DNA of 47,735 nt from positions 1-47,735 of the forward strand of contig CALVHN010000008.1 of assembly GCA_944327845.1 (NCBI GenBank), in the 5' to 3' direction. Shown here in pieces: positions 1-47,735 of the stretch. Each line of letters opens with the position of its first letter. Within the stretch, counting starts at the first letter, position 1. The DNA is from an uncultured Bacilli bacterium. Its GTDB lineage: Bacteria > Bacillota_I > Bacilli_A > RFN20 > CAG-826. The notes below the pieces were generated by a model. The model had not been told where the DNA came from. It worked only from the letters and a program-made list of their open reading frames with translations, and searched no databases. Both the position numbers and the translations under genes were made by a program.

Positions 1-140
1 TTTGTATATCCTATTATTTAATATTTCAAATTAAAAGATAGGATTAGCAATTTTATTAGTGGAAAATAGAATTTCAACTTAAAGAAATACTAATTTCAAT
101 AAAAATGGAAATTACTTTTGCGTTTTACCCTTTATTTTAT

Positions 141-162
141 TTTTAAAAAAACCATATGTTTT
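141..162 (-). terminator. Weak hairpin plus U-tract after galK
   Basis: On the minus strand, just past the galK stop, AAAAC-ATATG-GTTTT forms a short stem followed by more T residues. A related sequence follows the last lipoprotein gene near 11,920. This looks like a weak intrinsic terminator; the stem is only 5-7 bp and A/T-rich, so the call is tentative. The rest of positions 1-140 shows no gene. Confidence 0.4.
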
Positions 163-172
163 CTAAGGTCTT

Positions 173-1354
173 TTAAAGTTTTATAAAATTAATAGCAGAA
201 TCACTAATACTTACTTTATAGTATCTATTTGGATAATTATCTTTTAAATAATTTTCAAAATCGAATGAATATTCTTTTTTAATGAATGCAATTACCGTTC
301 CTTTAAAACCACCACCATGAATTCTTATTGCACCTTTATCTTTAGGTAAAAATAATTTTACATGATTAATAATATCTTGAGGGGAATCTTCAAATTCACC
401 TTCAACATAAGTATTTTTTAGATGTTTTAAAGAAGATTTTTGAGAAAATGATATTGCTTCTAAAAATCCATCTATATCATTGTTTTCAATAGCGATTCGA
501 GCGTGTCTAACATTATCATTTTCAATAAAGAAGTGTTTTGCCACCTCTTTTGCATAAGTATCACAATTTAAAGCATCAATCTTTTCAAAAATATTTCTTT
601 TATCTTCAATATCTCTTAAATATTTTTTACCTTCTAACAAATTAGCAACAAGATTCATTGAGTGAGGAATTCTTGCATATAAATTCGTTAAACTAGAATG
701 ATTACCTGCTGATTTAATTAAATAAATATCCAGTGGTAATAAAAAAGGTATTGTTTTTATGGTTGGATTATTAATATTTCTAAAATCAATATAATTAGAA
801 GAATCATATGATGTCCCAATTTGATCAAGTAATCCACTTGGCTTATTAAAATAATTATTTTCTGAATATTTACCAGCAATAGCTATATCAAAAGGAGGAA
901 TTTTTTGATCATTATATAAATAAGAAATAATGTAACCAAATAAAGATTCAATTGCCGCAGAAGAAGAAACTCCACTTCCGTCAGGAATATCACTATCAAT
1001 ATAAGCTTCAAATCCGCCTATTTGATAACCTAATTCTTTTAATTTAAATAAAACGCCTTTACATAATAAACAAGTTTTATTTTTGATATTTTTTTCTAAA
1101 TCATTTACATCAAATTCAAAATAATGAAAACCTTTAGATTTTATTTTTACTTTGTCTTTACAAGCTTTTACAAAAGCTTTTATTCTTAAAGAACAATTAG
1201 CGACTAAACATAATCCATGATTGTGATCAGTGTGGTTTCCACAAATTTCTAATCTTCCACCAGTATCAAAATAAAAAGAAGGCTCTTCTTTAAAAGTAGA
1301 TTTGAATAAAGAATAATTTTTTGATTTTTTAAGTGCTTCACTATCTAAAATCAT
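173..1354 (-). CDS. galK: Galactokinase
   Basis: Phosphorylates alpha-D-galactose with ATP to galactose-1-phosphate in the cytoplasm, the first committed Leloir step. This is a GHMP kinase of 393 residues, normal for the family. The galactokinase signature is at residues 31-47 (GGRLEICGNHTDHNHG, with Cys-Gly-Asn where most family members have Ile-Gly-Glu). The glycine/serine-rich ATP loop is at 124-134 (PDGSGVSSSAA), the catalytic-Asp region is GLLDQ, and the C-terminal GHMP motif is IRIHGGGFKG. The start overlaps the galT stop by 4 nt (ATGA), so the two are translationally coupled. It is the last gene seen in the operon galM-galT-galK; no galE is in this window. Confidence 0.95.
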   Translation of the reverse strand: MILDSEALKKSKNYSLFKSTFKEEPSFYFDTGGRLEICGNHTDHNHGLCLVANCSLRIKAFVKACKDKVKIKSKGFHYFEFDVNDLEKNIKNKTCLLCKGVLFKLKELGYQIGGFEAYIDSDIPDGSGVSSSAAIESLFGYIISYLYNDQKIPPFDIAIAGKYSENNYFNKPSGLLDQIGTSYDSSNYIDFRNINNPTIKTIPFLLPLDIYLIKSAGNHSSLTNLYARIPHSMNLVANLLEGKKYLRDIEDKRNIFEKIDALNCDTYAKEVAKHFFIENDNVRHARIAIENNDIDGFLEAISFSQKSSLKHLKNTYVEGEFEDSPQDIINHVKLFLPKDKGAIRIHGGGFKGTVIAFIKKEYSFDFENYLKDNYPNRYYKVSISDSAINFIKL

Positions 1355-2874
1355 AGATTACATCCTTTAATAAATTCATTAATACCATATTCCCCTCTTT
1401 CTGTTTCTTTAAAAACAGCAGTATTAATCAAAATATTTCGGCAAACATTATTAACATAAGTTTTAATATCTTCATCTATTGTTTTTTCATTATAAATCTT
1501 CCTTAATTCGCTAAACATTAATGAAAAGTCTGCTAATTCTGGATATTTTTTATAAATTTCTTCGTTTGTTAATCCTTCTTTTAAAACATTTTTAACTAGC
1601 TCTAATTGTCGTTTTAATCTTGCAGGAAGAATAAATAATCCCATAGCTTCGATGATTCCAATATTTTCTTTTTTAATATGGTAATACTTTTCATGGGCAT
1701 GAAAAATTCCATCTGGATATTTATAAGTAGTACGATTATTTCTTAAAATTAAAAATAAATGATAAGTATCATGAATCTTTTTAATTACAGGAGTAATCGT
1801 ATTATGTTCTCCATCTTTATCATGAGCAATAATATCATTATCTTCATCATCATAATCTTTCCATTTTAATAATATCTTGCTTGCAATTTTAATCATTTCT
1901 TCTCTATTAGTTGATTTAATTAATAAAATAGTATTGTACCAATCTAATAAATAAAGATGAGAATTTTTAAAACCATGAAGTTCAAATTCTTTCTTAACTT
2001 CAGCCTTCATTGCAGGAAAAACATGTTCTCCACCTTGAAAATGTTCGTGACTTAATATTGAACCACCAACAATAGGTAAATCAGCATTGCTACCAATAAA
2101 AAATTGTGGAAAACGGTCAACAAAATCAGCAAGTTTTTCAAATGTTGAGATATTAATAATCATATTATTATGGTGTCTTGAAAAAGCAATGCAGTGTTTT
2201 TCAAAATATCCATATGGAGAATATTGTAAAAACCATTCTTCTCCACCTAAAGTTAAAGGAACGACTCTCAAGTTTACTTTTGAAGGTTTTTTATCATCAC
2301 CAATATAACCAACATTTTCTAAACATAATTGACACTTTGGATAATTTTCATCTTGTTCAAAACTAGCTTTTTTACTTGCTAGTTTAGCAATATCTTTAAC
2401 ATTTTTTTCTGGTTTAGATAAATTTATTGATATTTCAATATTTTTCTTATCAAAATTAGAAGTCCAAACAATATTTTTTTCTACTTTTGACTTTTGAATA
2501 TAATAATTTCTAATTGATAAATCATATAAATATTTTAGAGCGATATAAGGATCGGCTTTTTCAAGTTGCTCAAATTTTTCAACAACATAAGAATTAGGAG
2601 GAGTAATTAAACCTAATATTTTACAGATTTTTCTATCTGCTTGTTGTTCAGATAATTTCATATCATTAACAATATACTCTTTAATTTCTTCTAAAATTGG
2701 ATCAGGTAATCTTAATCCTTCAACATTTTCTAAATCATCGCATTCAAAAACTTTTGGATTAGAAATATTTAATTCTTCTAATATTAAATTTCGATAATAA
2801 ATTTTATCTACTAAATCATAATGAAAGAATAATCCTTCAAATTCTATCAATTCATTTATTGCGTCCAGTATCAT
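1351..2874 (-). CDS. galT: UTP/UDP-glucose-hexose-1-phosphate uridylyltransferase, class II
   Basis: Exchanges UDP-glucose and galactose-1-phosphate to give UDP-galactose and glucose-1-phosphate. At 507 residues it is the long Firmicutes-type GalT rather than the ~350-residue zinc form of E. coli. The HIT-like active-site region SHEHFQGGEH is present, as are several conserved stretches of the class II family such as the NxxxGGSILSHEH context. It overlaps galM by 23 nt upstream and galK by 4 nt downstream, so the three are made from one message. Together they turn galactose into glucose-1-phosphate, provided a galE epimerase lies elsewhere. Confidence 0.93.
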   Translation of the reverse strand: MILDAINELIEFEGLFFHYDLVDKIYYRNLILEELNISNPKVFECDDLENVEGLRLPDPILEEIKEYIVNDMKLSEQQADRKICKILGLITPPNSYVVEKFEQLEKADPYIALKYLYDLSIRNYYIQKSKVEKNIVWTSNFDKKNIEISINLSKPEKNVKDIAKLASKKASFEQDENYPKCQLCLENVGYIGDDKKPSKVNLRVVPLTLGGEEWFLQYSPYGYFEKHCIAFSRHHNNMIINISTFEKLADFVDRFPQFFIGSNADLPIVGGSILSHEHFQGGEHVFPAMKAEVKKEFELHGFKNSHLYLLDWYNTILLIKSTNREEMIKIASKILLKWKDYDDEDNDIIAHDKDGEHNTITPVIKKIHDTYHLFLILRNNRTTYKYPDGIFHAHEKYYHIKKENIGIIEAMGLFILPARLKRQLELVKNVLKEGLTNEEIYKKYPELADFSLMFSELRKIYNEKTIDEDIKTYVNNVCRNILINTAVFKETERGEYGINEFIKGCNL

Positions 2875-3859
2875 AAGTTTTTCTCCTTTTAAAAGTATAC
2901 TTGATTAAATTATTTCTTTCTTCATTTTTTCTTAAAATTAAAGAATTAAAATCAAAAACAAAATCTTGAGGTTCAAAAGCAATAGCTCTTCTTAAATGAT
3001 TACTATCTAAAAAATTATTAAATTTAACCTTACTTAAAGAGTTATCTACATAAATATTTAAAGCTTTATAGCTTGTTTCAAGTAACAATTCAAATTCATT
3101 ATTTCTTAAGGTTAAAGTATGCTCATCATTAAAAAGATAGGTAAAATCAATAGTTTTTAATTTAGTTTTAGCTTCAATATAATCTAATTGCTTACATAAC
3201 TTTGTGGCTCTATTAAAATCTAAATAAAAAGGAAGAGAAGATACATTAACAATAAGTTTATTATTATCTATTCCACCATATTTCTTAGAATTAAACTTTA
3301 AAAGATAATCAGAAATATCAAAAGTATTAAAATTCCAATAGATATGATTTGATAAATTAATAAGAGTATCTTCAAGTGCTTTAGCATTTAAAACAATTTT
3401 AAATTCGTCTTTTAACTTAGATATATAATAAATGATTTTAATATTTGCTTTGCCTGGAATCCCATTTTCATTAAGTTCCGTATTATATTTAAACTTAACA
3501 ATAATATTTTCGTTATTTTCTGTTACATCAATTTTAAAATTTTTAAAGCTTAATGAGTTTTCTAATCCTCCATGTAAAAAACAATTTTCATTAAAAGAAT
3601 TTCTTAAATGAATCTCCTTATCATTAAAAACAAAATTAGTTTTAATTCTTCCAGCAATTTGACCTAAAGTTTTACCAAAAAATTGTGTTGAATTTAAAAA
3701 TTCATTCTCATCACTAACTTCAAGAGTCATTGCTTGATCTAAAAATTTAATTGAATAGACGCTTGCACCATAACTACATAATCTTAATTTAAGATTTTTA
3801 GTATTATCTATGTCTATCCAAGAAATATTATTGCTTGTTTCTTTAATTTGATATGGCAT
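2852..3859 (-). CDS. galM: Aldose 1-epimerase (galactose mutarotase)
   Basis: Interconverts beta- and alpha-galactose so that galactokinase can act. It has 335 residues, the usual length. Visible family marks are FLHGG in the first half, NLSNHIYWNF (equivalent to the conserved NLTNHxYFNL histidine motif) in the middle and the C-terminal AFEPQDF glutamate region, thought to be the catalytic base. The start is supported by AAAGGAA six bases upstream. It is first of the galM-galT-galK operon and overlaps galT. Confidence 0.88.
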   Translation of the reverse strand: MPYQIKETSNNISWIDIDNTKNLKLRLCSYGASVYSIKFLDQAMTLEVSDENEFLNSTQFFGKTLGQIAGRIKTNFVFNDKEIHLRNSFNENCFLHGGLENSLSFKNFKIDVTENNENIIVKFKYNTELNENGIPGKANIKIIYYISKLKDEFKIVLNAKALEDTLINLSNHIYWNFNTFDISDYLLKFNSKKYGGIDNNKLIVNVSSLPFYLDFNRATKLCKQLDYIEAKTKLKTIDFTYLFNDEHTLTLRNNEFELLLETSYKALNIYVDNSLSKVKFNNFLDSNHLRRAIAFEPQDFVFDFNSLILRKNEERNNLIKYTFKRRKTYDTGRNK

Positions 3860-3887
3860 ATTTTTCCTTTATTTATAGAACAATAAA

Positions 3888-3896
3888 ATTATATCA
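3888..3896 (-). promoter_or_regulatory. Extended -10 promoter for the gal operon
   Basis: On the minus strand TGATATAAT matches an extended -10 element (TGnTATAAT) about 30 nt before the galM start. No good -35 hexamer is seen at 17-18 nt, which is compatible with an extended -10 promoter. No operator or cre site was recognised here. Confidence 0.5.
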
Positions 3897-3977
3897 TATA
3901 ACATTTATTAATACTTGCTTTATTGTTTGATATAGTAAAACTTAATTAAAGAGGTGTTTTATTGATACATTTTAGAA

Positions 3978-3997
3978 AAATATTAGAATTTAGAAGG
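3978..3997 (-). repeat. Dispersed 20-bp repeat, copy 1
   Basis: On the minus strand this reads CCTTCTAAATTCTAATATTT, directly after the M6 peptidase stop codon. It differs by one base from a copy after the uracil permease gene (25,552-25,571) and by three from one after the ferredoxin gene (37,184-37,203). Function is unknown; all three sit in 3' untranslated regions. Confidence 0.55.
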
Positions 3998-4010
3998 CTT
4001 TTAGGAAAAT

Positions 4011-5723
4011 TTAAGCAAAAGTTACATTTGTATCATAAACGTGACCATTATTAAATTTATTTTCTTCACCGTTTACAAAATATTCACTATATGTCAACAT
4101 ATTGAATAAGTCACCTTCATTAAATAAATCTCTTTCATTAGCAGGAACTCCAACCATTGCTCCACCATTATATCTAACAAAACTTCTTTGATATGTATAA
4201 TTCCTTCTAGAATCAATCAAAGAAACTTCATTAAAATAATCACTAATTTCATTATCAACTACTTCCATGCCATAAGTTTCTAAAGTAGTAAGTTCACCAA
4301 CTTCACCAGTAGAATTAGAAATAAAATAATATAAAGCGTGGTATTCAGAATTAAATGTTTCATGATTATATTCACTTAACTCATTTACTCCACTATTCCC
4401 AAAGCTTGTTGCTACTCTAAATAAACGATTATCAACATGATATACCTTAAATCCTTCTCCACTTATAGCTTTAACTCCGTTTGTATATTCGTTTTCACTA
4501 TCTAAAAGATTTAGACCTTCACTAGAATAATTTTCAACTAATATATATTCATTAAAAGGATTAAAAATATATCGATCATTTTCTTTTCTTAATGCTGTTG
4601 AAGAATTATCTAATAAAACAACTAAAGAATCTTTATATTGGTTAGAAGCTAATTCAATGGAACAATCTCCGATTACAATATAAGGCTTAGCCCAACCAAG
4701 CATCATTTTTGAATATAAATCATGATCACCAACATTAGCATCCATCATTACATTCCATCCCATCGGAGCATTATAAGAAAAAGCAGAAGTATTATTATAA
4801 TTGTAATAATCATTTAAACCCATCATATGTCCAGTTTCATGAATAAATGTATGAGCATCTAAAGTATTATTAGTATCGTTAAAATCAATCTCACTATTAT
4901 AGTTATAATACATCATATAAATTGAAGCCCAACCAAATACCGAATAGTCTTCTTGATAAATATTAAAATTATTGTAATACCAAGAAGTAAATGCCCAATA
5001 AATAGTTGAATCTAATGAAGTATTAAAGAATTTTTCTGCTGTTTGAAAATCTGGTGCTGAATAAACACACCATACAGAATCAATATATCCATCATTATCA
5101 GAATCAAAATCATCTAAGTTATATAAGCCACTAGCTTCATAAGTATCAAGAGCAGCTTCAATAATTGTAAAAATATCTTCAACATCATTTATTGGATTAA
5201 AAATATTAAATCCAGCATCTTGTGAATCAAACCAAGGCATAACTTCTCCAGAAAAATGTAATTGATCATAACTTGATTTTTGATAAAAGCTTGAAACACT
5301 TTCCCAGTAAGTGTCATCTTCATTTCCAAAAAATAACTTATCTAAATCAATTAATGTTTGGCTTTGTTCTTCGTTAGTTAAATCATATCCTGGAATAATA
5401 ATAGGTAAAACTAAAATTTTAGAATCTCCAGTAGAAGGAGTTTTAATTAATGGATTACTAAATGGAAGATAATCTTCAACTGTTTTATAAGTAAATTCTA
5501 AATCTATTTCATTAGGAGTTATAACATTTTCTTCACCATCTAATATTGTAGTTTTTTCATCATTTGAACTACTTAATTGTACATTTGCACCTCCATCATA
5601 AATATAAGTTTTAAACATATCTGGATTAAAAAAGACAATTAAACTTATAACAAGTAATATCGAAACAACTACAAATGAAATAATTAAAATAGTTCCACTT
5701 TTACTTATTTTTTTCTTTTCCAT
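4011..5723 (-). CDS. Membrane-anchored M6-type zinc metalloprotease
   Basis: Likely an extracellular protease of the immune-inhibitor-A (M6) group. Residues 11-32 form one hydrophobic segment after a lysine-rich start, giving a signal anchor with the enzyme outside. The zinc motif HETGHMMGLND (HExxHxxGxxD) is at residues 295-305, and a downstream MGWNVMMD supplies the conserved methionine-turn region. An acidic DSDNDGYID stretch at 208-216 resembles a calcium-binding loop. It has 570 residues and no recognisable C-terminal binding domain. It lies 33 nt after the alpha/beta hydrolase gene and is probably in one operon with it. The substrate is not predictable. Confidence 0.82.
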   Translation of the reverse strand: MEKKKISKSGTILIISFVVVSILLVISLIVFFNPDMFKTYIYDGGANVQLSSSNDEKTTILDGEENVITPNEIDLEFTYKTVEDYLPFSNPLIKTPSTGDSKILVLPIIIPGYDLTNEEQSQTLIDLDKLFFGNEDDTYWESVSSFYQKSSYDQLHFSGEVMPWFDSQDAGFNIFNPINDVEDIFTIIEAALDTYEASGLYNLDDFDSDNDGYIDSVWCVYSAPDFQTAEKFFNTSLDSTIYWAFTSWYYNNFNIYQEDYSVFGWASIYMMYYNYNSEIDFNDTNNTLDAHTFIHETGHMMGLNDYYNYNNTSAFSYNAPMGWNVMMDANVGDHDLYSKMMLGWAKPYIVIGDCSIELASNQYKDSLVVLLDNSSTALRKENDRYIFNPFNEYILVENYSSEGLNLLDSENEYTNGVKAISGEGFKVYHVDNRLFRVATSFGNSGVNELSEYNHETFNSEYHALYYFISNSTGEVGELTTLETYGMEVVDNEISDYFNEVSLIDSRRNYTYQRSFVRYNGGAMVGVPANERDLFNEGDLFNMLTYSEYFVNGEENKFNNGHVYDTNVTFA

Positions 5724-5756
5724 AAATCACCCTAAATTTTATAAACCCTTTAAAAC

Positions 5757-6800
5757 TCAACTATTTTGATAAAATTTTAAAATATCTTGATATACTTTAT
5801 CTTTAATTAACTCATTTAATATTTCGTGTCTAGCATGTTCATAAATAATCAATGAAACGTCTAAATTAAATTTTGAATATAACTTAAATAAATTATTTAA
5901 TCCTTTTCCAAAATTGCCAACTGGATCATCAGCTCCACCAATAATTAATATATTTAATTCTTTAGAAATATTTTTAATATTCTTATTTTTTTGGATTTTA
6001 CTTAAGCCACCGAGAAAAGATTTAAAGAAAGAATTGCTACAACGATATCCACATAATTTATCTTCGTTATATTTTTTAACATTATCTTCATTATAACTTA
6101 ACCAATCATTTGCATCTTTTCTATCTTTAAACGCTTTTTCATAAGCTCCAATTGATAAATCATGTAATAAGGTTGCTGGATAAAATTTGTTCTTATCATT
6201 AACAATTAATTTAGATAAAATTGCACCAAATTTTATTAAAATGTTCTTACCATTTGTTCCACAAAGAACTAATTTATCAATATATTTATTTGAATATTTT
6301 TCAATGTATCCTTGCATTAAAAAAGAACCCATTGAATGTGAAAAAACATAGGTTTTTAAATTATATGTCTCTTTTAAATATTTAAAAAAGTTATGAAATA
6401 AATCGATTTCTTTAACAAAAAAATCATCAATTGGATAACCTAAATATTGAGTTTCACTTTGATCAATTGAATTTAAAAAAGTTTCTAAGATTTTTTTATT
6501 TTTCAAATTATTATTTTGTTTTAGTTTGTCATTATAACTATTTATTAAATTATTAAGAGTGTTTACTTTTATTTCTTTATTAACATTATCTTCATATAAT
6601 ACACAATTTTCACCTTGTCCAAAGTGATCTAAAGAAAAGACAGAATAGCCATTGTTATTTAAAAAAATTGCAAAATCAGAATATCTTTTAGCATATTCAG
6701 CCATTCCAGCAACGATAACTATAATTGCTTTAGGTTTATCGATTTCCCATTTGGCACCTTTTAATAATCCATAAGGAGATTTAAATTCAAAATTTTCCAT
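5757..6800 (-). CDS. Alpha/beta hydrolase, lysophospholipase-like
   Basis: A serine hydrolase of the S33/monoacylglycerol-lipase-like group (Hydrolase_4), 347 residues and cytoplasmic (no signal peptide). Visible elements are an early oxyanion stretch (IVAGMAEYAKRY), DHFGQG near residue 59, the nucleophile elbow SHSMGS with Ser156, the acid in GGADDPVG and the catalytic histidine in EHARHE. It may release acyl groups from lipids or small esters; the actual substrate is unknown. It is first in a leftward pair with the M6 metalloprotease. Its upstream region is shared with the divergent TPR membrane gene at 7235. Confidence 0.8.
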   Translation of the reverse strand: MENFEFKSPYGLLKGAKWEIDKPKAIIVIVAGMAEYAKRYSDFAIFLNNNGYSVFSLDHFGQGENCVLYEDNVNKEIKVNTLNNLINSYNDKLKQNNNLKNKKILETFLNSIDQSETQYLGYPIDDFFVKEIDLFHNFFKYLKETYNLKTYVFSHSMGSFLMQGYIEKYSNKYIDKLVLCGTNGKNILIKFGAILSKLIVNDKNKFYPATLLHDLSIGAYEKAFKDRKDANDWLSYNEDNVKKYNEDKLCGYRCSNSFFKSFLGGLSKIQKNKNIKNISKELNILIIGGADDPVGNFGKGLNNLFKLYSKFNLDVSLIIYEHARHEILNELIKDKVYQDILKFYQNS

Positions 6801-7234
6801 AAAGAAATTATACCATAGCTAAAATTTTTGAAATTATTAATAGTACTTTTTTAAAAAATGTAGAATTTAAAAATAAATGTTATTGTTTGATACTCTTCTA
6901 AAGTTATACAAATATCTTATTATTTCTTTTTTAATAAGTTACAAATATATGTTATTACCATTTAAAATCAATATCTATTTTAGATATAAATAAAAAAATA
7001 GATTTATTCTCTATAAACGATTTCAAAAATAATAAAGAAAAGTAATCAGATGATTCTATTTATTTAGATAACTAAAAAATAAAAAAATAATTGAATTTAG
7101 CAGACTTTTTAACTAAAATTCTACTATTTTTTAACTAAATTCAAACAATTAAGCCTTAATTCTTAAAAAAACAAAATTTTAATTTTTAAAATTATCTATA
7201 TCTTTTAATTTAATTCATTATTAAAATAGTTTTA
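6801..7234. other. Divergent intergenic region with inverted and direct repeats
   Basis: 434 nt between divergently transcribed genes, extremely A/T-rich and with no credible ORF. At 7091-7144 TTGAATTTAG and CTAAATTCAA form a 10-bp inverted repeat. Within it is a near-duplicate of TTTTTAACTAAA (7106-7117 and 7128-7139). It may hold operator sites for one or both genes; this is inference only. Confidence 0.35.
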
Positions 7235-9124
7235 ATGGATATAGTTATAAAACATTTATTTTTATTACTTTTAATTATCATTTATTCAATTATCTTATCA
7301 TTAGGATATTTTATTCCTTTATATAATTACTTTTACATCCCGATTATAATCATTTCATCAATATTATTTATTATTATAATTACTAACTTATTTTTACTTT
7401 ATAAAAGAAAAAATAAATATATTATTTCTAAAAACTTACTTAAAAGATTTGAAGTTATAAAAAATAAAATAGCTAAAAATACTTCGGTAATTTTTTCCTT
7501 ATACATAATTTATTTTAATTTCACATATCTTTTATTATTAGCATTAGGATTTTTTATTGGACAATTATTACAAATTAATTTTGGATACATTATTTTATTA
7601 ATTTTAATAGCAATAATTCTTTCTTCTATTTCTTTTAATTATCTTTTTATCTTTTTAAGAAATGAAAAAATCATTAAAACTAAAAACAATAACATTTTTT
7701 ATATTAATGATTCTGATGTGTTTGATATTAAATATTTAAATAAGTTAAAAATTACTATTGGTATAAAACTCTTACCATTTTTAAAAGAAGAAGATCTTGA
7801 TTTACAAGCTAACATAAATAAATATTTATTCTTAAGATTAACTTTTAAGAAATTTAAATTATATTCAACATTAAATTATCATTTATCTAAATTAACTATT
7901 GATAATGGACTAATTACTCATTTTATTAATATCTTATTCTTTAAAATTTCTATCAACTCATTAAATAATAATTATAAATTATTAGTAAAAGACTTTAAGA
8001 AGGAATTCTTTAAAACAAAAGAAACATATATTATCGAAAATAGCTTTACTAAAAACCATTTAGAATTTATTTATCGTCTTTATTCCTATAAATTAGCTAA
8101 AGAATTATGTTTTGAGTTTGTTCCATACATTAATAACAAGGATTGTCCTAAAGATTATTACATTCAAGAAGCTGAATATATTTTTGATTTTATGAATAAT
8201 AATAAAAAGCTTATTAAAGATTTATTATATTTAAATAATGAAGTTAAATCAGTTCGTGAAGCTTTAGCTATAAAGGAAGAAATAATTTTTGAACCTTCTT
8301 TAACTTTTATTAATAGTAAAATTTTTAATACTTTTAATGATATTTATTATCGAAAAAATATTAAAAATTACTCAAATAATTATCTTTTAAATTATGATTT
8401 ATATAAACGAATAATCGATGATAAAAATAAATTAAAATCTCCAATCGAACTTGCCTTTTTAGCTTATTCTTATTTAAAAGTAAGAGACTTAAATCAAGCA
8501 AAATTGATCTTTCAAAGAAGCTTAAGAATCAATCCTAAAAATAATTTTGCTAAGCATTATTTAGGTGTAATTTTAATTAAAGAAAATAATCCATTAGGAT
8601 TAAATTTATTAATAGAAAGTTATGAAACTAATCCTAATTATTTAGAATCTTCTTTAAAATTAATTGACGAATATAACATAAGAAATGCTCTAAATTACAC
8701 TAAAAACTCTACTAATCTCAATTCAATTTCTTTAATTAAGGAAAGATTAGATTTTATTGAATCACATGAATTAACAACAAATAGTAAAGTTATTTCTTCA
8801 ACTTTAAACGAAGATATAATTAATTTAATTAAAAATGATGCTCAAAAATTTAAATACGTTAAAGAAATTAAAACATTTACTCAAGTACTTGATAATTATG
8901 AAAAGCATTATATTAGTATTCTTTTTACAAAAGAAAGCAAAGCAGTTGATAAAACAATAGTTTTTTATATTTTTTATTACTTGCTTAACAATCTTGATTT
9001 ACCAATTAATACAAATAACTTTTTCTTATATGAATTAAAATATCCTAAGAAAAAATATGACATCTATTCAACTTATTTTAATAGCAAAATAAGTACCATA
9101 ATTTATCAAAAGGAGGAACTATAA
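7235..9124 (+). CDS. Membrane protein with cytoplasmic TPR-like region
   Basis: A 629-residue protein of unknown function. Four hydrophobic segments lie in the first ~145 residues: two near 5-55, then two near 85-140. A long Lys/Asn/Ile-rich soluble part follows. Residues around 405-480 contain TPR-like helices with the typical NPKNNFAKHYLGV and NPNYLESS spacing, so the soluble part probably binds a partner protein. No enzyme motif was seen. No good ribosome site precedes the chosen ATG, so the exact start is uncertain. The stop overlaps the next start by one base (TAATG), linking it to the Pr6Pr protein. Confidence 0.65.
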   Translation: MDIVIKHLFLLLLIIIYSIILSLGYFIPLYNYFYIPIIIISSILFIIIITNLFLLYKRKNKYIISKNLLKRFEVIKNKIAKNTSVIFSLYIIYFNFTYLLLLALGFFIGQLLQINFGYIILLILIAIILSSISFNYLFIFLRNEKIIKTKNNNIFYINDSDVFDIKYLNKLKITIGIKLLPFLKEEDLDLQANINKYLFLRLTFKKFKLYSTLNYHLSKLTIDNGLITHFINILFFKISINSLNNNYKLLVKDFKKEFFKTKETYIIENSFTKNHLEFIYRLYSYKLAKELCFEFVPYINNKDCPKDYYIQEAEYIFDFMNNNKKLIKDLLYLNNEVKSVREALAIKEEIIFEPSLTFINSKIFNTFNDIYYRKNIKNYSNNYLLNYDLYKRIIDDKNKLKSPIELAFLAYSYLKVRDLNQAKLIFQRSLRINPKNNFAKHYLGVILIKENNPLGLNLLIESYETNPNYLESSLKLIDEYNIRNALNYTKNSTNLNSISLIKERLDFIESHELTTNSKVISSTLNEDIINLIKNDAQKFKYVKEIKTFTQVLDNYEKHYISILFTKESKAVDKTIVFYIFYYLLNNLDLPINTNNFFLYELKYPKKKYDIYSTYFNSKISTIIYQKEEL

Positions 9125-9837
9125 TGGTAGAAATTGTTAAAACACCTTATGATTCAAAAAATATTTTATTTTTATCAATCATATTAAAATCAATCATTAT
9201 AATTTTTTCTTTGATTGGATTTACTTATACAATTATTGGTGCAATTAGAGATCATAGTTTCTTAATCTTTTCTTATTTTACTATAATTTCAAATTTCTTT
9301 ATTTTAATATCAACTATTATCTTTTTAATTTCTGATATTTGTCGATATTTTCAAAAGTTTATTTATGCTGGAAGAATTTTCTTTCTTATAAGATTTTGTT
9401 CTTTAATTGCAATTACAATAACAGGATGCTTATTTGATTTTGTTTTAGCTCCAATTGGAGGAATGGAACTTTTAAATTCGATGGATTCAATAGCATTTCA
9501 TGTTATTGTTCCATTATTTTCTATTGTTGATTTTTTACTTTGTAATATTACTTATAAAATTAGATGGAGAGATGTTTTGTTATCTCTTTTATATCCTTCA
9601 TTATATTTAGTAATGATAGTGATTTTATCCTATAACGGTGTTAGATGGGATAATGGTACAACTTATGCTCCATATCCATTTTTAGATTATCATGCAAATA
9701 CATGGTTTTCTAAAGGTGAATATATTGGTGTATTTTATTGGGTTATTATTTTAATTGCTGTATTTTTCTTAGTTGCTTTAAGTTATAAATTTTTTCAATA
9801 TTTAGTAAAGAAAAAACATTTACATATTTTTAGATAA
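9124..9837 (+). CDS. Pr6Pr family integral membrane protein
   Basis: 237 residues with about six transmembrane helices. The FSYFTIISNFF segment after the first helices, the central FHVIVPLFSIVDFLL and the YAPYPFLD stretch match the Pr6Pr family of bacterial membrane proteins, whose function is unknown. A strong AGGAGG lies 7 nt before the ATG, and the start overlaps the upstream TPR gene's stop by one base. Expression is therefore coupled to that gene. Confidence 0.7.
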   Translation: MVEIVKTPYDSKNILFLSIILKSIIIIFSLIGFTYTIIGAIRDHSFLIFSYFTIISNFFILISTIIFLISDICRYFQKFIYAGRIFFLIRFCSLIAITITGCLFDFVLAPIGGMELLNSMDSIAFHVIVPLFSIVDFLLCNITYKIRWRDVLLSLLYPSLYLVMIVILSYNGVRWDNGTTYAPYPFLDYHANTWFSKGEYIGVFYWVIILIAVFFLVALSYKFFQYLVKKKHLHIFR

Positions 9838-9859
9838 TTTTCTTTAATAATAATTATCT
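9832..9859. terminator. Possible hairpin between convergent genes
   Basis: AGATAATT and AATTATCT form an 8-bp A/T stem over the end of the Pr6Pr gene. No run of T follows on either strand, so it is a weak candidate for a bidirectional terminator between the convergent 9837 and 9887 gene ends. Confidence 0.25.
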
Positions 9860-9886
9860 TAAATTTAAAAATATTTCAATTTTTAA

Positions 9887-10414
9887 CTATCTTTCAAGTT
9901 TTAATAAAAACTCTTTTCTATCTAATCCACCAGCATAGCCAGTGAGTTTATTATTTTTTCCAATCACACGATGACAAGGAATAATTATACTTATTGGATT
10001 TTTGCTAATAGCTCCGCCAACTGCTCTATTTGACATTTTTAAAATTCCATATTTTTTAGCAATTTTATCTGATATTTCACAATAACATACTGTTTTCCCA
10101 TATGGAATCGTTAATAGCTCATTCCAAACATCTTTTTGAAATTGCGTTCCAATAGGATCTAGTTTTAAATTTTTAGGCGAAGGATTTAACCCTAAAAAAT
10201 AGTTGTCAAACCACTTTTTTGTTTCATCAAGTATTGTATTAGATTTAAAAACAATCTCATAATCTTCAATCTTATTTTTAAAATATTTTTGATTATAAAA
10301 CCAAGCACCAATTAATGAAGTTTCGTTTGATACAATTAACATTTCCCCTATCGGAGATAAATACTTTAACCCATATAATATATTATTTAACATAAAATCC
10401 TTACTAAACAACAA
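9887..10414 (-). CDS. ogt: Methylated-DNA-protein cysteine S-methyltransferase
   Basis: Repairs O6-alkylguanine by irreversible transfer of the alkyl group to its own cysteine. The active-site motif IIPCHRVIG is present, followed by GYAGGLDRKEFLL, both diagnostic. The DNA-binding helix-turn-helix region (GTQFQKDVWNELLTIPYG) precedes it. At 175 residues it is the normal size for Ogt/MGMT without the AdaA domain. It overlaps the upstream pnuC-like gene by 11 nt. Linkage of the two in one message is odd functionally and may be simple packing. Confidence 0.93.
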   Translation of the reverse strand: MLFSKDFMLNNILYGLKYLSPIGEMLIVSNETSLIGAWFYNQKYFKNKIEDYEIVFKSNTILDETKKWFDNYFLGLNPSPKNLKLDPIGTQFQKDVWNELLTIPYGKTVCYCEISDKIAKKYGILKMSNRAVGGAISKNPISIIIPCHRVIGKNNKLTGYAGGLDRKEFLLKLER

Positions 10415-11111
10415 TATTTTGTTTCTTTTTTATAAATATCCATTGAACAAAACAATAAATATTTACAATAATATAAATTAAATTTAAAACTAAATATAAT
10501 AGTCCACCACTATTATCAATAAAGTAATTTAACGGCCATATAATAGTTAATACTACACTATATAATATCCAAAATATCCATTGATAAATTGATGTTTTAC
10601 TAGCTAAAACAACTGCAACAATAGCAAAAGCAGTTGCTAAAGCGTTTAAATATGGTAGCTTAGAACTAAATAAACTTAAAATATAACCATAAAGCCCTGT
10701 AACAAGTGGAATAAAAATAACTATTCCAATAATTAAATATTTATTGATTCCACTGATTTTAAATTCCTTATTCTTTTCTTCTTTATTATCATTCTTTCTA
10801 TCTTTTAAATAAAATTTATAGAGTGTATATAAATATAAAGGTAAATTAATGCATAAATTTAAAATACCTTCACCATATTGTTTATTAATAAAGGCCATTG
10901 TTCCATATAAAATAACAAATACCGAGTAAAAGAAAAATGCATATTTCTTTCTTTTTCCATTTAATGTTGCAGATAATAATCCAAGTAAAACAGAAATAAT
11001 TTCTAAAGCATTGGCTTTAAAAACAATTCCTAAAATAATTAATAGCAAAAAAGAAATTATTACAAATATCCATTCGTATATCCTAAAAACATTAAACAAC
11101 TTTTTGAGCAT
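10404..11111 (-). CDS. pnuC: PnuC-type nicotinamide riboside transporter
   Basis: An integral membrane protein, 235 residues and about seven hydrophobic segments. It has the family pattern of an early segment followed by a short basic loop (GKRKKYAF), then YGEGILNLCINLPLYLYTLYKFY, which corresponds to the PnuC signature around the vitamin-binding asparagine/tryptophan region. The C-terminal YIIVNIYCFVQW also fits. PnuC carriers take up nicotinamide riboside, or related thiamine/riboflavin precursors in subfamilies; which one cannot be told here. No riboswitch was recognised upstream. Confidence 0.72.
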   Translation of the reverse strand: MLKKLFNVFRIYEWIFVIISFLLLIILGIVFKANALEIISVLLGLLSATLNGKRKKYAFFFYSVFVILYGTMAFINKQYGEGILNLCINLPLYLYTLYKFYLKDRKNDNKEEKNKEFKISGINKYLIIGIVIFIPLVTGLYGYILSLFSSKLPYLNALATAFAIVAVVLASKTSIYQWIFWILYSVVLTIIWPLNYFIDNSGGLLYLVLNLIYIIVNIYCFVQWIFIKKKQNIVV

Positions 11112-11515
11112 GAATATATTTTACATTAAATATTGATTATTATTATATGAAAAAACTAATTTATTTTTAAATTATTGTCTATCTTCTTAAAAGGTTCAAT
11201 TATTTAATAATTACCTTTTTATCTTTAACAATCTTTTTAACTGAATCAATTATGTTTAATACAACGAAGAAAAGGGAGATATTAGTTGTAATAAATCATC
11301 AAGCTTCTATTGTTTTTTTCTTACTATAATATCGATAAAGCTGAACGATTAGTTATTAATCATTAATGTATATGACTATAGCAATAATTAATCCTCTATT
11401 CCTTAAATTGGTGTCAAAGAAACATTATTAGACATTGAATCAAGCATGAATAAAAATAATAAAAATGGATAAAACATTACAAATACCTTGCAAAACAACA
11501 TTATTTTTATTAAAA

Positions 11516-11553
11516 AAATTTTAAAATAATAAAAATTTATTATTTTAAAATTT
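11516..11553. repeat. Near-perfect 38-nt palindrome
   Basis: Two 18-nt arms of A/T-only sequence (left arm AAATTTTAAAATAATAAA) are exact reverse complements with a 2-nt centre. No gene ends next to it, so a terminator role is not obvious. It could be a structural or mobile-element relic, though the base composition makes chance palindromes more likely. Confidence 0.6.
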
Positions 11554-11652
11554 AATACACACAATTGTTCTCCAGAACATATGTTAATAATTATTCTTTA
11601 TTTAGTTCGAATTTGTTTTTAAACAATCATTTCATGCCTTTCCCAGTACATT

Positions 11653-11850
11653 TTGTTTCAGCAAGCGATTATGGAAAAGCAGTATAAACCTTGTGTGGAT
11701 ATAAAATTTGAAACACAATGTAAAACAACTGCAAATTATGAAGAATATAAATATTTTTTAGAATCAACTGCTTCTTCTAAAATGACAGATTGTAAAGATG
11801 TAGAAAAATATTTAATAATTGATGATTGCTTAAAACTTACAATCAATTAG
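11653..11850 (+). pseudogene. Small ORF, probable gene remnant
   Basis: A 65-residue reading frame containing ANYEEYKYFLEST and KMTDCKDVEKYLIIDD, with a rather gene-like composition. It has no ribosome site before the ATG and no recognised family. A different frame directly upstream (HFMPFPVHFVSASDYGKAV then stop) also looks coding, suggesting a frameshifted remnant of a larger plus-strand gene. Function unknown. Confidence 0.35.
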
Positions 11851-11915
11851 GAAATTTTAAAATTAGAATTAATATCTAGGTAGATTAAAATTATATTTTA
11901 ATTTAATAAATTTTA

Positions 11916-11950
11916 TTTAAGAAACCATATATTTTCCAATCTATTTTAAG
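11916..11950 (-). terminator. Conserved 3' element after lipoprotein operon
   Basis: Minus-strand sequence just after the last lipoprotein gene, with GGAAAATATATGGTTTCTT. It closely resembles the element after galK at 141-189: both read TTTAAAA, then GAAAAYATATGG, then TTT-rich. The stem is short, so terminator activity is inferred from position and recurrence. Confidence 0.35.
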
Positions 11951-11964
11951 CTTTTTTAAACAAA

Positions 11965-13698
11965 TCATAAATTAGCTAAATAACTTTCTACTACTGTTGA
12001 ATAAGTTGATCCAACATCAGTTAAAACCATATAAGTTCCAGCAAGATTATCGTTACTCATGTAATAACAGTATATTGATATTTGGTTATTTTCATAATTA
12101 ATTCCTATTCCAAAAGGATTAGAAGAACTTCTTGAAGAAAAATAATCATTTATTATTGGTTCATTTAATAAACTATTAAAAGAAACATAACCTCCATAAT
12201 ACGAAGATTGAATAAATGTTCCTAAATTTTCTTTAAATAATGGGTAATTAGCAAGGTTAAATGATAAATCTTCGACATTATTTATTCCACTAACTAAATC
12301 TAAAATCTCAACTTCGCCATTATTTACTCTAAAAGTATATACTCCATCATCTAACTCAACATAACCATTAACACCTGTTTCACTAGTATATTCAATATAT
12401 TTATCAGTAAACTTATATACGGTTTCTCCAATTGTATAAGTATAATTAAAATTAGATAATGCTTGATAAATATTATTTAATTCTTCATCAACTGTAACAT
12501 TAACACTATGTGAAGTATTTAAATATTGATCAATATATGAATGACTAGATTTATTAAAATCAAAGATACTACCATTAAAAGTAATCTCTAACCCATTATT
12601 TAATTGACCATTTAAAGTATATAGAATGGAATCTTCTTGATAAGATAAAAGTAAAGATGTACCTCTACCATTAAAACCTAATACATCATTCCACCAGAAG
12701 TTTAAGTTATCTTGATTTAAATAATTAAATCTTCCATTTTCTACACCTTCTTTGCTTAAATAAGAAATATCAAATTCTTTTAAAGTATGTAAACCATATA
12801 CTTTATTAATAGCATTATCTAAGCTTAATCCATCAACTAAATTAGATAAATACCCATTATTTGCATTAATTCCAATAACATTTCCTTCTGTATTACGTTC
12901 AAAAGAAGCAATATAAAAATTATTATTTACATTAACAACAAAACTATCACGATAAGTATTAACATAATAATTATCATTTTTATAGATCATTCCATTAAGT
13001 TCTAATAAATACCCAGCATCACCTTTAAAACTCATAGAATAATTATCATTTGATTTAAGATTATTAAAAGCGTTTATAATAGCTTCATATTCATCAAAAA
13101 CAACATTAATCTCAAAACTTGCTATATTATTTGTATATTCTGGAGCAGCTATATAAACTGTTAAATTACCTTCTTCAGTTAAAGGATCCAAAGTTGAAAT
13201 AGAAAAATAATAATCACTTCGATTTAAAATTATTTGACTAGTAGAATTTTCTTGATATAAGTATGGATTTAAATCAGAAAACGTAGGGATTTCGTTAATA
13301 TAATATGTTTTTCGATAGTTTTCGTTAAATCCTATTTTATAAGAATTATCATAACTATCGTCTTTTCCAATAACAATTAAAAAGTCTAAATAAACATCTT
13401 GATTATCAAGATTATATAACCTTACATTACTTACTCCATTAAAATTATTTGCTCTAAAGGTTACTTCATTACCATTTATATAAATACTAACTAAAGAAGG
13501 TGTTTCTATTTCATACCCAATATTTTGAAAATTATATGAGATTTGCACGGTTTTTGATTCATTTCGAGCTAAATATATATAGGTTTCATTAGCTTTTATC
13601 GCTAGATTATTTAAATTATTACAAGAAGAAAGCGAAGCAACTCCTAATAAAGAAATTACTCCAATAAAGACATATTTAAACCTAAATAATTTTTTCAT
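11965..13698 (-). CDS. Large surface lipoprotein, unnamed C-terminal module
   Basis: 577 residues. The N-terminus has a signal peptide ending in a lipobox (SLSSC, Cys about residue 26), so it is lipid-anchored outside the cell. Residues ~30-110 look like an Ig-like beta domain. The rest is Asn/Tyr/Ser-rich beta sequence without a known family name. A segment near 410-480 (YTYTIGETVYKF..., GYVELDDGVYTF) recurs in related form in the 627- and 763-residue lipoproteins of the same operon, suggesting a shared binding module. It is the last of five co-directional genes with gaps of 14-28 nt. The ligand is unknown. Confidence 0.7.
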   Translation of the reverse strand: MKKLFRFKYVFIGVISLLGVASLSSCNNLNNLAIKANETYIYLARNESKTVQISYNFQNIGYEIETPSLVSIYINGNEVTFRANNFNGVSNVRLYNLDNQDVYLDFLIVIGKDDSYDNSYKIGFNENYRKTYYINEIPTFSDLNPYLYQENSTSQIILNRSDYYFSISTLDPLTEEGNLTVYIAAPEYTNNIASFEINVVFDEYEAIINAFNNLKSNDNYSMSFKGDAGYLLELNGMIYKNDNYYVNTYRDSFVVNVNNNFYIASFERNTEGNVIGINANNGYLSNLVDGLSLDNAINKVYGLHTLKEFDISYLSKEGVENGRFNYLNQDNLNFWWNDVLGFNGRGTSLLLSYQEDSILYTLNGQLNNGLEITFNGSIFDFNKSSHSYIDQYLNTSHSVNVTVDEELNNIYQALSNFNYTYTIGETVYKFTDKYIEYTSETGVNGYVELDDGVYTFRVNNGEVEILDLVSGINNVEDLSFNLANYPLFKENLGTFIQSSYYGGYVSFNSLLNEPIINDYFSSRSSSNPFGIGINYENNQISIYCYYMSNDNLAGTYMVLTDVGSTYSTVVESYLANL

Positions 13699-13725
13699 AA
13701 AAGTTACCTCGCTTATTATTAAATC

Positions 13726-15807
13726 TTATTCTTGAGTACCATAATCTGGTGTTGCATTAAATACAGTTTTTGCTTCAACACCATTTGAGAATGAATTACT
13801 TTCTTTAGCAATTGCATCCCATTCTTCTTCTGTTCCTTCATAATGAACAATTAAATTATTATTAGAATAGAAAGCTTGTGCTGCAATTGATTTAACAGTT
13901 TTTGGAATATATACATATTTTAAATTTGTCGAACACCAACCAAATGCGCCATTATCAATAGTTTCAATATCAGAATTAATAACTACTCTTTCAAGTGATA
14001 ACATATTTCTAAAAGCACGATATGGAATAGTTTTTGTTCCACCAAAATCAGTATTAATAATTAAAGCAGTAATATTTGGTCCTTCTGTTTTAAATTTTTG
14101 AAAAGCTGAACTTCCAACATAAGTTACATCTTCATTTAAAGTTAAAGTTGATCCACCGACAATTTCAAGACCATCACTTCCAGCACGATATAAACATTCT
14201 TCGCCATAATAAGTAACACCATTTAAATTAATTGATGTAATAACTTCATTACTATCAAAGACATAATCACCAAGTTCAGTAACTCCTAAAGCTTCACAAT
14301 CAAATAAACCATTATCAAGTGTAAAATCTTCAAGAATATAATTTATTCTTTTATAACCATTAGTTAAAACCATACCATTTTCAATTTTTGTTGATGTATC
14401 TCCACTTTTAACATGGAAATTAGGATAAGTTCCATCTTCTGCTCTTTCAAAAACTGGAGTTCCATCAAATGATGAATCAGCATTAAATCCAACTAAATTT
14501 CTAGAAAATACTAAATTGGTTAAGCTTTCACAATTTCTAAAAGCTTGCATACCAACATATTTAACATCATCACTCATTTCAAAATTAACTAAACTTGAGC
14601 AACTCAAAAATGAACTTTGAGGAATAGTGTCACCAAAACTTGTATAGTTAACTTCAGTAAGGTTTTTACAAGTTGAAAAAACACCAGTTCCTAGAGTTAC
14701 TAATGGGGCTTCAAAAGTAATTGAAGTAAGTTCACTACAATTAGCAAAAGCTGATTGATTAACCATGGTAACATTTTCTCCCAATGTAATCTCAGTTAAA
14801 CCAGACATAAAAAATCCGTTATTATCAATAGTTGTAACACTATCTGGAATATCAATAGAAGTTAAGGCATGACATTGAGAAAACATTTGATTACTAATTA
14901 AAGTAATACCATCAGTTAATGTAACTTCTTCAAGAGCTGTATCATAATAAAAAGTATGAGTTCCTAAATTATAAACACTTCCAGGAAGACTAACCGATTT
15001 TAAATTTTCATTATTAGAAAAAGCATAATTTTCAATAGTATCTATACCTTCAGAAACTACAACATGCTCAATAGTTTTATTATTGTTATAGTTACCATTA
15101 GGAAGTTTTTCACCAAAAATATATGATCCAATCGCACTAACTGGTTTTCCATTAAATGAAGTAGGTGTAACAATTGAACTTTCGTCTCCACAATAACCAA
15201 TAATCTTATAAGATGTTCCTAAATCTTCAAATAAATACTCACTAAAGTCAGATTCAGAATACACTGCGGTTGTAACTATATCATCTTTAACATTACTTAA
15301 ATCCTGATCCCATCTTAAAAATTCATAACGAATATCATAAGTATTTAATCTTGAAGGAGTAGGTCCTTGATAAACAGCTGTTTCTCCTTCTGCAACATGA
15401 GTTTCATAAAGTAATGTACCATCATAATTTAAGAATTGAACACTAAATTCACCATCTAAATCATCCAAAACTTTAATTTCAATGGTAGCTTTTTGAGAAA
15501 AATCAACGTCATTTGTCGCTGTAATTGTTGTTCTACCTTCTTTTAATCCATGAACTAAACCATTTTCAACTGTTGCAACTGAATTATCACTACTTTCCCA
15601 AATAAAACCACCATTAGAAGCTTTAGTGCTTAACGAAAGTAAACTATAACCACCAACTTCAATTGTATCAGTACCAGTAATTTCTATACTTGCTTTAACT
15701 TCTTGAGTAGAGTTAGTATCAATTGGTTCTTCTTTTTCTGCTGTATTACAACCTGTTAAAAGAGTAATAAATACTGCTGTTAAAGGAATTAAAAATAATT
15801 TTTTCAT
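13726..15807 (-). CDS. BspA-type leucine-rich-repeat lipoprotein
   Basis: 693 residues, exported and lipid-anchored (lipobox LTGC, Cys20). Domain order: a BIG2 Ig-like domain at ~38-115 ending GLKEGRTTITATND; an InlB-type B repeat at ~120-190 (VQFLNYDGTLLYETHV to YEFLRWDQDL); then about 450 residues of BspA/LRR_5 repeats with the FxxCxxLxxI-type pattern (FANCSELTSI, FRNCESLTNL). BspA repeats usually mediate adhesion to host or other cells. AGGAGG-like GGAGGTAAATG precedes the start. It is close in architecture to its upstream neighbour, probably a tandem duplicate. Confidence 0.85.
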   Translation of the reverse strand: MKKLFLIPLTAVFITLLTGCNTAEKEEPIDTNSTQEVKASIEITGTDTIEVGGYSLLSLSTKASNGGFIWESSDNSVATVENGLVHGLKEGRTTITATNDVDFSQKATIEIKVLDDLDGEFSVQFLNYDGTLLYETHVAEGETAVYQGPTPSRLNTYDIRYEFLRWDQDLSNVKDDIVTTAVYSESDFSEYLFEDLGTSYKIIGYCGDESSIVTPTSFNGKPVSAIGSYIFGEKLPNGNYNNNKTIEHVVVSEGIDTIENYAFSNNENLKSVSLPGSVYNLGTHTFYYDTALEEVTLTDGITLISNQMFSQCHALTSIDIPDSVTTIDNNGFFMSGLTEITLGENVTMVNQSAFANCSELTSITFEAPLVTLGTGVFSTCKNLTEVNYTSFGDTIPQSSFLSCSSLVNFEMSDDVKYVGMQAFRNCESLTNLVFSRNLVGFNADSSFDGTPVFERAEDGTYPNFHVKSGDTSTKIENGMVLTNGYKRINYILEDFTLDNGLFDCEALGVTELGDYVFDSNEVITSINLNGVTYYGEECLYRAGSDGLEIVGGSTLTLNEDVTYVGSSAFQKFKTEGPNITALIINTDFGGTKTIPYRAFRNMLSLERVVINSDIETIDNGAFGWCSTNLKYVYIPKTVKSIAAQAFYSNNNLIVHYEGTEEEWDAIAKESNSFSNGVEAKTVFNATPDYGTQE

Positions 15808-15821
15808 ACCATTTACCTCCG

Positions 15822-18128
15822 TTAAATGTTAGTTTCAGGTGTAGGAGTTACTGTTTCAGTAAATCCATAACGATAATTAATAGTAATAGCACCACTTTCC
15901 ACTAAAGGTCCTAAAAGATTATTTAACCAACTATTTCTACTCAACATATTAGCTAATTGTTCTTCTGTACCTCTAAAATTAATTGTTTGAATATTAGAAG
16001 TTCCATTTAAAGAAGTTGATGTCCAAGACATTGTCCAAGTTGCTGAAGTATTTTCTTCACCTGGCCCAAATGTAATAGTCTTTAAACTTGGACAATCAGC
16101 TATAAAATATCCAGGAACAGTTCTTAAATTATTAGAAAGTTTAATTTCTTCTAAATTAGAACAATATCTAAATTGAGAAGTTCCACTTAAAGTTCTAACA
16201 CTATCTGGCATATCAAATGAACTAATATTTGTTTCATAAAATGCCATGGATCCAATTGTATTTAAAGTAGAATTTTCTTCAAAAATAACTTCATTTAGCG
16301 TAGATATTCCACTAAAAGTGGAAGTTCCAATTTTAGTTAAAGTGTTAGGAATTGTAACAGTTCCAATAGCTGTTTGATAAAAAGCACTTGTACCAACTGA
16401 TGTTACAGTTGAAGGTAAATCACATTCTTCAAGATAGAAATCGTGTTGGAAAGCATAATCTCCAATTGTAGTTATGCCATCTTGTAATTCAACTCTTCTT
16501 AAATAACGACATTCAGGAGCAAAATTTCTTGGTATAGAACTAACTGCACTATTTAAAACAATCTCTTCTACCGTTGAATCCCTAAAAATATCAGTTCCAA
16601 ACTGAAGTTCAACAGTATCAGCTCCTTCAATTTCTTCAAAAGTTACAGTTTCAATATTTGCTGTCCAGAACGCATATTCTCCAACTGTTTTAACAGTATT
16701 AGGAATAACAACATTACTACCAGTAACTCCATAAAAAGTTGAAGGCATAATAGTTGTACAACCATCACTAATTTCAATTGCTCCAGCTCTATTTAAAGTC
16801 CAAGCATATAAAATTGTTCCATCTTTGCTATATAAACCTTCATTATTAACAGACATAAAATATGGATTATTTTCATCAACAACAATTTCTGCAAGATTAA
16901 TACAATCTAAGAACATTGTTTGATAGCCTTCTTCTCCATTTGAATATTTATAATCGATAGTTTCTAAACTTGCTGGAATATAAATTGAATGTAAACCTTG
17001 AGCATGACAGAAAACTGATTGACCTAAGAAAGTTACAGTTGAAGGTAAAACTAAATCTCTAATAACTCTATTCCATTGAAATGCAAAAGCCTCAATTCTT
17101 TCAAGACCTTCATTAAAAACAAAATTAAGCATATAGCAATTTGAAAAAGCTGAAGGACCGATAGTTTTAATATTAGGGCCATAAACATAAATTAAATTAT
17201 TACAATTAGCAAAAGCTTGTTCAGGAATTTCAGTTATTCCTTCTCCAAATTGGATAAAAGCTCTTAAATTAACACAATTATAAAAAGCTTGTGTTCCTAA
17301 AGTTCTTATACTTTGAGGAAAATTCATTGAAACTAAGTTTTGACAATTACTAAATGCTTGATCTTTTATCGCAACAATTGTTTCAGGTAAAGTTACACTA
17401 GTAATTGCAGCATTTTGGAAAGCATCTTCTCCGATAGATACTACTTTTCGATAATTATATGTTGAAGGAATAACAATATCTAAATTAGATCCAGTATAAC
17501 CATCAATACAATATCCACCATTTTCAACATCAACTGAGAATAAGAAATCACTTAAAGGTGCAGCTTCATATTGAGCTACATAAGTAGTATCTTCATTAAT
17601 TCCAACAATTTCTTTATCCCATCCAATAAAAATATATGAATTATTTCCATCAGATAATCTTTCTGGATTAGCCTTGGTATATTGAGGAACATCACCCACT
17701 TCAACTACATCCTCTTCTAATATAGTTCCATCATAATTTGTAAAAGTTGCTTTTACATATTGAACATTTTCTTCAATAACTTCATTAACTACAATTGTAA
17801 CAACATCTTGAATAGTTGGATCATCACTTGCTTGAACTGCAACTTTTCCTTCACCACTATTTAAAGCGGTTACTACTCCATCTTGAGAAACAGTAACAAT
17901 ACTTGGAGTTAAACTTTGCCAAATAACAGGGACTGTTTTTTGAGAAAATAATAAAGATAGAGATACAGTTTCACCAACATCCAATGTTTTTGCACCTTTA
18001 ATTTTTACTTGATTTTCAATAGTTGTAGTTTCTGTTGTCTCATTAACTTCATTTGTTTCACAGGAAGTTAAAGGGACACATAACATTAAACAGAAACTAG
18101 CTAATGTAAATAAAAATCTTTTCTTCAT
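15822..18128 (-). CDS. BspA-type leucine-rich-repeat lipoprotein
   Basis: 768 residues with a lipobox (LTSC, Cys about 23). A BIG2 domain lies at ~42-115 (ALNSGEGKVAVQASDD), then an InlB-type repeat (ATFTNYDGTILEEDVVEVG to YIFIGWDKEI). About 550 residues of LRR_5 repeats follow (FSNCQNLVSM, FANCNNLIYV, FRYCSNLEEI). It lacks any catalytic motif and is likely an adhesin. AAGGAGG precedes the ATG, and the gap to the next gene is 14 nt. Domain order matches the downstream 693-residue protein, so the two arose by duplication and diverged. Confidence 0.85.
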   Translation of the reverse strand: MKKRFLFTLASFCLMLCVPLTSCETNEVNETTETTTIENQVKIKGAKTLDVGETVSLSLLFSQKTVPVIWQSLTPSIVTVSQDGVVTALNSGEGKVAVQASDDPTIQDVVTIVVNEVIEENVQYVKATFTNYDGTILEEDVVEVGDVPQYTKANPERLSDGNNSYIFIGWDKEIVGINEDTTYVAQYEAAPLSDFLFSVDVENGGYCIDGYTGSNLDIVIPSTYNYRKVVSIGEDAFQNAAITSVTLPETIVAIKDQAFSNCQNLVSMNFPQSIRTLGTQAFYNCVNLRAFIQFGEGITEIPEQAFANCNNLIYVYGPNIKTIGPSAFSNCYMLNFVFNEGLERIEAFAFQWNRVIRDLVLPSTVTFLGQSVFCHAQGLHSIYIPASLETIDYKYSNGEEGYQTMFLDCINLAEIVVDENNPYFMSVNNEGLYSKDGTILYAWTLNRAGAIEISDGCTTIMPSTFYGVTGSNVVIPNTVKTVGEYAFWTANIETVTFEEIEGADTVELQFGTDIFRDSTVEEIVLNSAVSSIPRNFAPECRYLRRVELQDGITTIGDYAFQHDFYLEECDLPSTVTSVGTSAFYQTAIGTVTIPNTLTKIGTSTFSGISTLNEVIFEENSTLNTIGSMAFYETNISSFDMPDSVRTLSGTSQFRYCSNLEEIKLSNNLRTVPGYFIADCPSLKTITFGPGEENTSATWTMSWTSTSLNGTSNIQTINFRGTEEQLANMLSRNSWLNNLLGPLVESGAITINYRYGFTETVTPTPETNI

Positions 18129-18142
18129 AATTATTATCCTCC

Positions 18143-20026
18143 TTATTCTTGAGCCATTGAAGCAATCGCATCTTCAATTGGAGTAATACTAACATTATTA
18201 AAATTCGTATAAGTTGTTCCAAGATATTGAGTTTGGAAAGCTAAATTAGTAACTGCAACATAAATCATTACTTGAGCTAAAGAATCTAATGAACCATCAA
18301 ATAAAACAATTCCAGTTTCAAAAGCGATTCCGTTTATTGAAGATTGATAACCAAAGAAATTAAATACTTCTTCAGGTACATCATCATAACTTACTCTTAA
18401 TGAATCAGCGCTATTTGAACCAATTGTTAAAATTGAAGGTTCAAACATATCTAATTTTTCATTAAATATACTTAAAGTAGAAGGATAAACTCCAGTTACA
18501 TCTTGAAAAGTTAAATCTTCACTTAAAGTAATATCAGGAACTTGAGTTATTTCTGATAACGTATCTGTCGTGCTATCTGTCGTACTATTATAATTAAAAG
18601 AATATAAACTATTATTAAATTCAAAATATCCATGATCAGTAATTGCTTCACCATCATGTTGTTCAGAATAATAAGCAATATATTCATCAGTATAATCATA
18701 TAAAAGATAACTTTCTGTTAAAAAAGTATAACCAACATTAATATTATTAACTGAACCTAATGAGCAAACCATATTATTTGTAGCAAATAATGTTTGAGCT
18801 CTAACTGCGTCTGAATTTAATGGAACATCTTCACCATTTTCAGCTAAATATTCATCAATATAATTAACATCAGTTGAATTTATATCGCTAAATCTTTGAG
18901 TAATTGTTCCATATTGTCCACAATCAATAACAAATTCAAAACTATCTTCGCCTAATACATAAGCTCTTACTGAACGGACAGTAGAAGAAACTCCACTTAA
19001 ATTAGTCATTGTACTTAAAGTTAATCGACCAATAGCTTCTTGATTAGTAATTGAAAAATATCCACCAATTTCTCTTAAAGGCATGGTAGCTGGATCAATA
19101 TTTCTAAAATCAGTTAAGCTCAATTCATTATAATAAGTTGAATCATGTGAAGCGTAACAAATTGGTTCAACAATTTCATCAACAACTCGGTATTTCATAA
19201 CCCCTTTTGTTGTATTAGTATAACCATAAGAATAAGTTAAATAAGGTGTATTATTAGCAATTGTTGTTAAATAATATGCTGTTTCCCCATATTTATATTC
19301 ATAACTAATATTAGGAACAATCGTTCCATCATCAAGTTGAACATTAGCATCAACGTCGATCGTATAAGTATAAGTATTGGCAGTATTTAATAAAGTAACT
19401 AAATCATATAATCTTGTATCTAGAGGGTTAGGAATAACATTAACTTTATAACTAACACTTTCACACCCTGGATAAGAAACATAAATTGTATTTTCTCCAA
19501 GTAAAGATAAAGTTGTTCCAACGCTTGGATTTGTACTATAAGTTTCAACTTCTACTCCATCAACAAGGACTTTTAAGCCATCGGTGACAAAAGGATCGCC
19601 TAATGAAAATTCCATTACTGCATTTGATGTATCTATACTTAAATTATGAGTGGTTTCAGTTTCTTCAATCGAATTAAAAACATTAATTACTACTGAAGCT
19701 GTTACATTAAAATCATCTTTTTGAAAGACACTAATTTTAGCACTTCCTTCATTAATTCCTTTAACAACACCATCTTCAGAAACTGTTGCTACATCTTCAT
19801 TTGAAGAAATAAAGTAATATTCTTTGTCACTTTCTTTATTCGACACACTGACGGTTGTCTCTTCTCCTACCACTAAAGATGTTGACTCACAATCAAGAAA
19901 GATTTCTTTATTTATAACTTCTTCTTCTACTGTATTAGTATTACAGCCAACTAGCATAAAAGAAGAAGAGAAAATAAATAACGAAAGAACGCCTAATATT
20001 AAGAATTTTTTCTTATCTTTTTTCAT
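18143..20026 (-). CDS. Ig-like surface lipoprotein
   Basis: 627 residues with signal peptide and lipobox (LVGC, Cys28). Residues ~38-118 form a BIG2 domain (ISSNEDVATVSEDGVVKGIN). Residues ~122-200 look like a second Ig-like domain (FSLGDPFVTDGLKVLVDGVE). The remaining ~430 residues are an Asn/Thr/Tyr-rich beta region. It contains the same kind of segment as the 577- and 763-residue partners: a YLLYDYTDEYIAYY strand pair, then a GYFEF...LYSF pair. AGGAGGG precedes the start. Probably a ligand-binding or adhesion protein in the five-gene operon; no enzyme motif seen. Confidence 0.75.
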   Translation of the reverse strand: MKKDKKKFLILGVLSLFIFSSSFMLVGCNTNTVEEEVINKEIFLDCESTSLVVGEETTVSVSNKESDKEYYFISSNEDVATVSEDGVVKGINEGSAKISVFQKDDFNVTASVVINVFNSIEETETTHNLSIDTSNAVMEFSLGDPFVTDGLKVLVDGVEVETYSTNPSVGTTLSLLGENTIYVSYPGCESVSYKVNVIPNPLDTRLYDLVTLLNTANTYTYTIDVDANVQLDDGTIVPNISYEYKYGETAYYLTTIANNTPYLTYSYGYTNTTKGVMKYRVVDEIVEPICYASHDSTYYNELSLTDFRNIDPATMPLREIGGYFSITNQEAIGRLTLSTMTNLSGVSSTVRSVRAYVLGEDSFEFVIDCGQYGTITQRFSDINSTDVNYIDEYLAENGEDVPLNSDAVRAQTLFATNNMVCSLGSVNNINVGYTFLTESYLLYDYTDEYIAYYSEQHDGEAITDHGYFEFNNSLYSFNYNSTTDSTTDTLSEITQVPDITLSEDLTFQDVTGVYPSTLSIFNEKLDMFEPSILTIGSNSADSLRVSYDDVPEEVFNFFGYQSSINGIAFETGIVLFDGSLDSLAQVMIYVAVTNLAFQTQYLGTTYTNFNNVSITPIEDAIASMAQE

Positions 20027-20054
20027 AAAAAGCCCTCCTATTCCTAACTATTTT

Positions 20055-22346
20055 TTAAATACCGAAGTATTCATTAATATTTGTAAAATTAACAGTCCCA
20101 AACCCTGTTAAATTTGCACCATAACCATATAATCCTTTATCAACAGCATATAAATATAAAGATGATAAAGAATTATTTGTAAATGTTGGAACCATTCCAG
20201 CTAAACAATAACCTTCATTTAACATTGTTTCATTAATAGTTCCACCACTTATATAAGACATAAATAATGAACCCAGATCTGCATTATTTGATAAATAAAA
20301 GTTAGTTGTTCCACTTACTAAATTAAAAGTTCCATAAGTTTCATTATCATTAAATAAGGAATCAGTATATAAAGATAAATAAGATGAAATTACTCCAAAA
20401 GTTGAAGAATAACTACTTAACGCTGTTTCAAGATAATTTTTAAAATTATCGATATAACTTGTATTAGTAGTTACTAAAACGTATGGATTATCGATATTAA
20501 AAGTAAAATTATTATTCGATAAACTTCCAAATATTTGATATATTCCATCTTCAAAACCTTTAGTTGAATCTTTAACTCTAACAATTCCAAAAGGACTAAT
20601 TCCAGCAAGAATTAAAGATGGATTATTTAATAAATCATAATCATAATAAACATAATCTTTATTGTAATAATAAGTTAACATTCCATTAGGAACTGTTCTT
20701 ATATAATTATCTAATAAAATGCCTTCTTTAATTCTGTTTAAATTATTGTCGATTGTTGCATTAAAACTAAAATCGTAGTTTTTTATAGCATCAAGAATAA
20801 ATTCATTATCAACATTTAATGCTTGAGTAATTGTTTCAATTGTTAAATTACCTAAATTTGAAAAATCTATTGAAATAGCAAGGTTATTATCTTCATTTAC
20901 AGAAATTTTATAACCCTTAACAAATCTAAAATAATATTCATCAAGATTAGCTATTTTAAAGCTTGAAGATATTATTGGAAAATAACTTAATAAATTTTCA
21001 TAATCTTCCATTCCATCAACTTGTTCAATTCTTTGATAAACACTTTTTCCATCATCGCTTGTTGTAACATTAGGAAAAGAATTAATATCAAAGTCTTTAA
21101 ATGTTCCTAAATCAAAATAAACTAAATAATCCCAATAACTTTCATTATTTATCAAATCTTTTTTAACTAAACTACAATCAATAAAATTATTATTATCATC
21201 TAATTCAAAACTTAATAATCTATTATTTTTATCTTTCATTCCACCTTTAATAGATAAAATTTTATCCTTAGAATAATCATTTAAATTATCTTTATTAAAA
21301 GATGTAATAGTAAAATAATCTCTTTTATATGAATATCTCAAATTTAATCCATTTGGATTGTCTAATGTAGGAAAATTAGAATAAATATTAAGTCCAATAT
21401 TTTTTGTATTAATAAAATTATAAGCAGTATCAATAAAATCATCGTTATCTTGATAAACAATAATTGGATAGCTTGCTATTAATCCACTTTCATTAGCTTT
21501 TACTACAACATCAAACCAGCCATTAGAATCAAGAACTTCATTAACACCAGGAGTTATTTGATATTCACTTGTTGATAATTCATTAATTTCTTGTTCAATA
21601 ATAATATCTTGATCGATGCTTTCTTTTCTTTTGATAGTTGAAATTTCATTAACAACTAATCCTTGTCTAGAAAAAATACTTCCTTTAACAAATCTTCGAG
21701 CAACATTATTTAAATTTAAGGATAATTCTTTTGTTGTAATTTCATTTTTTACTTCGATACTATATGAAGCATTTCCAAATAAAACTGTCGAAATATCAAC
21801 AATTTTTGCTCCTAAAGTTTCAAAACCATCCATTTCTTCAACATCAACTATATAATCAGTGACAATTAAAGGAATATTTTCTCTTACTCCATCTATAACT
21901 TGATAACAATAAACTTCAAGATTTGAAGTATCTATCGCTTCTCCTAAAAGGTATTCTCTTTTTACATTATCTAAGTTTAAGTCTAATTCATAATCGATAA
22001 CATGTTCTTCATCCGTTACTCTAATATAAATTGAATCGCTAATAGTTTTTTCAATATTTGATAAAGTTAAAACAGTTGTTCCAATTTTAAAAGGTGTGAA
22101 TTCAAGATAATTTTCTTGAATAACTGCTTCTCCAATTGATTCATCTTCTAAGGTAATAGTAAGCTCATCAATTGATAAAGTAGTGTCATATTCAAGGTTA
22201 ATCTTTTGATCAATTGTCACATTTACATTTGATTCTTTGAAACTTAATGTTTGATAGTTGCTATTTTCATCATTATTAGAACAACTTGATAATATTAAAA
22301 TGGAAAAAGAAACTACCAAAGCTATGGCTTGCTTGATAATTTTCAT
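20055..22346 (-). CDS. Large Ig-like surface lipoprotein
   Basis: 763 residues with a lipobox (LSSC, Cys22) after a short signal peptide. Two Ig-like group-3-type domains follow a first beta domain: one starts near residue 120 (LNLDNVKREYLLGEAIDTSN), the next near 205 (LNLNNVARRFVKGSIFSRQG). The C-terminal ~450 residues carry the unnamed module shared with its operon partners (YYYNKDYVYYDY, GIYQIFGSLSNNNF). It is the first gene of the five-lipoprotein operon, with AAAGGAAAATTACG before the ATG. A possible minus-strand promoter with TTGAAA near 22,400 is weak. Confidence 0.75.
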   Translation of the reverse strand: MKIIKQAIALVVSFSILILSSCSNNDENSNYQTLSFKESNVNVTIDQKINLEYDTTLSIDELTITLEDESIGEAVIQENYLEFTPFKIGTTVLTLSNIEKTISDSIYIRVTDEEHVIDYELDLNLDNVKREYLLGEAIDTSNLEVYCYQVIDGVRENIPLIVTDYIVDVEEMDGFETLGAKIVDISTVLFGNASYSIEVKNEITTKELSLNLNNVARRFVKGSIFSRQGLVVNEISTIKRKESIDQDIIIEQEINELSTSEYQITPGVNEVLDSNGWFDVVVKANESGLIASYPIIVYQDNDDFIDTAYNFINTKNIGLNIYSNFPTLDNPNGLNLRYSYKRDYFTITSFNKDNLNDYSKDKILSIKGGMKDKNNRLLSFELDDNNNFIDCSLVKKDLINNESYWDYLVYFDLGTFKDFDINSFPNVTTSDDGKSVYQRIEQVDGMEDYENLLSYFPIISSSFKIANLDEYYFRFVKGYKISVNEDNNLAISIDFSNLGNLTIETITQALNVDNEFILDAIKNYDFSFNATIDNNLNRIKEGILLDNYIRTVPNGMLTYYYNKDYVYYDYDLLNNPSLILAGISPFGIVRVKDSTKGFEDGIYQIFGSLSNNNFTFNIDNPYVLVTTNTSYIDNFKNYLETALSSYSSTFGVISSYLSLYTDSLFNDNETYGTFNLVSGTTNFYLSNNADLGSLFMSYISGGTINETMLNEGYCLAGMVPTFTNNSLSSLYLYAVDKGLYGYGANLTGFGTVNFTNINEYFGI

Positions 22347-22670
22347 CGTAATTTTCCTTTCTTAACTGCATTAAATATAATTAGAATGAAAAAATATCTT
22401 TTCAAAAAGTTAAAAATCCTAATATAAAATTAACATTTTTTAATTATATTTTTCTTTTTTAAGTAATTTATTTTTTGTGGTAATTAATAAACTTATTTTA
22501 TATGTATACTTAAATAATTTATACAAAAATTAGAACTATAAATTATTTTTAAACCGAAATATTATTAAAATAATTGGTTTTTGCAAGGATTTTAATATTT
22601 TTAACAAGTTATTTCCATTATTTTTTAACTTAATCTTTTAACAAAAGTAAAAATTCTATATACTACATCT
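22347..22670. promoter_or_regulatory. Divergent promoter region
   Basis: 324 nt of A/T-rich sequence between the lipoprotein operon and the nucleosidase gene. On the minus strand TTGAAA (22,400-22,405) lies 17 nt from AATTAT (22,377-22,382), a marginal promoter for the lipoproteins. On the plus strand TATATACT at about 22,657 could be a -10 for the nucleosidase, without a convincing -35. No repeat or hairpin stands out. Confidence 0.3.
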
Positions 22671-23663
22671 ATGAGAAAAATTGGATTAATTATTGCTACA
22701 CTTGAAGAAATACAAGCATTTCATAATAAATATAAAAATAGTTTTACTGAAATAGAAACTAAACCTTTTACAATATATCATTCAATATTAGATAATCTTG
22801 AATTATATATATTAAATTCTGGGGTTGGAACAATTAAAGCAAGTATTGCTACTACTATTTTAATTAATAATTATCACTGTGATTTAATTTTAAATTATGG
22901 GGTAGTTGGTTCATTAACTAATAACTTAAATGTTTCTGATATAGTTTTTGTTGATAAAATTGTTCATTATGATTTTGATACTAGTTCAATTGATCATGTT
23001 AAAAAAGGACAATATGAAGAATATGATTCTCCTTTAATTGAGGTTAAACAAAAATATTTAAATATATTAAAAAATTTATTTCCTAAAATAAATGTTGCTT
23101 CTCTTGCTAGCGGGGATAAATTTTTAAGCGACAATCAAACTAAACAATCTTTATATCATGAATTTAATACTTCAATTTGTGATATGGAAAGTGCTGGAAT
23201 TATTTTAACTTCAAATATTTTTAATGTCCCTTCTTTATTTATTAAATCTATTAGCGATTCAAGTAATGGGCAATCAAATATTGAATATGAAAATAATGCT
23301 TCTAATGTTGCTTTATCTTCAATTGATATTTTATTTAAAACAATTGATACATTAAATAAAGAATATTATTTTATATATCAAAACAATAAGATTATTCTTT
23401 TAGATTTAGATAATAATCAAATTGGATATATTGGATATAACATAATTAATTCAACTGTTTTAGATGTAGTAACAACAAAAGTAACTTCTAAATATCAAGG
23501 AAAAGGCTATGCTAAAATTTTAATGCAAGAATATGTTAATTATTTAATTAAGAATAATTTAAAAACAGACTTAACCTGTTCTTATGCTATCAATTATTTT
23601 TTAAAGAATAATGACTTAAATAAATTAATTAATAAAGTTAATAATCCATCTTGTTCTTTATAA
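22671..23663 (+). CDS. MTA/SAH nucleosidase fused to a GNAT acetyltransferase
   Basis: Residues 1-~228 are a 5'-methylthioadenosine/S-adenosylhomocysteine nucleosidase (Pfs family), which hydrolyses the adenine from MTA or SAH. The start IGLIIATLEE carries Glu12/Glu13, NSGVGTIKAS lies at 49-58, the ribose-contacting MES is at 172-174 and the catalytic Asp196 is in ISDSSN. Residues ~232-325 add a GNAT N-acetyltransferase fold, with the acetyl-CoA loop KYQGKGYA at 274-281. Single-domain MTANs are about 230 residues, so the C-terminal domain is a true fusion with no stop or frameshift between. The acceptor of the acetyl group is unknown. No operon partner. Confidence 0.82.
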   Translation: MRKIGLIIATLEEIQAFHNKYKNSFTEIETKPFTIYHSILDNLELYILNSGVGTIKASIATTILINNYHCDLILNYGVVGSLTNNLNVSDIVFVDKIVHYDFDTSSIDHVKKGQYEEYDSPLIEVKQKYLNILKNLFPKINVASLASGDKFLSDNQTKQSLYHEFNTSICDMESAGIILTSNIFNVPSLFIKSISDSSNGQSNIEYENNASNVALSSIDILFKTIDTLNKEYYFIYQNNKIILLDLDNNQIGYIGYNIINSTVLDVVTTKVTSKYQGKGYAKILMQEYVNYLIKNNLKTDLTCSYAINYFLKNNDLNKLINKVNNPSCSL

Positions 23664-23856
23664 TTGCACATTTTAATATTTCAGTTCTTATTTTCACTTT
23701 TAAAAAAATCAGGATAAAATTTTCTATGTATTTTACATAATTACAAATTATTACAAAATTAACTTTACAGATAAATTATTATTCGCTAAAATTTTGCTCA
23801 ATGAAAAGAAATTGCTTTAGATTTAAATTGAAAAAAATAATTATATAAGTCAATAT

Positions 23857-23883
23857 AGCCTCCAATTTAAGGGGGCTTTTTTT
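23857..23883 (+). terminator. Hairpin with U-tract upstream of uraA (terminator or attenuator)
   Basis: AGCCTCC, loop AATTTAA, then GGGGGCT followed by seven T: a 7-bp stem (one G-U pair) with a clear U-tract. It lies 193 nt after the nucleosidase gene and 42 nt before the permease start. A possible promoter (TTGCTC, 18 nt, TAGATT) lies just upstream of it, which would place the hairpin in the permease leader as an attenuator. No PyrR-box or known riboswitch was recognised. Confidence 0.7.
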
Positions 23884-23924
23884 CTGTTTTAATTTAAAGT
23901 AATTTAAAGAAAGGGGGAATTGAT

Positions 23925-25547
23925 ATGAAATTTAATCTTAAAGAACTTAAGAGTAAATTTAGTGGAAAAGATGTCGTATTATCTTTCCAACACATGTTTG
24001 CAATGCTTGGTTCAACTATTCTTGTCCCAATGCTTTGTGGTTTAAGTGTTCCTCTTACCTTAATGTGTGCAGGTATCGGAACACTTATTTTTTATTTTGT
24101 TACAAAAAGAAAAGTACCAGTCTTTTTAGGAAGTTCATTTGCATTACTTCCATGTTTAATTGCAATTATGACCTGGCCTACAGAAACTGGAGCAGCGCCT
24201 GATTTAACTATAGGAAGTGCTGATTACAATCAAAGAGCTGCAGTTGTTATGATTTGCGTAATGATTGTTGGTATTATTTCCATGATTTTCTCACTTCTTG
24301 TTAAATTAATAGGACCTGAAAAAATTAAAAAATTATTACCTCCAGTTGTTACTGGACCAATTATTATGCTCATTGGTTTAACAATGATCACAAAAATGTT
24401 TTATAACAATTTATTTGGACAATATGTTGGAGTTGATGGAGGTCCTGATGCTTGGAAAGTATGGACTTCTGCTGGTATTACGTTAATAACTATTGTTGCT
24501 ATTAATGCTTTTGCTAAACCAAAATCATTCTTAAAAATTATTCCAGTTCTTATTGGATTTATCGTTGGTTATATTTATTCACTTATTATTTCTATTCCAG
24601 GGATCCCTGGAACTCCATTAATTGATTTTGCTGATTTTACAAATGGCACTCTTTTTGGAGCAGATAAAATTATTATCTTCCAACAAGCAGATAAAATTTG
24701 GGGATATTTTGGTCCTGAAGGATTAGGAAATATTGATGTTGATATGCTTGTTTCAGGTATCTTAATGGCTGCACCAATGGCTCTTGTTACATTTATGGAA
24801 CATATTGGTGATATTAGTGCAAACTCAACAATTTGTAATAAAGATTTCATGACTGATCCAGGTTTACATAGAACAGTTTTAGGTGATGCTTTATCAACAA
24901 CTGTTAGTGGTTTACTTGGTGGACCAGATATTACAACTTATGGCGAAAACAGTGCAGTTTTAGCAATTACTAAAAACTTTAGTACAAGAAATATTGCTTT
25001 AGCTGCTGTCTTTGCAATTATTATGGGTGTATTTACTCCTATTGGAAACTTATTTGAAACTATTCCTCAACCTGTTGTTGGTGGAGCTTCAATTATTCTC
25101 TTTGGTATGATTGCCGGAAATGGTTTAAGAAGTTTAGTTGATGCAAAAGTTGATATGTCAAATACTAAAAACCTTTTAATTGTCTCAATCACTTTAGGTG
25201 TTGGTTTAGGAATTTCTGGCTTATCTTTAATCGGAGATGTCACAGGAAATTCAGCATTTAAAATTATGATTGGTGATGTTGAAATTTCTGCTTTAGCTAT
25301 TGCAACAATTTTAGCAATAATTTTAAACTTAATTATTCCTTCAACTAAAGAAGAAATAGAACCAGTACTTGATGATATTAATCCTGTTTCATTATCTCAA
25401 GCAAGTGGTATTGAAGGATTAGATGTTGTTAAAGAAGAAAAAGAAGAAACAGAAAATAAAGAAACTAAAAACCAAAGATTTTATTGGTTTAGTTTTAAAA
25501 AGAAAGAAGATAAAAAAGAAGATAGTGAATCTAATAAAATAGATTAA
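23925..25547 (+). CDS. uraA: Uracil-xanthine permease (NCS2 family)
   Basis: Imports uracil, probably with protons, across the cytoplasmic membrane. There are about 12-14 hydrophobic segments. Key nucleobase-site motifs are seen: FMEHIGDISA with the conserved Glu, and GGPDITTYGENSAV, matching the UraA TTYGEN motif. The start is supported by AAAGGGGG upstream. At 540 residues it is about 100 longer than usual. The extra includes a charged Lys/Glu-rich cytoplasmic tail after residue ~480 and a loop after the third helix region. It is monocistronic with a good terminator. Uracil is the likely substrate; xanthine or related bases cannot be excluded. Confidence 0.9.
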   Translation: MKFNLKELKSKFSGKDVVLSFQHMFAMLGSTILVPMLCGLSVPLTLMCAGIGTLIFYFVTKRKVPVFLGSSFALLPCLIAIMTWPTETGAAPDLTIGSADYNQRAAVVMICVMIVGIISMIFSLLVKLIGPEKIKKLLPPVVTGPIIMLIGLTMITKMFYNNLFGQYVGVDGGPDAWKVWTSAGITLITIVAINAFAKPKSFLKIIPVLIGFIVGYIYSLIISIPGIPGTPLIDFADFTNGTLFGADKIIIFQQADKIWGYFGPEGLGNIDVDMLVSGILMAAPMALVTFMEHIGDISANSTICNKDFMTDPGLHRTVLGDALSTTVSGLLGGPDITTYGENSAVLAITKNFSTRNIALAAVFAIIMGVFTPIGNLFETIPQPVVGGASIILFGMIAGNGLRSLVDAKVDMSNTKNLLIVSITLGVGLGISGLSLIGDVTGNSAFKIMIGDVEISALAIATILAIILNLIIPSTKEEIEPVLDDINPVSLSQASGIEGLDVVKEEKEETENKETKNQRFYWFSFKKKEDKKEDSESNKID

Positions 25548-25551
25548 AAAA

Positions 25552-25571
25552 CCTTCTAAATTCAAATATTT
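25552..25571 (+). repeat. Dispersed 20-bp repeat, copy 2
   Basis: CCTTCTAAATTCAAATATTT lies 5 nt after the permease stop. It is 19/20 identical to the copy at 3978-3997 and 17/20 to that at 37,184-37,203. Confidence 0.55.
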
Positions 25572-25575
25572 TAAG

Positions 25576-25615
25576 AAAAAGTATATATTAATTTAATGAA
25601 ATATATACTTTTTTT
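25576..25615 (+). terminator. Intrinsic terminator of uraA
   Basis: AAAAAGTATATATT and its exact complement AATATATACTTTTT form a 14-bp stem over a 9-nt loop, ending in a run of T. It lies 29 nt after the uraA stop. Confidence 0.8.
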
Positions 25616-25652
25616 ATTACATAGATATTTATTTCTCTTAATATTTAATTAA

Positions 25653-26280
25653 CTAAATATCATACTTAACTAAGATATTATGTGGTGTTTTTAAAAGTAA
25701 AGCTCCTAAAGGAATAAGCACTGAAATAAATACTAAAATATAACCTACGATAATTCCTAAAAAGATAAATAATGAAGAAGAAATTACACCAAAAATTAAA
25801 TAAATTAAAGCTAGCATAGCAAAATAAGGAATTAAAAATTGTAAAGTTAAAGTAATAAATGTATTTATTAAATAATGCGATACAATCTGTATTCTTCTCA
25901 TACCTAAGGATCGATAAATTCCAATAGCTTTTAAATCATATGCCATTCTTGATCTAAATAATAATCCATATAAAAGTAACTCAATTAAAATAACAAATAT
26001 GATAACAGCATAGAAAATATAATAGTAATAACTTGTTGGAACATTAATTAAAACTGATAAATTATTAACTTCAATTTCTTTACTATTATTATTTAATATT
26101 TAATATTTTTTCATTACTTAAAAAGTATGCCTATCACTAACTAATCTTTCCACAATAAATAAGTTTATCTATTGTTTTTTCATCTCGATTTTCTATTTCG
26201 ATAATATTTATATGAAAATTATAGATTATTATCAACAAAACAAAATAAGATTTAATTACATTTTCCTTACTTTTATTATA
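25653..26280 (-). pseudogene. Decayed FtsX-type ABC permease, C-terminal part
   Basis: The last 97 codons (25,653-25,946) encode an FtsX-like permease end: IGIYRSLGMRRIQIV, then two more membrane segments. Coding similarity continues upstream without a start. YYYYIFYAVIIFVILIELL adds a further membrane helix, preceded by pieces such as SNEKILNI and IEIENRDEKTIDKLI in other frames, interrupted by stops near 26,100-26,150. Most of the gene, and any ATPase partner, is gone. It follows the GHKL/LytTR genes on the same strand. Such pairs often control peptide or antibiotic transporters, so this may be their lost target. Confidence 0.65.
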
Positions 26281-26343
26281 AAAAACATTGCAAAACTTCG
26301 ATATTTTTTAAAAAATTTATTTAATTGACTTACTTTTTAAAAA

Positions 26344-27690
26344 TTAAGTCTCATTTCTTACAAATAAAATAGATACTATAAAAATATTATTACTTGCATC
26401 TATTTGAAGAGAACCACCATATTTTTCGGCAATTAACTTAATTGATTTAACTCCAAATCCATGATAATTAGAATCTTCTTTTGTCGATATTGGCAAACCA
26501 TTAAAGAATTTAATTTTTCCTGAGTAAGGGTTTTTACATGAAATTGAGATTAAATTACCTACACTTTTAATCTTTAATGTTATATTTTTTTCACCTTTAA
26601 TTTTATTAACTGATTCAATTGCATTATCTAATAAATTACCAAATAAAGAATATATATCCTCTTCCTTCATAAAATCTAATAATTTTCCATCAACTAATGT
26701 CGTAAGTTTAATTTGATATTTTGAACAGATAAAAGTTTTTTCAGTTAGTATGGTATCTAAGGCATTATTATTAGTTTTTATTGATTGATCATAGATTGTA
26801 ATAAGTTTATTTATATCGTTAATTGCTTCTTCATTAATATTTTGCTTCTTTCCTAATTCTCTAATTTGATGACGAAAATCATGACATTTAATATTAATTA
26901 AATCAATTGTTTCTTTTGAAATTGTATATTGTTTTCTCTCTTCATTTCTTAATTCATTAATAATTTCATTTTCTTTTTTTAAAGAATTTGAATAAGATAG
27001 TTCGAATATAAATAGTAAAGTTAAAAAGCAACATAAAGCATTAACTAAAGCAATAACACCAAGATAAATTCTTTCAAAATGAATACCCGAATAATAAGAA
27101 ATCGCACTATTTAAGGCAATATCTAAAACAAGAAAAACCGCTCCAAGTAAAAATATAATCCAATCATTTCTCTTTTCAAAATTGATTTGAGGAGTTACAC
27201 GTCTTGCAAAAATTATGTAAGCAAACCAATAAATATTAACAAAAGAAACAAAATAAAAAACAATATCTAAATTATTTGAGAATAATCCTAAATTATCATA
27301 ATCATATATTCCACCAGGATTAAAATCACCTGCAACAAAAAAGTTATTTAAACTTGAATATATTTCATAAGCGATGTGTTCAGTCGTATATCCACAAATT
27401 AAAACAAAAAATAATGTTCTCCAATCAATATCAAAAAGAAAATAAGCTGCAAAGTATGTAAAAATAAAAAATAAAAAGAACATCATCATTTGATAAAAAG
27501 CGTTTGGTGTTGGTATTGGGAAAGCTAGTGAAAATAATAAAGCTAAAAATATACCAAGAGGTGCTTTCCATATGAATCCTTTCTTTTTAGGTAATTTAAC
27601 ACAAAATAAAAGTTCGCCAATTATTAATTGGCACATAAACATTATTCGATAAACAAAAAGACTATTTATTGGATATAGTACACCTAGCAT
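26344..27690 (-). CDS. GHKL-type sensor histidine kinase
   Basis: 448 residues. About six to seven membrane helices occupy residues 1-235, followed by a coiled linker and a cytoplasmic kinase domain. The phosphoacceptor region is KCHDFRHQI (His270), as in the AgrC/VirS group. The N-box is FGNLLDNAIESV and the G-box is YHGFGVKSI, marking the GHKL ATPase. It probably senses an extracellular peptide or membrane stress and phosphorylates the LytTR regulator encoded just upstream. Its start overlaps that gene's stop by one base (TAATG). Confidence 0.88.
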   Translation of the reverse strand: MLGVLYPINSLFVYRIMFMCQLIIGELLFCVKLPKKKGFIWKAPLGIFLALLFSLAFPIPTPNAFYQMMMFFLFFIFTYFAAYFLFDIDWRTLFFVLICGYTTEHIAYEIYSSLNNFFVAGDFNPGGIYDYDNLGLFSNNLDIVFYFVSFVNIYWFAYIIFARRVTPQINFEKRNDWIIFLLGAVFLVLDIALNSAISYYSGIHFERIYLGVIALVNALCCFLTLLFIFELSYSNSLKKENEIINELRNEERKQYTISKETIDLINIKCHDFRHQIRELGKKQNINEEAINDINKLITIYDQSIKTNNNALDTILTEKTFICSKYQIKLTTLVDGKLLDFMKEEDIYSLFGNLLDNAIESVNKIKGEKNITLKIKSVGNLISISCKNPYSGKIKFFNGLPISTKEDSNYHGFGVKSIKLIAEKYGGSLQIDASNNIFIVSILFVRNET

Positions 27691-28403
27691 TAATTAATTC
27701 CTAAAAAAATATTGAGATCCTGCAAGAATTTTTTTCTTTTTGGATGGGAAATCAATAATTCTTTACCTTTAACAATAACTGTATATCCATCAATTTTTTC
27801 AACATAATTTAAATTAACTAAAAAACAAGAATTACACATTGAAAATGAGTGTTTTTCTAGATCGTTTGATATATCTTTTAAAGAACCATAAACTGTAATA
27901 TCTCCATTATTAATTGTATGATAGATTAATTTATGACTACTTACTTCTATATAAATTATATCTTTAATTAAAACAATAATTTTTGATCCATTAGTTGAAA
28001 GCAGCACTTTTTCAAAATGAAGATTATTTACTTTTTTAATCACAGATATTAGTCTATTTTCAAAATCAGTTTCAGAATAAGGTTTAACAAGATAATCAAT
28101 TGCATTAACTGTATATCCTTCAATTGCATATTGAACTAAGTTTGAAATAAAAATAATAAAAACATCTTTATCAATTTCTCTAATTTTTTGACTTATTTTT
28201 ATTCCATTCTCATCTTTTCCAAGTTCAATATCCATTAAAATAATATCAAACTTACCATATTCAAAATTAAATAAAAATTTACTCCCATCATCAAAAACTG
28301 AAAGATAAATCTTATCCTCTATTTTTTCTTCTAAATTTTTTAATAAACTATTGATTTTGGATTGTTCTAAAACTTCATCTTCTACTAACGCAATCTTAAT
28401 CAT
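27690..28403 (-). CDS. LytTR-family response regulator
   Basis: The receiver domain is at 1-~120, with acidic EDE at 8-10, phospho-acceptor Asp58 (ILMDIE) and the conserved Lys in VKPYSE. A LytTR DNA-binding domain follows at ~135-237. I place the start at 28,403 (MIKIALVEDE), giving 237 residues, because AAAGG lies 8 nt upstream. A longer frame beginning at 28,460 would add 19 residues encoded by the TA repeat and lacks a ribosome site. It forms a two-gene operon with the kinase. LytTR proteins bind direct repeats upstream of targets; no such site was identified. Confidence 0.88.
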   Translation of the reverse strand: MIKIALVEDEVLEQSKINSLLKNLEEKIEDKIYLSVFDDGSKFLFNFEYGKFDIILMDIELGKDENGIKISQKIREIDKDVFIIFISNLVQYAIEGYTVNAIDYLVKPYSETDFENRLISVIKKVNNLHFEKVLLSTNGSKIIVLIKDIIYIEVSSHKLIYHTINNGDITVYGSLKDISNDLEKHSFSMCNSCFLVNLNYVEKIDGYTVIVKGKELLISHPKRKKFLQDLNIFLGIN

Positions 28404-28421
28404 GATGGTTACCTTTCTTAA

Positions 28422-28460
28422 ATTATAAGTATATATATATATATATATATCAAGTGTCAT
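28422..28460 (-). promoter_or_regulatory. Promoter region containing a (TA)n tract
   Basis: An uninterrupted AT/TA run of about 20 nt (28,431-28,450) lies between TTGATA (28,453-28,448) and a consensus TATAAT (28,427-28,422) on the minus strand, a spacer of 20 nt. An alternative reading is ATGACA (28,460-28,455), 17 nt, then TATATA within the tract. In either reading the tract is in the core promoter of the two-component operon. Confidence 0.5.
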
Positions 28461-28542
28461 AAGGTTTCTGAAAAGTGATTACATTATGATTCATAATAAC
28501 TATTTTTAAAAAAACAATAAGGTTTTGCAAAGTTTTAAAAGT

Positions 28543-28568
28543 AAAGAGCAAGCTTTTGCTTGCTCTTT
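28543..28568 (-). terminator. Terminator of the GH3 operon
   Basis: AAAGAGCAAGC and GCTTGCTCTTT form an 11-bp perfect stem with a 4-nt loop, 27 nt after the last gene of the leftward glycosidase operon. On the minus strand it is followed by ACTTTTAAAA. It insulates that operon from the two-component genes. Confidence 0.8.
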
Positions 28569-28594
28569 ATTTTTATAAAAATCTTTAGAAACTA

Positions 28595-29140
28595 TTATTG
28601 TTCTATAGTATCTGCTGGTTTATTTTTAGCAACATCTTTTAAATCTTTTTGGTGAAGAATTATTAACGCTGCAGGATAAGAAGCGACAATTGATAATAAA
28701 GCAAAGACAGGAACTAAAATATTTCCATATTCAATTCCCCATTGTCCTTGGGTAAAGCCTAATTCACTATTAAGTGTATTAAAACCAGTGATAAATAAAG
28801 CACAACTACAAATAGCAGCGCCTATTAAAATTGTAGCCATACTACTAACACTTAAAATTGTCATTATAAGAGAATTAGCTTTTTTCATTATAAGTAAGAC
28901 AATTAAAGCAATTGTAGCTAATATAGATAAACATATAAGAATGATTCCAAAAATCATAAGTGGAGAAGCTTCTAATCTTACATCTGCACCAGTTGCTAAT
29001 TGAAACATTGATAAACTTGGTTTATCTCTTTCAAAGACAGCTGGAGTAAATAAGAAACCAAATGTTAAAATTCCAAATAATAAAGCAACAGCTTCACAAA
29101 TGATATAAATCATATTTTTGTTTTCAAATAACTTTTTCAT
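28595..29140 (-). CDS. Small four-helix membrane protein
   Basis: 181 residues with four hydrophobic segments (about 10-32, 60-84, 92-117, 136-160) and short charged ends. No recognised family. It starts 2 nt after the stop of the GH3 glycosidase gene, and its ribosome site (GAAGGAAG) lies inside that gene's end. The two are thus translationally coupled and probably work together at the membrane, for example in anchoring or organising the glycosidase. That role is inference from position only. Confidence 0.6.
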   Translation of the reverse strand: MKKLFENKNMIYIICEAVALLFGILTFGFLFTPAVFERDKPSLSMFQLATGADVRLEASPLMIFGIILICLSILATIALIVLLIMKKANSLIMTILSVSSMATILIGAAICSCALFITGFNTLNSELGFTQGQWGIEYGNILVPVFALLSIVASYPAALIILHQKDLKDVAKNKPADTIEQ

Positions 29141-29142
29141 AA

Positions 29143-32121
29143 TTATTCTTCCTTCTTTCTTTTACCTTTAAACCAAGTTAAATATGTAATAAATCCAGCA
29201 AGTCCAGCGACACCAGCATAAACAACACAGTCAATTGTAATTAATGTTGGTCTCCACCATTTACCGCTTGTATCTTCGGTTCTACTACCAACTTCATCAC
29301 TCATATCTACACCTGTAAACATTTTAGTTCTATAAAGTGTATCAGCATAAGTGTAAAGTATATTTTTACTTGATTTTTGAAGATGAATTACAGTTGTTGC
29401 AGATGGATTTGCCCAGTCCTCAAAATATCTATAATCTCCATTAGGTTGTAAGACTAAATCATTACCAGCCCTAATACCTTCATCAATATCATTTACGTTA
29501 CCACTTTGATAGTAATCAGTAATAGTTGATCCTCTAAATCCCCATTCATCTCTTAAAAGGGAAGTAAGGAGAGCATATGAACCAGTTGCACGAGTTCCAC
29601 CAATTCTATCAACGGAAACCATCATTGCATTTGCTTTACCTTCTTTAGTAGCAACTTCACCAGGTTTTGCCCAGATTTCTCTTAATGATTGTTCGGTCAT
29701 CCATTCAAATTGACCATTTCTTCCTTCATCAGTATCGTTAGCTGCAAAATGTTTCGTATAAGCGTAAACACCATTTTCAGTGCAACCTTTAACTGTTTGA
29801 GCAACAAATTTACCACACATGTAGCCATCTTCGGAGAAATATTCAAAGTTTCTTCCACCAAGTGGACTTCTATGTACGTTACATCCAGGAGCGTACCAAC
29901 CATTGATTTTTAAGGCTTTACCTTCTTCACCAATTGCATGTCCCCATTTATAAGCAGCTTTCCAGTCCCAAGTTGAAGCAAGCATATTTGCAGCAGGATA
30001 TTTAACAGCGTGAACCATGTTTTCTCCACCAGAAACAACGCCAGTAGTAAAACCTGTTCCACCATCGCTATCTGTACATTTACCTTTATTAATTCTTTTA
30101 ATTTCATCAGTTCCAAATCCACCATGAGCAATTAAATTTTGCATTTCTCTAATGCTTAATTGTGAGACTAATTGATCCCATTTTGGATCTTCATATGCCA
30201 ATCCCATAACATCATCAATTTTAATTACAGGGTCAAGTTTTTGATTAAATTTAGGCATTACATCATCTTCATTATTTAATGGCGAATGAGTTTTAAAAAC
30301 ATTTTCATACATTTCATTACTCATCTTACGTTTTGCAGTTCTTGTAGGGAATGTACCTTCAAAATCATTTCTTGTTAAGTAAGTAACTCCTTGATGATAT
30401 GCACTATTTGCGTCATTTCCATCAATTGACATTTGATATAAAGATTGAGGCTCATAAACATGAGATTCAGCTCCACTTACTGTATTTTTATAAGTAGTAA
30501 ATCTATTTTCTACTTTATTTCCTGTTACAGGATCATTTTCAAATCTAATGCCACCACTTGGAGAATTAACTTCAAATACTAAATCTCCACCATTTTTACC
30601 TTTTTTAATAGTATGAGCATCTGTTCTTAAAGAAATGTTATATAAACCTTCTTCGACCTCATAGCCCATAAACCCATTATTATTACGATCATATGCATCA
30701 TAGCTTTGTAAATCTGAAACTGCTACTTCTATATCAACATAGGAACCTAAACCAGGTTCAAGAATTGGGGTTTTGCCAAATCCAATAAGATTTACAGATG
30801 CTTTTTCAATACCACCATCGGTGTATGGAGGTGTTTGGAATAATTCAACAACATCTCTTCCAGCAACATTACCAGTATTTTCAACCCAAACTTTGAAATT
30901 TAATTTATCTTCTTTCTTTAAGGTATAACCTGAAGAGATTTTAACATCATTATCTGGTTTATCATCTCCATCAACCAATGTTACATTTTCCAAAATCCAA
31001 TCAAAATTTGTATAGCTAAGGCCATATCCAAATGGAAATTGAACTACAGCATCATAACCAGTTAAATTTTGATTATAGTCAGTTCTTGTTTCACCATTAA
31101 AGAAACCTTCGGTATCTGCTGTTTCATACCATTTATAACCAACATAGATATCTTCAGCATAGTCTTTATATCTTCCATCTGGTCCATCATAATTAATTGT
31201 TGCATCAGGTCCACTGTTTACATAGCTTGGAGCACTTTCTAAGCTATAGGCAACTGTATCAGTTAAGTGCCCTGAAGGATTAACATCACCTTTTAATATT
31301 TTAGGAACAGCTGTTGCTCCATAATATCCTGGATATCCGATATACATTGCAGCATCAACTTTAGGATTTTCGATGAATCCCATTTCCATTGGTGCACTTG
31401 AATTAATTAAAACTATAACGTTTTCAAAATTTTCAGTGACAACATCCATCATTAACTCTTCTTTTTGAGTTAATGATAAATAATTTCTTGTATCATCATC
31501 AGCACCGCTTTCGTTATAACTTACTTTAGGTAAGTCATCACCCTCTGTTGCTCTTCTTGATAAAACAACAATAGCTGTATTAGAGAAATTTTTAGCTTGT
31601 GATAAATTTGCATCATAAAAAACTTGACCAGGTTCATATGTACGATAATAAACACTATGTGCATTTTGATCAGGGCCACCTTCTCTACGATATGATAGAT
31701 CATTATAAGCTTTCATTAAGGATGGATTTACTTCAAAACCATTATTATTAAAGGCAGTATAAAGTGAAATTTTATCAGCACTATAACCACCTTCACTTGA
31801 TCCTCCACCTTGATATAAGAAGTCATTTTCACTTCCACCCCATCCAAAGATGTTAACTTTAATTAAATTTTCTTCGGTTTGAAGAGGTAATAATCCATTA
31901 TTTTTTAATAAAACGTCACCACTTTCACACACTTCTTGTGCTAATTCTTTACCAAGTTTTAAGTTTTCTTCAACTTTTTCACTATCAACGTTTTGATTTC
32001 CTTGTGCTAAAGCCGCATCGATTATTCCGCCAAAAGAGAACGCAACACTATTTGCTATAGCTAAAACAGATGATAATAATACTAAAGCTGAAAAACATAT
32101 AACCGCATTAGTTCTTTTCAT
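29143..32121 (-). CDS. Membrane-anchored GH3 glycosidase, C-domain first
   Basis: Glycoside hydrolase family 3, most likely a beta-glucosidase or beta-xylosidase. At 992 residues it has swapped domain order, as in BglA-like enzymes of gut Firmicutes: the GH3 C-terminal domain (GDVLLKNNGLLPL to VAYSLESAPSY), a fibronectin-type linker (VWVENTGNVAGRDVVELF), then the catalytic barrel. In the barrel are GCNVHRSPLGGRNFEYFSED, TKHFAANDTDEGR and the nucleophile Asp869 in STITDYYQ. A hydrophobic N-terminal segment (8-28) and a helix near 962-982 followed by KGKRKKEE suggest anchoring at both ends, with the enzyme outside. The substrate is uncertain. Confidence 0.88.
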   Translation of the reverse strand: MKRTNAVICFSALVLLSSVLAIANSVAFSFGGIIDAALAQGNQNVDSEKVEENLKLGKELAQEVCESGDVLLKNNGLLPLQTEENLIKVNIFGWGGSENDFLYQGGGSSEGGYSADKISLYTAFNNNGFEVNPSLMKAYNDLSYRREGGPDQNAHSVYYRTYEPGQVFYDANLSQAKNFSNTAIVVLSRRATEGDDLPKVSYNESGADDDTRNYLSLTQKEELMMDVVTENFENVIVLINSSAPMEMGFIENPKVDAAMYIGYPGYYGATAVPKILKGDVNPSGHLTDTVAYSLESAPSYVNSGPDATINYDGPDGRYKDYAEDIYVGYKWYETADTEGFFNGETRTDYNQNLTGYDAVVQFPFGYGLSYTNFDWILENVTLVDGDDKPDNDVKISSGYTLKKEDKLNFKVWVENTGNVAGRDVVELFQTPPYTDGGIEKASVNLIGFGKTPILEPGLGSYVDIEVAVSDLQSYDAYDRNNNGFMGYEVEEGLYNISLRTDAHTIKKGKNGGDLVFEVNSPSGGIRFENDPVTGNKVENRFTTYKNTVSGAESHVYEPQSLYQMSIDGNDANSAYHQGVTYLTRNDFEGTFPTRTAKRKMSNEMYENVFKTHSPLNNEDDVMPKFNQKLDPVIKIDDVMGLAYEDPKWDQLVSQLSIREMQNLIAHGGFGTDEIKRINKGKCTDSDGGTGFTTGVVSGGENMVHAVKYPAANMLASTWDWKAAYKWGHAIGEEGKALKINGWYAPGCNVHRSPLGGRNFEYFSEDGYMCGKFVAQTVKGCTENGVYAYTKHFAANDTDEGRNGQFEWMTEQSLREIWAKPGEVATKEGKANAMMVSVDRIGGTRATGSYALLTSLLRDEWGFRGSTITDYYQSGNVNDIDEGIRAGNDLVLQPNGDYRYFEDWANPSATTVIHLQKSSKNILYTYADTLYRTKMFTGVDMSDEVGSRTEDTSGKWWRPTLITIDCVVYAGVAGLAGFITYLTWFKGKRKKEE

Positions 32122-32152
32122 TTATAAAATTCCTTTCTTTATTTACAAATAG

Positions 32153-32181
32153 CTCATAGCGAGATTTTGCCTCGCTATGAG
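32153..32181 (-). terminator. Intercistronic hairpin
   Basis: CTCATAGCGAG and CTCGCTATGAG form an 11-bp perfect stem with a 7-nt loop, between the lipoprotein stop (32,193) and the GH3 start (32,121). Only a poor T-tract follows on the minus strand. It is therefore more likely a partial terminator or mRNA-stability element that sets different levels of the two proteins. Confidence 0.6.
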
Positions 32182-32192
32182 AAATTATTTAT

Positions 32193-35069
32193 TTATTTTG
32201 TAAAAGTTAAATCTATGCAATCGATGTTACCAGCACCGCCATTGAAGTTAAATCTTAATTCATGTAAGCCTGCTTCAAGTTCTCCGCAAGGAAGTTCAAC
32301 ATCTTTGTAGTTCCAATATTGATTACCCGGTGCTGAATCTAAGATTATATCTTTATCATAGGTAACTTCGGTGCCATCAATTGTAATAGAAGTAACTTTT
32401 TCTCCTAATTTATTACCACTAGGATGAGCAATCTTTAATAATGCATTAAGTGTCATTTTCTCATTTGTTGTAAAGTAAACTGAGAAATATCCACTTGCAA
32501 TATGACCAACATTTATTCCACCGCTAGAAAAATCAGGAGAATTTTCATAATGATTAGGATTTCCATCATGAATAATATTACTTAAATCAAGACTTTCTGC
32601 TTCAACTCTATATTGTTTAGCTTCTTCTACTCTAAGATTAATAGCATAAATCTTAATATTTAAAGTGCAGGTTAAATCATCTGCTGTAACAGTAATTGTT
32701 GAATCTTCTGTTGTTAATGGACCGGTTTTATCAACTGTGAAATCTTTAATTTCGCCTTCTGTTCTATCACTATATTTTCCATAAACCTTCATTCCTGTTG
32801 GATCAAATGTTTCTGTTTCAATATAGGACATCTTTGTAGGGTTTTCTTTTACATAAATTGATTCAAGATTATGTGGAGCAGTCTTATCACCGTATTTAGC
32901 AGTAAAGAATTCGATATAATCAAGTGCAATACCACCACTTAATGTTTCAATTGTGAAGGTGTATTCACCTGCTTCTTTTAATTCAACTTCTCCTAATGAA
33001 AGTTCAACCCAAGTTCCTACTTGAACATTAGATTTATCTGCTGTTAATGTTTCACCATTAAGCTTAAATGTAATCATTTCATTAACAGGTGTATTAAGTT
33101 CAGTCTTAAATCCGGCAAATAATTTAACAGTTGATGCTTTATGTGAATATAAAGTGAATGACATAGTATCTCCACCAACTGCAAAATCAACGTATTTTCC
33201 ATCGCCAGATACTGATGCTCCAGCGGCATTTTCTAAATTAAGTTTTTCTGCTTCATAACGTTTTGCTCCAACATCAAGAATTTTAAATCCATATTCTTTG
33301 CCAACAACAATTGGGATTTGAAGCTCAACACCAAGATAAGATAAAGTTACATATTCATCAGTAATTGTTAATTCTTCTGTTTTATCAATTGTATAATTTG
33401 TAACAATTTCTTTTGTATAATCTGTATATTTTACTTCTAATTTAATTCCTGTAGGATCAAATTTTTCACCAATTTCATATTTAGTTTTTGTTGGTCCACT
33501 TAAAAGATTCATTGTCATGACTTTTTTATCAGCTACTTGATCACCATATTCAGTAACAATAAAGTCAAAGCAATCAATATTTGGGTACCCGTTAAGGACT
33601 TCCATTTTAAATGTGTGTTCACCAGGTTCAAGTTCAACTTGACCAACTAAGAATTGAATCCAGTTCCAATAATCTTGGCCACCATGATAAATAAACTTTG
33701 CATCTTGAGGAGTTAAAACTTGATCACCAACATTAAATTTAAAGCCTTTAGATATATCGTAGTTTGCGTCACTATGAGACATTCTAGCAACAATTGAGAC
33801 CTTTGCTTTCTTTTCAGTTGCAATTGGGATTTCAAAGATAGAACCTGGATTATATCCGCAAATATTTTGCCCATTACTTGCATCTTGGCCATTTTCAATA
33901 AAGGTACGTCCTGCATTAATGAAATCTTGTCTCATTGAAGCTTTTGTTGTATCCATATGTTCACCTTCGATTCTGATGGTGCCTAAAGAATCAATATTAA
34001 CTGTAGTAACGGCTTCTGTAATTGTAATTGTTACTTTTGTTTTAAATCCACCTAAAGAAATTGTAACTTCAGTATCTTCTAAAGTAAGTGGATCTGTTTT
34101 ATCAACAGCATATAAATCACTACCAATTACAGCAGTTGAACCATCTTCATAAGTAGCAGTAATTTCCATACCAACTGTGTCAAATCTTTGTCCAGTAACA
34201 TAACTTTTAATATTTGGCTGTCTACTTACAGAAATTCCAGTAAGTCTTGATTCACTAACATAAACTTTAAATGAAGCAGACATAATCTCTTGATACATTA
34301 CTATGATTTCTACATTTCCTAATGTATTTAATGGACCATCTACGCCTTCAAAAGTAAGATCTTTAGAATCAACAGGAGTAAGTTTTCCGTTATTTGTAAT
34401 AGTTGAAACTTCAATTCCAGTTGGATCAAATGTTTCACCTTTAACATATGCGGCTTTTGTAGGAAGTTTATTTATAACAATTCCTGCAACCTTTTCTTCT
34501 TCGACAGTAATTGATACAGTGGTGCTAAATTCTTGATAAGTAATAGTTACGAATTTATCATCTAAAGTTAATGGACCTGTCTTATCAATTGTGTAATCAG
34601 TAATAACATTTTTAGTATTGTTGTTATGTAAAGCGACAACCTTCATTCCAGTTGGATCAAATGTTTCACCAACAACATATTTTGTTTTGTTAGGTTTTAC
34701 TTCAACACTAATACCTGTTATTTTTAAAACAAATTTAACAGTAATAGGAACTTCTGCTGTTTTACCTTTATAAGAAATAATTACTTTTGTATCTGTTTCT
34801 GATAAAGGATTTTTAGAATAAGAATAGTCTGTTACAACTTCTGTTTTACCATTATCGTATTTTGCTGTAACTTCCATTCCTGTTGGATCGAAAATATCAC
34901 CAGTTTCATAATTTACCTTTGTAGGCATTTTTGTAATAGCAATACTTTCAAGTTTCGCTTCTACTGGATCAACTTGATCCGTATCATTATTGTCACAAGA
35001 TGCTAATACTGGCATGCATGCAAGCGATAATCCAAGTACAGCAATTGCAACTTTTTTTAAATGTTTCAT
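32193..35069 (-). CDS. Surface lipoprotein with six Ig-like and three carbohydrate-binding-like modules
   Basis: 958 residues with a lipobox (LASC, Cys25). Six Ig-like group-3 repeats share the core FDPTGMxVxxxYxxG; four are consecutive at ~38-345. They are followed by alternating CBM6/35-like beta-sandwich modules, each beginning RIEGEHMD, RYEAEKLN or RVEAESLD and ending in a CFDFIV/YIEFF/CIDLTF strand, with the remaining two Ig repeats between. The pattern is a rod presenting sugar-binding modules. It is first in the operon with the GH3 enzyme, so it probably captures the same polysaccharide. AGGAGG precedes the ATG, and a cre site lies 109 nt upstream. Confidence 0.82.
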   Translation of the reverse strand: MKHLKKVAIAVLGLSLACMPVLASCDNNDTDQVDPVEAKLESIAITKMPTKVNYETGDIFDPTGMEVTAKYDNGKTEVVTDYSYSKNPLSETDTKVIISYKGKTAEVPITVKFVLKITGISVEVKPNKTKYVVGETFDPTGMKVVALHNNNTKNVITDYTIDKTGPLTLDDKFVTITYQEFSTTVSITVEEEKVAGIVINKLPTKAAYVKGETFDPTGIEVSTITNNGKLTPVDSKDLTFEGVDGPLNTLGNVEIIVMYQEIMSASFKVYVSESRLTGISVSRQPNIKSYVTGQRFDTVGMEITATYEDGSTAVIGSDLYAVDKTDPLTLEDTEVTISLGGFKTKVTITITEAVTTVNIDSLGTIRIEGEHMDTTKASMRQDFINAGRTFIENGQDASNGQNICGYNPGSIFEIPIATEKKAKVSIVARMSHSDANYDISKGFKFNVGDQVLTPQDAKFIYHGGQDYWNWIQFLVGQVELEPGEHTFKMEVLNGYPNIDCFDFIVTEYGDQVADKKVMTMNLLSGPTKTKYEIGEKFDPTGIKLEVKYTDYTKEIVTNYTIDKTEELTITDEYVTLSYLGVELQIPIVVGKEYGFKILDVGAKRYEAEKLNLENAAGASVSGDGKYVDFAVGGDTMSFTLYSHKASTVKLFAGFKTELNTPVNEMITFKLNGETLTADKSNVQVGTWVELSLGEVELKEAGEYTFTIETLSGGIALDYIEFFTAKYGDKTAPHNLESIYVKENPTKMSYIETETFDPTGMKVYGKYSDRTEGEIKDFTVDKTGPLTTEDSTITVTADDLTCTLNIKIYAINLRVEEAKQYRVEAESLDLSNIIHDGNPNHYENSPDFSSGGINVGHIASGYFSVYFTTNEKMTLNALLKIAHPSGNKLGEKVTSITIDGTEVTYDKDIILDSAPGNQYWNYKDVELPCGELEAGLHELRFNFNGGAGNIDCIDLTFTK

Positions 35070-35177
35070 ATTTTTAATTATCCTCCTAAATATAAAACTT
35101 TTTTAAGCAGTCTACTTAATGTATGACTTGAAAAAACGATAAAAATCTAAATAGATATTTATTGCTTTTATTATCAT

Positions 35178-35191
35178 TGAAAGCGCTTACA
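35178..35191. promoter_or_regulatory. Catabolite-responsive element (cre)
   Basis: TGAAAGCGCTTACA fits the CcpA operator consensus TGWAANCGNTNWCA at every position. It lies 109 nt before the Ig/CBM lipoprotein start and 171 nt before the divergent SDR gene. Repression of the glycan operon by CcpA when preferred sugars are present is the natural inference. Confidence 0.85.
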
Positions 35192-35361
35192 AAAAATTAA
35201 AACTCAACCTAAACTTACAAAAATTATGCCTAAATTTATTTTTAATGATAAAACTATGTCTTTTAATTTTTTCACATGTTTTATTTTATTTGTCTTTTTT
35301 GTCTCATAATTATCAAATATAAAAGTTTATTCTTTTAAAATAATTCTTTAAAATTTAATAT

Positions 35362-36285
35362 ATGCAAAAAGAAGAAAAATATTTTAAATGGATAGATTTA
35401 AACATTAAAAATATTAAAGAAAAAGTAGTTTTATTAAATGGAGTAACAGGTGGAATCGGTTCTTCTATTGCTACTTATCTTTCATATTTAAAAAATGATT
35501 TAATAATATTAGTAAGAAATTTTATAGAAGGTAAAAAAATTAAGAATGATTTAGAAAATGGATTTCATAATAAAATTGAAGTAATTTATTTTGATTATTT
35601 AGATGATAATTCTTTAATTAATACCTTAAATTATATTAAAAACCTTTCTAAACTTGATTATTTTATAAATATCAGTGGAATTTATCATCAAAATTATCAA
35701 CTTATTAGTGGAATTGAAAAAACATATCAAGTTAATTTTTTTAAACCTTCTTTCTTTATTAATGAATTATTTAAGATTAATAAAAATCTAAAAGTTGTTA
35801 TTACAAGTAGCATCACTTCCTTAATTAAACTTAAAAATAAAGATGATTTATTTAAAGATGAAATTTCTTTTATTAATACCTTGAATAATATTAAAAATAA
35901 AACAAAAAGATATGCTTTTTCTAAACATTTATTAAATAGTTATCTTCTATACTTAAAAGAAAAAGAAAATAAAAATATAACTATTGCTCATCCTGGTATT
36001 GCAGTTACTAAACTATTTGATAAGAAAAATAAAGCTTATCCAAAAATATTTTATATATTTATTCCTTCCTTAATGAAAATTATCTTTATGGATAGTTCAA
36101 AAGCTTCACTATCTATTTTAAAAGCAAGTGACTATCAAAATACTTTAATTAATAAATGGATTGGACCAAGAGGTTTATTTCACTCTTGGGGATATCCTAA
36201 AATCTATAATTTAAATAAAAACCTTTTAGATTCCAAAGAAAATGAAAAAATATATCTTTTAACTAATAAGGTAAATTTAAAATGA
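35362..36285 (+). CDS. Short-chain dehydrogenase/reductase
   Basis: 307 residues, cytoplasmic. The Rossmann nucleotide-binding motif NGVTGGIGSSIA is at 26-37 (TGxxxGIG form). FINISG at 101-106 corresponds to NNAG, the catalytic Ser149/Ser150 precede it in the usual order, and Tyr184-x3-Lys188 (YAFSK) completes the triad. The C-terminal half contains AHPGIAVTKLFD. NAD(P)-dependent oxidoreductase of unknown substrate. Its stop overlaps the next gene's start by 4 nt (ATGA), so it is tied to a flavodoxin/ferredoxin protein that could exchange electrons with it. Confidence 0.82.
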   Translation: MQKEEKYFKWIDLNIKNIKEKVVLLNGVTGGIGSSIATYLSYLKNDLIILVRNFIEGKKIKNDLENGFHNKIEVIYFDYLDDNSLINTLNYIKNLSKLDYFINISGIYHQNYQLISGIEKTYQVNFFKPSFFINELFKINKNLKVVITSSITSLIKLKNKDDLFKDEISFINTLNNIKNKTKRYAFSKHLLNSYLLYLKEKENKNITIAHPGIAVTKLFDKKNKAYPKIFYIFIPSLMKIIFMDSSKASLSILKASDYQNTLINKWIGPRGLFHSWGYPKIYNLNKNLLDSKENEKIYLLTNKVNLK

Positions 36286-37181
36286 AATGCTTAATTATTT
36301 ATTTTACTGGAACAAATAACACTAAATTCTTAGTTAATAAAATTAAAGAAAGGTTAGAGCAAGAAAATCTATATTTTGTTGAAACTTTAAATATAGATTC
36401 TACATCTATAAAAATAGATTTAGATAATTTTGATTTAATCATTCTTTCTTATCCAATTTATGCTTTTAATCCACCAGTAATATTTGAAAAATATATTAAA
36501 AACTTAAAATTTAAAATAAATCAAAAAGTAATTATTGCTAAGCAAAGTGGAGAACCACTATTTTTAAATAATTCATCTTCTTATCGATTAATTAAGAAAA
36601 TAAAAAAAGATAAAGCTAAATTAATAAATGAGTATCATTTTTTATTACCTTATAACATTCATTTTCGTTATGAAGATAATTTTATTAAAGAGTTATTTAA
36701 TTATGATAAAAAATTACTTGATATATTAATTTATGAACTTAAGAATAATTATTCTTTTAAAATAAAATATAATCCTCTTCTAGCTTTAAATTCATTTATT
36801 TTTAAAATACAAAGAATTGGAGGAGTAATTAATTCTTATTTTTTTCGTGTTGATTATTCTAAATGTATCATGTGTCAAAAATGTATAAAAAATTGTCCTA
36901 TGAAAAATATAATTTTTGATCAAAAAAGTAAGAAAATTATTTTTCATTCTCATTGTTTAATGTGTATGCGTTGCTCGTTTAATTGTCCAACAAATGCAAT
37001 TAAAATTGGTTTTCTTGAATCTTGGAAAGTTAATGGCGAATATAAATTATCAGAAATTGATAAAAATGATGAATTAAAAGGTGATTATCTTTTAACCCAT
37101 AAAACAAATTTCTTTAAATTATTTCCAAAACAAATTAATAAAATAAATAAACTTTATGATAAATATTTTAATAAAAATTAA
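36282..37181 (+). CDS. EFR1-family flavodoxin/ferredoxin protein
   Basis: 299 residues. The N-terminus is flavodoxin-like (IIYFTGTNNTKFLV with the phosphate-binding loop, then SYPIYAFNPP). The C-terminus binds two 4Fe-4S clusters: Cys195-x2-Cys198-x2-Cys201-x3-Cys205-Pro, and Cys225-x2-Cys228-x2-Cys231-x3-Cys235-Pro. This is the layout of the EFR1 family of electron-transfer proteins in anaerobic Firmicutes. It is translationally coupled to the SDR gene upstream, suggesting a small redox module. The partner reductase is not in the window. Confidence 0.85.
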   Translation: MKCLIIYFTGTNNTKFLVNKIKERLEQENLYFVETLNIDSTSIKIDLDNFDLIILSYPIYAFNPPVIFEKYIKNLKFKINQKVIIAKQSGEPLFLNNSSSYRLIKKIKKDKAKLINEYHFLLPYNIHFRYEDNFIKELFNYDKKLLDILIYELKNNYSFKIKYNPLLALNSFIFKIQRIGGVINSYFFRVDYSKCIMCQKCIKNCPMKNIIFDQKSKKIIFHSHCLMCMRCSFNCPTNAIKIGFLESWKVNGEYKLSEIDKNDELKGDYLLTHKTNFFKLFPKQINKINKLYDKYFNKN

Positions 37182-37183
37182 GA

Positions 37184-37203
37184 AAATATAGGATTTTAGA
37201 AGG
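37184..37203 (-). repeat. Dispersed 20-bp repeat, copy 3
   Basis: On the minus strand CCTTCTAAAATCCTATATTT, 17/20 identical to the copies at 3978 and 25,552. It begins 3 nt after the ferredoxin gene. Unlike the other two it is oriented against the gene it follows. GGATTTT and AAAATCC around it can pair as a 7-bp stem. Confidence 0.5.
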
Positions 37204-37464
37204 GTTTTTAGTAAAAATCCATGATTTAACAATTTTAAACTCGAATAAAAAATTTTATAATCAGCGGTTAATTTTTTAGTATTAAAGTATTCTTTTAAAG
37301 TTACCTTTATAGCAAAAACTACAAAATCAAAAACCTATTGTTTCTTGATATAAAATAAAAATAATAGAGTATCGATGATAATAAAAATATTAATCATCAT
37401 TTAAACATAAGACAAATATTAGAATTAGTTATTAAATAAAAAAGATATAATAAAAACAATGAAA

Positions 37465-38083
37465 TAGATAAAAGCAAGTTCTAAAATAAATAGAACGGTT
37501 GAAAACCAAATTAGAGTTGCAGGATTTCCATCAAGAAAAACCTTTGAATTATTTGATTTTAATTTTCAACAACTTTAGATATTGAAAAAATTAAGGATTT
37601 AAGAACATTAAGATTCATAGAAAATAAAGAAAATGTTGTATTTTTAGGAACTCTAGGAGTTGGTAAAACTCATTTAGCAACTGCTCTTGGAATCGAAGCA
37701 ATTGGACATAAATATTCAACATATTTTATTAATTACCTGTTTTAATTCAAAATTTATTAAAAACAAATTTTGAAAATAAATTGGAAGAAAAATTAAAGTT
37801 ATATTCAAAATATAAAGTTTTAATTATAGATGAAATTGGATATTTACCAACAAATATCCAAGGAGCAAATTTATTTTTTCAACTTATTGCAAGAAGAAAT
37901 GAAAAAAATACAACTATTTTTACAACAAATAAAAATTTAGGAGAATGGGACGAAACCTTTCAAGACAATGTAATATCAGCAGCGATTATTGATAGAGTCT
38001 TGCGCCATTGCAATGTAGTTAAAATTATTGGAGAAAGCTATAGATTAAAAGAAAGTAAGGCATTATTTAATAAAAAAAATTAA
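37465..38083 (+). pseudogene. istB: Degenerate istB (IS21-family helper ATPase)
   Basis: Three fragments in different frames together give an IstB protein. The first is ENQIRVAGFPSRKTFELFDF. The second runs from LDIEKIKDLRTLRFIENKEN to the Walker A GTLGVGKTHLATA and ends near 37,745. The third starts near 37,738 and holds the Walker B LIIDEIGYLP, then FTTNKNLGEWDETF and IIDRVLRHCNVVKIIG. Two frameshifts and a stop break it, and the N-terminal part is not recognisable. The transposase gene istA is absent, so the copy is dead. Confidence 0.85.
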
Positions 38084-38089
38084 TTATAT

Positions 38090-38137
38090 GTACAAAATTG
38101 GCCGTGATTTTTGTACAAAATTAATCCGTGATTGACA
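38090..38137 (+). mobile_element. Right end of an IS21-type element
   Basis: Read inward on the minus strand, the end starts TGTCAATCACGG and then repeats AATCACGG and TTTTGTACA once each more. Internally repeated ends are typical of IS21 family elements. It lies just after the istB remnant. A degraded left end may be the similar AATCAGCGGTTAATTTTTTA at about 37,260. Confidence 0.6.
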
Positions 38138-38360
38138 CTATATTTAGATATCATATTTATTGTAGTAAGTTTATTATTTTCGTAAAGTTTCGCAATAGCA
38201 TCTTTAAATAAAAATAACAAAATAATCTAAATTTGCGGCTTTTTAATTATAATTTAAGTAATTTTATGTAAAATCTTCATAAAATAAGAATGTATAAATA
38301 CAAAATGATAAAATATATAGACATTAATAGATCTTAAAAATTCCACTATATAAACCCGCC

Positions 38361-39620
38361 TCAGATTTTTTCTAATCTATAAGGTAACATATCAATATTT
38401 ATTTCGAAAAGTTTAACTTTTGATTTTGCTTCACTTGCAGTTAAAAGTCCATAATCAGTAAACTCATTTAAAATCTTAAAAGCGCCTTGCTTAGTAATAT
38501 CGTTTTTTATCCAAGAAGCAAAATCTTTATAAGTAAACTTGCCTTTTGAATTGACCATTATCTTCTTTAAATATACTTTTTCGTTTTCTGTTAAAACAAT
38601 ATTTTTGTTTTTAAGTATTGTGTCTGCGTATTCAACATTTTTATAACAATTAGTTTGATTGACTAAAATTTTAAAGATATAGATCAAAAAATAAGTTAAA
38701 TCATTATTTGAGTCTCTCGTGTTTCTAAGAGCTTGATAATATTTGTTTTTTGTATCATCAATTGCTTCTGATAGAACAGGGACCATTAAAGAATTTGCTA
38801 ATAAGCTTATCCAAAACGAAACCATTCTTGCTGTTCTCCCATTATAATCAAAGTAAGGATGAATATAGACTATATAAAAATGAGCAATATTAGGCAAAAC
38901 TACATTAGTCATACTATCGCCTTTAGATATTTCATTATTTACATACTCAAAAAGTGAGCCCATACAACTTTCGATTTTATCATGAGGACAACCGTTATAA
39001 CTATCTACTTCAACTTCATCGTATCTATAGTACTCGCCTGACCTTAAGTTATAATCATCTTCTAAACATCCTTCGCTAAGAATACAATATAGTTTAAATA
39101 AATTTTCTTTGTTAAATGTTGGCTTAGTCAAAACAAAATCAACTGCTTTAACCATATTTTTTATAATATGATCATTTAGGTTTTGAGGTTGAATTTTTTC
39201 TCTTGTAAGTTCGTCAATCCTTTTTCTTGTTGAATTTACTGCCTCAATAGACAATGTTCCTTCAATTTCAGAATAAATTCTAGAGCGTATTATTTCACTT
39301 TGATATCGAGTTGCAATCAAACTATTGTGCTTTTCGAAATCATCAGATATAGAATTTAAATAAAGTTGAAAATAGTCTAATAATTCTCTGCAATTAAAGT
39401 AATATATGTTTTTTCCATCAAAAGTATTAAGTTTAATATCTTTTCGAAATTGATTAAAATTTATTGCTTCGTTTTTTTTATAAGTCAGAAAATTATTAAA
39501 TTCTTCTACAGAAAAATTGAATCCATACCTTTGATTGTATAAGATGTCACTTTTCTCTAAATATTTTTCATGAATCATATAATTTAATAAAGATTCAAAT
39601 TTTTCTAATTTGTCAACCAT
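38361..39620 (-). CDS. Fic-domain protein with altered motif
   Basis: 419 residues. Fic proteins transfer AMP (or other phosphate groups) to target proteins. The Fic motif is HPYFDYNGRTAR at 254-265; the catalytic His254 and the NGRxxR end are present. The glycine before Asn is replaced by Tyr259, which sits in the phosphate-binding loop, so activity may differ from classical AMPylators. A SEIEG stretch at 117-121 resembles the class II inhibitory helix, and the last ~80 residues look like a winged helix. No good ribosome site precedes the ATG. It stands alone beside an IS remnant in the island. A regulator or toxin role is possible. Confidence 0.85.
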   Translation of the reverse strand: MVDKLEKFESLLNYMIHEKYLEKSDILYNQRYGFNFSVEEFNNFLTYKKNEAINFNQFRKDIKLNTFDGKNIYYFNCRELLDYFQLYLNSISDDFEKHNSLIATRYQSEIIRSRIYSEIEGTLSIEAVNSTRKRIDELTREKIQPQNLNDHIIKNMVKAVDFVLTKPTFNKENLFKLYCILSEGCLEDDYNLRSGEYYRYDEVEVDSYNGCPHDKIESCMGSLFEYVNNEISKGDSMTNVVLPNIAHFYIVYIHPYFDYNGRTARMVSFWISLLANSLMVPVLSEAIDDTKNKYYQALRNTRDSNNDLTYFLIYIFKILVNQTNCYKNVEYADTILKNKNIVLTENEKVYLKKIMVNSKGKFTYKDFASWIKNDITKQGAFKILNEFTDYGLLTASEAKSKVKLFEINIDMLPYRLEKI

Positions 39621-39699
39621 ATTGTAAACCTATTAATTTTTATTTATTATATAAGTTGTAAACAAAATTGTAAACTAAATTATAAATTAATATTACTAT

Positions 39700-39867
39700 T
39701 TAATATTTAACTAGCATTACATATAAGCTATTATCTATATCCATAATCTCAGCCTTACCACTATTAATTTCCATAAATACTTCTCTAACTATATAGAAGT
39801 TAGAGAAGATATCTTCTAATAATATGTAATAAGAAAATGCCCAATTTCTCGAGCAAATATCTTTCAT
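39700..39867 (-). pseudogene. Small ORF, likely remnant
   Basis: 55 codons from the internal ATG (MKDICSRNWAF...), with gene-like composition (YIVREVFMEINSGKAEIMDI) but no ribosome site and no recognised family. The same frame stays open upstream through the border repeats at 39,911-39,978, which suggests the 5' part was replaced when the adjacent cassette arrived. An 11-bp hairpin (CTTCTCTAACT, 39,780) lies inside. Confidence 0.35.
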
Positions 39868-39910
39868 TTTGAGACCATTGCTTTGTATCAAAATGTTAGT
39901 TATAAAATGT

Positions 39911-39978
39911 GGTTGCACATCAATATTGATACATTTAGCCCTTTTTACAAGGGGTTGCACTACAACATTGATACATTT
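39911..39978 (+). repeat. Two direct repeats at the left border of the cassette
   Basis: GGTTGCAC, nine variable bases, then GATACATTT occurs at 39,911-39,936 and 39,953-39,978, with 42 nt between starts. The second copy contains TACAACATTGATACA (39,961-39,975), whose exact reverse complement is at 44,797-44,811. Confidence 0.7.
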
Positions 39979-39982
39979 CAAA

Positions 39983-40005
39983 GGGGATGGGAGGAATCGA
40001 ACGGA
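39983..40005 (-). other. tRNA T-arm-like sequence at cassette border
   Basis: Right after the nuclease stop, the minus strand reads GTTCGATTCCTCCCATCCCC, like the 3' half of a tRNA (T-loop plus acceptor strand). No matching 5' half is present. Two more GTTCGAYTCC sequences lie at the other border (44,820 and 44,889). They may be attachment-site remnants. Confidence 0.4.
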
Positions 40006-42849
40006 TTATTCAACAATTTTCCATCTAAAGCCAAAGGCCTTTTCCTGCCTTCCACTACAACAATTTGAGATTTGAGACGCAGCAGAACGGCTTTTCCCAT
40101 ATTTCTCAGCCGCCTTTGTCATCGAAGAAAACACTTCCCCAGTGTCGATGTTCATCACTTTAGTTGAAATGGACTTTGAACAACGAGGGCAATTAGGATG
40201 GTTGATCCTGTTACTAGGTGCCGCTTCCCATTCGTATCCACAATCAGGACATTTCCACCAAACTTTTCTATTCGACTTTGGTTTCAATTGCGAAGGCGAA
40301 ACATCGTTTTTCTCATAATTCCAAAATTTGAGCACTTCAGGATTTAAAGTGGCTAGATCATTAACTCCTTCAATAGCATATCTGCCACTGCAATATGGGC
40401 ATCCTGCCTTTTGTCTATTGTGGATTAATGCTTGATAAGAATGTCCTTCAGGACACAACCACCAAACTTTTTTAGAGAAGCTAATTCCAATATTATGTGG
40501 ATCAACAAAAGTATTCTTTTCGTAATCCCATTCTTTGAGCAAATCAGGGAAAAGAGTAGCGAAATCATTAAAGCCGCTCAACACCAACTTGCCACTACAA
40601 TAAGGACATCCAGTTCCTTTCATTCTAGACTTTATTTGCGCTTTCCACCTATGCCCTTTGGAACATATCCAAGAATAGGTCATATCACCATAGTTGCCTA
40701 GGACATCGGTTGGTGTTAGTCCTTCATTGTTTTCATAATCCCATTCCTTTGCTAAATCAGGATTTATAGTTGCCAAATCATTCACCCCAACAATTACACT
40801 TGGTTTCTTTTTCGGAGATAAGGACAAGCCCCTTAATTCCGAATCGGTAATTGAGCCTGATGCTTCAGTTGAATTTATTTTCTTTCTTTCACTAAGAGAT
40901 TTCTTTATCTCTTCAGCTCGGCAAATCGGGCATTTACCACCTGAAACGCGATTAATGATAGAAGCAACCCATTGATGCCCGCATTTGCCTTTCCACCATA
41001 TTTGTTGGGTAGAAGTTTTCGAGAACATCGTGGGCTTAAGATTTAAATTTTTCGTTGGATGCCACTCTTCTGCCAAATCAGGGCACTGATATGCAAATGA
41101 ATTTGTTCTTAGTTGATGCTTAAAAGAAGCCAAGATTTCATTTGAATCATCATCTATGTTGATAGAAATTGTTTTATGTGGCTCGTCAAGAGATTCAATG
41201 ATGTTTGCAATGATTTGATCTAATGTATAGGAATCCGATAATTTGTATATCGTTACACAAGGCGTGGATTCCATATCAGGACAACCTTTTTCTCTTACTC
41301 TGATTAAATGGATGCCGTGCTTTTCACAAATATGATTCTTCCTTATATCTTTTTTGATATCTTGATGCCAATTTTCGCCGTCGTATTCAATTCCAATGGA
41401 CTTGCTTGGTAAATATATATCCAATTCGACTTTTAGATGCCTATCCCCATTAATAGCTTCAGGAAAAGCCTTGGAAATATAGAAGTAAATTGCTTGCTCA
41501 GGAAAAGAAGACCTAAGATACTTGCTACATTCAGGGCATCCTGATCCATTATGTCTTTCAACTAGTGCAGATTTCCACGAATGGCCAAATTCGCACTTCC
41601 ACCAAACTTCGTTATGGGATCCAGCTATAAAATCTTCAGGTTTTAAATCACCATTTTTCTCGTAATCCCATTCTTCGATTAAGTCGGGATGAATGGTGGC
41701 AAAATCATTGAACCCTCGTAAAAGCCTATGGTTAGAGCAATAAGGACAACCGTTGCCTGCGTGTCTTTGTTCTACTGACGCTTCATAAGAATGCCCTTTT
41801 GGGCAAACCCACCAAACTTTTGTCCTTGATGAAAATGATACTTCCTCAGGCTTTATTGAGTTTTTATTGTAATCCCATTCAGTTAAAAGTTCAGGGTGCC
41901 GCTCTGCGAATGACCCTCTATTTTTAAGAATGGTTTTATATGCCAAAGCCTTGCCTTCTTCTATGCCGCATTTTGGACACCCACTATGTCTATTGGTTCT
42001 ATTTCCTGCTGACGCTTGATATGACAAGCCACATTTCGGGCATATCCACCAATATTTTTTAAGGCTTCCCGCGAATATGTCAGACGGAACAATCGGAAAA
42101 TTCTTTTCGTAATCCCAATCTTTTGATACCTCAGGATTCGTTGTTTCTAAATCATTAAAACCTTTTAAAAGCTTCTTGTGGGAACAATAAGGGCAACCAG
42201 TGTTTCCGAATGCTCGAGCATCAGGAGTCGCTTGGTATGAATGCCCATTAGAACAAATCCACCAAAACTTTTTTCCACTCCTCTTTAAAATGTTTTCAGG
42301 TCTGATTGGATAATTCTTTTCGTAATCCCATTCAGTAGCCAACGATGGAAAAGAAGTCTTGAAATCATTCTTACCAATAATAGGTTTTTGTCCTGCGCAG
42401 TAAGGACACCCAGTATGTCCTATTGTTCTAGAAGAAACTCGGCTTTCATAGCTATGCCCATTTGGGCAGACCCACCAAACTTTTTTATTAGATTTTGAAA
42501 GAATATTTGATGGTTTTATTTCTCCGTTTTTGGAATAATCCCATTGATTGGCAATATCAGGGTAAAGGGTTTCTAAATCATTAAAACCTTTGTAGGCCTG
42601 CTTAGGATATTTTGAAATGAACGGGCAACCGTTTTCTTGCCTTGAATAAATTGCTGCCTCCCATTCGAAATCAAAATGACGACCAGTGTTTGGATCATCG
42701 TATGGTAGAAACCACCAAACCTTCTTTTTAGAAGAAGCCGTGACATCTCTTGGAGTAAGTGAACCGTTTTTTGTTGGATGCCATTCCTTAGCTATTTCAG
42801 GGTAAAGGGTTTCTAAATCATTAATACCTCTAATTAATTTCTTACCCAC
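40006..42849 (-). CDS. Giant zinc-ribbon nuclease with PD-(D/E)xK core and NUMOD1-like end
   Basis: 947 residues. About ten copies of a ~68-residue zinc-ribbon/treble-clef module (DUF4379-like) share EWDYEKN, then KKVWWxCPxGHSYxA, then GCPYC: six before and four after a nuclease-like core at ~449-585. In that core Glu452, Asp477 (ELDIYL), Glu488 (GIEYDG) and a late LIRVRE fit a PD-(D/E)xK/Vsr-DUF559 fold. Residues ~895-947 resemble a NUMOD1 DNA-binding tail of homing endonucleases. Module 1 has lost most zinc ligands. It starts with GTG, overlapping the HTH gene's stop by one base; AGAAGG lies upstream. Likely a DNA-targeting nuclease; the target is unknown. It is visibly richer in G+C than flanking genes. 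Confidence 0.8.
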   Translation of the reverse strand: MGKKLIRGINDLETLYPEIAKEWHPTKNGSLTPRDVTASSKKKVWWFLPYDDPNTGRHFDFEWEAAIYSRQENGCPFISKYPKQAYKGFNDLETLYPDIANQWDYSKNGEIKPSNILSKSNKKVWWVCPNGHSYESRVSSRTIGHTGCPYCAGQKPIIGKNDFKTSFPSLATEWDYEKNYPIRPENILKRSGKKFWWICSNGHSYQATPDARAFGNTGCPYCSHKKLLKGFNDLETTNPEVSKDWDYEKNFPIVPSDIFAGSLKKYWWICPKCGLSYQASAGNRTNRHSGCPKCGIEEGKALAYKTILKNRGSFAERHPELLTEWDYNKNSIKPEEVSFSSRTKVWWVCPKGHSYEASVEQRHAGNGCPYCSNHRLLRGFNDFATIHPDLIEEWDYEKNGDLKPEDFIAGSHNEVWWKCEFGHSWKSALVERHNGSGCPECSKYLRSSFPEQAIYFYISKAFPEAINGDRHLKVELDIYLPSKSIGIEYDGENWHQDIKKDIRKNHICEKHGIHLIRVREKGCPDMESTPCVTIYKLSDSYTLDQIIANIIESLDEPHKTISINIDDDSNEILASFKHQLRTNSFAYQCPDLAEEWHPTKNLNLKPTMFSKTSTQQIWWKGKCGHQWVASIINRVSGGKCPICRAEEIKKSLSERKKINSTEASGSITDSELRGLSLSPKKKPSVIVGVNDLATINPDLAKEWDYENNEGLTPTDVLGNYGDMTYSWICSKGHRWKAQIKSRMKGTGCPYCSGKLVLSGFNDFATLFPDLLKEWDYEKNTFVDPHNIGISFSKKVWWLCPEGHSYQALIHNRQKAGCPYCSGRYAIEGVNDLATLNPEVLKFWNYEKNDVSPSQLKPKSNRKVWWKCPDCGYEWEAAPSNRINHPNCPRCSKSISTKVMNIDTGEVFSSMTKAAEKYGKSRSAASQISNCCSGRQEKAFGFRWKIVE

Positions 42850-43025
42850 TATTTCATTTTCCTTCTTAATTCATCTAATTTTCTTTGTACTTTAAAGATG
42901 GGATTGAATTTGCCGTTCTCATATCTATTGACCGATGCGAAAGAGATACCTAAAAGCTCTGTGAACTCAGTTTGGGTCATCATCATCCTCAATCTAATGT
43001 TCTTGAATTCTTCGGGGGTAAACAT
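42849..43025 (-). CDS. Small XRE-type helix-turn-helix protein
   Basis: 58 residues from ATG at 43,025 to TAG at 42,849. The sequence has a Cro/CI-type helix-turn-helix: MMTQTEFTELLGISFASVNR followed by YENGKFNP, the standard XRE recognition-helix pattern. AGGAGATAAGT precedes the start. It lies between the HEPN-like gene (2-nt gap) and the nuclease (1-nt overlap), so it is made from the same message. It probably represses the cassette's own promoter or guides nuclease expression. It could also be an antitoxin, which is inference. Confidence 0.85.
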   Translation of the reverse strand: MFTPEEFKNIRLRMMMTQTEFTELLGISFASVNRYENGKFNPIFKVQRKLDELRRKMK

Positions 43026-43027
43026 AC

Positions 43028-43456
43028 TTATCTCCTATAAACCTCACTGCAAAGTTTTATTCTTACCTTCTCGACGTTCCTGAAAACAACCGAGAGCCTG
43101 TCATGGTCCTTTGTCAGTTTTTGGCACTGCTTCGCATACTCATCGGAATAAATGAAATTTTCTTCGTACATAAACTCGGTGAAAACCTTATGCGCCCAAT
43201 GGTTCCTGTTTTTGGATAATTGTTTGAGGAAATTATAGTCGCCGCTAGATATGTTCGGCTTCCCATCCTCGTTGTCTAATGCCTTTAGCAGATCAATCAT
43301 CTGCCCAAGAGTCCTGTTTTCGACCCTGTCCAAATTATCGTTGACATTGCCTTCATGCATATATGCGTAGATAAGCTTCAAATCGTGTTCGACGACTTGG
43401 TAGTACATTATCGTCTCGCTATGGAGAATCTTGAATTCATCGAAGTTCATAATCAT
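43028..43456 (-). CDS. HEPN-like protein with RNxxxH motif (copy 1)
   Basis: 142 residues, all-helical in appearance. EHDLKLIYAYM at 23-33 and Arg84-Asn85-x3-His89 (RNHWAH) match the layout of HEPN RNases, in which Rx4-6H is catalytic. A closely related protein is encoded at 45,105-45,542 (shared ALDNxDGKP, DY-L, RN-x3-H and DHxRL). Its ATG overlaps the stop of the upstream DUF2075-like gene by 4 nt (ATGA). HEPN proteins in such islands are often toxins or defence effectors. No MNT-type antitoxin partner is seen. G+C-rich codons unlike the host. Confidence 0.65.
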   Translation of the reverse strand: MIMNFDEFKILHSETIMYYQVVEHDLKLIYAYMHEGNVNDNLDRVENRTLGQMIDLLKALDNEDGKPNISSGDYNFLKQLSKNRNHWAHKVFTEFMYEENFIYSDEYAKQCQKLTKDHDRLSVVFRNVEKVRIKLCSEVYRR

Positions 43457-43764
43457 TTAATCTCCAATGTGTATTCCATGTACTTTTGGAAGGTCGTGTT
43501 TTTCCAAAAGCCGAGCCTGATGCCATCGATTCCCCTCGTGAGGAGGATGTAATAGATATTCAAGACGGACAGCGTGAATTCGAATTTGTTCTTCTGGTCA
43601 ACCATCTCGTCGGCATTGAATTTCCCATTCACATTGTAGAAATGGTCTGGATTGGCATACAAATGCCCATTGGCGTCGATTTCCAAGTCATTGCCGATAA
43701 GAACGCCTACTTTATTCAAATCAAGTCGAAAATGTCGATAAACACTAGTGTTTTTCTTTAACAT
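43453..43764 (-). pseudogene. C-terminal fragment of a DUF2075 (helicase-like) protein
   Basis: 103 codons. LNKVGVLIGNDLEID and NIYYILLTRGIDGIRLGF match the end of DUF2075 proteins (Schlafen-group DNA/RNA helicases of ~600 residues, with VGVIIGxDL and YxxLLTRG motifs). The ATPase part is missing, and the frame begins inside the end of the upstream gene with no proper ribosome site. It is probably what remains after an internal deletion, though the 3' coupling to the HEPN-like gene is intact. It could instead survive as a short stand-alone domain. Confidence 0.6.
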
Positions 43765-44296
43765 ATTTCCAATGGCATTCTCTTAGTTCACTTCTCAATC
43801 GCTCTTTCGAGAACTTGGCACCGATATCCTCGCAGATGAGAGAAATCAATTGCCAAAGCATATCTTTGGGTGCGGCATCGATATAATCGCACAGGTTTTG
43901 GCTATTTATGGCTTTGGCTTGCTCATCCAACCCACTGAAGTAAACGCCATACCTGATTTCCGCCTCGGCTTGCTCGTACAGGTCAAAGCCATCGAAGACT
44001 GGTCCTGTGGCGTAGCTTTCGTTCAAAGGGAACATGATGGCGGCATCGAACACCTTATCGTTGATGGTTAGCCAGGAATGGTCGAAAGCACCTCCGTACA
44101 ATCCAGCTTCGCCGATGCAAGGGGTGGATTCGATGCCCAAAACTTTGCATATCGCAAAAAGCACCGCCACGCTAGGATGGCAGGCACCGCTCCAACCCTG
44201 TTCGTCTATGAATTGGCAGACCAGGCTAAAAGCGCGCTTGAACTTCGATTCGTTTTTTATTCCCAAATGGATATTCTTGATTGTCTTCATAATCAC
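43745..44296 (-). CDS. Transglutaminase-like cysteine protein
   Basis: 183 residues with an apparent Cys-His-Asp triad: Cys39 in WSGACHPSVAVLF, His73 in FDHSWLTI and Asp84 in KVFDAA. This spacing is typical of transglutaminase/papain-like folds, which cleave or modify proteins. No signal peptide, so it acts in the cytoplasm. The ATG overlaps the preceding gene by 4 nt (ATGA), and the 3' end overlaps the DUF2075 fragment by 20 nt. The exact family was not recognised. G+C-rich, foreign in composition. Confidence 0.55.
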   Translation of the reverse strand: MIMKTIKNIHLGIKNESKFKRAFSLVCQFIDEQGWSGACHPSVAVLFAICKVLGIESTPCIGEAGLYGGAFDHSWLTINDKVFDAAIMFPLNESYATGPVFDGFDLYEQAEAEIRYGVYFSGLDEQAKAINSQNLCDYIDAAPKDMLWQLISLICEDIGAKFSKERLRSELRECHWKYVKEKH

Positions 44297-44726
44297 CCAA
44301 AATACTTCCGAATGATGTTCCTCTTCTCGGCATCGAATTCCTCTTCGATGAGGTCATTGATTTCCTCGGGCAGATCACCGATATAGAGCTTCAGGAGACC
44401 CTTGAGCTTCTTGAGCCTCTCGTATTGCTTGTCTGCGCCAACCTGCTCCTTCTCATTCACGAGGTTACTGACCAACATAGTCGGATCCTGGGAATAGCAG
44501 GATTTGAAGTTCTCATAGGGTAGTCGGTGAGCTTGCCTTCGTTGTGGAGGGTCTCCACGGCAACCGCCACTTTTGCCTTGGTGGATAGCTTCTCGTCCTG
44601 ATGATGGGTTTTGTAGATTTGGACAAGCTGATTGAAAATGAAGGAGTAACTGGAGCGAATATCGGTCACGACAGTCTCCCTCTCCCCCAACGAAAAAATA
44701 TCTTCGTTATGTTCGTTTGGACTCAT
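44293..44726 (-). pseudogene. First cassette gene, unknown, with a frameshift
   Basis: Two frames join near 44,522. The first (44,457-44,726) gives 70 good residues (MSPNEHNEDIFSLGERETVV...) and then runs into an unlikely tail. The second, open from there to 44,293, gives YENFKSCYSQDPTMLVSNLV and then a helical end (KKLKGLLKLYIGDLPEEIND). One missing base after GACTACC accounts for it, restoring about 144 residues. Mostly helical, no recognised family. Strong AAGGAGGA lies 8 nt before the ATG. Either a true mutation, a sequencing error or programmed frameshifting. Confidence 0.6.
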
Positions 44727-44753
44727 TTAAATCGTCCTCCTTATGTGATTTAG

Positions 44754-44762
44754 ATTATAGCA
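44754..44762 (-). promoter_or_regulatory. Extended -10 promoter of the cassette
   Basis: TGCTATAAT on the minus strand is an ideal extended -10 element, 28 nt before the first cassette start and about 35 nt inside the right inverted repeat. The -35 (TTTTAT at 17 nt) is poor, as is usual with extended -10 promoters. All six genes follow without a visible terminator. Confidence 0.7.
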
Positions 44763-44796
44763 TTGATTCTTTATTAATAAAAGGAAGGCGTGTGGG

Positions 44797-44811
44797 TGTA
44801 TCAATGTTGTA
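44797..44811 (+). repeat. Right 15-bp inverted repeat of the cassette
   Basis: TGTATCAATGTTGTA is the exact reverse complement of TACAACATTGATACA at 39,961-39,975. The pair encloses 4.85 kb containing the six-gene G+C-rich operon and its promoter. Flanking bases do not extend the match. Confidence 0.75.
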
Positions 44812-44819
44812 CTAAGGTA

Positions 44820-44910
44820 GTTCGATTCCCCCCAACAAGCCTGATTTCGTGCGCTTCCCTATGCACTTCTATGGGAATCCTCGGCATAGTTCGACTCCCA
44901 CCATTCCACC
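44820..44910 (+). other. Two tRNA T-arm-like half sequences
   Basis: GTTCGATTCCCCCC at 44,820-44,833 and GTTCGACTCCCACCATTCCA from 44,889 have the T-loop pattern GTTCGANTC plus a 3' arm, but the bases before each cannot form the matching 5' arm. They resemble tRNA 3' ends left at an integration site. Covariance-model search would decide. Confidence 0.4.
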
Positions 44911-44962
44911 TAAAAACCTTCCAAACACCCAAAACAGGTGTATATTTGGTCGAAAATTCATT

Positions 44963-44990
44963 AAAAAAGCCCCAATAATCGTATTGGAGC
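44963..44990 (-). terminator. Terminator of the second HEPN-like cassette
   Basis: On the minus strand GCTCCAATA, loop CGAT, TATTGGGGC is a fully paired 9-bp stem (one U-G) followed by TTTTTT. It ends transcription of the leftward 45,105 gene. The plus strand gives the same stem with one mismatch and AATTTTTT, so it could work both ways. Confidence 0.8.
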
Positions 44991-45028
44991 AATTTTTTAA
45001 AGATGTCTTTGTGCTATCGCTTTGATAC

Positions 45029-45083
45029 AAAACGACACCCCTACTAGCAAAACGAAACCCTTACTAGAAAAACGACACCCTAT
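45029..45083 (+). repeat. Three tandem 20-bp direct repeats
   Basis: AAAACGACACCCCTACTAGC, AAAACGAAACCCTTACTAGA and AAAACGACACCCTATAAAG stand head to tail with no spacer. They resemble protein-binding iterons, or the multiple internal repeats found at IS21-family ends; no transposase lies next to them. Confidence 0.75.
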
Positions 45084-45104
45084 AAAGTGCAGATTTTATC
45101 GCTA

Positions 45105-45542
45105 TTATTTGTATCCAAAGAACCTTAATCTTGCATCTTCAACAGAGCCATATAATTTTGCTAATCGATTATGATCATTCACTAATCTTTTTGCAGACTT
45201 TTGAAACGCAGAATTCCAATCTTCATCCTGCTCGTAAGAAAATTCCATGTAGCACTCATGAGCATAATAATTTCTAATGTTTGTTATGTTTCTTAAAAGT
45301 TCATAATCAGCATTAGTAAAATATGGTTTGCCATCAGAATTATCCAATGCTTCCAATTCAGATATTGTCTTTCCTAATGTCCATTTTTCAAATTGTGCTT
45401 TTTGATTTGCGTTCATAGGAATTCTCATACCTGAGTAGATAAGTTTTACATCATGCTCAATACACTGGCAAAAATACATGATTCTGCCAACACAATAATG
45501 ATAATCAGCAATATTTGTTATTTTTCTAATCGAATCAATCAT
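45105..45542 (-). CDS. HEPN-like protein with RNxxxH motif (copy 2)
   Basis: 145 residues, a homologue of the 43,028-43,456 product. Both share IEHDxKLIY, TLGxxI, ALDNxDGKP, a tyrosine-rich approach, then Arg90-Asn91-x3-His95 (RNYYAH) and NDHNRLAKLY. The motif is that of HEPN ribonucleases. It begins directly after the stop of the helical partner gene (no gap), so the two are co-translated. Its codons are A/T-rich like the host, unlike copy 1, so the two copies reached the island separately. Toxin or abortive-infection function is an inference. Confidence 0.65.
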   Translation of the reverse strand: MIDSIRKITNIADYHYCVGRIMYFCQCIEHDVKLIYSGMRIPMNANQKAQFEKWTLGKTISELEALDNSDGKPYFTNADYELLRNITNIRNYYAHECYMEFSYEQDEDWNSAFQKSAKRLVNDHNRLAKLYGSVEDARLRFFGYK

Positions 45543-46109
45543 TTATTTACCTAACCTACTCCCATATCCTTTTACTCTTTTTTTCTTGGCTTTGTCTAAT
45601 TGATATAAAATCTTGTCAATATCAGAAAATTTAATACCACAACTCTTACAATTATTTTCCCAATATTTATAACAGTCCTTTATATACTTTAGATAAATAC
45701 TACTCGAATCATCTTTAGTAAAGTTAGGAGCATCAACATTATAAAGTTCACGATAAGCCCTCTGATCAATAATTGGAAATACATCTTGGTTATAAAAATG
45801 CAAAATTGATGATGCCATCGGCAATCTTATTCCTTTCGTATTAACTAAAGAAACTATCAAATCACCAACTTGATTAATTACATCTTTCTCGCTGTTACAT
45901 AAAGAATTGATTTTAATTTTGCTAATATCCAACAATTTTTTAAATATAGATGGGTCCAGATTTGCTTGTCTATTTGTTTTCCATAGAATAATCATGTTGA
46001 TGATATCTTGTTGCTCTTCTATTTTATTATTGTTTTTTATGCGAGAAAAAATTTTCTCTCCTGAATCGTAAGTATATTTTTCTAATGCTTCCTCATATTT
46101 ATTGCTCAT
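45543..46109 (-). CDS. Helical partner protein, HhH/DNA-glycosylase-like
   Basis: 188 residues, predicted all-helical and cytoplasmic. The central NTKGIRLPMASSILHFYNQD followed by VFPIIDQRAYREL resembles the helix-hairpin-helix region of DNA-glycosylase folds (a glycine/proline turn, then small residues, then a conserved Asp). No catalytic Lys is evident at the usual place. A basic tail (KAKKKRVKGYGSR) may bind nucleic acid. Directly followed by the HEPN-like gene, it may be its immunity or targeting partner. The family was not firmly recognised. Confidence 0.5.
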   Translation of the reverse strand: MSNKYEEALEKYTYDSGEKIFSRIKNNNKIEEQQDIINMIILWKTNRQANLDPSIFKKLLDISKIKINSLCNSEKDVINQVGDLIVSLVNTKGIRLPMASSILHFYNQDVFPIIDQRAYRELYNVDAPNFTKDDSSSIYLKYIKDCYKYWENNCKSCGIKFSDIDKILYQLDKAKKKRVKGYGSRLGK

Positions 46110-46117
46110 ATGCGTAC

Positions 46118-46423
46118 CTACCTATATTTTCCAAAGTATTTATCTTCACCAACTTTTCTGGCTTTTATTGCTTCTCTTTCAGTTTTGAATCTTCCTAATA
46201 AATGCGTTTTTCTTTGAAACATTATCTGAGCAACCCATAGCTTCCTGTTCTTATCGTAATGGACTCCCCTAACACCTGATGTGCTGTTTCTGTTAAGCTT
46301 TCTATCTTTCTTAAGAGCAAACTTCATCGTCCCATCAATTAATCCTCTATCAAGTGAGGAAAGGCTCGCCCTATCCTCATCGTTCTTGCATCCGTAGGAA
46401 ACAATCGCTACACAGCGGCACCT
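46118..46423 (-). pseudogene. 5'-truncated AP2-domain DNA-binding gene
   Basis: The last 69 codons give a clear AP2 domain (STSGVRGVHYDKNRKLWVAQ, then LLGRFKTEREAIKARK), as in phage and integrative-element proteins. The same frame remains open for a further 32 codons upstream with no start codon (SYGCKNDEDRASLSSL), and this looks like the end of the usual N-terminal zinc-finger-like region. The 5' half is therefore missing. If used, translation could begin only at the internal ATG (46,327), which lacks a good ribosome site. Confidence 0.7.
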
Positions 46424-46456
46424 CTATTTAATTTTATATAAATTTACTATAAAAAA

Positions 46457-46969
46457 TCATATCAGCGTTATGCCTCTATATTTATCAGAATTCTTCCACT
46501 CTTCATAACTACTATAAGGAATGAATGCATCATCTTCATCACTACATTTTTGGACCAATAAATTCCAAATACCAATATTTTTATCGTCATAATCATCGAT
46601 GCAACAATAAAGTAAACTAAAGTAATACTTTGAATCAGTAGTATATAATTCACAAGCAGCCATAGGTAGAAACCTTACCTGTTTAAACCCGTCTATAGTG
46701 TATTCAGCTCCAGTTCCAGTATATTGACTTGAAATATAGGTCCCACTGACATAACTAATAAGTTTACTTACTTGCTCATCAAAATTACTTATTTTCGAAG
46801 AAACATTGTACGCAAATAAATTTTTTAATTCCTTATCATTTTTTTGCAAGATGTTATTAACAACCGATATGTATTCTTCTCTTGCCATATTGTCATCACT
46901 TTTATATGTACAAGAAGACATTAATACTAATGATAAAGCACACATAGCTGTTTTAATAATAGTTTTCAT
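46457..46969 (-). CDS. Small lipoprotein, DUF5104-like
   Basis: 170 residues from ATG 46,969, preceded by AGAAGGTGG. The longer GTG frame at 46,987 begins inside that ribosome site and is rejected. The signal peptide ends with the lipobox LMSSC, so it is lipid-anchored. The middle (FDEQVSKLISYVSGTYIS) and the end (YYFSLLYCCIDDYDDKNIGIWNLLV) recall DUF5104 lipoproteins of Firmicutes, of unknown function. It stands alone, with no obvious operon partner. Assignment to the family is from memory and moderate. Confidence 0.6.
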   Translation of the reverse strand: MKTIIKTAMCALSLVLMSSCTYKSDDNMAREEYISVVNNILQKNDKELKNLFAYNVSSKISNFDEQVSKLISYVSGTYISSQYTGTGAEYTIDGFKQVRFLPMAACELYTTDSKYYFSLLYCCIDDYDDKNIGIWNLLVQKCSDEDDAFIPYSSYEEWKNSDKYRGITLI

Positions 46970-47066
46970 AACGACAACACTCACCACCTTCTATATTTTT
47001 TATATTTTAACATGAATTGATACCACCATTATGAAAAATTGGTGAATAAGAAAAAGACCAGGGATT

Positions 47067-47735
47067 TTACTTCCTAGTCTCTACTTTCACCTTGTATCCT
47101 GAATTGAATATGAATTCGATGCCTTTATCTCGGTGGACTACCGCCTTATCAATCATGATGTTAAATAGCTCTTCATCGAATTCGGTTATCGCATCAGACT
47201 TGCTTCTTAGATTCGAAATGAAGGTGCTTATTTTGTTTCTTTTATCTATCACTTCTTCCTTTTGACGCTCTAAGTCTTTTAACTTTTGAATTAGCTTATC
47301 ATATTTGAGTTCTAGCTCTTTTTGTTTAATCTCATCCGTTTCTTTTGAAGAGTGGATAAGGATTTCAACCTCATTAACAACAGCTTCTATATCTTCATGA
47401 ACCTTCTTGATTTTCTCTTCGATGCTTTCAACACTGACAATTTGATTAAGGACTAGTTCTAGGTTATTAAGAATCTCACCCTTATTTACAATCATCTTGT
47501 TATATGCACCGACAAACATCGCTTTTATCTCTTCTTCGTTCAAAGTCGGAGTTTGGCATTGTTCTTTATTCTTTTTATCGAATTTATAATTGCACTGCCA
47601 TATAGTTTTCTTATATTTATCAGTCGAATGCCAGACTTTAGATCCGTATAAATGTCCACAATCTGCACAGATTAATTTTGAAGAAAAGCAATTTTTTGAA
47701 GAATAAGAATATCTAAGTTCTGCTCTTCTTTGAAG
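47067..47735 (-). CDS. Large serine recombinase, C-terminal part (runs off the window)
   Basis: 222 codons are visible, the N-terminal catalytic domain lying beyond the right edge. A recombinase zinc-ribbon is seen: Cys-x2-Cys (LICADCGHLYGSK), then WQCNYKF and a fourth Cys 12 residues on (EQCQTPTLNEEEIKAMF). A long coiled-coil (about 75-180 of the visible part) and a short beta end (GIEFIFNSGYKVKVE) complete the typical DDE-independent serine integrase tail. Enzymes of this kind integrate and excise mobile elements, so it is the best candidate for moving the island. The first part is cut by the window, not by mutation. Confidence 0.88.
   Translation of the reverse strand, partial: LQRRAELRYSYSSKNCFSSKLICADCGHLYGSKVWHSTDKYKKTIWQCNYKFDKKNKEQCQTPTLNEEEIKAMFVGAYNKMIVNKGEILNNLELVLNQIVSVESIEEKIKKVHEDIEAVVNEVEILIHSSKETDEIKQKELELKYDKLIQKLKDLERQKEEVIDKRNKISTFISNLRSKSDAITEFDEELFNIMIDKAVVHRDKGIEFIFNSGYKVKVETRK

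Follow-up and report, generated by a model that had tools for sequence, protein, structure and literature searches.

CIMEs (accretion–mobilisation), SCC and pseudo-SCC elements with CcrA/CcrB are att-flanked units without an integrase, and they are associated with tandem stacking and two serine recombinases. The ssrA islands of Dehalococcoides are linked to tmRNA, lie in tandem and carry the serine recombinases DsiB and DsiA, of which DsiB is CcrB-like; 15 of 31 islands have no integration module and are suspected of being mobilised with their neighbours (McMurdie 2011, PMC3146451, in excerpt). Integron cassettes and CALINs are gene units that carry a recombination site at their 3' end, form arrays and use a recombinase supplied in trans (PMC11389934, in excerpt), and among multi-targeting large serine recombinases (LSRs) one LSR group acts on many target sites with a dinucleotide core (Durrant 2022, PMC10083194, in excerpt). 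Target sites in tRNA genes are usually used by tyrosine integrases (PMC4383910, in excerpt). Homing endonucleases that combine CapR/DUF4379 with EDxHD/Vsr are found in phage introns and have three to five repeats (PMC12350094, in excerpt). A search of titles and the beginnings of abstracts for LSRs acting at the CCA ends of tRNAs, for defence satellites without an integrase and for defence cassettes flanked by att sites found no such system; subscription literature lay mostly outside that search, which is therefore no proof of novelty.

We analysed a stretch of 47,735 nucleotides from an uncultured Bacilli bacterium, referred to throughout as the window, in which a block termed element B (Table 1) is probably a site-specific cassette without an integrase, with half-sites that target tRNA genes, an LSR pair acting in trans, an origin from a phage end and a cargo of conflict or defence genes. 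The block had been predicted from sequence alone to be present or absent as a unit, and an empty site is seen at the loci of six relatives, where window positions 39834–39910 are contiguous with 45000–45080. A single point separates the joined empty site cleanly into two halves, and 20 of the 26 genomes of the genus have matches to it. As that sequence-only reading had also held, the block is richer in G+C than its surroundings (40.7% in element B, 25.8% in the rest of the window) and contains no transposase; none of its seven ORFs gave a match to a transposase or recombinase family. Both att halves lie in element B with no integrase inside, which is the arrangement of a CIME or an integrase-less satellite. 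By these comparisons the block is a real, discrete and probably mobile unit, with ends that differ from those first proposed. The earlier suggestion of a mobile cassette without its own transposase is likewise supported at the level of sequence, and element B is taken to be foreign and transferable because of the empty site and because its 5' part is present in two other genera. The only match of the block in plasmid records covers 3% of znNuc, there is no match in phage records, and the viral contigs contain no exact match to the Rout^Lout pattern or to that of the element B 5' end.

Table 1. Coordinates of element B, its genes and end sites, and the adjoining parts of elements A and C in the window.
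Feature	Position	Strand	Basis or remark
Element B, mobile unit (predicted)	39908–45003	-	5,096 bp; empty site in relatives, junction comparison
Element B 5' end, CA^TCTTTAAAAAATTGCTCC + hairpin terminator + leader	44812–45003	-	Relatives' tRNA-Thr junctions
Right 15-bp repeat	44797–44811	-	Upstream of promoter
hel	44293–44726	-	Broken by a frameshift into ORFs 44457–44726 and 44293–44478
tgl, transglutaminase-like	43745–44296	-	Cys39, His73 and Asp84 by eye; 87% identical to L061
C-terminal stub of SLFN-g3/DUF2075 helicase	43453–43764	-	Profile positions 273–349 of 354
HEPN1, HEPN-type protein with RNxxxH motif	43028–43456	-	Alignment; model and fold comparison
XRE-family small DNA-binding protein	42849–43025	-	Two relatives directly behind an LSR gene (L087, L297)
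znNuc, 947 aa	40006–42849	-	Ten DUF4379 treble-clef repeats around a Vsr/REase_MTES_1575-like stretch
Element B 3' end, Lin	39908–40001	-	Two TGTATCAA...GTGCAACC repeats ending ACCACA
Left 15-bp repeat TACAACATTGATACA	39961–39975	+	Inside 3' end site of element B
Rout, 3' end of upstream element A, joined to element B	45004–45085	-	Empty-site/junction comparison
HEPN2, second HEPN-type protein	45105–45542	-	Cargo of element A
LSR C-terminal part, element A	47067–47735	-	Cut by contig end
Lout, 5' end of downstream element C, with hairpin terminator	39834–39907	-	Empty-site/junction comparison
Fic-domain protein, cargo of element C	38361–39620	-	

The ends had first been placed at a perfect 15-bp inverted repeat. 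Both copies of TACAACATTGATACA are present without mismatch, and the word is found nowhere else in the window within two mismatches; the chance expectation for up to two mismatches is a mean of 0.30, with at least two occurrences in 1 of 100 shuffles, a control that covers this one word and not any 15-bp inverted pair in such A+T-rich DNA. The surroundings also hold 104 inverted pairs that are imperfect and at most 29 nt long. The repeats do not delimit the block: its real edges, 45003 and 39908, lie 192 and 53 bp outside them, and the right copy is not conserved as a 15-mer in the relatives G547 (CACAACATTGATACA) and G535 (AACAACATTGATACA). The single extended -10 promoter of the earlier reading can be recognized as a putative TGCTATAAT at 44754–44762 on the minus strand and is kept in two relatives. 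T-arm-like words had hinted at an RNA gene in the block, but a search of it revealed neither a tRNA nor an Rfam RNA.

Judged by their sequences, the ends of element B are likely to be recombination half-sites around a CA core. The 5' half in this family of ends begins with CA^, and most end types have an arm like TTGATACA ∼16 nt in, followed by a terminator hairpin; in the 3' half, TGTATCAA begins 26 nt from the end, which terminates in ...ACA^. Each of the two arm spacings, 16 and 26 nt, is observed in three end types. The dinucleotide CA stands at the element B crossover on both sides and in 29 of the 31 3' ends of the family, and the triplet after the 3' end is ACA in 26 of 31, another NCA in three and ATA in two. 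Inverted arms stand out in three end types and in the element B 3' half; the 5' half of element B has only a weak one, AATACG 18 nt in, in place of a distinct TTGATACA arm. Lin itself was found in 11 of 196 genomes of the bacterial family, its own included.

Among 41 distinct 5'-end junctions, 22 lie behind CCA, 11 abut a 3' end and eight are of other kinds. The 22 start immediately after the CCA (offset 0) of a tRNA or tmRNA as located by ARAGORN, with Trp and Leu used five times each, Arg and Met three times each, tmRNA twice and Thr, Pro, Ser and His once each. Elements with these ends thus either lie right after the CCA of one of many tRNA genes or follow the ...ACA terminus of a further element, and so stack in tandem. 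The 5' end of element B is 96 and 93% identical to the DNA behind the tRNA-Thr CCA in G547:C19 and G535:C39, respectively, and its 5' part together with the start of hel matches there at 95% over 465 bp and 94% over 306 bp, with only the 5' part visible as both contigs end inside element B. The initial 44 bp are also present by themselves behind tRNA-Leu in G109, so that they could represent a terminator picked up from the chromosome. Ends of the same kinds also delimit small cassettes whose cargo differs (Schlafen AlbA_2 and RhuM+XRE), in which no LSR was detected. The RhuM+XRE cassette with Lin is located twice at tRNA-Met, once at tRNA-Thr and, damaged, at tRNA-Arg, and the start of a cassette with a 94-aa protein and znNuc is located at tRNA-Glu and tRNA-Trp, on contigs that end before the 3' end. 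Cassettes that have this kind of ends and carry other genes recur in related bacteria.

On sequence comparison the six genes of element B form a mosaic, in which the HEPN and transglutaminase-like ORFs seem intact. The leftward ORFs lie with the overlaps and gaps first described. The count of six genes needs one qualification, as the first, hel, consists of two ORFs in different frames and its relatives in L061 and L294 are a single ORF of 146 aa. hel and tgl are also paired in L061. The match of tgl to Pfam Transglut_core3 is below threshold, its predicted structure is poor (pLDDT of 47.4) and it was found in one of 198 genomes of the class, its own; four plasmid regions with tgl showed no neighbour annotation like the other genes of the window, and phage records contained none. 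The piece described earlier as DUF2075 does match this family but covers no more than the C terminus of a helicase, the full-length relative of which in L021 has 653 aa. The MazG–DUF2075–XRE cluster of L021 is not matched, as element B has only the C-terminal stub and the XRE gene, the product of which is 72% identical to the XRE protein of L021. XRE relatives behind phage LSR genes have different cargo.

An HEPN RNase motif in HEPN1 is supported by the alignment, in which R-x4-6-H is kept as RNxxxH in all 16 sequences, the two from the window included; TGA was read as Trp, which matters for L028 and L039. The HEPN1 model, from a two-sequence alignment, has a pLDDT of 77.7. The best row of its fold comparison is a Thermus protein with a Z score of 10.5, in a range reachable by helical bundles, and MNT-HEPN toxins gave Z scores of 8.4–9.0 and r.m.s.d. 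values of 2.6–3.1 over 102–111 residues, which helical bundles can also give; Foldseek returned no match at E ≤ 0.001. HEPN1 is present in 15 of 295 genomes of the phylum, its own included, and in no plasmid, and neither tgl nor HEPN1 was confirmed in viral contigs. The genes next to HEPN relatives vary, as judged by eye at 12 of 15 loci; the two closest relatives have a small 59-aa neighbour in common, and one of these two lies ∼0.65 kb from a 3' end of the element B family. The giant znNuc protein is a predicted DUF4379/Vsr-like nuclease, with a DUF4379 profile match at E = 5e-172 and a nuclease match below threshold (REase_MTES_1575, 19.2 bits against 38.2). The cargo most likely represents conflict or defence genes (an HEPN RNase and a zinc-finger nuclease), partly decayed.

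Element A is probably an LSR-bearing element of prophage type, with the LSR fragment located upstream of HEPN2 and Rout. The order of LSR pair, cargo and 3' end is found in four elements (L278, L279, L087 and the viral contig L297), and in L297 the XRE is 70% identical to that of the window and Lin, behind LSR, XRE and cargo, is 97% identical. Both LSRs of L210 contain the Pfam Resolvase, Recombinase and zinc-ribbon domains. L210, L281, L282, L283 and the viral L298 are LSR loci without recognizable ends of the element B family types, and an LSR match is absent in eight of the 20 genomes of the genus that have site halves. In the mechanism that we propose, element B, which has no integrase gene, is a cassette whose two half-sites belong to an attachment system that targets tRNA genes; it lies stacked between the end of the probable prophage element with LSR and HEPN2 and the Fic cassette. 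Recombination at the CA core would be catalysed in trans by the tandem LSR pair of prophage-type elements with the same 3' ends. Element B probably derives from a phage end (XRE, cargo and site) that lost the phage body and captured other genes, namely hel with tgl, the helicase stub and the HEPN gene. A wider picture, to which we give a little less than an even chance, is family-wide, integron-like traffic, in which temperate phages with a tandem LSR pair would target any tRNA CCA end, and a pool of small integrase-less cassettes of defence or conflict genes, sharing those ends, would hop by means of the phage enzymes from one tRNA gene to another and onto the ends of other cassettes, giving mixed arrays of phages and defence genes.

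The frameshifted hel, the helicase stub, the resemblance of the XRE–cargo–Lin part to the end of phage-type elements and the position beside an LSR-bearing element could indicate a dead remnant, a body-deleted prophage or island that persists by chance as a CIME-like relic and moves only if an adjacent element excises together with it; such accretion has been proposed for the Dehalococcoides ssrA islands (PMC3146451, in excerpt). We regard this as unlikely, although worth keeping in mind, as one kind of small cassette recurs at different tRNAs in different genera and the 5' part of element B is found at another site in G547 and G535. The catalyst may also be another enzyme, since tRNA targets are usually tyrosine-integrase sites. 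Recognition of the ends by a tyrosine recombinase or other host or phage enzyme instead of the LSR pair would suit tRNA 3' ends as classic tyrosine-integrase targets (PMC4383910, in excerpt) and the several LSR loci without these ends, but is rather improbable given that the crossover is limited to a CA dinucleotide between inverted arms, that four elements have an LSR pair close upstream of their cargo and 3' end and that the window contains one LSR fragment.

The sequence-only reading had assumed a defence operon bounded by the inverted repeats, with six genes, among them those for an RNase-like toxin, a protein-modifying enzyme and a DNA nuclease, acting jointly under one repressor. The tight gene spacing, the promoter conserved in two relatives, the nuclease-like gene and the HEPN gene with its RNase motif agree with it; the true ends outside the repeats, a gene order that was not found elsewhere, relatives of hel with tgl, XRE and HEPN in other contexts, one stub and one frameshift make it very improbable as a whole. 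The six genes were not seen together anywhere else. Even less credible, and in our view nearly negligible, is IS21-type transposition with a 7-bp target duplication. A near-identical 7-mer is common to the left and right edges, the repeated arms resemble transposase-binding arrays and an istB remnant lies ∼2 kb away, but the 7-mer contains the shared site core and the junctions are at tRNA CCA ends. Neither istA nor istB, as expected of the IS21 family, was found between the ends of element B, and none of these ends occurred at an IS in 13 stretches around better IstB matches. One contig holds both IstB and these ends, 3–5 kb apart, and L131, a weak IstB/DnaC-type locus, has a 26-nt match to the ends (E = 0.009).

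If the cassette with half-sites served in trans is the correct reading, single defence genes would move without a mobility gene of their own by sharing attachment ends with a phage, the target of which would be the tRNA 3' end, a feature present many times in every genome. The cassette ends offer an easy sequence marker with which new cargo genes can be sought. An LSR able to use many different tRNAs would be unusual, and the idea is open to a direct test. Like CIMEs, SCC and pseudo-SCC elements, the units described here are att-flanked, integrase-less and stacked in tandem, with two serine recombinases as the proposed catalyst, whereas CIMEs and SCC have one or few chromosomal targets and many tRNAs are used here. 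The Dehalococcoides ssrA islands are similar in their tmRNA link, tandem arrangement, serine recombinases and units without an integration module, but are confined to one target gene (ssrA), in the T-loop of which they insert, and have a 20-bp direct repeat (PMC3146451, in excerpt), in contrast to the many tRNAs, the insertion right after CCA, the small cassettes and the phage-type LSR pairs of the present system. The 3'-end site, the arrays and the proposed recombinase in trans are shared with integron cassettes and CALINs (PMC11389934, in excerpt), the sites here being split half-sites with a CA core. Many target sites and a dinucleotide core are also features of multi-targeting LSRs (PMC10083194, in excerpt), but the targets here share the tRNA 3' end, and the word 'tRNA' does not occur in the excerpted text of that study. 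Finally, znNuc resembles the CapR/DUF4379 and EDxHD/Vsr homing endonucleases in combining treble-clef-type repeats with what may be a Vsr-like nuclease (PMC12350094, in excerpt) and differs from them in being encoded by a cassette and in having ten repeats, which flank a central nuclease-like stretch.

The block and its flanks were searched by DNA against 59 genomes, its own included, with five scored candidates for each; ranks from genus to phylum are the kinship labels assigned by the genome tool. Both flanks were matched widely and the block interior only as fragments in four other genomes. In six loci (L002, L003, L004, L007, L015 and L010) the two flank segments listed in the table are contiguous, which makes these loci empty sites. 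Junction comparison places the crossover at (A)CA and delimits element B as a discrete, transferable unit of 5,096 bp with no detected recombinase. The 15-bp repeats, the six leftward, minus-strand genes and their spacing, the promoter and the high G+C are as the sequence-only reading described; the repeats are not the ends, the edges lying 192 and 53 bp outside them. Third-position G+C is 0.57–0.58 in tgl (transglutaminase-like), the helicase stub, HEPN1 and also hel (read across its frameshift), 0.48 in XRE and 0.32 in znNuc (the zinc-ribbon nuclease), so the block itself is a mosaic. Outside, it is 0.19–0.24 for Fic, HEPN2 and the two ORFs in the table and 0.33–0.34 for the AP2 and large serine recombinase (LSR) ORFs.

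Features of the window and of compared loci, with cassettes that have the same kind of ends and other cargo
Feature	Position	Genome or locus
Element B	45003 down to 39908	window
Flank segments contiguous in empty sites	39834–39910; 45000–45080	window
znNuc	40006–42849	window
HEPN2 cargo region	45105–46327	window
ORFs outside the block	45543–46109; 46457–46987	window
Decayed istB (IS21) remnant with stops	37524–38083	window
5' end of the same end family	12495–12572	G000:C6 (own genome; L197, L207, L111)
94-aa protein gene	186–470	L061
470-aa SLFN AlbA_2 protein + 184-aa protein	tRNA-Trp (G007)	G007 (second gene broken); G017, G003 (stacked)
471-aa protein (similar to the 470-aa one) + DUF3795	tRNA-Arg; tRNA-Thr	G018; G025
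RhuM + XRE		G009, G020
Another RhuM + XRE, with Lin	tRNA-Met; tRNA-Thr; tRNA-Arg	G452, G467; G541; G521 (damaged)
Single 197-aa gene	between B-type 5' end and Lin	G542
94-aa protein + znNuc after B-type 5' end	tRNA-Glu; tRNA-Trp	G135; G474 (contigs stop short of a 3' half)

The joined site splits at a single point into two halves, with matches in 20 of the 26 genomes of the genus. Relatives of the ends of element B mark tRNA 3' ends: among 41 distinct 5'-half junctions with enough DNA upstream, 22 start at offset 0 after the CCA of a tRNA or tmRNA gene called by ARAGORN (nine kinds of gene), 11 adjoin a 3' half and eight are of other types. Three of these eight (L095, L187, L161) resemble 3' halves by eye, two (L201, L202) carry a short fragment like a tRNA 3' end and three (L012, L108, L109) have neither. 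Of the 3' halves, 26 of 31 are followed by ACA, two by GCA, two by ATA and one by TCA. A TTGATACA-like arm lies ∼16 nt after the core in Lout (the 5' end of downstream element C), RhuM and L297 types, and a TGTATCAA arm starts 26 nt before the end in Rout (the 3' end of upstream element A), Lin (the 3' end of element B) and L297 types. This spacing is fixed across independent end types; at its 5' end, element B shows a weak arm only.

In two other genera, DNA directly after tRNA-Thr matches the 192-bp 5' region of element B at 96% (G547) and 93% (G535) identity. In G547 the match extends past the promoter and, 95% identical over 465 bp, reaches hel, in which the contig stops; in G535 it covers 306 bp at 94%. 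The first 44 bp also follow tRNA-Leu in G109, the remainder being missing, and ∼38 bp follow tRNA-Glu (G135), tRNA-Trp (G474) and tRNA-Arg (G076). Lin occurs in 11 of 196 family genomes, its own included, and in none of the other genomes sampled from the genus; the donors were therefore probably other, higher-G+C genera. The gene hel, frameshifted in the window, is a 146-aa ORF in L061 (Erysipelotrichaceae MAG RUG14536) and L294, and the frameshift may be an assembly error. In L061 hel and tgl adjoin each other and DNA homology ends ∼10 bp after tgl. The ORF after tgl continues into the final part of a SLFN-g3 helicase; in L021 a full helicase precedes an XRE that shares 72% identity with that of the window.

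A search of the small-cassette loci in the table for LSR proteins gave no match; longer elements (L191, L197, L205) run on into genes of phage type by eye. The 184-aa protein of the AlbA_2 cassettes is transglutaminase-like by eye, with no Pfam match. The 94-aa protein, likewise without a Pfam match, is the first cassette gene or lies near hel in several genera (L061, L292, L293, L294), and its leader resembles that of hel. In L087, L088, L090 and L297 a small XRE (62–70% identical to the window's) and the 3' end are constant, with variable cargo between them (GmrSD-type, C5 methylase with HpaII-type, and others).

We infer that element B is mobilized in trans by LSRs and derives from a phage end. 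Two tandem LSRs lie shortly before the 3' end in prophage-type elements L278, L279 and L087 and in viral contig L297. The latter has, in order, LSR1, LSR2, an XRE (70% identical to the window's), a gene that by eye resembles a C5 methylase, two further genes, Lin (97%) and a 5'-type arm; Lin and the adjoining arm have the look expected of an attP. The window terminates in a piece of an LSR, which lies upstream of both HEPN2 and Rout. Some LSR loci do not fit this pattern: at L210, L281, L282, L283 and L298 no ends of these types were seen. An LSR match is present in 16 of the 26 genus genomes and missing from eight of the 20 with site halves, to which a helper would thus have to come with a phage. 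The G000:C6 5' end follows the tmRNA gene and leads into a methylase and phage-type genes (by eye) as far as the beginning of the contig; possibly it is the opposite end of the element that has its LSR end in the window.

The RNxxxH motif of HEPN1 is shared by all 16 aligned sequences, and the structure model of HEPN1 is similar to HEPN proteins, but not decisively so. The closest relative of HEPN1 (G150, 53%) lies ∼0.65 kb from a Rout-type 3' half, and in G015 a relative of HEPN2 (68%) is located between LSR2 and the 3' half, which makes HEPN genes a recurrent cargo. HEPN1 and HEPN2 are distant paralogues (33%); in the window, L210 (together with AP2) and L279, HEPN2 recurs as cargo after phage-type LSR genes. 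The cargo of element B would presumably serve in defence.

znNuc contains ten repeats of the DUF4379 type, matches Vsr/REase weakly and has relatives in 80 plasmid records. Its C-terminus may be NUMOD-like. Among solved structures its sequence matches DUF4379 and mS66 proteins, presumably of mitochondrial ribosomes. A published study (NAR 2025, PMC12350094) classes proteins that combine CapR/DUF4379-like and EDxHD/Vsr-like parts among homing endonucleases. The nearby istB remnant matches the PADLOC DrmD model (E 3e-22); DrmD calls made on fragments like this one may therefore be false.

The nearest precedent for element B is the Dehalococcoides ssrA islands (PMC3146451), which have one target where the end family of element B has many.

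Follow-up and report, generated by a model that had tools for sequence, protein, structure and literature searches.

The cassette and its nuclease gene

The window, that is the whole 47,735-bp stretch analysed here (contig CALVHN010000008.1 of an uncultured Bacilli bacterium), carries a mobile cassette of 5,096 bp, cassette Y, at 39908..45003, with a GC content of 40.7% against 23-32% in its neighbours. It is read on the minus strand, as are all features below unless stated otherwise. A leader (44727..45003), homologous to leaders that abut a CCA end in genomes G070 and G043 and at locus L047, is followed by an operon of five small ORFs (43028..44726; 142, 103, 183, 61 and 89 aa), one of them HEPN-like with an RNxxAH motif, by a gene for a 58-aa XRE-type helix-turn-helix protein (42849..43025; HTH_3, E = 9e-8) and, last in the cassette, by a 947-aa gene (40006..42849) whose GTG start overlaps the XRE stop codon (TAGTG). 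Related HEPN-like proteins sharing RNxxAH are found at 43028-43456 and 45105-45542, one per neighbouring cassette, and are perhaps toxin-antitoxin or abortive-infection genes. The cassette also contains short T-arm-like pieces: TTCGATTCCTCCCATCCCC at 39993..40001, which resembles the 3′ end of the genome's own tRNA-Trp and is near-identical in the cassette end of G070, and two antisense pieces within the leader (44821..44898, plus strand, at 44821-44829 and 44890-44898). Similar pieces lie near the cassette ends of L047, L055, L060, L071, L083 and L109; those close to the tRNA are antisense, those at the opposite end are in sense orientation, and they are enriched approximately ten-fold upstream.

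The 947-aa protein is composed of six treble-clef modules, a Vsr-like core, four further modules and a NUMOD1-like tail. Each of the ten modules (1-6 at 41521..42795, 7-10 at 40174..41076) matched PF14311 (DUF4379) with 44-78 bits, above the Pfam gathering cut-off of 24.5, and the whole protein reached E = 5e-172. The 6+4 arrangement around a central segment proposed in the initial annotation was thus confirmed; its description of the modules held as far as repeated zinc modules are concerned, but the label "zinc ribbon" has to be replaced by treble clef, which we take to be the probable fold of DUF4379. Zinc ligands are absent from module 1 (residues 19-76) and displaced in module 7. When the host genome was searched with PF14311, every match listed fell within this gene. 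The treble-clef part aligned, with Z scores of 11.6-12.2, with DUF4379 chains from assembly intermediates of the trypanosome mitoribosome.

The central domain (41080..41514) was modelled with AlphaFold on residues 384-646, using 61 sequences, and a PD-(D/E)xK fold was predicted confidently (pLDDT 92.6). A structure aligner matched this core to the DUF559-like protein 3hrl (Z 9.0), to Vsr (1cw0, Z 8.8) and to the catalytic domain of I-Bth0305I (3r3p, Z 8.8, also 8.4). Foldseek alone, applied to the nuclease model, returned no match with E ≤ 0.001, so that assignment to the Vsr family relies on the second aligner and on conserved residues. S448, E451, D477, E488, Y489, D490, G491, H495, K504 and R517 are invariant in 89/89 aligned homologues; for EYDG..H this invariance is circular, because that motif belonged to the homologue search pattern, but S448, E451, D477, K504 and R517 did not belong to it and are free of this circularity. 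Pfam signals in the segment were weak, with a sub-threshold match to MTES_1575 REase (E = 1e-3). The predicted fold and the conserved active-site residues confirm, at the level of a model, that the central domain is a Vsr/EDxHD-type PD-(D/E)xK nuclease core, as had been anticipated from the sequence; two of the acidic residues named at that time, D477 and E488, were correct, whereas Glu452 is in fact at position 451.

At the C-terminus of the full-length model, residues 893-947 (40009..40173) superpose on residues 118-172 of I-HmuI (1u3e; Z 7.2, 1.7 Å over 52 residues) and on the DNA-binding protein 8b6e (Z 9.1), and the tail matches phrog_20162 (E = 6e-6). The Pfam scan of the 947-aa protein listed no NUMOD family. 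In fold the tail corresponds to the NUMOD1-type DNA-binding module at the C-terminus of I-HmuI, in line with the homing-endonuclease-like module first suspected there. The full-length model reached pLDDT 85 with a pTM of 0.38, which makes its domain arrangement unreliable.

Both ends of cassette Y were located with a 50-bp attachment motif, TGTATCAA-N16-CA/N16-TTGATACA, where the slash marks the junction. The far junction, TGTATCAATATTGATGTGCAACCACA/TTTTATAACTAACATTTTGATACA (39884..39933), has no mismatch to it, with 0 and 0 in the halves meeting at 39907/39908; the tRNA-side junction, TGTATCAAAGCGATAGCACAAAGACA/TCTTTAAAAAATTGCTCCAATACG (44980..45029), has 0 and 4 in the halves meeting at 45003/45004. 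Sites with up to 3 mismatches are expected 0.06 times per shuffled window. The joined outer halves, TGTATCAAAGCGATAGCACAAAGACA/TCTTATAACTAACATTTTGATACA (one mismatch), form an uninterrupted site in three genomes, G017 (a member of the same genus), G520 and G069; G055 has it with one additional change. In these four genomes the left flank is homologous over 60-106 nt and the right flank over 72-81 nt. Conservation of the left flank of the window within the genus was not found. Exact junctions, an empty site and a GC step at each end together mark 39908-45003 as a clean insertion of 5,096 bp, and the gene does lie at a cassette border, as first thought. IS21-like ends were considered as the border and rejected, the inverted repeats being accounted for by the attachment motif.

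Several other features were observed around the cassette. A GGGTGTCGTTTT-like motif is iterated three times at 45018-45085, immediately outside cassette Y, and iterated motifs resembling it, GTGCATTTT and GGGTTCATAT, occur near other nuclease cassettes. A degraded IS21-type IstB remnant lies at 37520-38120, close to a Fic gene. Elsewhere in the host genome (contig C4, position 5190; L347), a second att-like junction is located about 1.15 kb downstream of tRNA-Lys.

Relatives and their position at tRNA gene ends

Relatives are numerous, with 372 confirmed in the portion of the genome collection scanned, mostly in gut Bacillota but also in Saccharibacteria, Gastranaerophilales, Elusimicrobia, one archaeon and one Bacteroidota. 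The distribution is sporadic, as only 8/392 genomes of the phylum carry a relative. The number of modules was compared between homologues, as the initial annotation had recommended, and in 76 complete genes it varies from 3 to 13 and is 5-10 in most of them; modules occur both before and after the nuclease domain. A NUMOD1-like tail is present in 18/79 relatives, each time at the extreme end. The nuclease at L040 has 13 modules, two of which are identical and lie four units apart; judged by this identity, it is the product of a recent duplication of a four-module block, which indicates that module arrays change by duplication. The XRE gene and the nuclease were considered as a conserved pair, and the coupling was not found in relatives.

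Proteins combining DUF4379/CapR-like modules with an EDxHD/Vsr domain have been placed among homing endonucleases, as a class described within phage introns and with thousands of relatives noted (PMC12350094). Like the members of this EDxHD/Vsr outgroup (Nucleic Acids Res. 2025, gkaf761, PMC12350094), the window protein has several tandem zinc modules of about 60 aa, of the CapR/DUF4379/DUF723-like kind, together with a Vsr-like nuclease domain. The outgroup has 3-5 modules followed by a C-terminal nuclease and resides within phage group II introns, whereas in the present relatives the nuclease is central, with 3-13 modules around it, a NUMOD1 tail occurs in some proteins, and the genes sit in bacterial tRNA-gene cassettes. 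With four modules and a tail behind its nuclease, the window protein is a layout variant of that outgroup. It has in common with the EDxHD homing endonuclease I-Bth0305I the catalytic fold and a multi-domain DNA-binding plan, but the DNA-binding modules differ and the window nuclease is found without an intron. The Vsr endonuclease, specific for T:G mismatches (1cw0), and DUF559 proteins (3hrl) share the core fold and, unlike the window protein, lack treble-clef arrays and a NUMOD tail. Phage relatives are annotated as Hef-like homing endonucleases; those of Campylobacter phages show partial similarity, at about 24% identity, over modules and core, but their module similarity is far weaker, and the viral loci have no tRNA link (0/61).

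Translated pieces of tRNA upstream of many relatives led us to test for adjacency. A same-strand tRNA or tmRNA gene lies within 450 nt upstream of 19 of the 76 nuclease genes with upstream sequence, compared to 8 of 893 other ORFs from the same loci (Fisher p = 1e-16); because the 76 genes are not independent, we also counted clusters at 80% nuclease identity, of which 14/65 have such a neighbour. Every RNA gene located within 450 nt has its 3′ end turned towards the nuclease gene (22/22, against 21/63 for control ORFs), and this orientation bias is absent past 450 nt. General tRNA density was ruled out as the cause by these controls. The RNA genes concerned are Pro, Leu, Ser, Trp, Tyr, Glu and Met tRNAs and tmRNA, and a match between nuclease type and tRNA type was rejected, as related nucleases occur at different tRNAs.

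Exact CCA junctions were seen for three element families. A 2,518-bp element made of a nuclease gene and one DUF2513 gene is 99.9% identical at its two sites: at L060 it directly abuts the CCA of tRNA-Tyr, at L065 that of a tRNA-Leu 3′ end. Leaders like that of the window operon abut the CCA of tRNA-Glu in G070, tRNA-Trp at L047 and tRNA-Arg in G043. In sister genomes of G070 this locus is alike as far as the end of the tRNA and different from there on (G147 is 98% identical up to this point). In G043 (L231/L234), tRNA-Arg and the shared leader are followed by a remnant that has lost the nuclease and carries repeats also known from nuclease relatives.

Attachment sites and movement of the cassettes

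The right half of the motif recurs at RNA gene ends. A CCA followed by N16-TTGATACA was found at offset 16 for 13/96 distinct RNA ends, seven of which are one tRNA-Glu locus in sister species, at offset 15 for one, and almost nowhere else; with shuffled motifs the mean was 1.2, and 1/300 reached 11. Cassette far ends read TGTATCAA-N16-CA. On this basis complete elements of 2,642, 2,258, 2,346 and 2,774 bp were predicted at L062, L064, L082 and L090, the nuclease being the sole gene seen in the first three. Independent DNA homology of L062 and of L090 starts at CCA and stops exactly at the predicted far ends; an Rfam tRNA search before the L090 junction gave no match. The motif is present in 86/146 genomes and 26/35 genera of the family, and the reversed control has about ten occurrences overall.

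Cassettes with shared ends also exist without the nuclease, including in G047, which has no match to the nuclease profile. Tandem cassettes of this kind lie behind tRNA-Glu in the genus of G070; their junctions bear both halves of the motif, and their cargo, named by eye from the sequences, includes an acetyltransferase, restriction-modification (R-M) genes of the Dcm type and a TIR protein. In genus g23 (L296, L298, L292, L297 and L300), the stretch from tRNA-Glu to a conserved permease gene holds tandem arrays with 50-bp junctions, whose cargo is of the R-M, TIR, acetyltransferase and MerR/oxidoreductase-like kinds. Direct repeats replace clean ends at L061, L101, L113, L118 and L041, so that elements may insert by more than one route; at L061 a solo nuclease lies between 61-nt exact repeats (6331-6391 and 8576-8636) that match the 3′ end of a protein-coding gene of the host.

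In their behaviour these elements are like integron cassettes, SCC and tRNA islands: the units of cargo are small, they line up in tandem at an anchor gene, and their junctions are site-specific. They differ in their 50-bp sites and in the lack of a recombinase in small complete cassettes. The integron attC core G/TTRRRY is absent, the 12 strict junctions reading CA/ and then variable bases. Islands of tyrosine integrases typically displace a tRNA fragment, whereas here insertion after CCA is clean, displaced tRNA 3′ fragments occurring only in other loci (L101, L113 and L118); no integrase was found in the 2.3-2.8-kb cassettes. SCC uses rlmH as anchor with a ccr serine recombinase, and the anchors seen here are tRNA and tmRNA genes. 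A literature search of partial coverage yielded no description of such tRNA-end cassettes, and those of gut bacteria apparently form an undescribed family.

How do the cassettes move? Homing by the nuclease, suggested in the initial annotation, is the less likely route: cassettes devoid of nuclease share the same ends, and one nuclease element, 99.9% identical, occurs at two tRNAs. For the same reasons their movement is most likely the work of a recombinase distinct from the nuclease, probably one of the large serine type. Target and element both carry the TTGATACA half-site at an equal distance, which points to a site-specific recombinase acting around CA, and insertion leaves the right half-site motif beside CCA. 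The neighbouring cassette X ends with a large serine recombinase gene that extends past the window edge; the C-terminal portion encoded inside, at 47067..47735, has weak similarity to recombinases of G070. In G070 an island with shared ends, presumed continuous across contigs C22 and C5, holds phage genes and two large serine recombinases. On contig C5 (L291, L294 and L295) this prophage-like island has its two large serine recombinases in tandem and a DUF262-like gene, and its far end is that of the window cassette. PF07508, the large serine recombinase family, has no match in G047 (98% complete) or G043 (100%), which both bear cassettes, and this counts against a recombinase of that type.

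Possible roles of the nuclease

Taken as a whole, the explanation that we favour, with slightly better than even confidence, is an EDxHD/Vsr endonuclease that has a selfish or competitive role in a cassette moved by a recombinase. The protein would belong to the EDxHD/Vsr homing-endonuclease outgroup and act as a sequence-specific endonuclease on DNA, with the treble-clef modules and NUMOD1 tail holding DNA and the central Vsr-like domain cutting it. Cassettes with 50-bp sites insert cleanly after the CCA of tRNA or tmRNA genes or into existing cassette junctions and accumulate as tandem arrays; they would be moved by a separate recombinase, most likely of the large serine type. The nuclease, if it indeed cleaves DNA, would cut cassette-less or rival DNA and favour its own cassette. 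It is best read as a selfish or competition endonuclease, a passenger that would benefit the cassette. The domains, the predicted fold with its conserved residues, the cassette ends with their empty site and the link to tRNA 3′ ends were all established from sequence.

The closest rival makes the nuclease a defence effector, one of several cassette defence genes, whose array would recognise incoming phage or plasmid DNA for cutting by the Vsr-like domain. The R-M, TIR and HEPN cargo of neighbouring cassettes suits plain defence almost as well: same-ended cassettes contain R-M genes of the Dcm type as well as a TIR protein, the window cassette contains a HEPN-like gene and an XRE regulator, and PADLOC gave a weak candidate match (PDC-S69). 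We nevertheless find this reading rather unlikely, as neither a methyltransferase nor any other partner for self-protection could be recognised within the window cassette, the single-gene cassettes of L062, L064 and L082 are partnerless and phage relatives are annotated as homing endonucleases. It is still less probable, to the point of being doubtful, that the nuclease is itself the mobility enzyme, cutting the att site and a circular cassette for host ligation or repair to join, by homing or cut-and-join. The dyad symmetry of cassette ends, the nuclease as sole gene in L062, L064, L082 and L061 and the absence of an integrase signature from the examined flanks of 21/22 tRNA-adjacent loci would suit such an enzyme, but strand rejoining is not expected of a PD-(D/E)xK nuclease, same-ended cassettes exist without it (as in G047), and an identical nuclease occurs at tRNA-Tyr and tRNA-Leu and related ones at many tRNA types. 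Very improbable is a protein whose modules bind RNA and which targets tRNA or rRNA rather than DNA: the solved DUF4379 proteins found do belong to trypanosomatid mitoribosomes and their assembly intermediates and the genes do adjoin tRNA genes, but the Vsr-like core is a DNA endonuclease fold, the NUMOD1-like tail is a DNA-binding module, and the attachment site of the cassettes accounts for the link to tRNA genes.

Returning to the selfish endonuclease, we put forward a broader picture as a tentative one: an undescribed family of gut Bacillota cassettes at tRNA/tmRNA CCA ends, moved in trans, with 50-bp att sites, tandem arrays and R-M, TIR, HEPN or treble-clef-array nuclease cargo, in which the nuclease might act on the att locus and confer a drive-like advantage. 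A large class of putative nucleases with natural repeat-array DNA-binding modules is now tied to exact cassette ends and empty sites, which makes the nuclease target directly testable. The cassette system resembles integrons in behaviour and is distinct in its sites and anchor. As the motif occurs in more than half of the sampled genomes of the family and the cargo includes defence genes, these cassettes are a candidate route for the spread of defence genes in gut bacteria.
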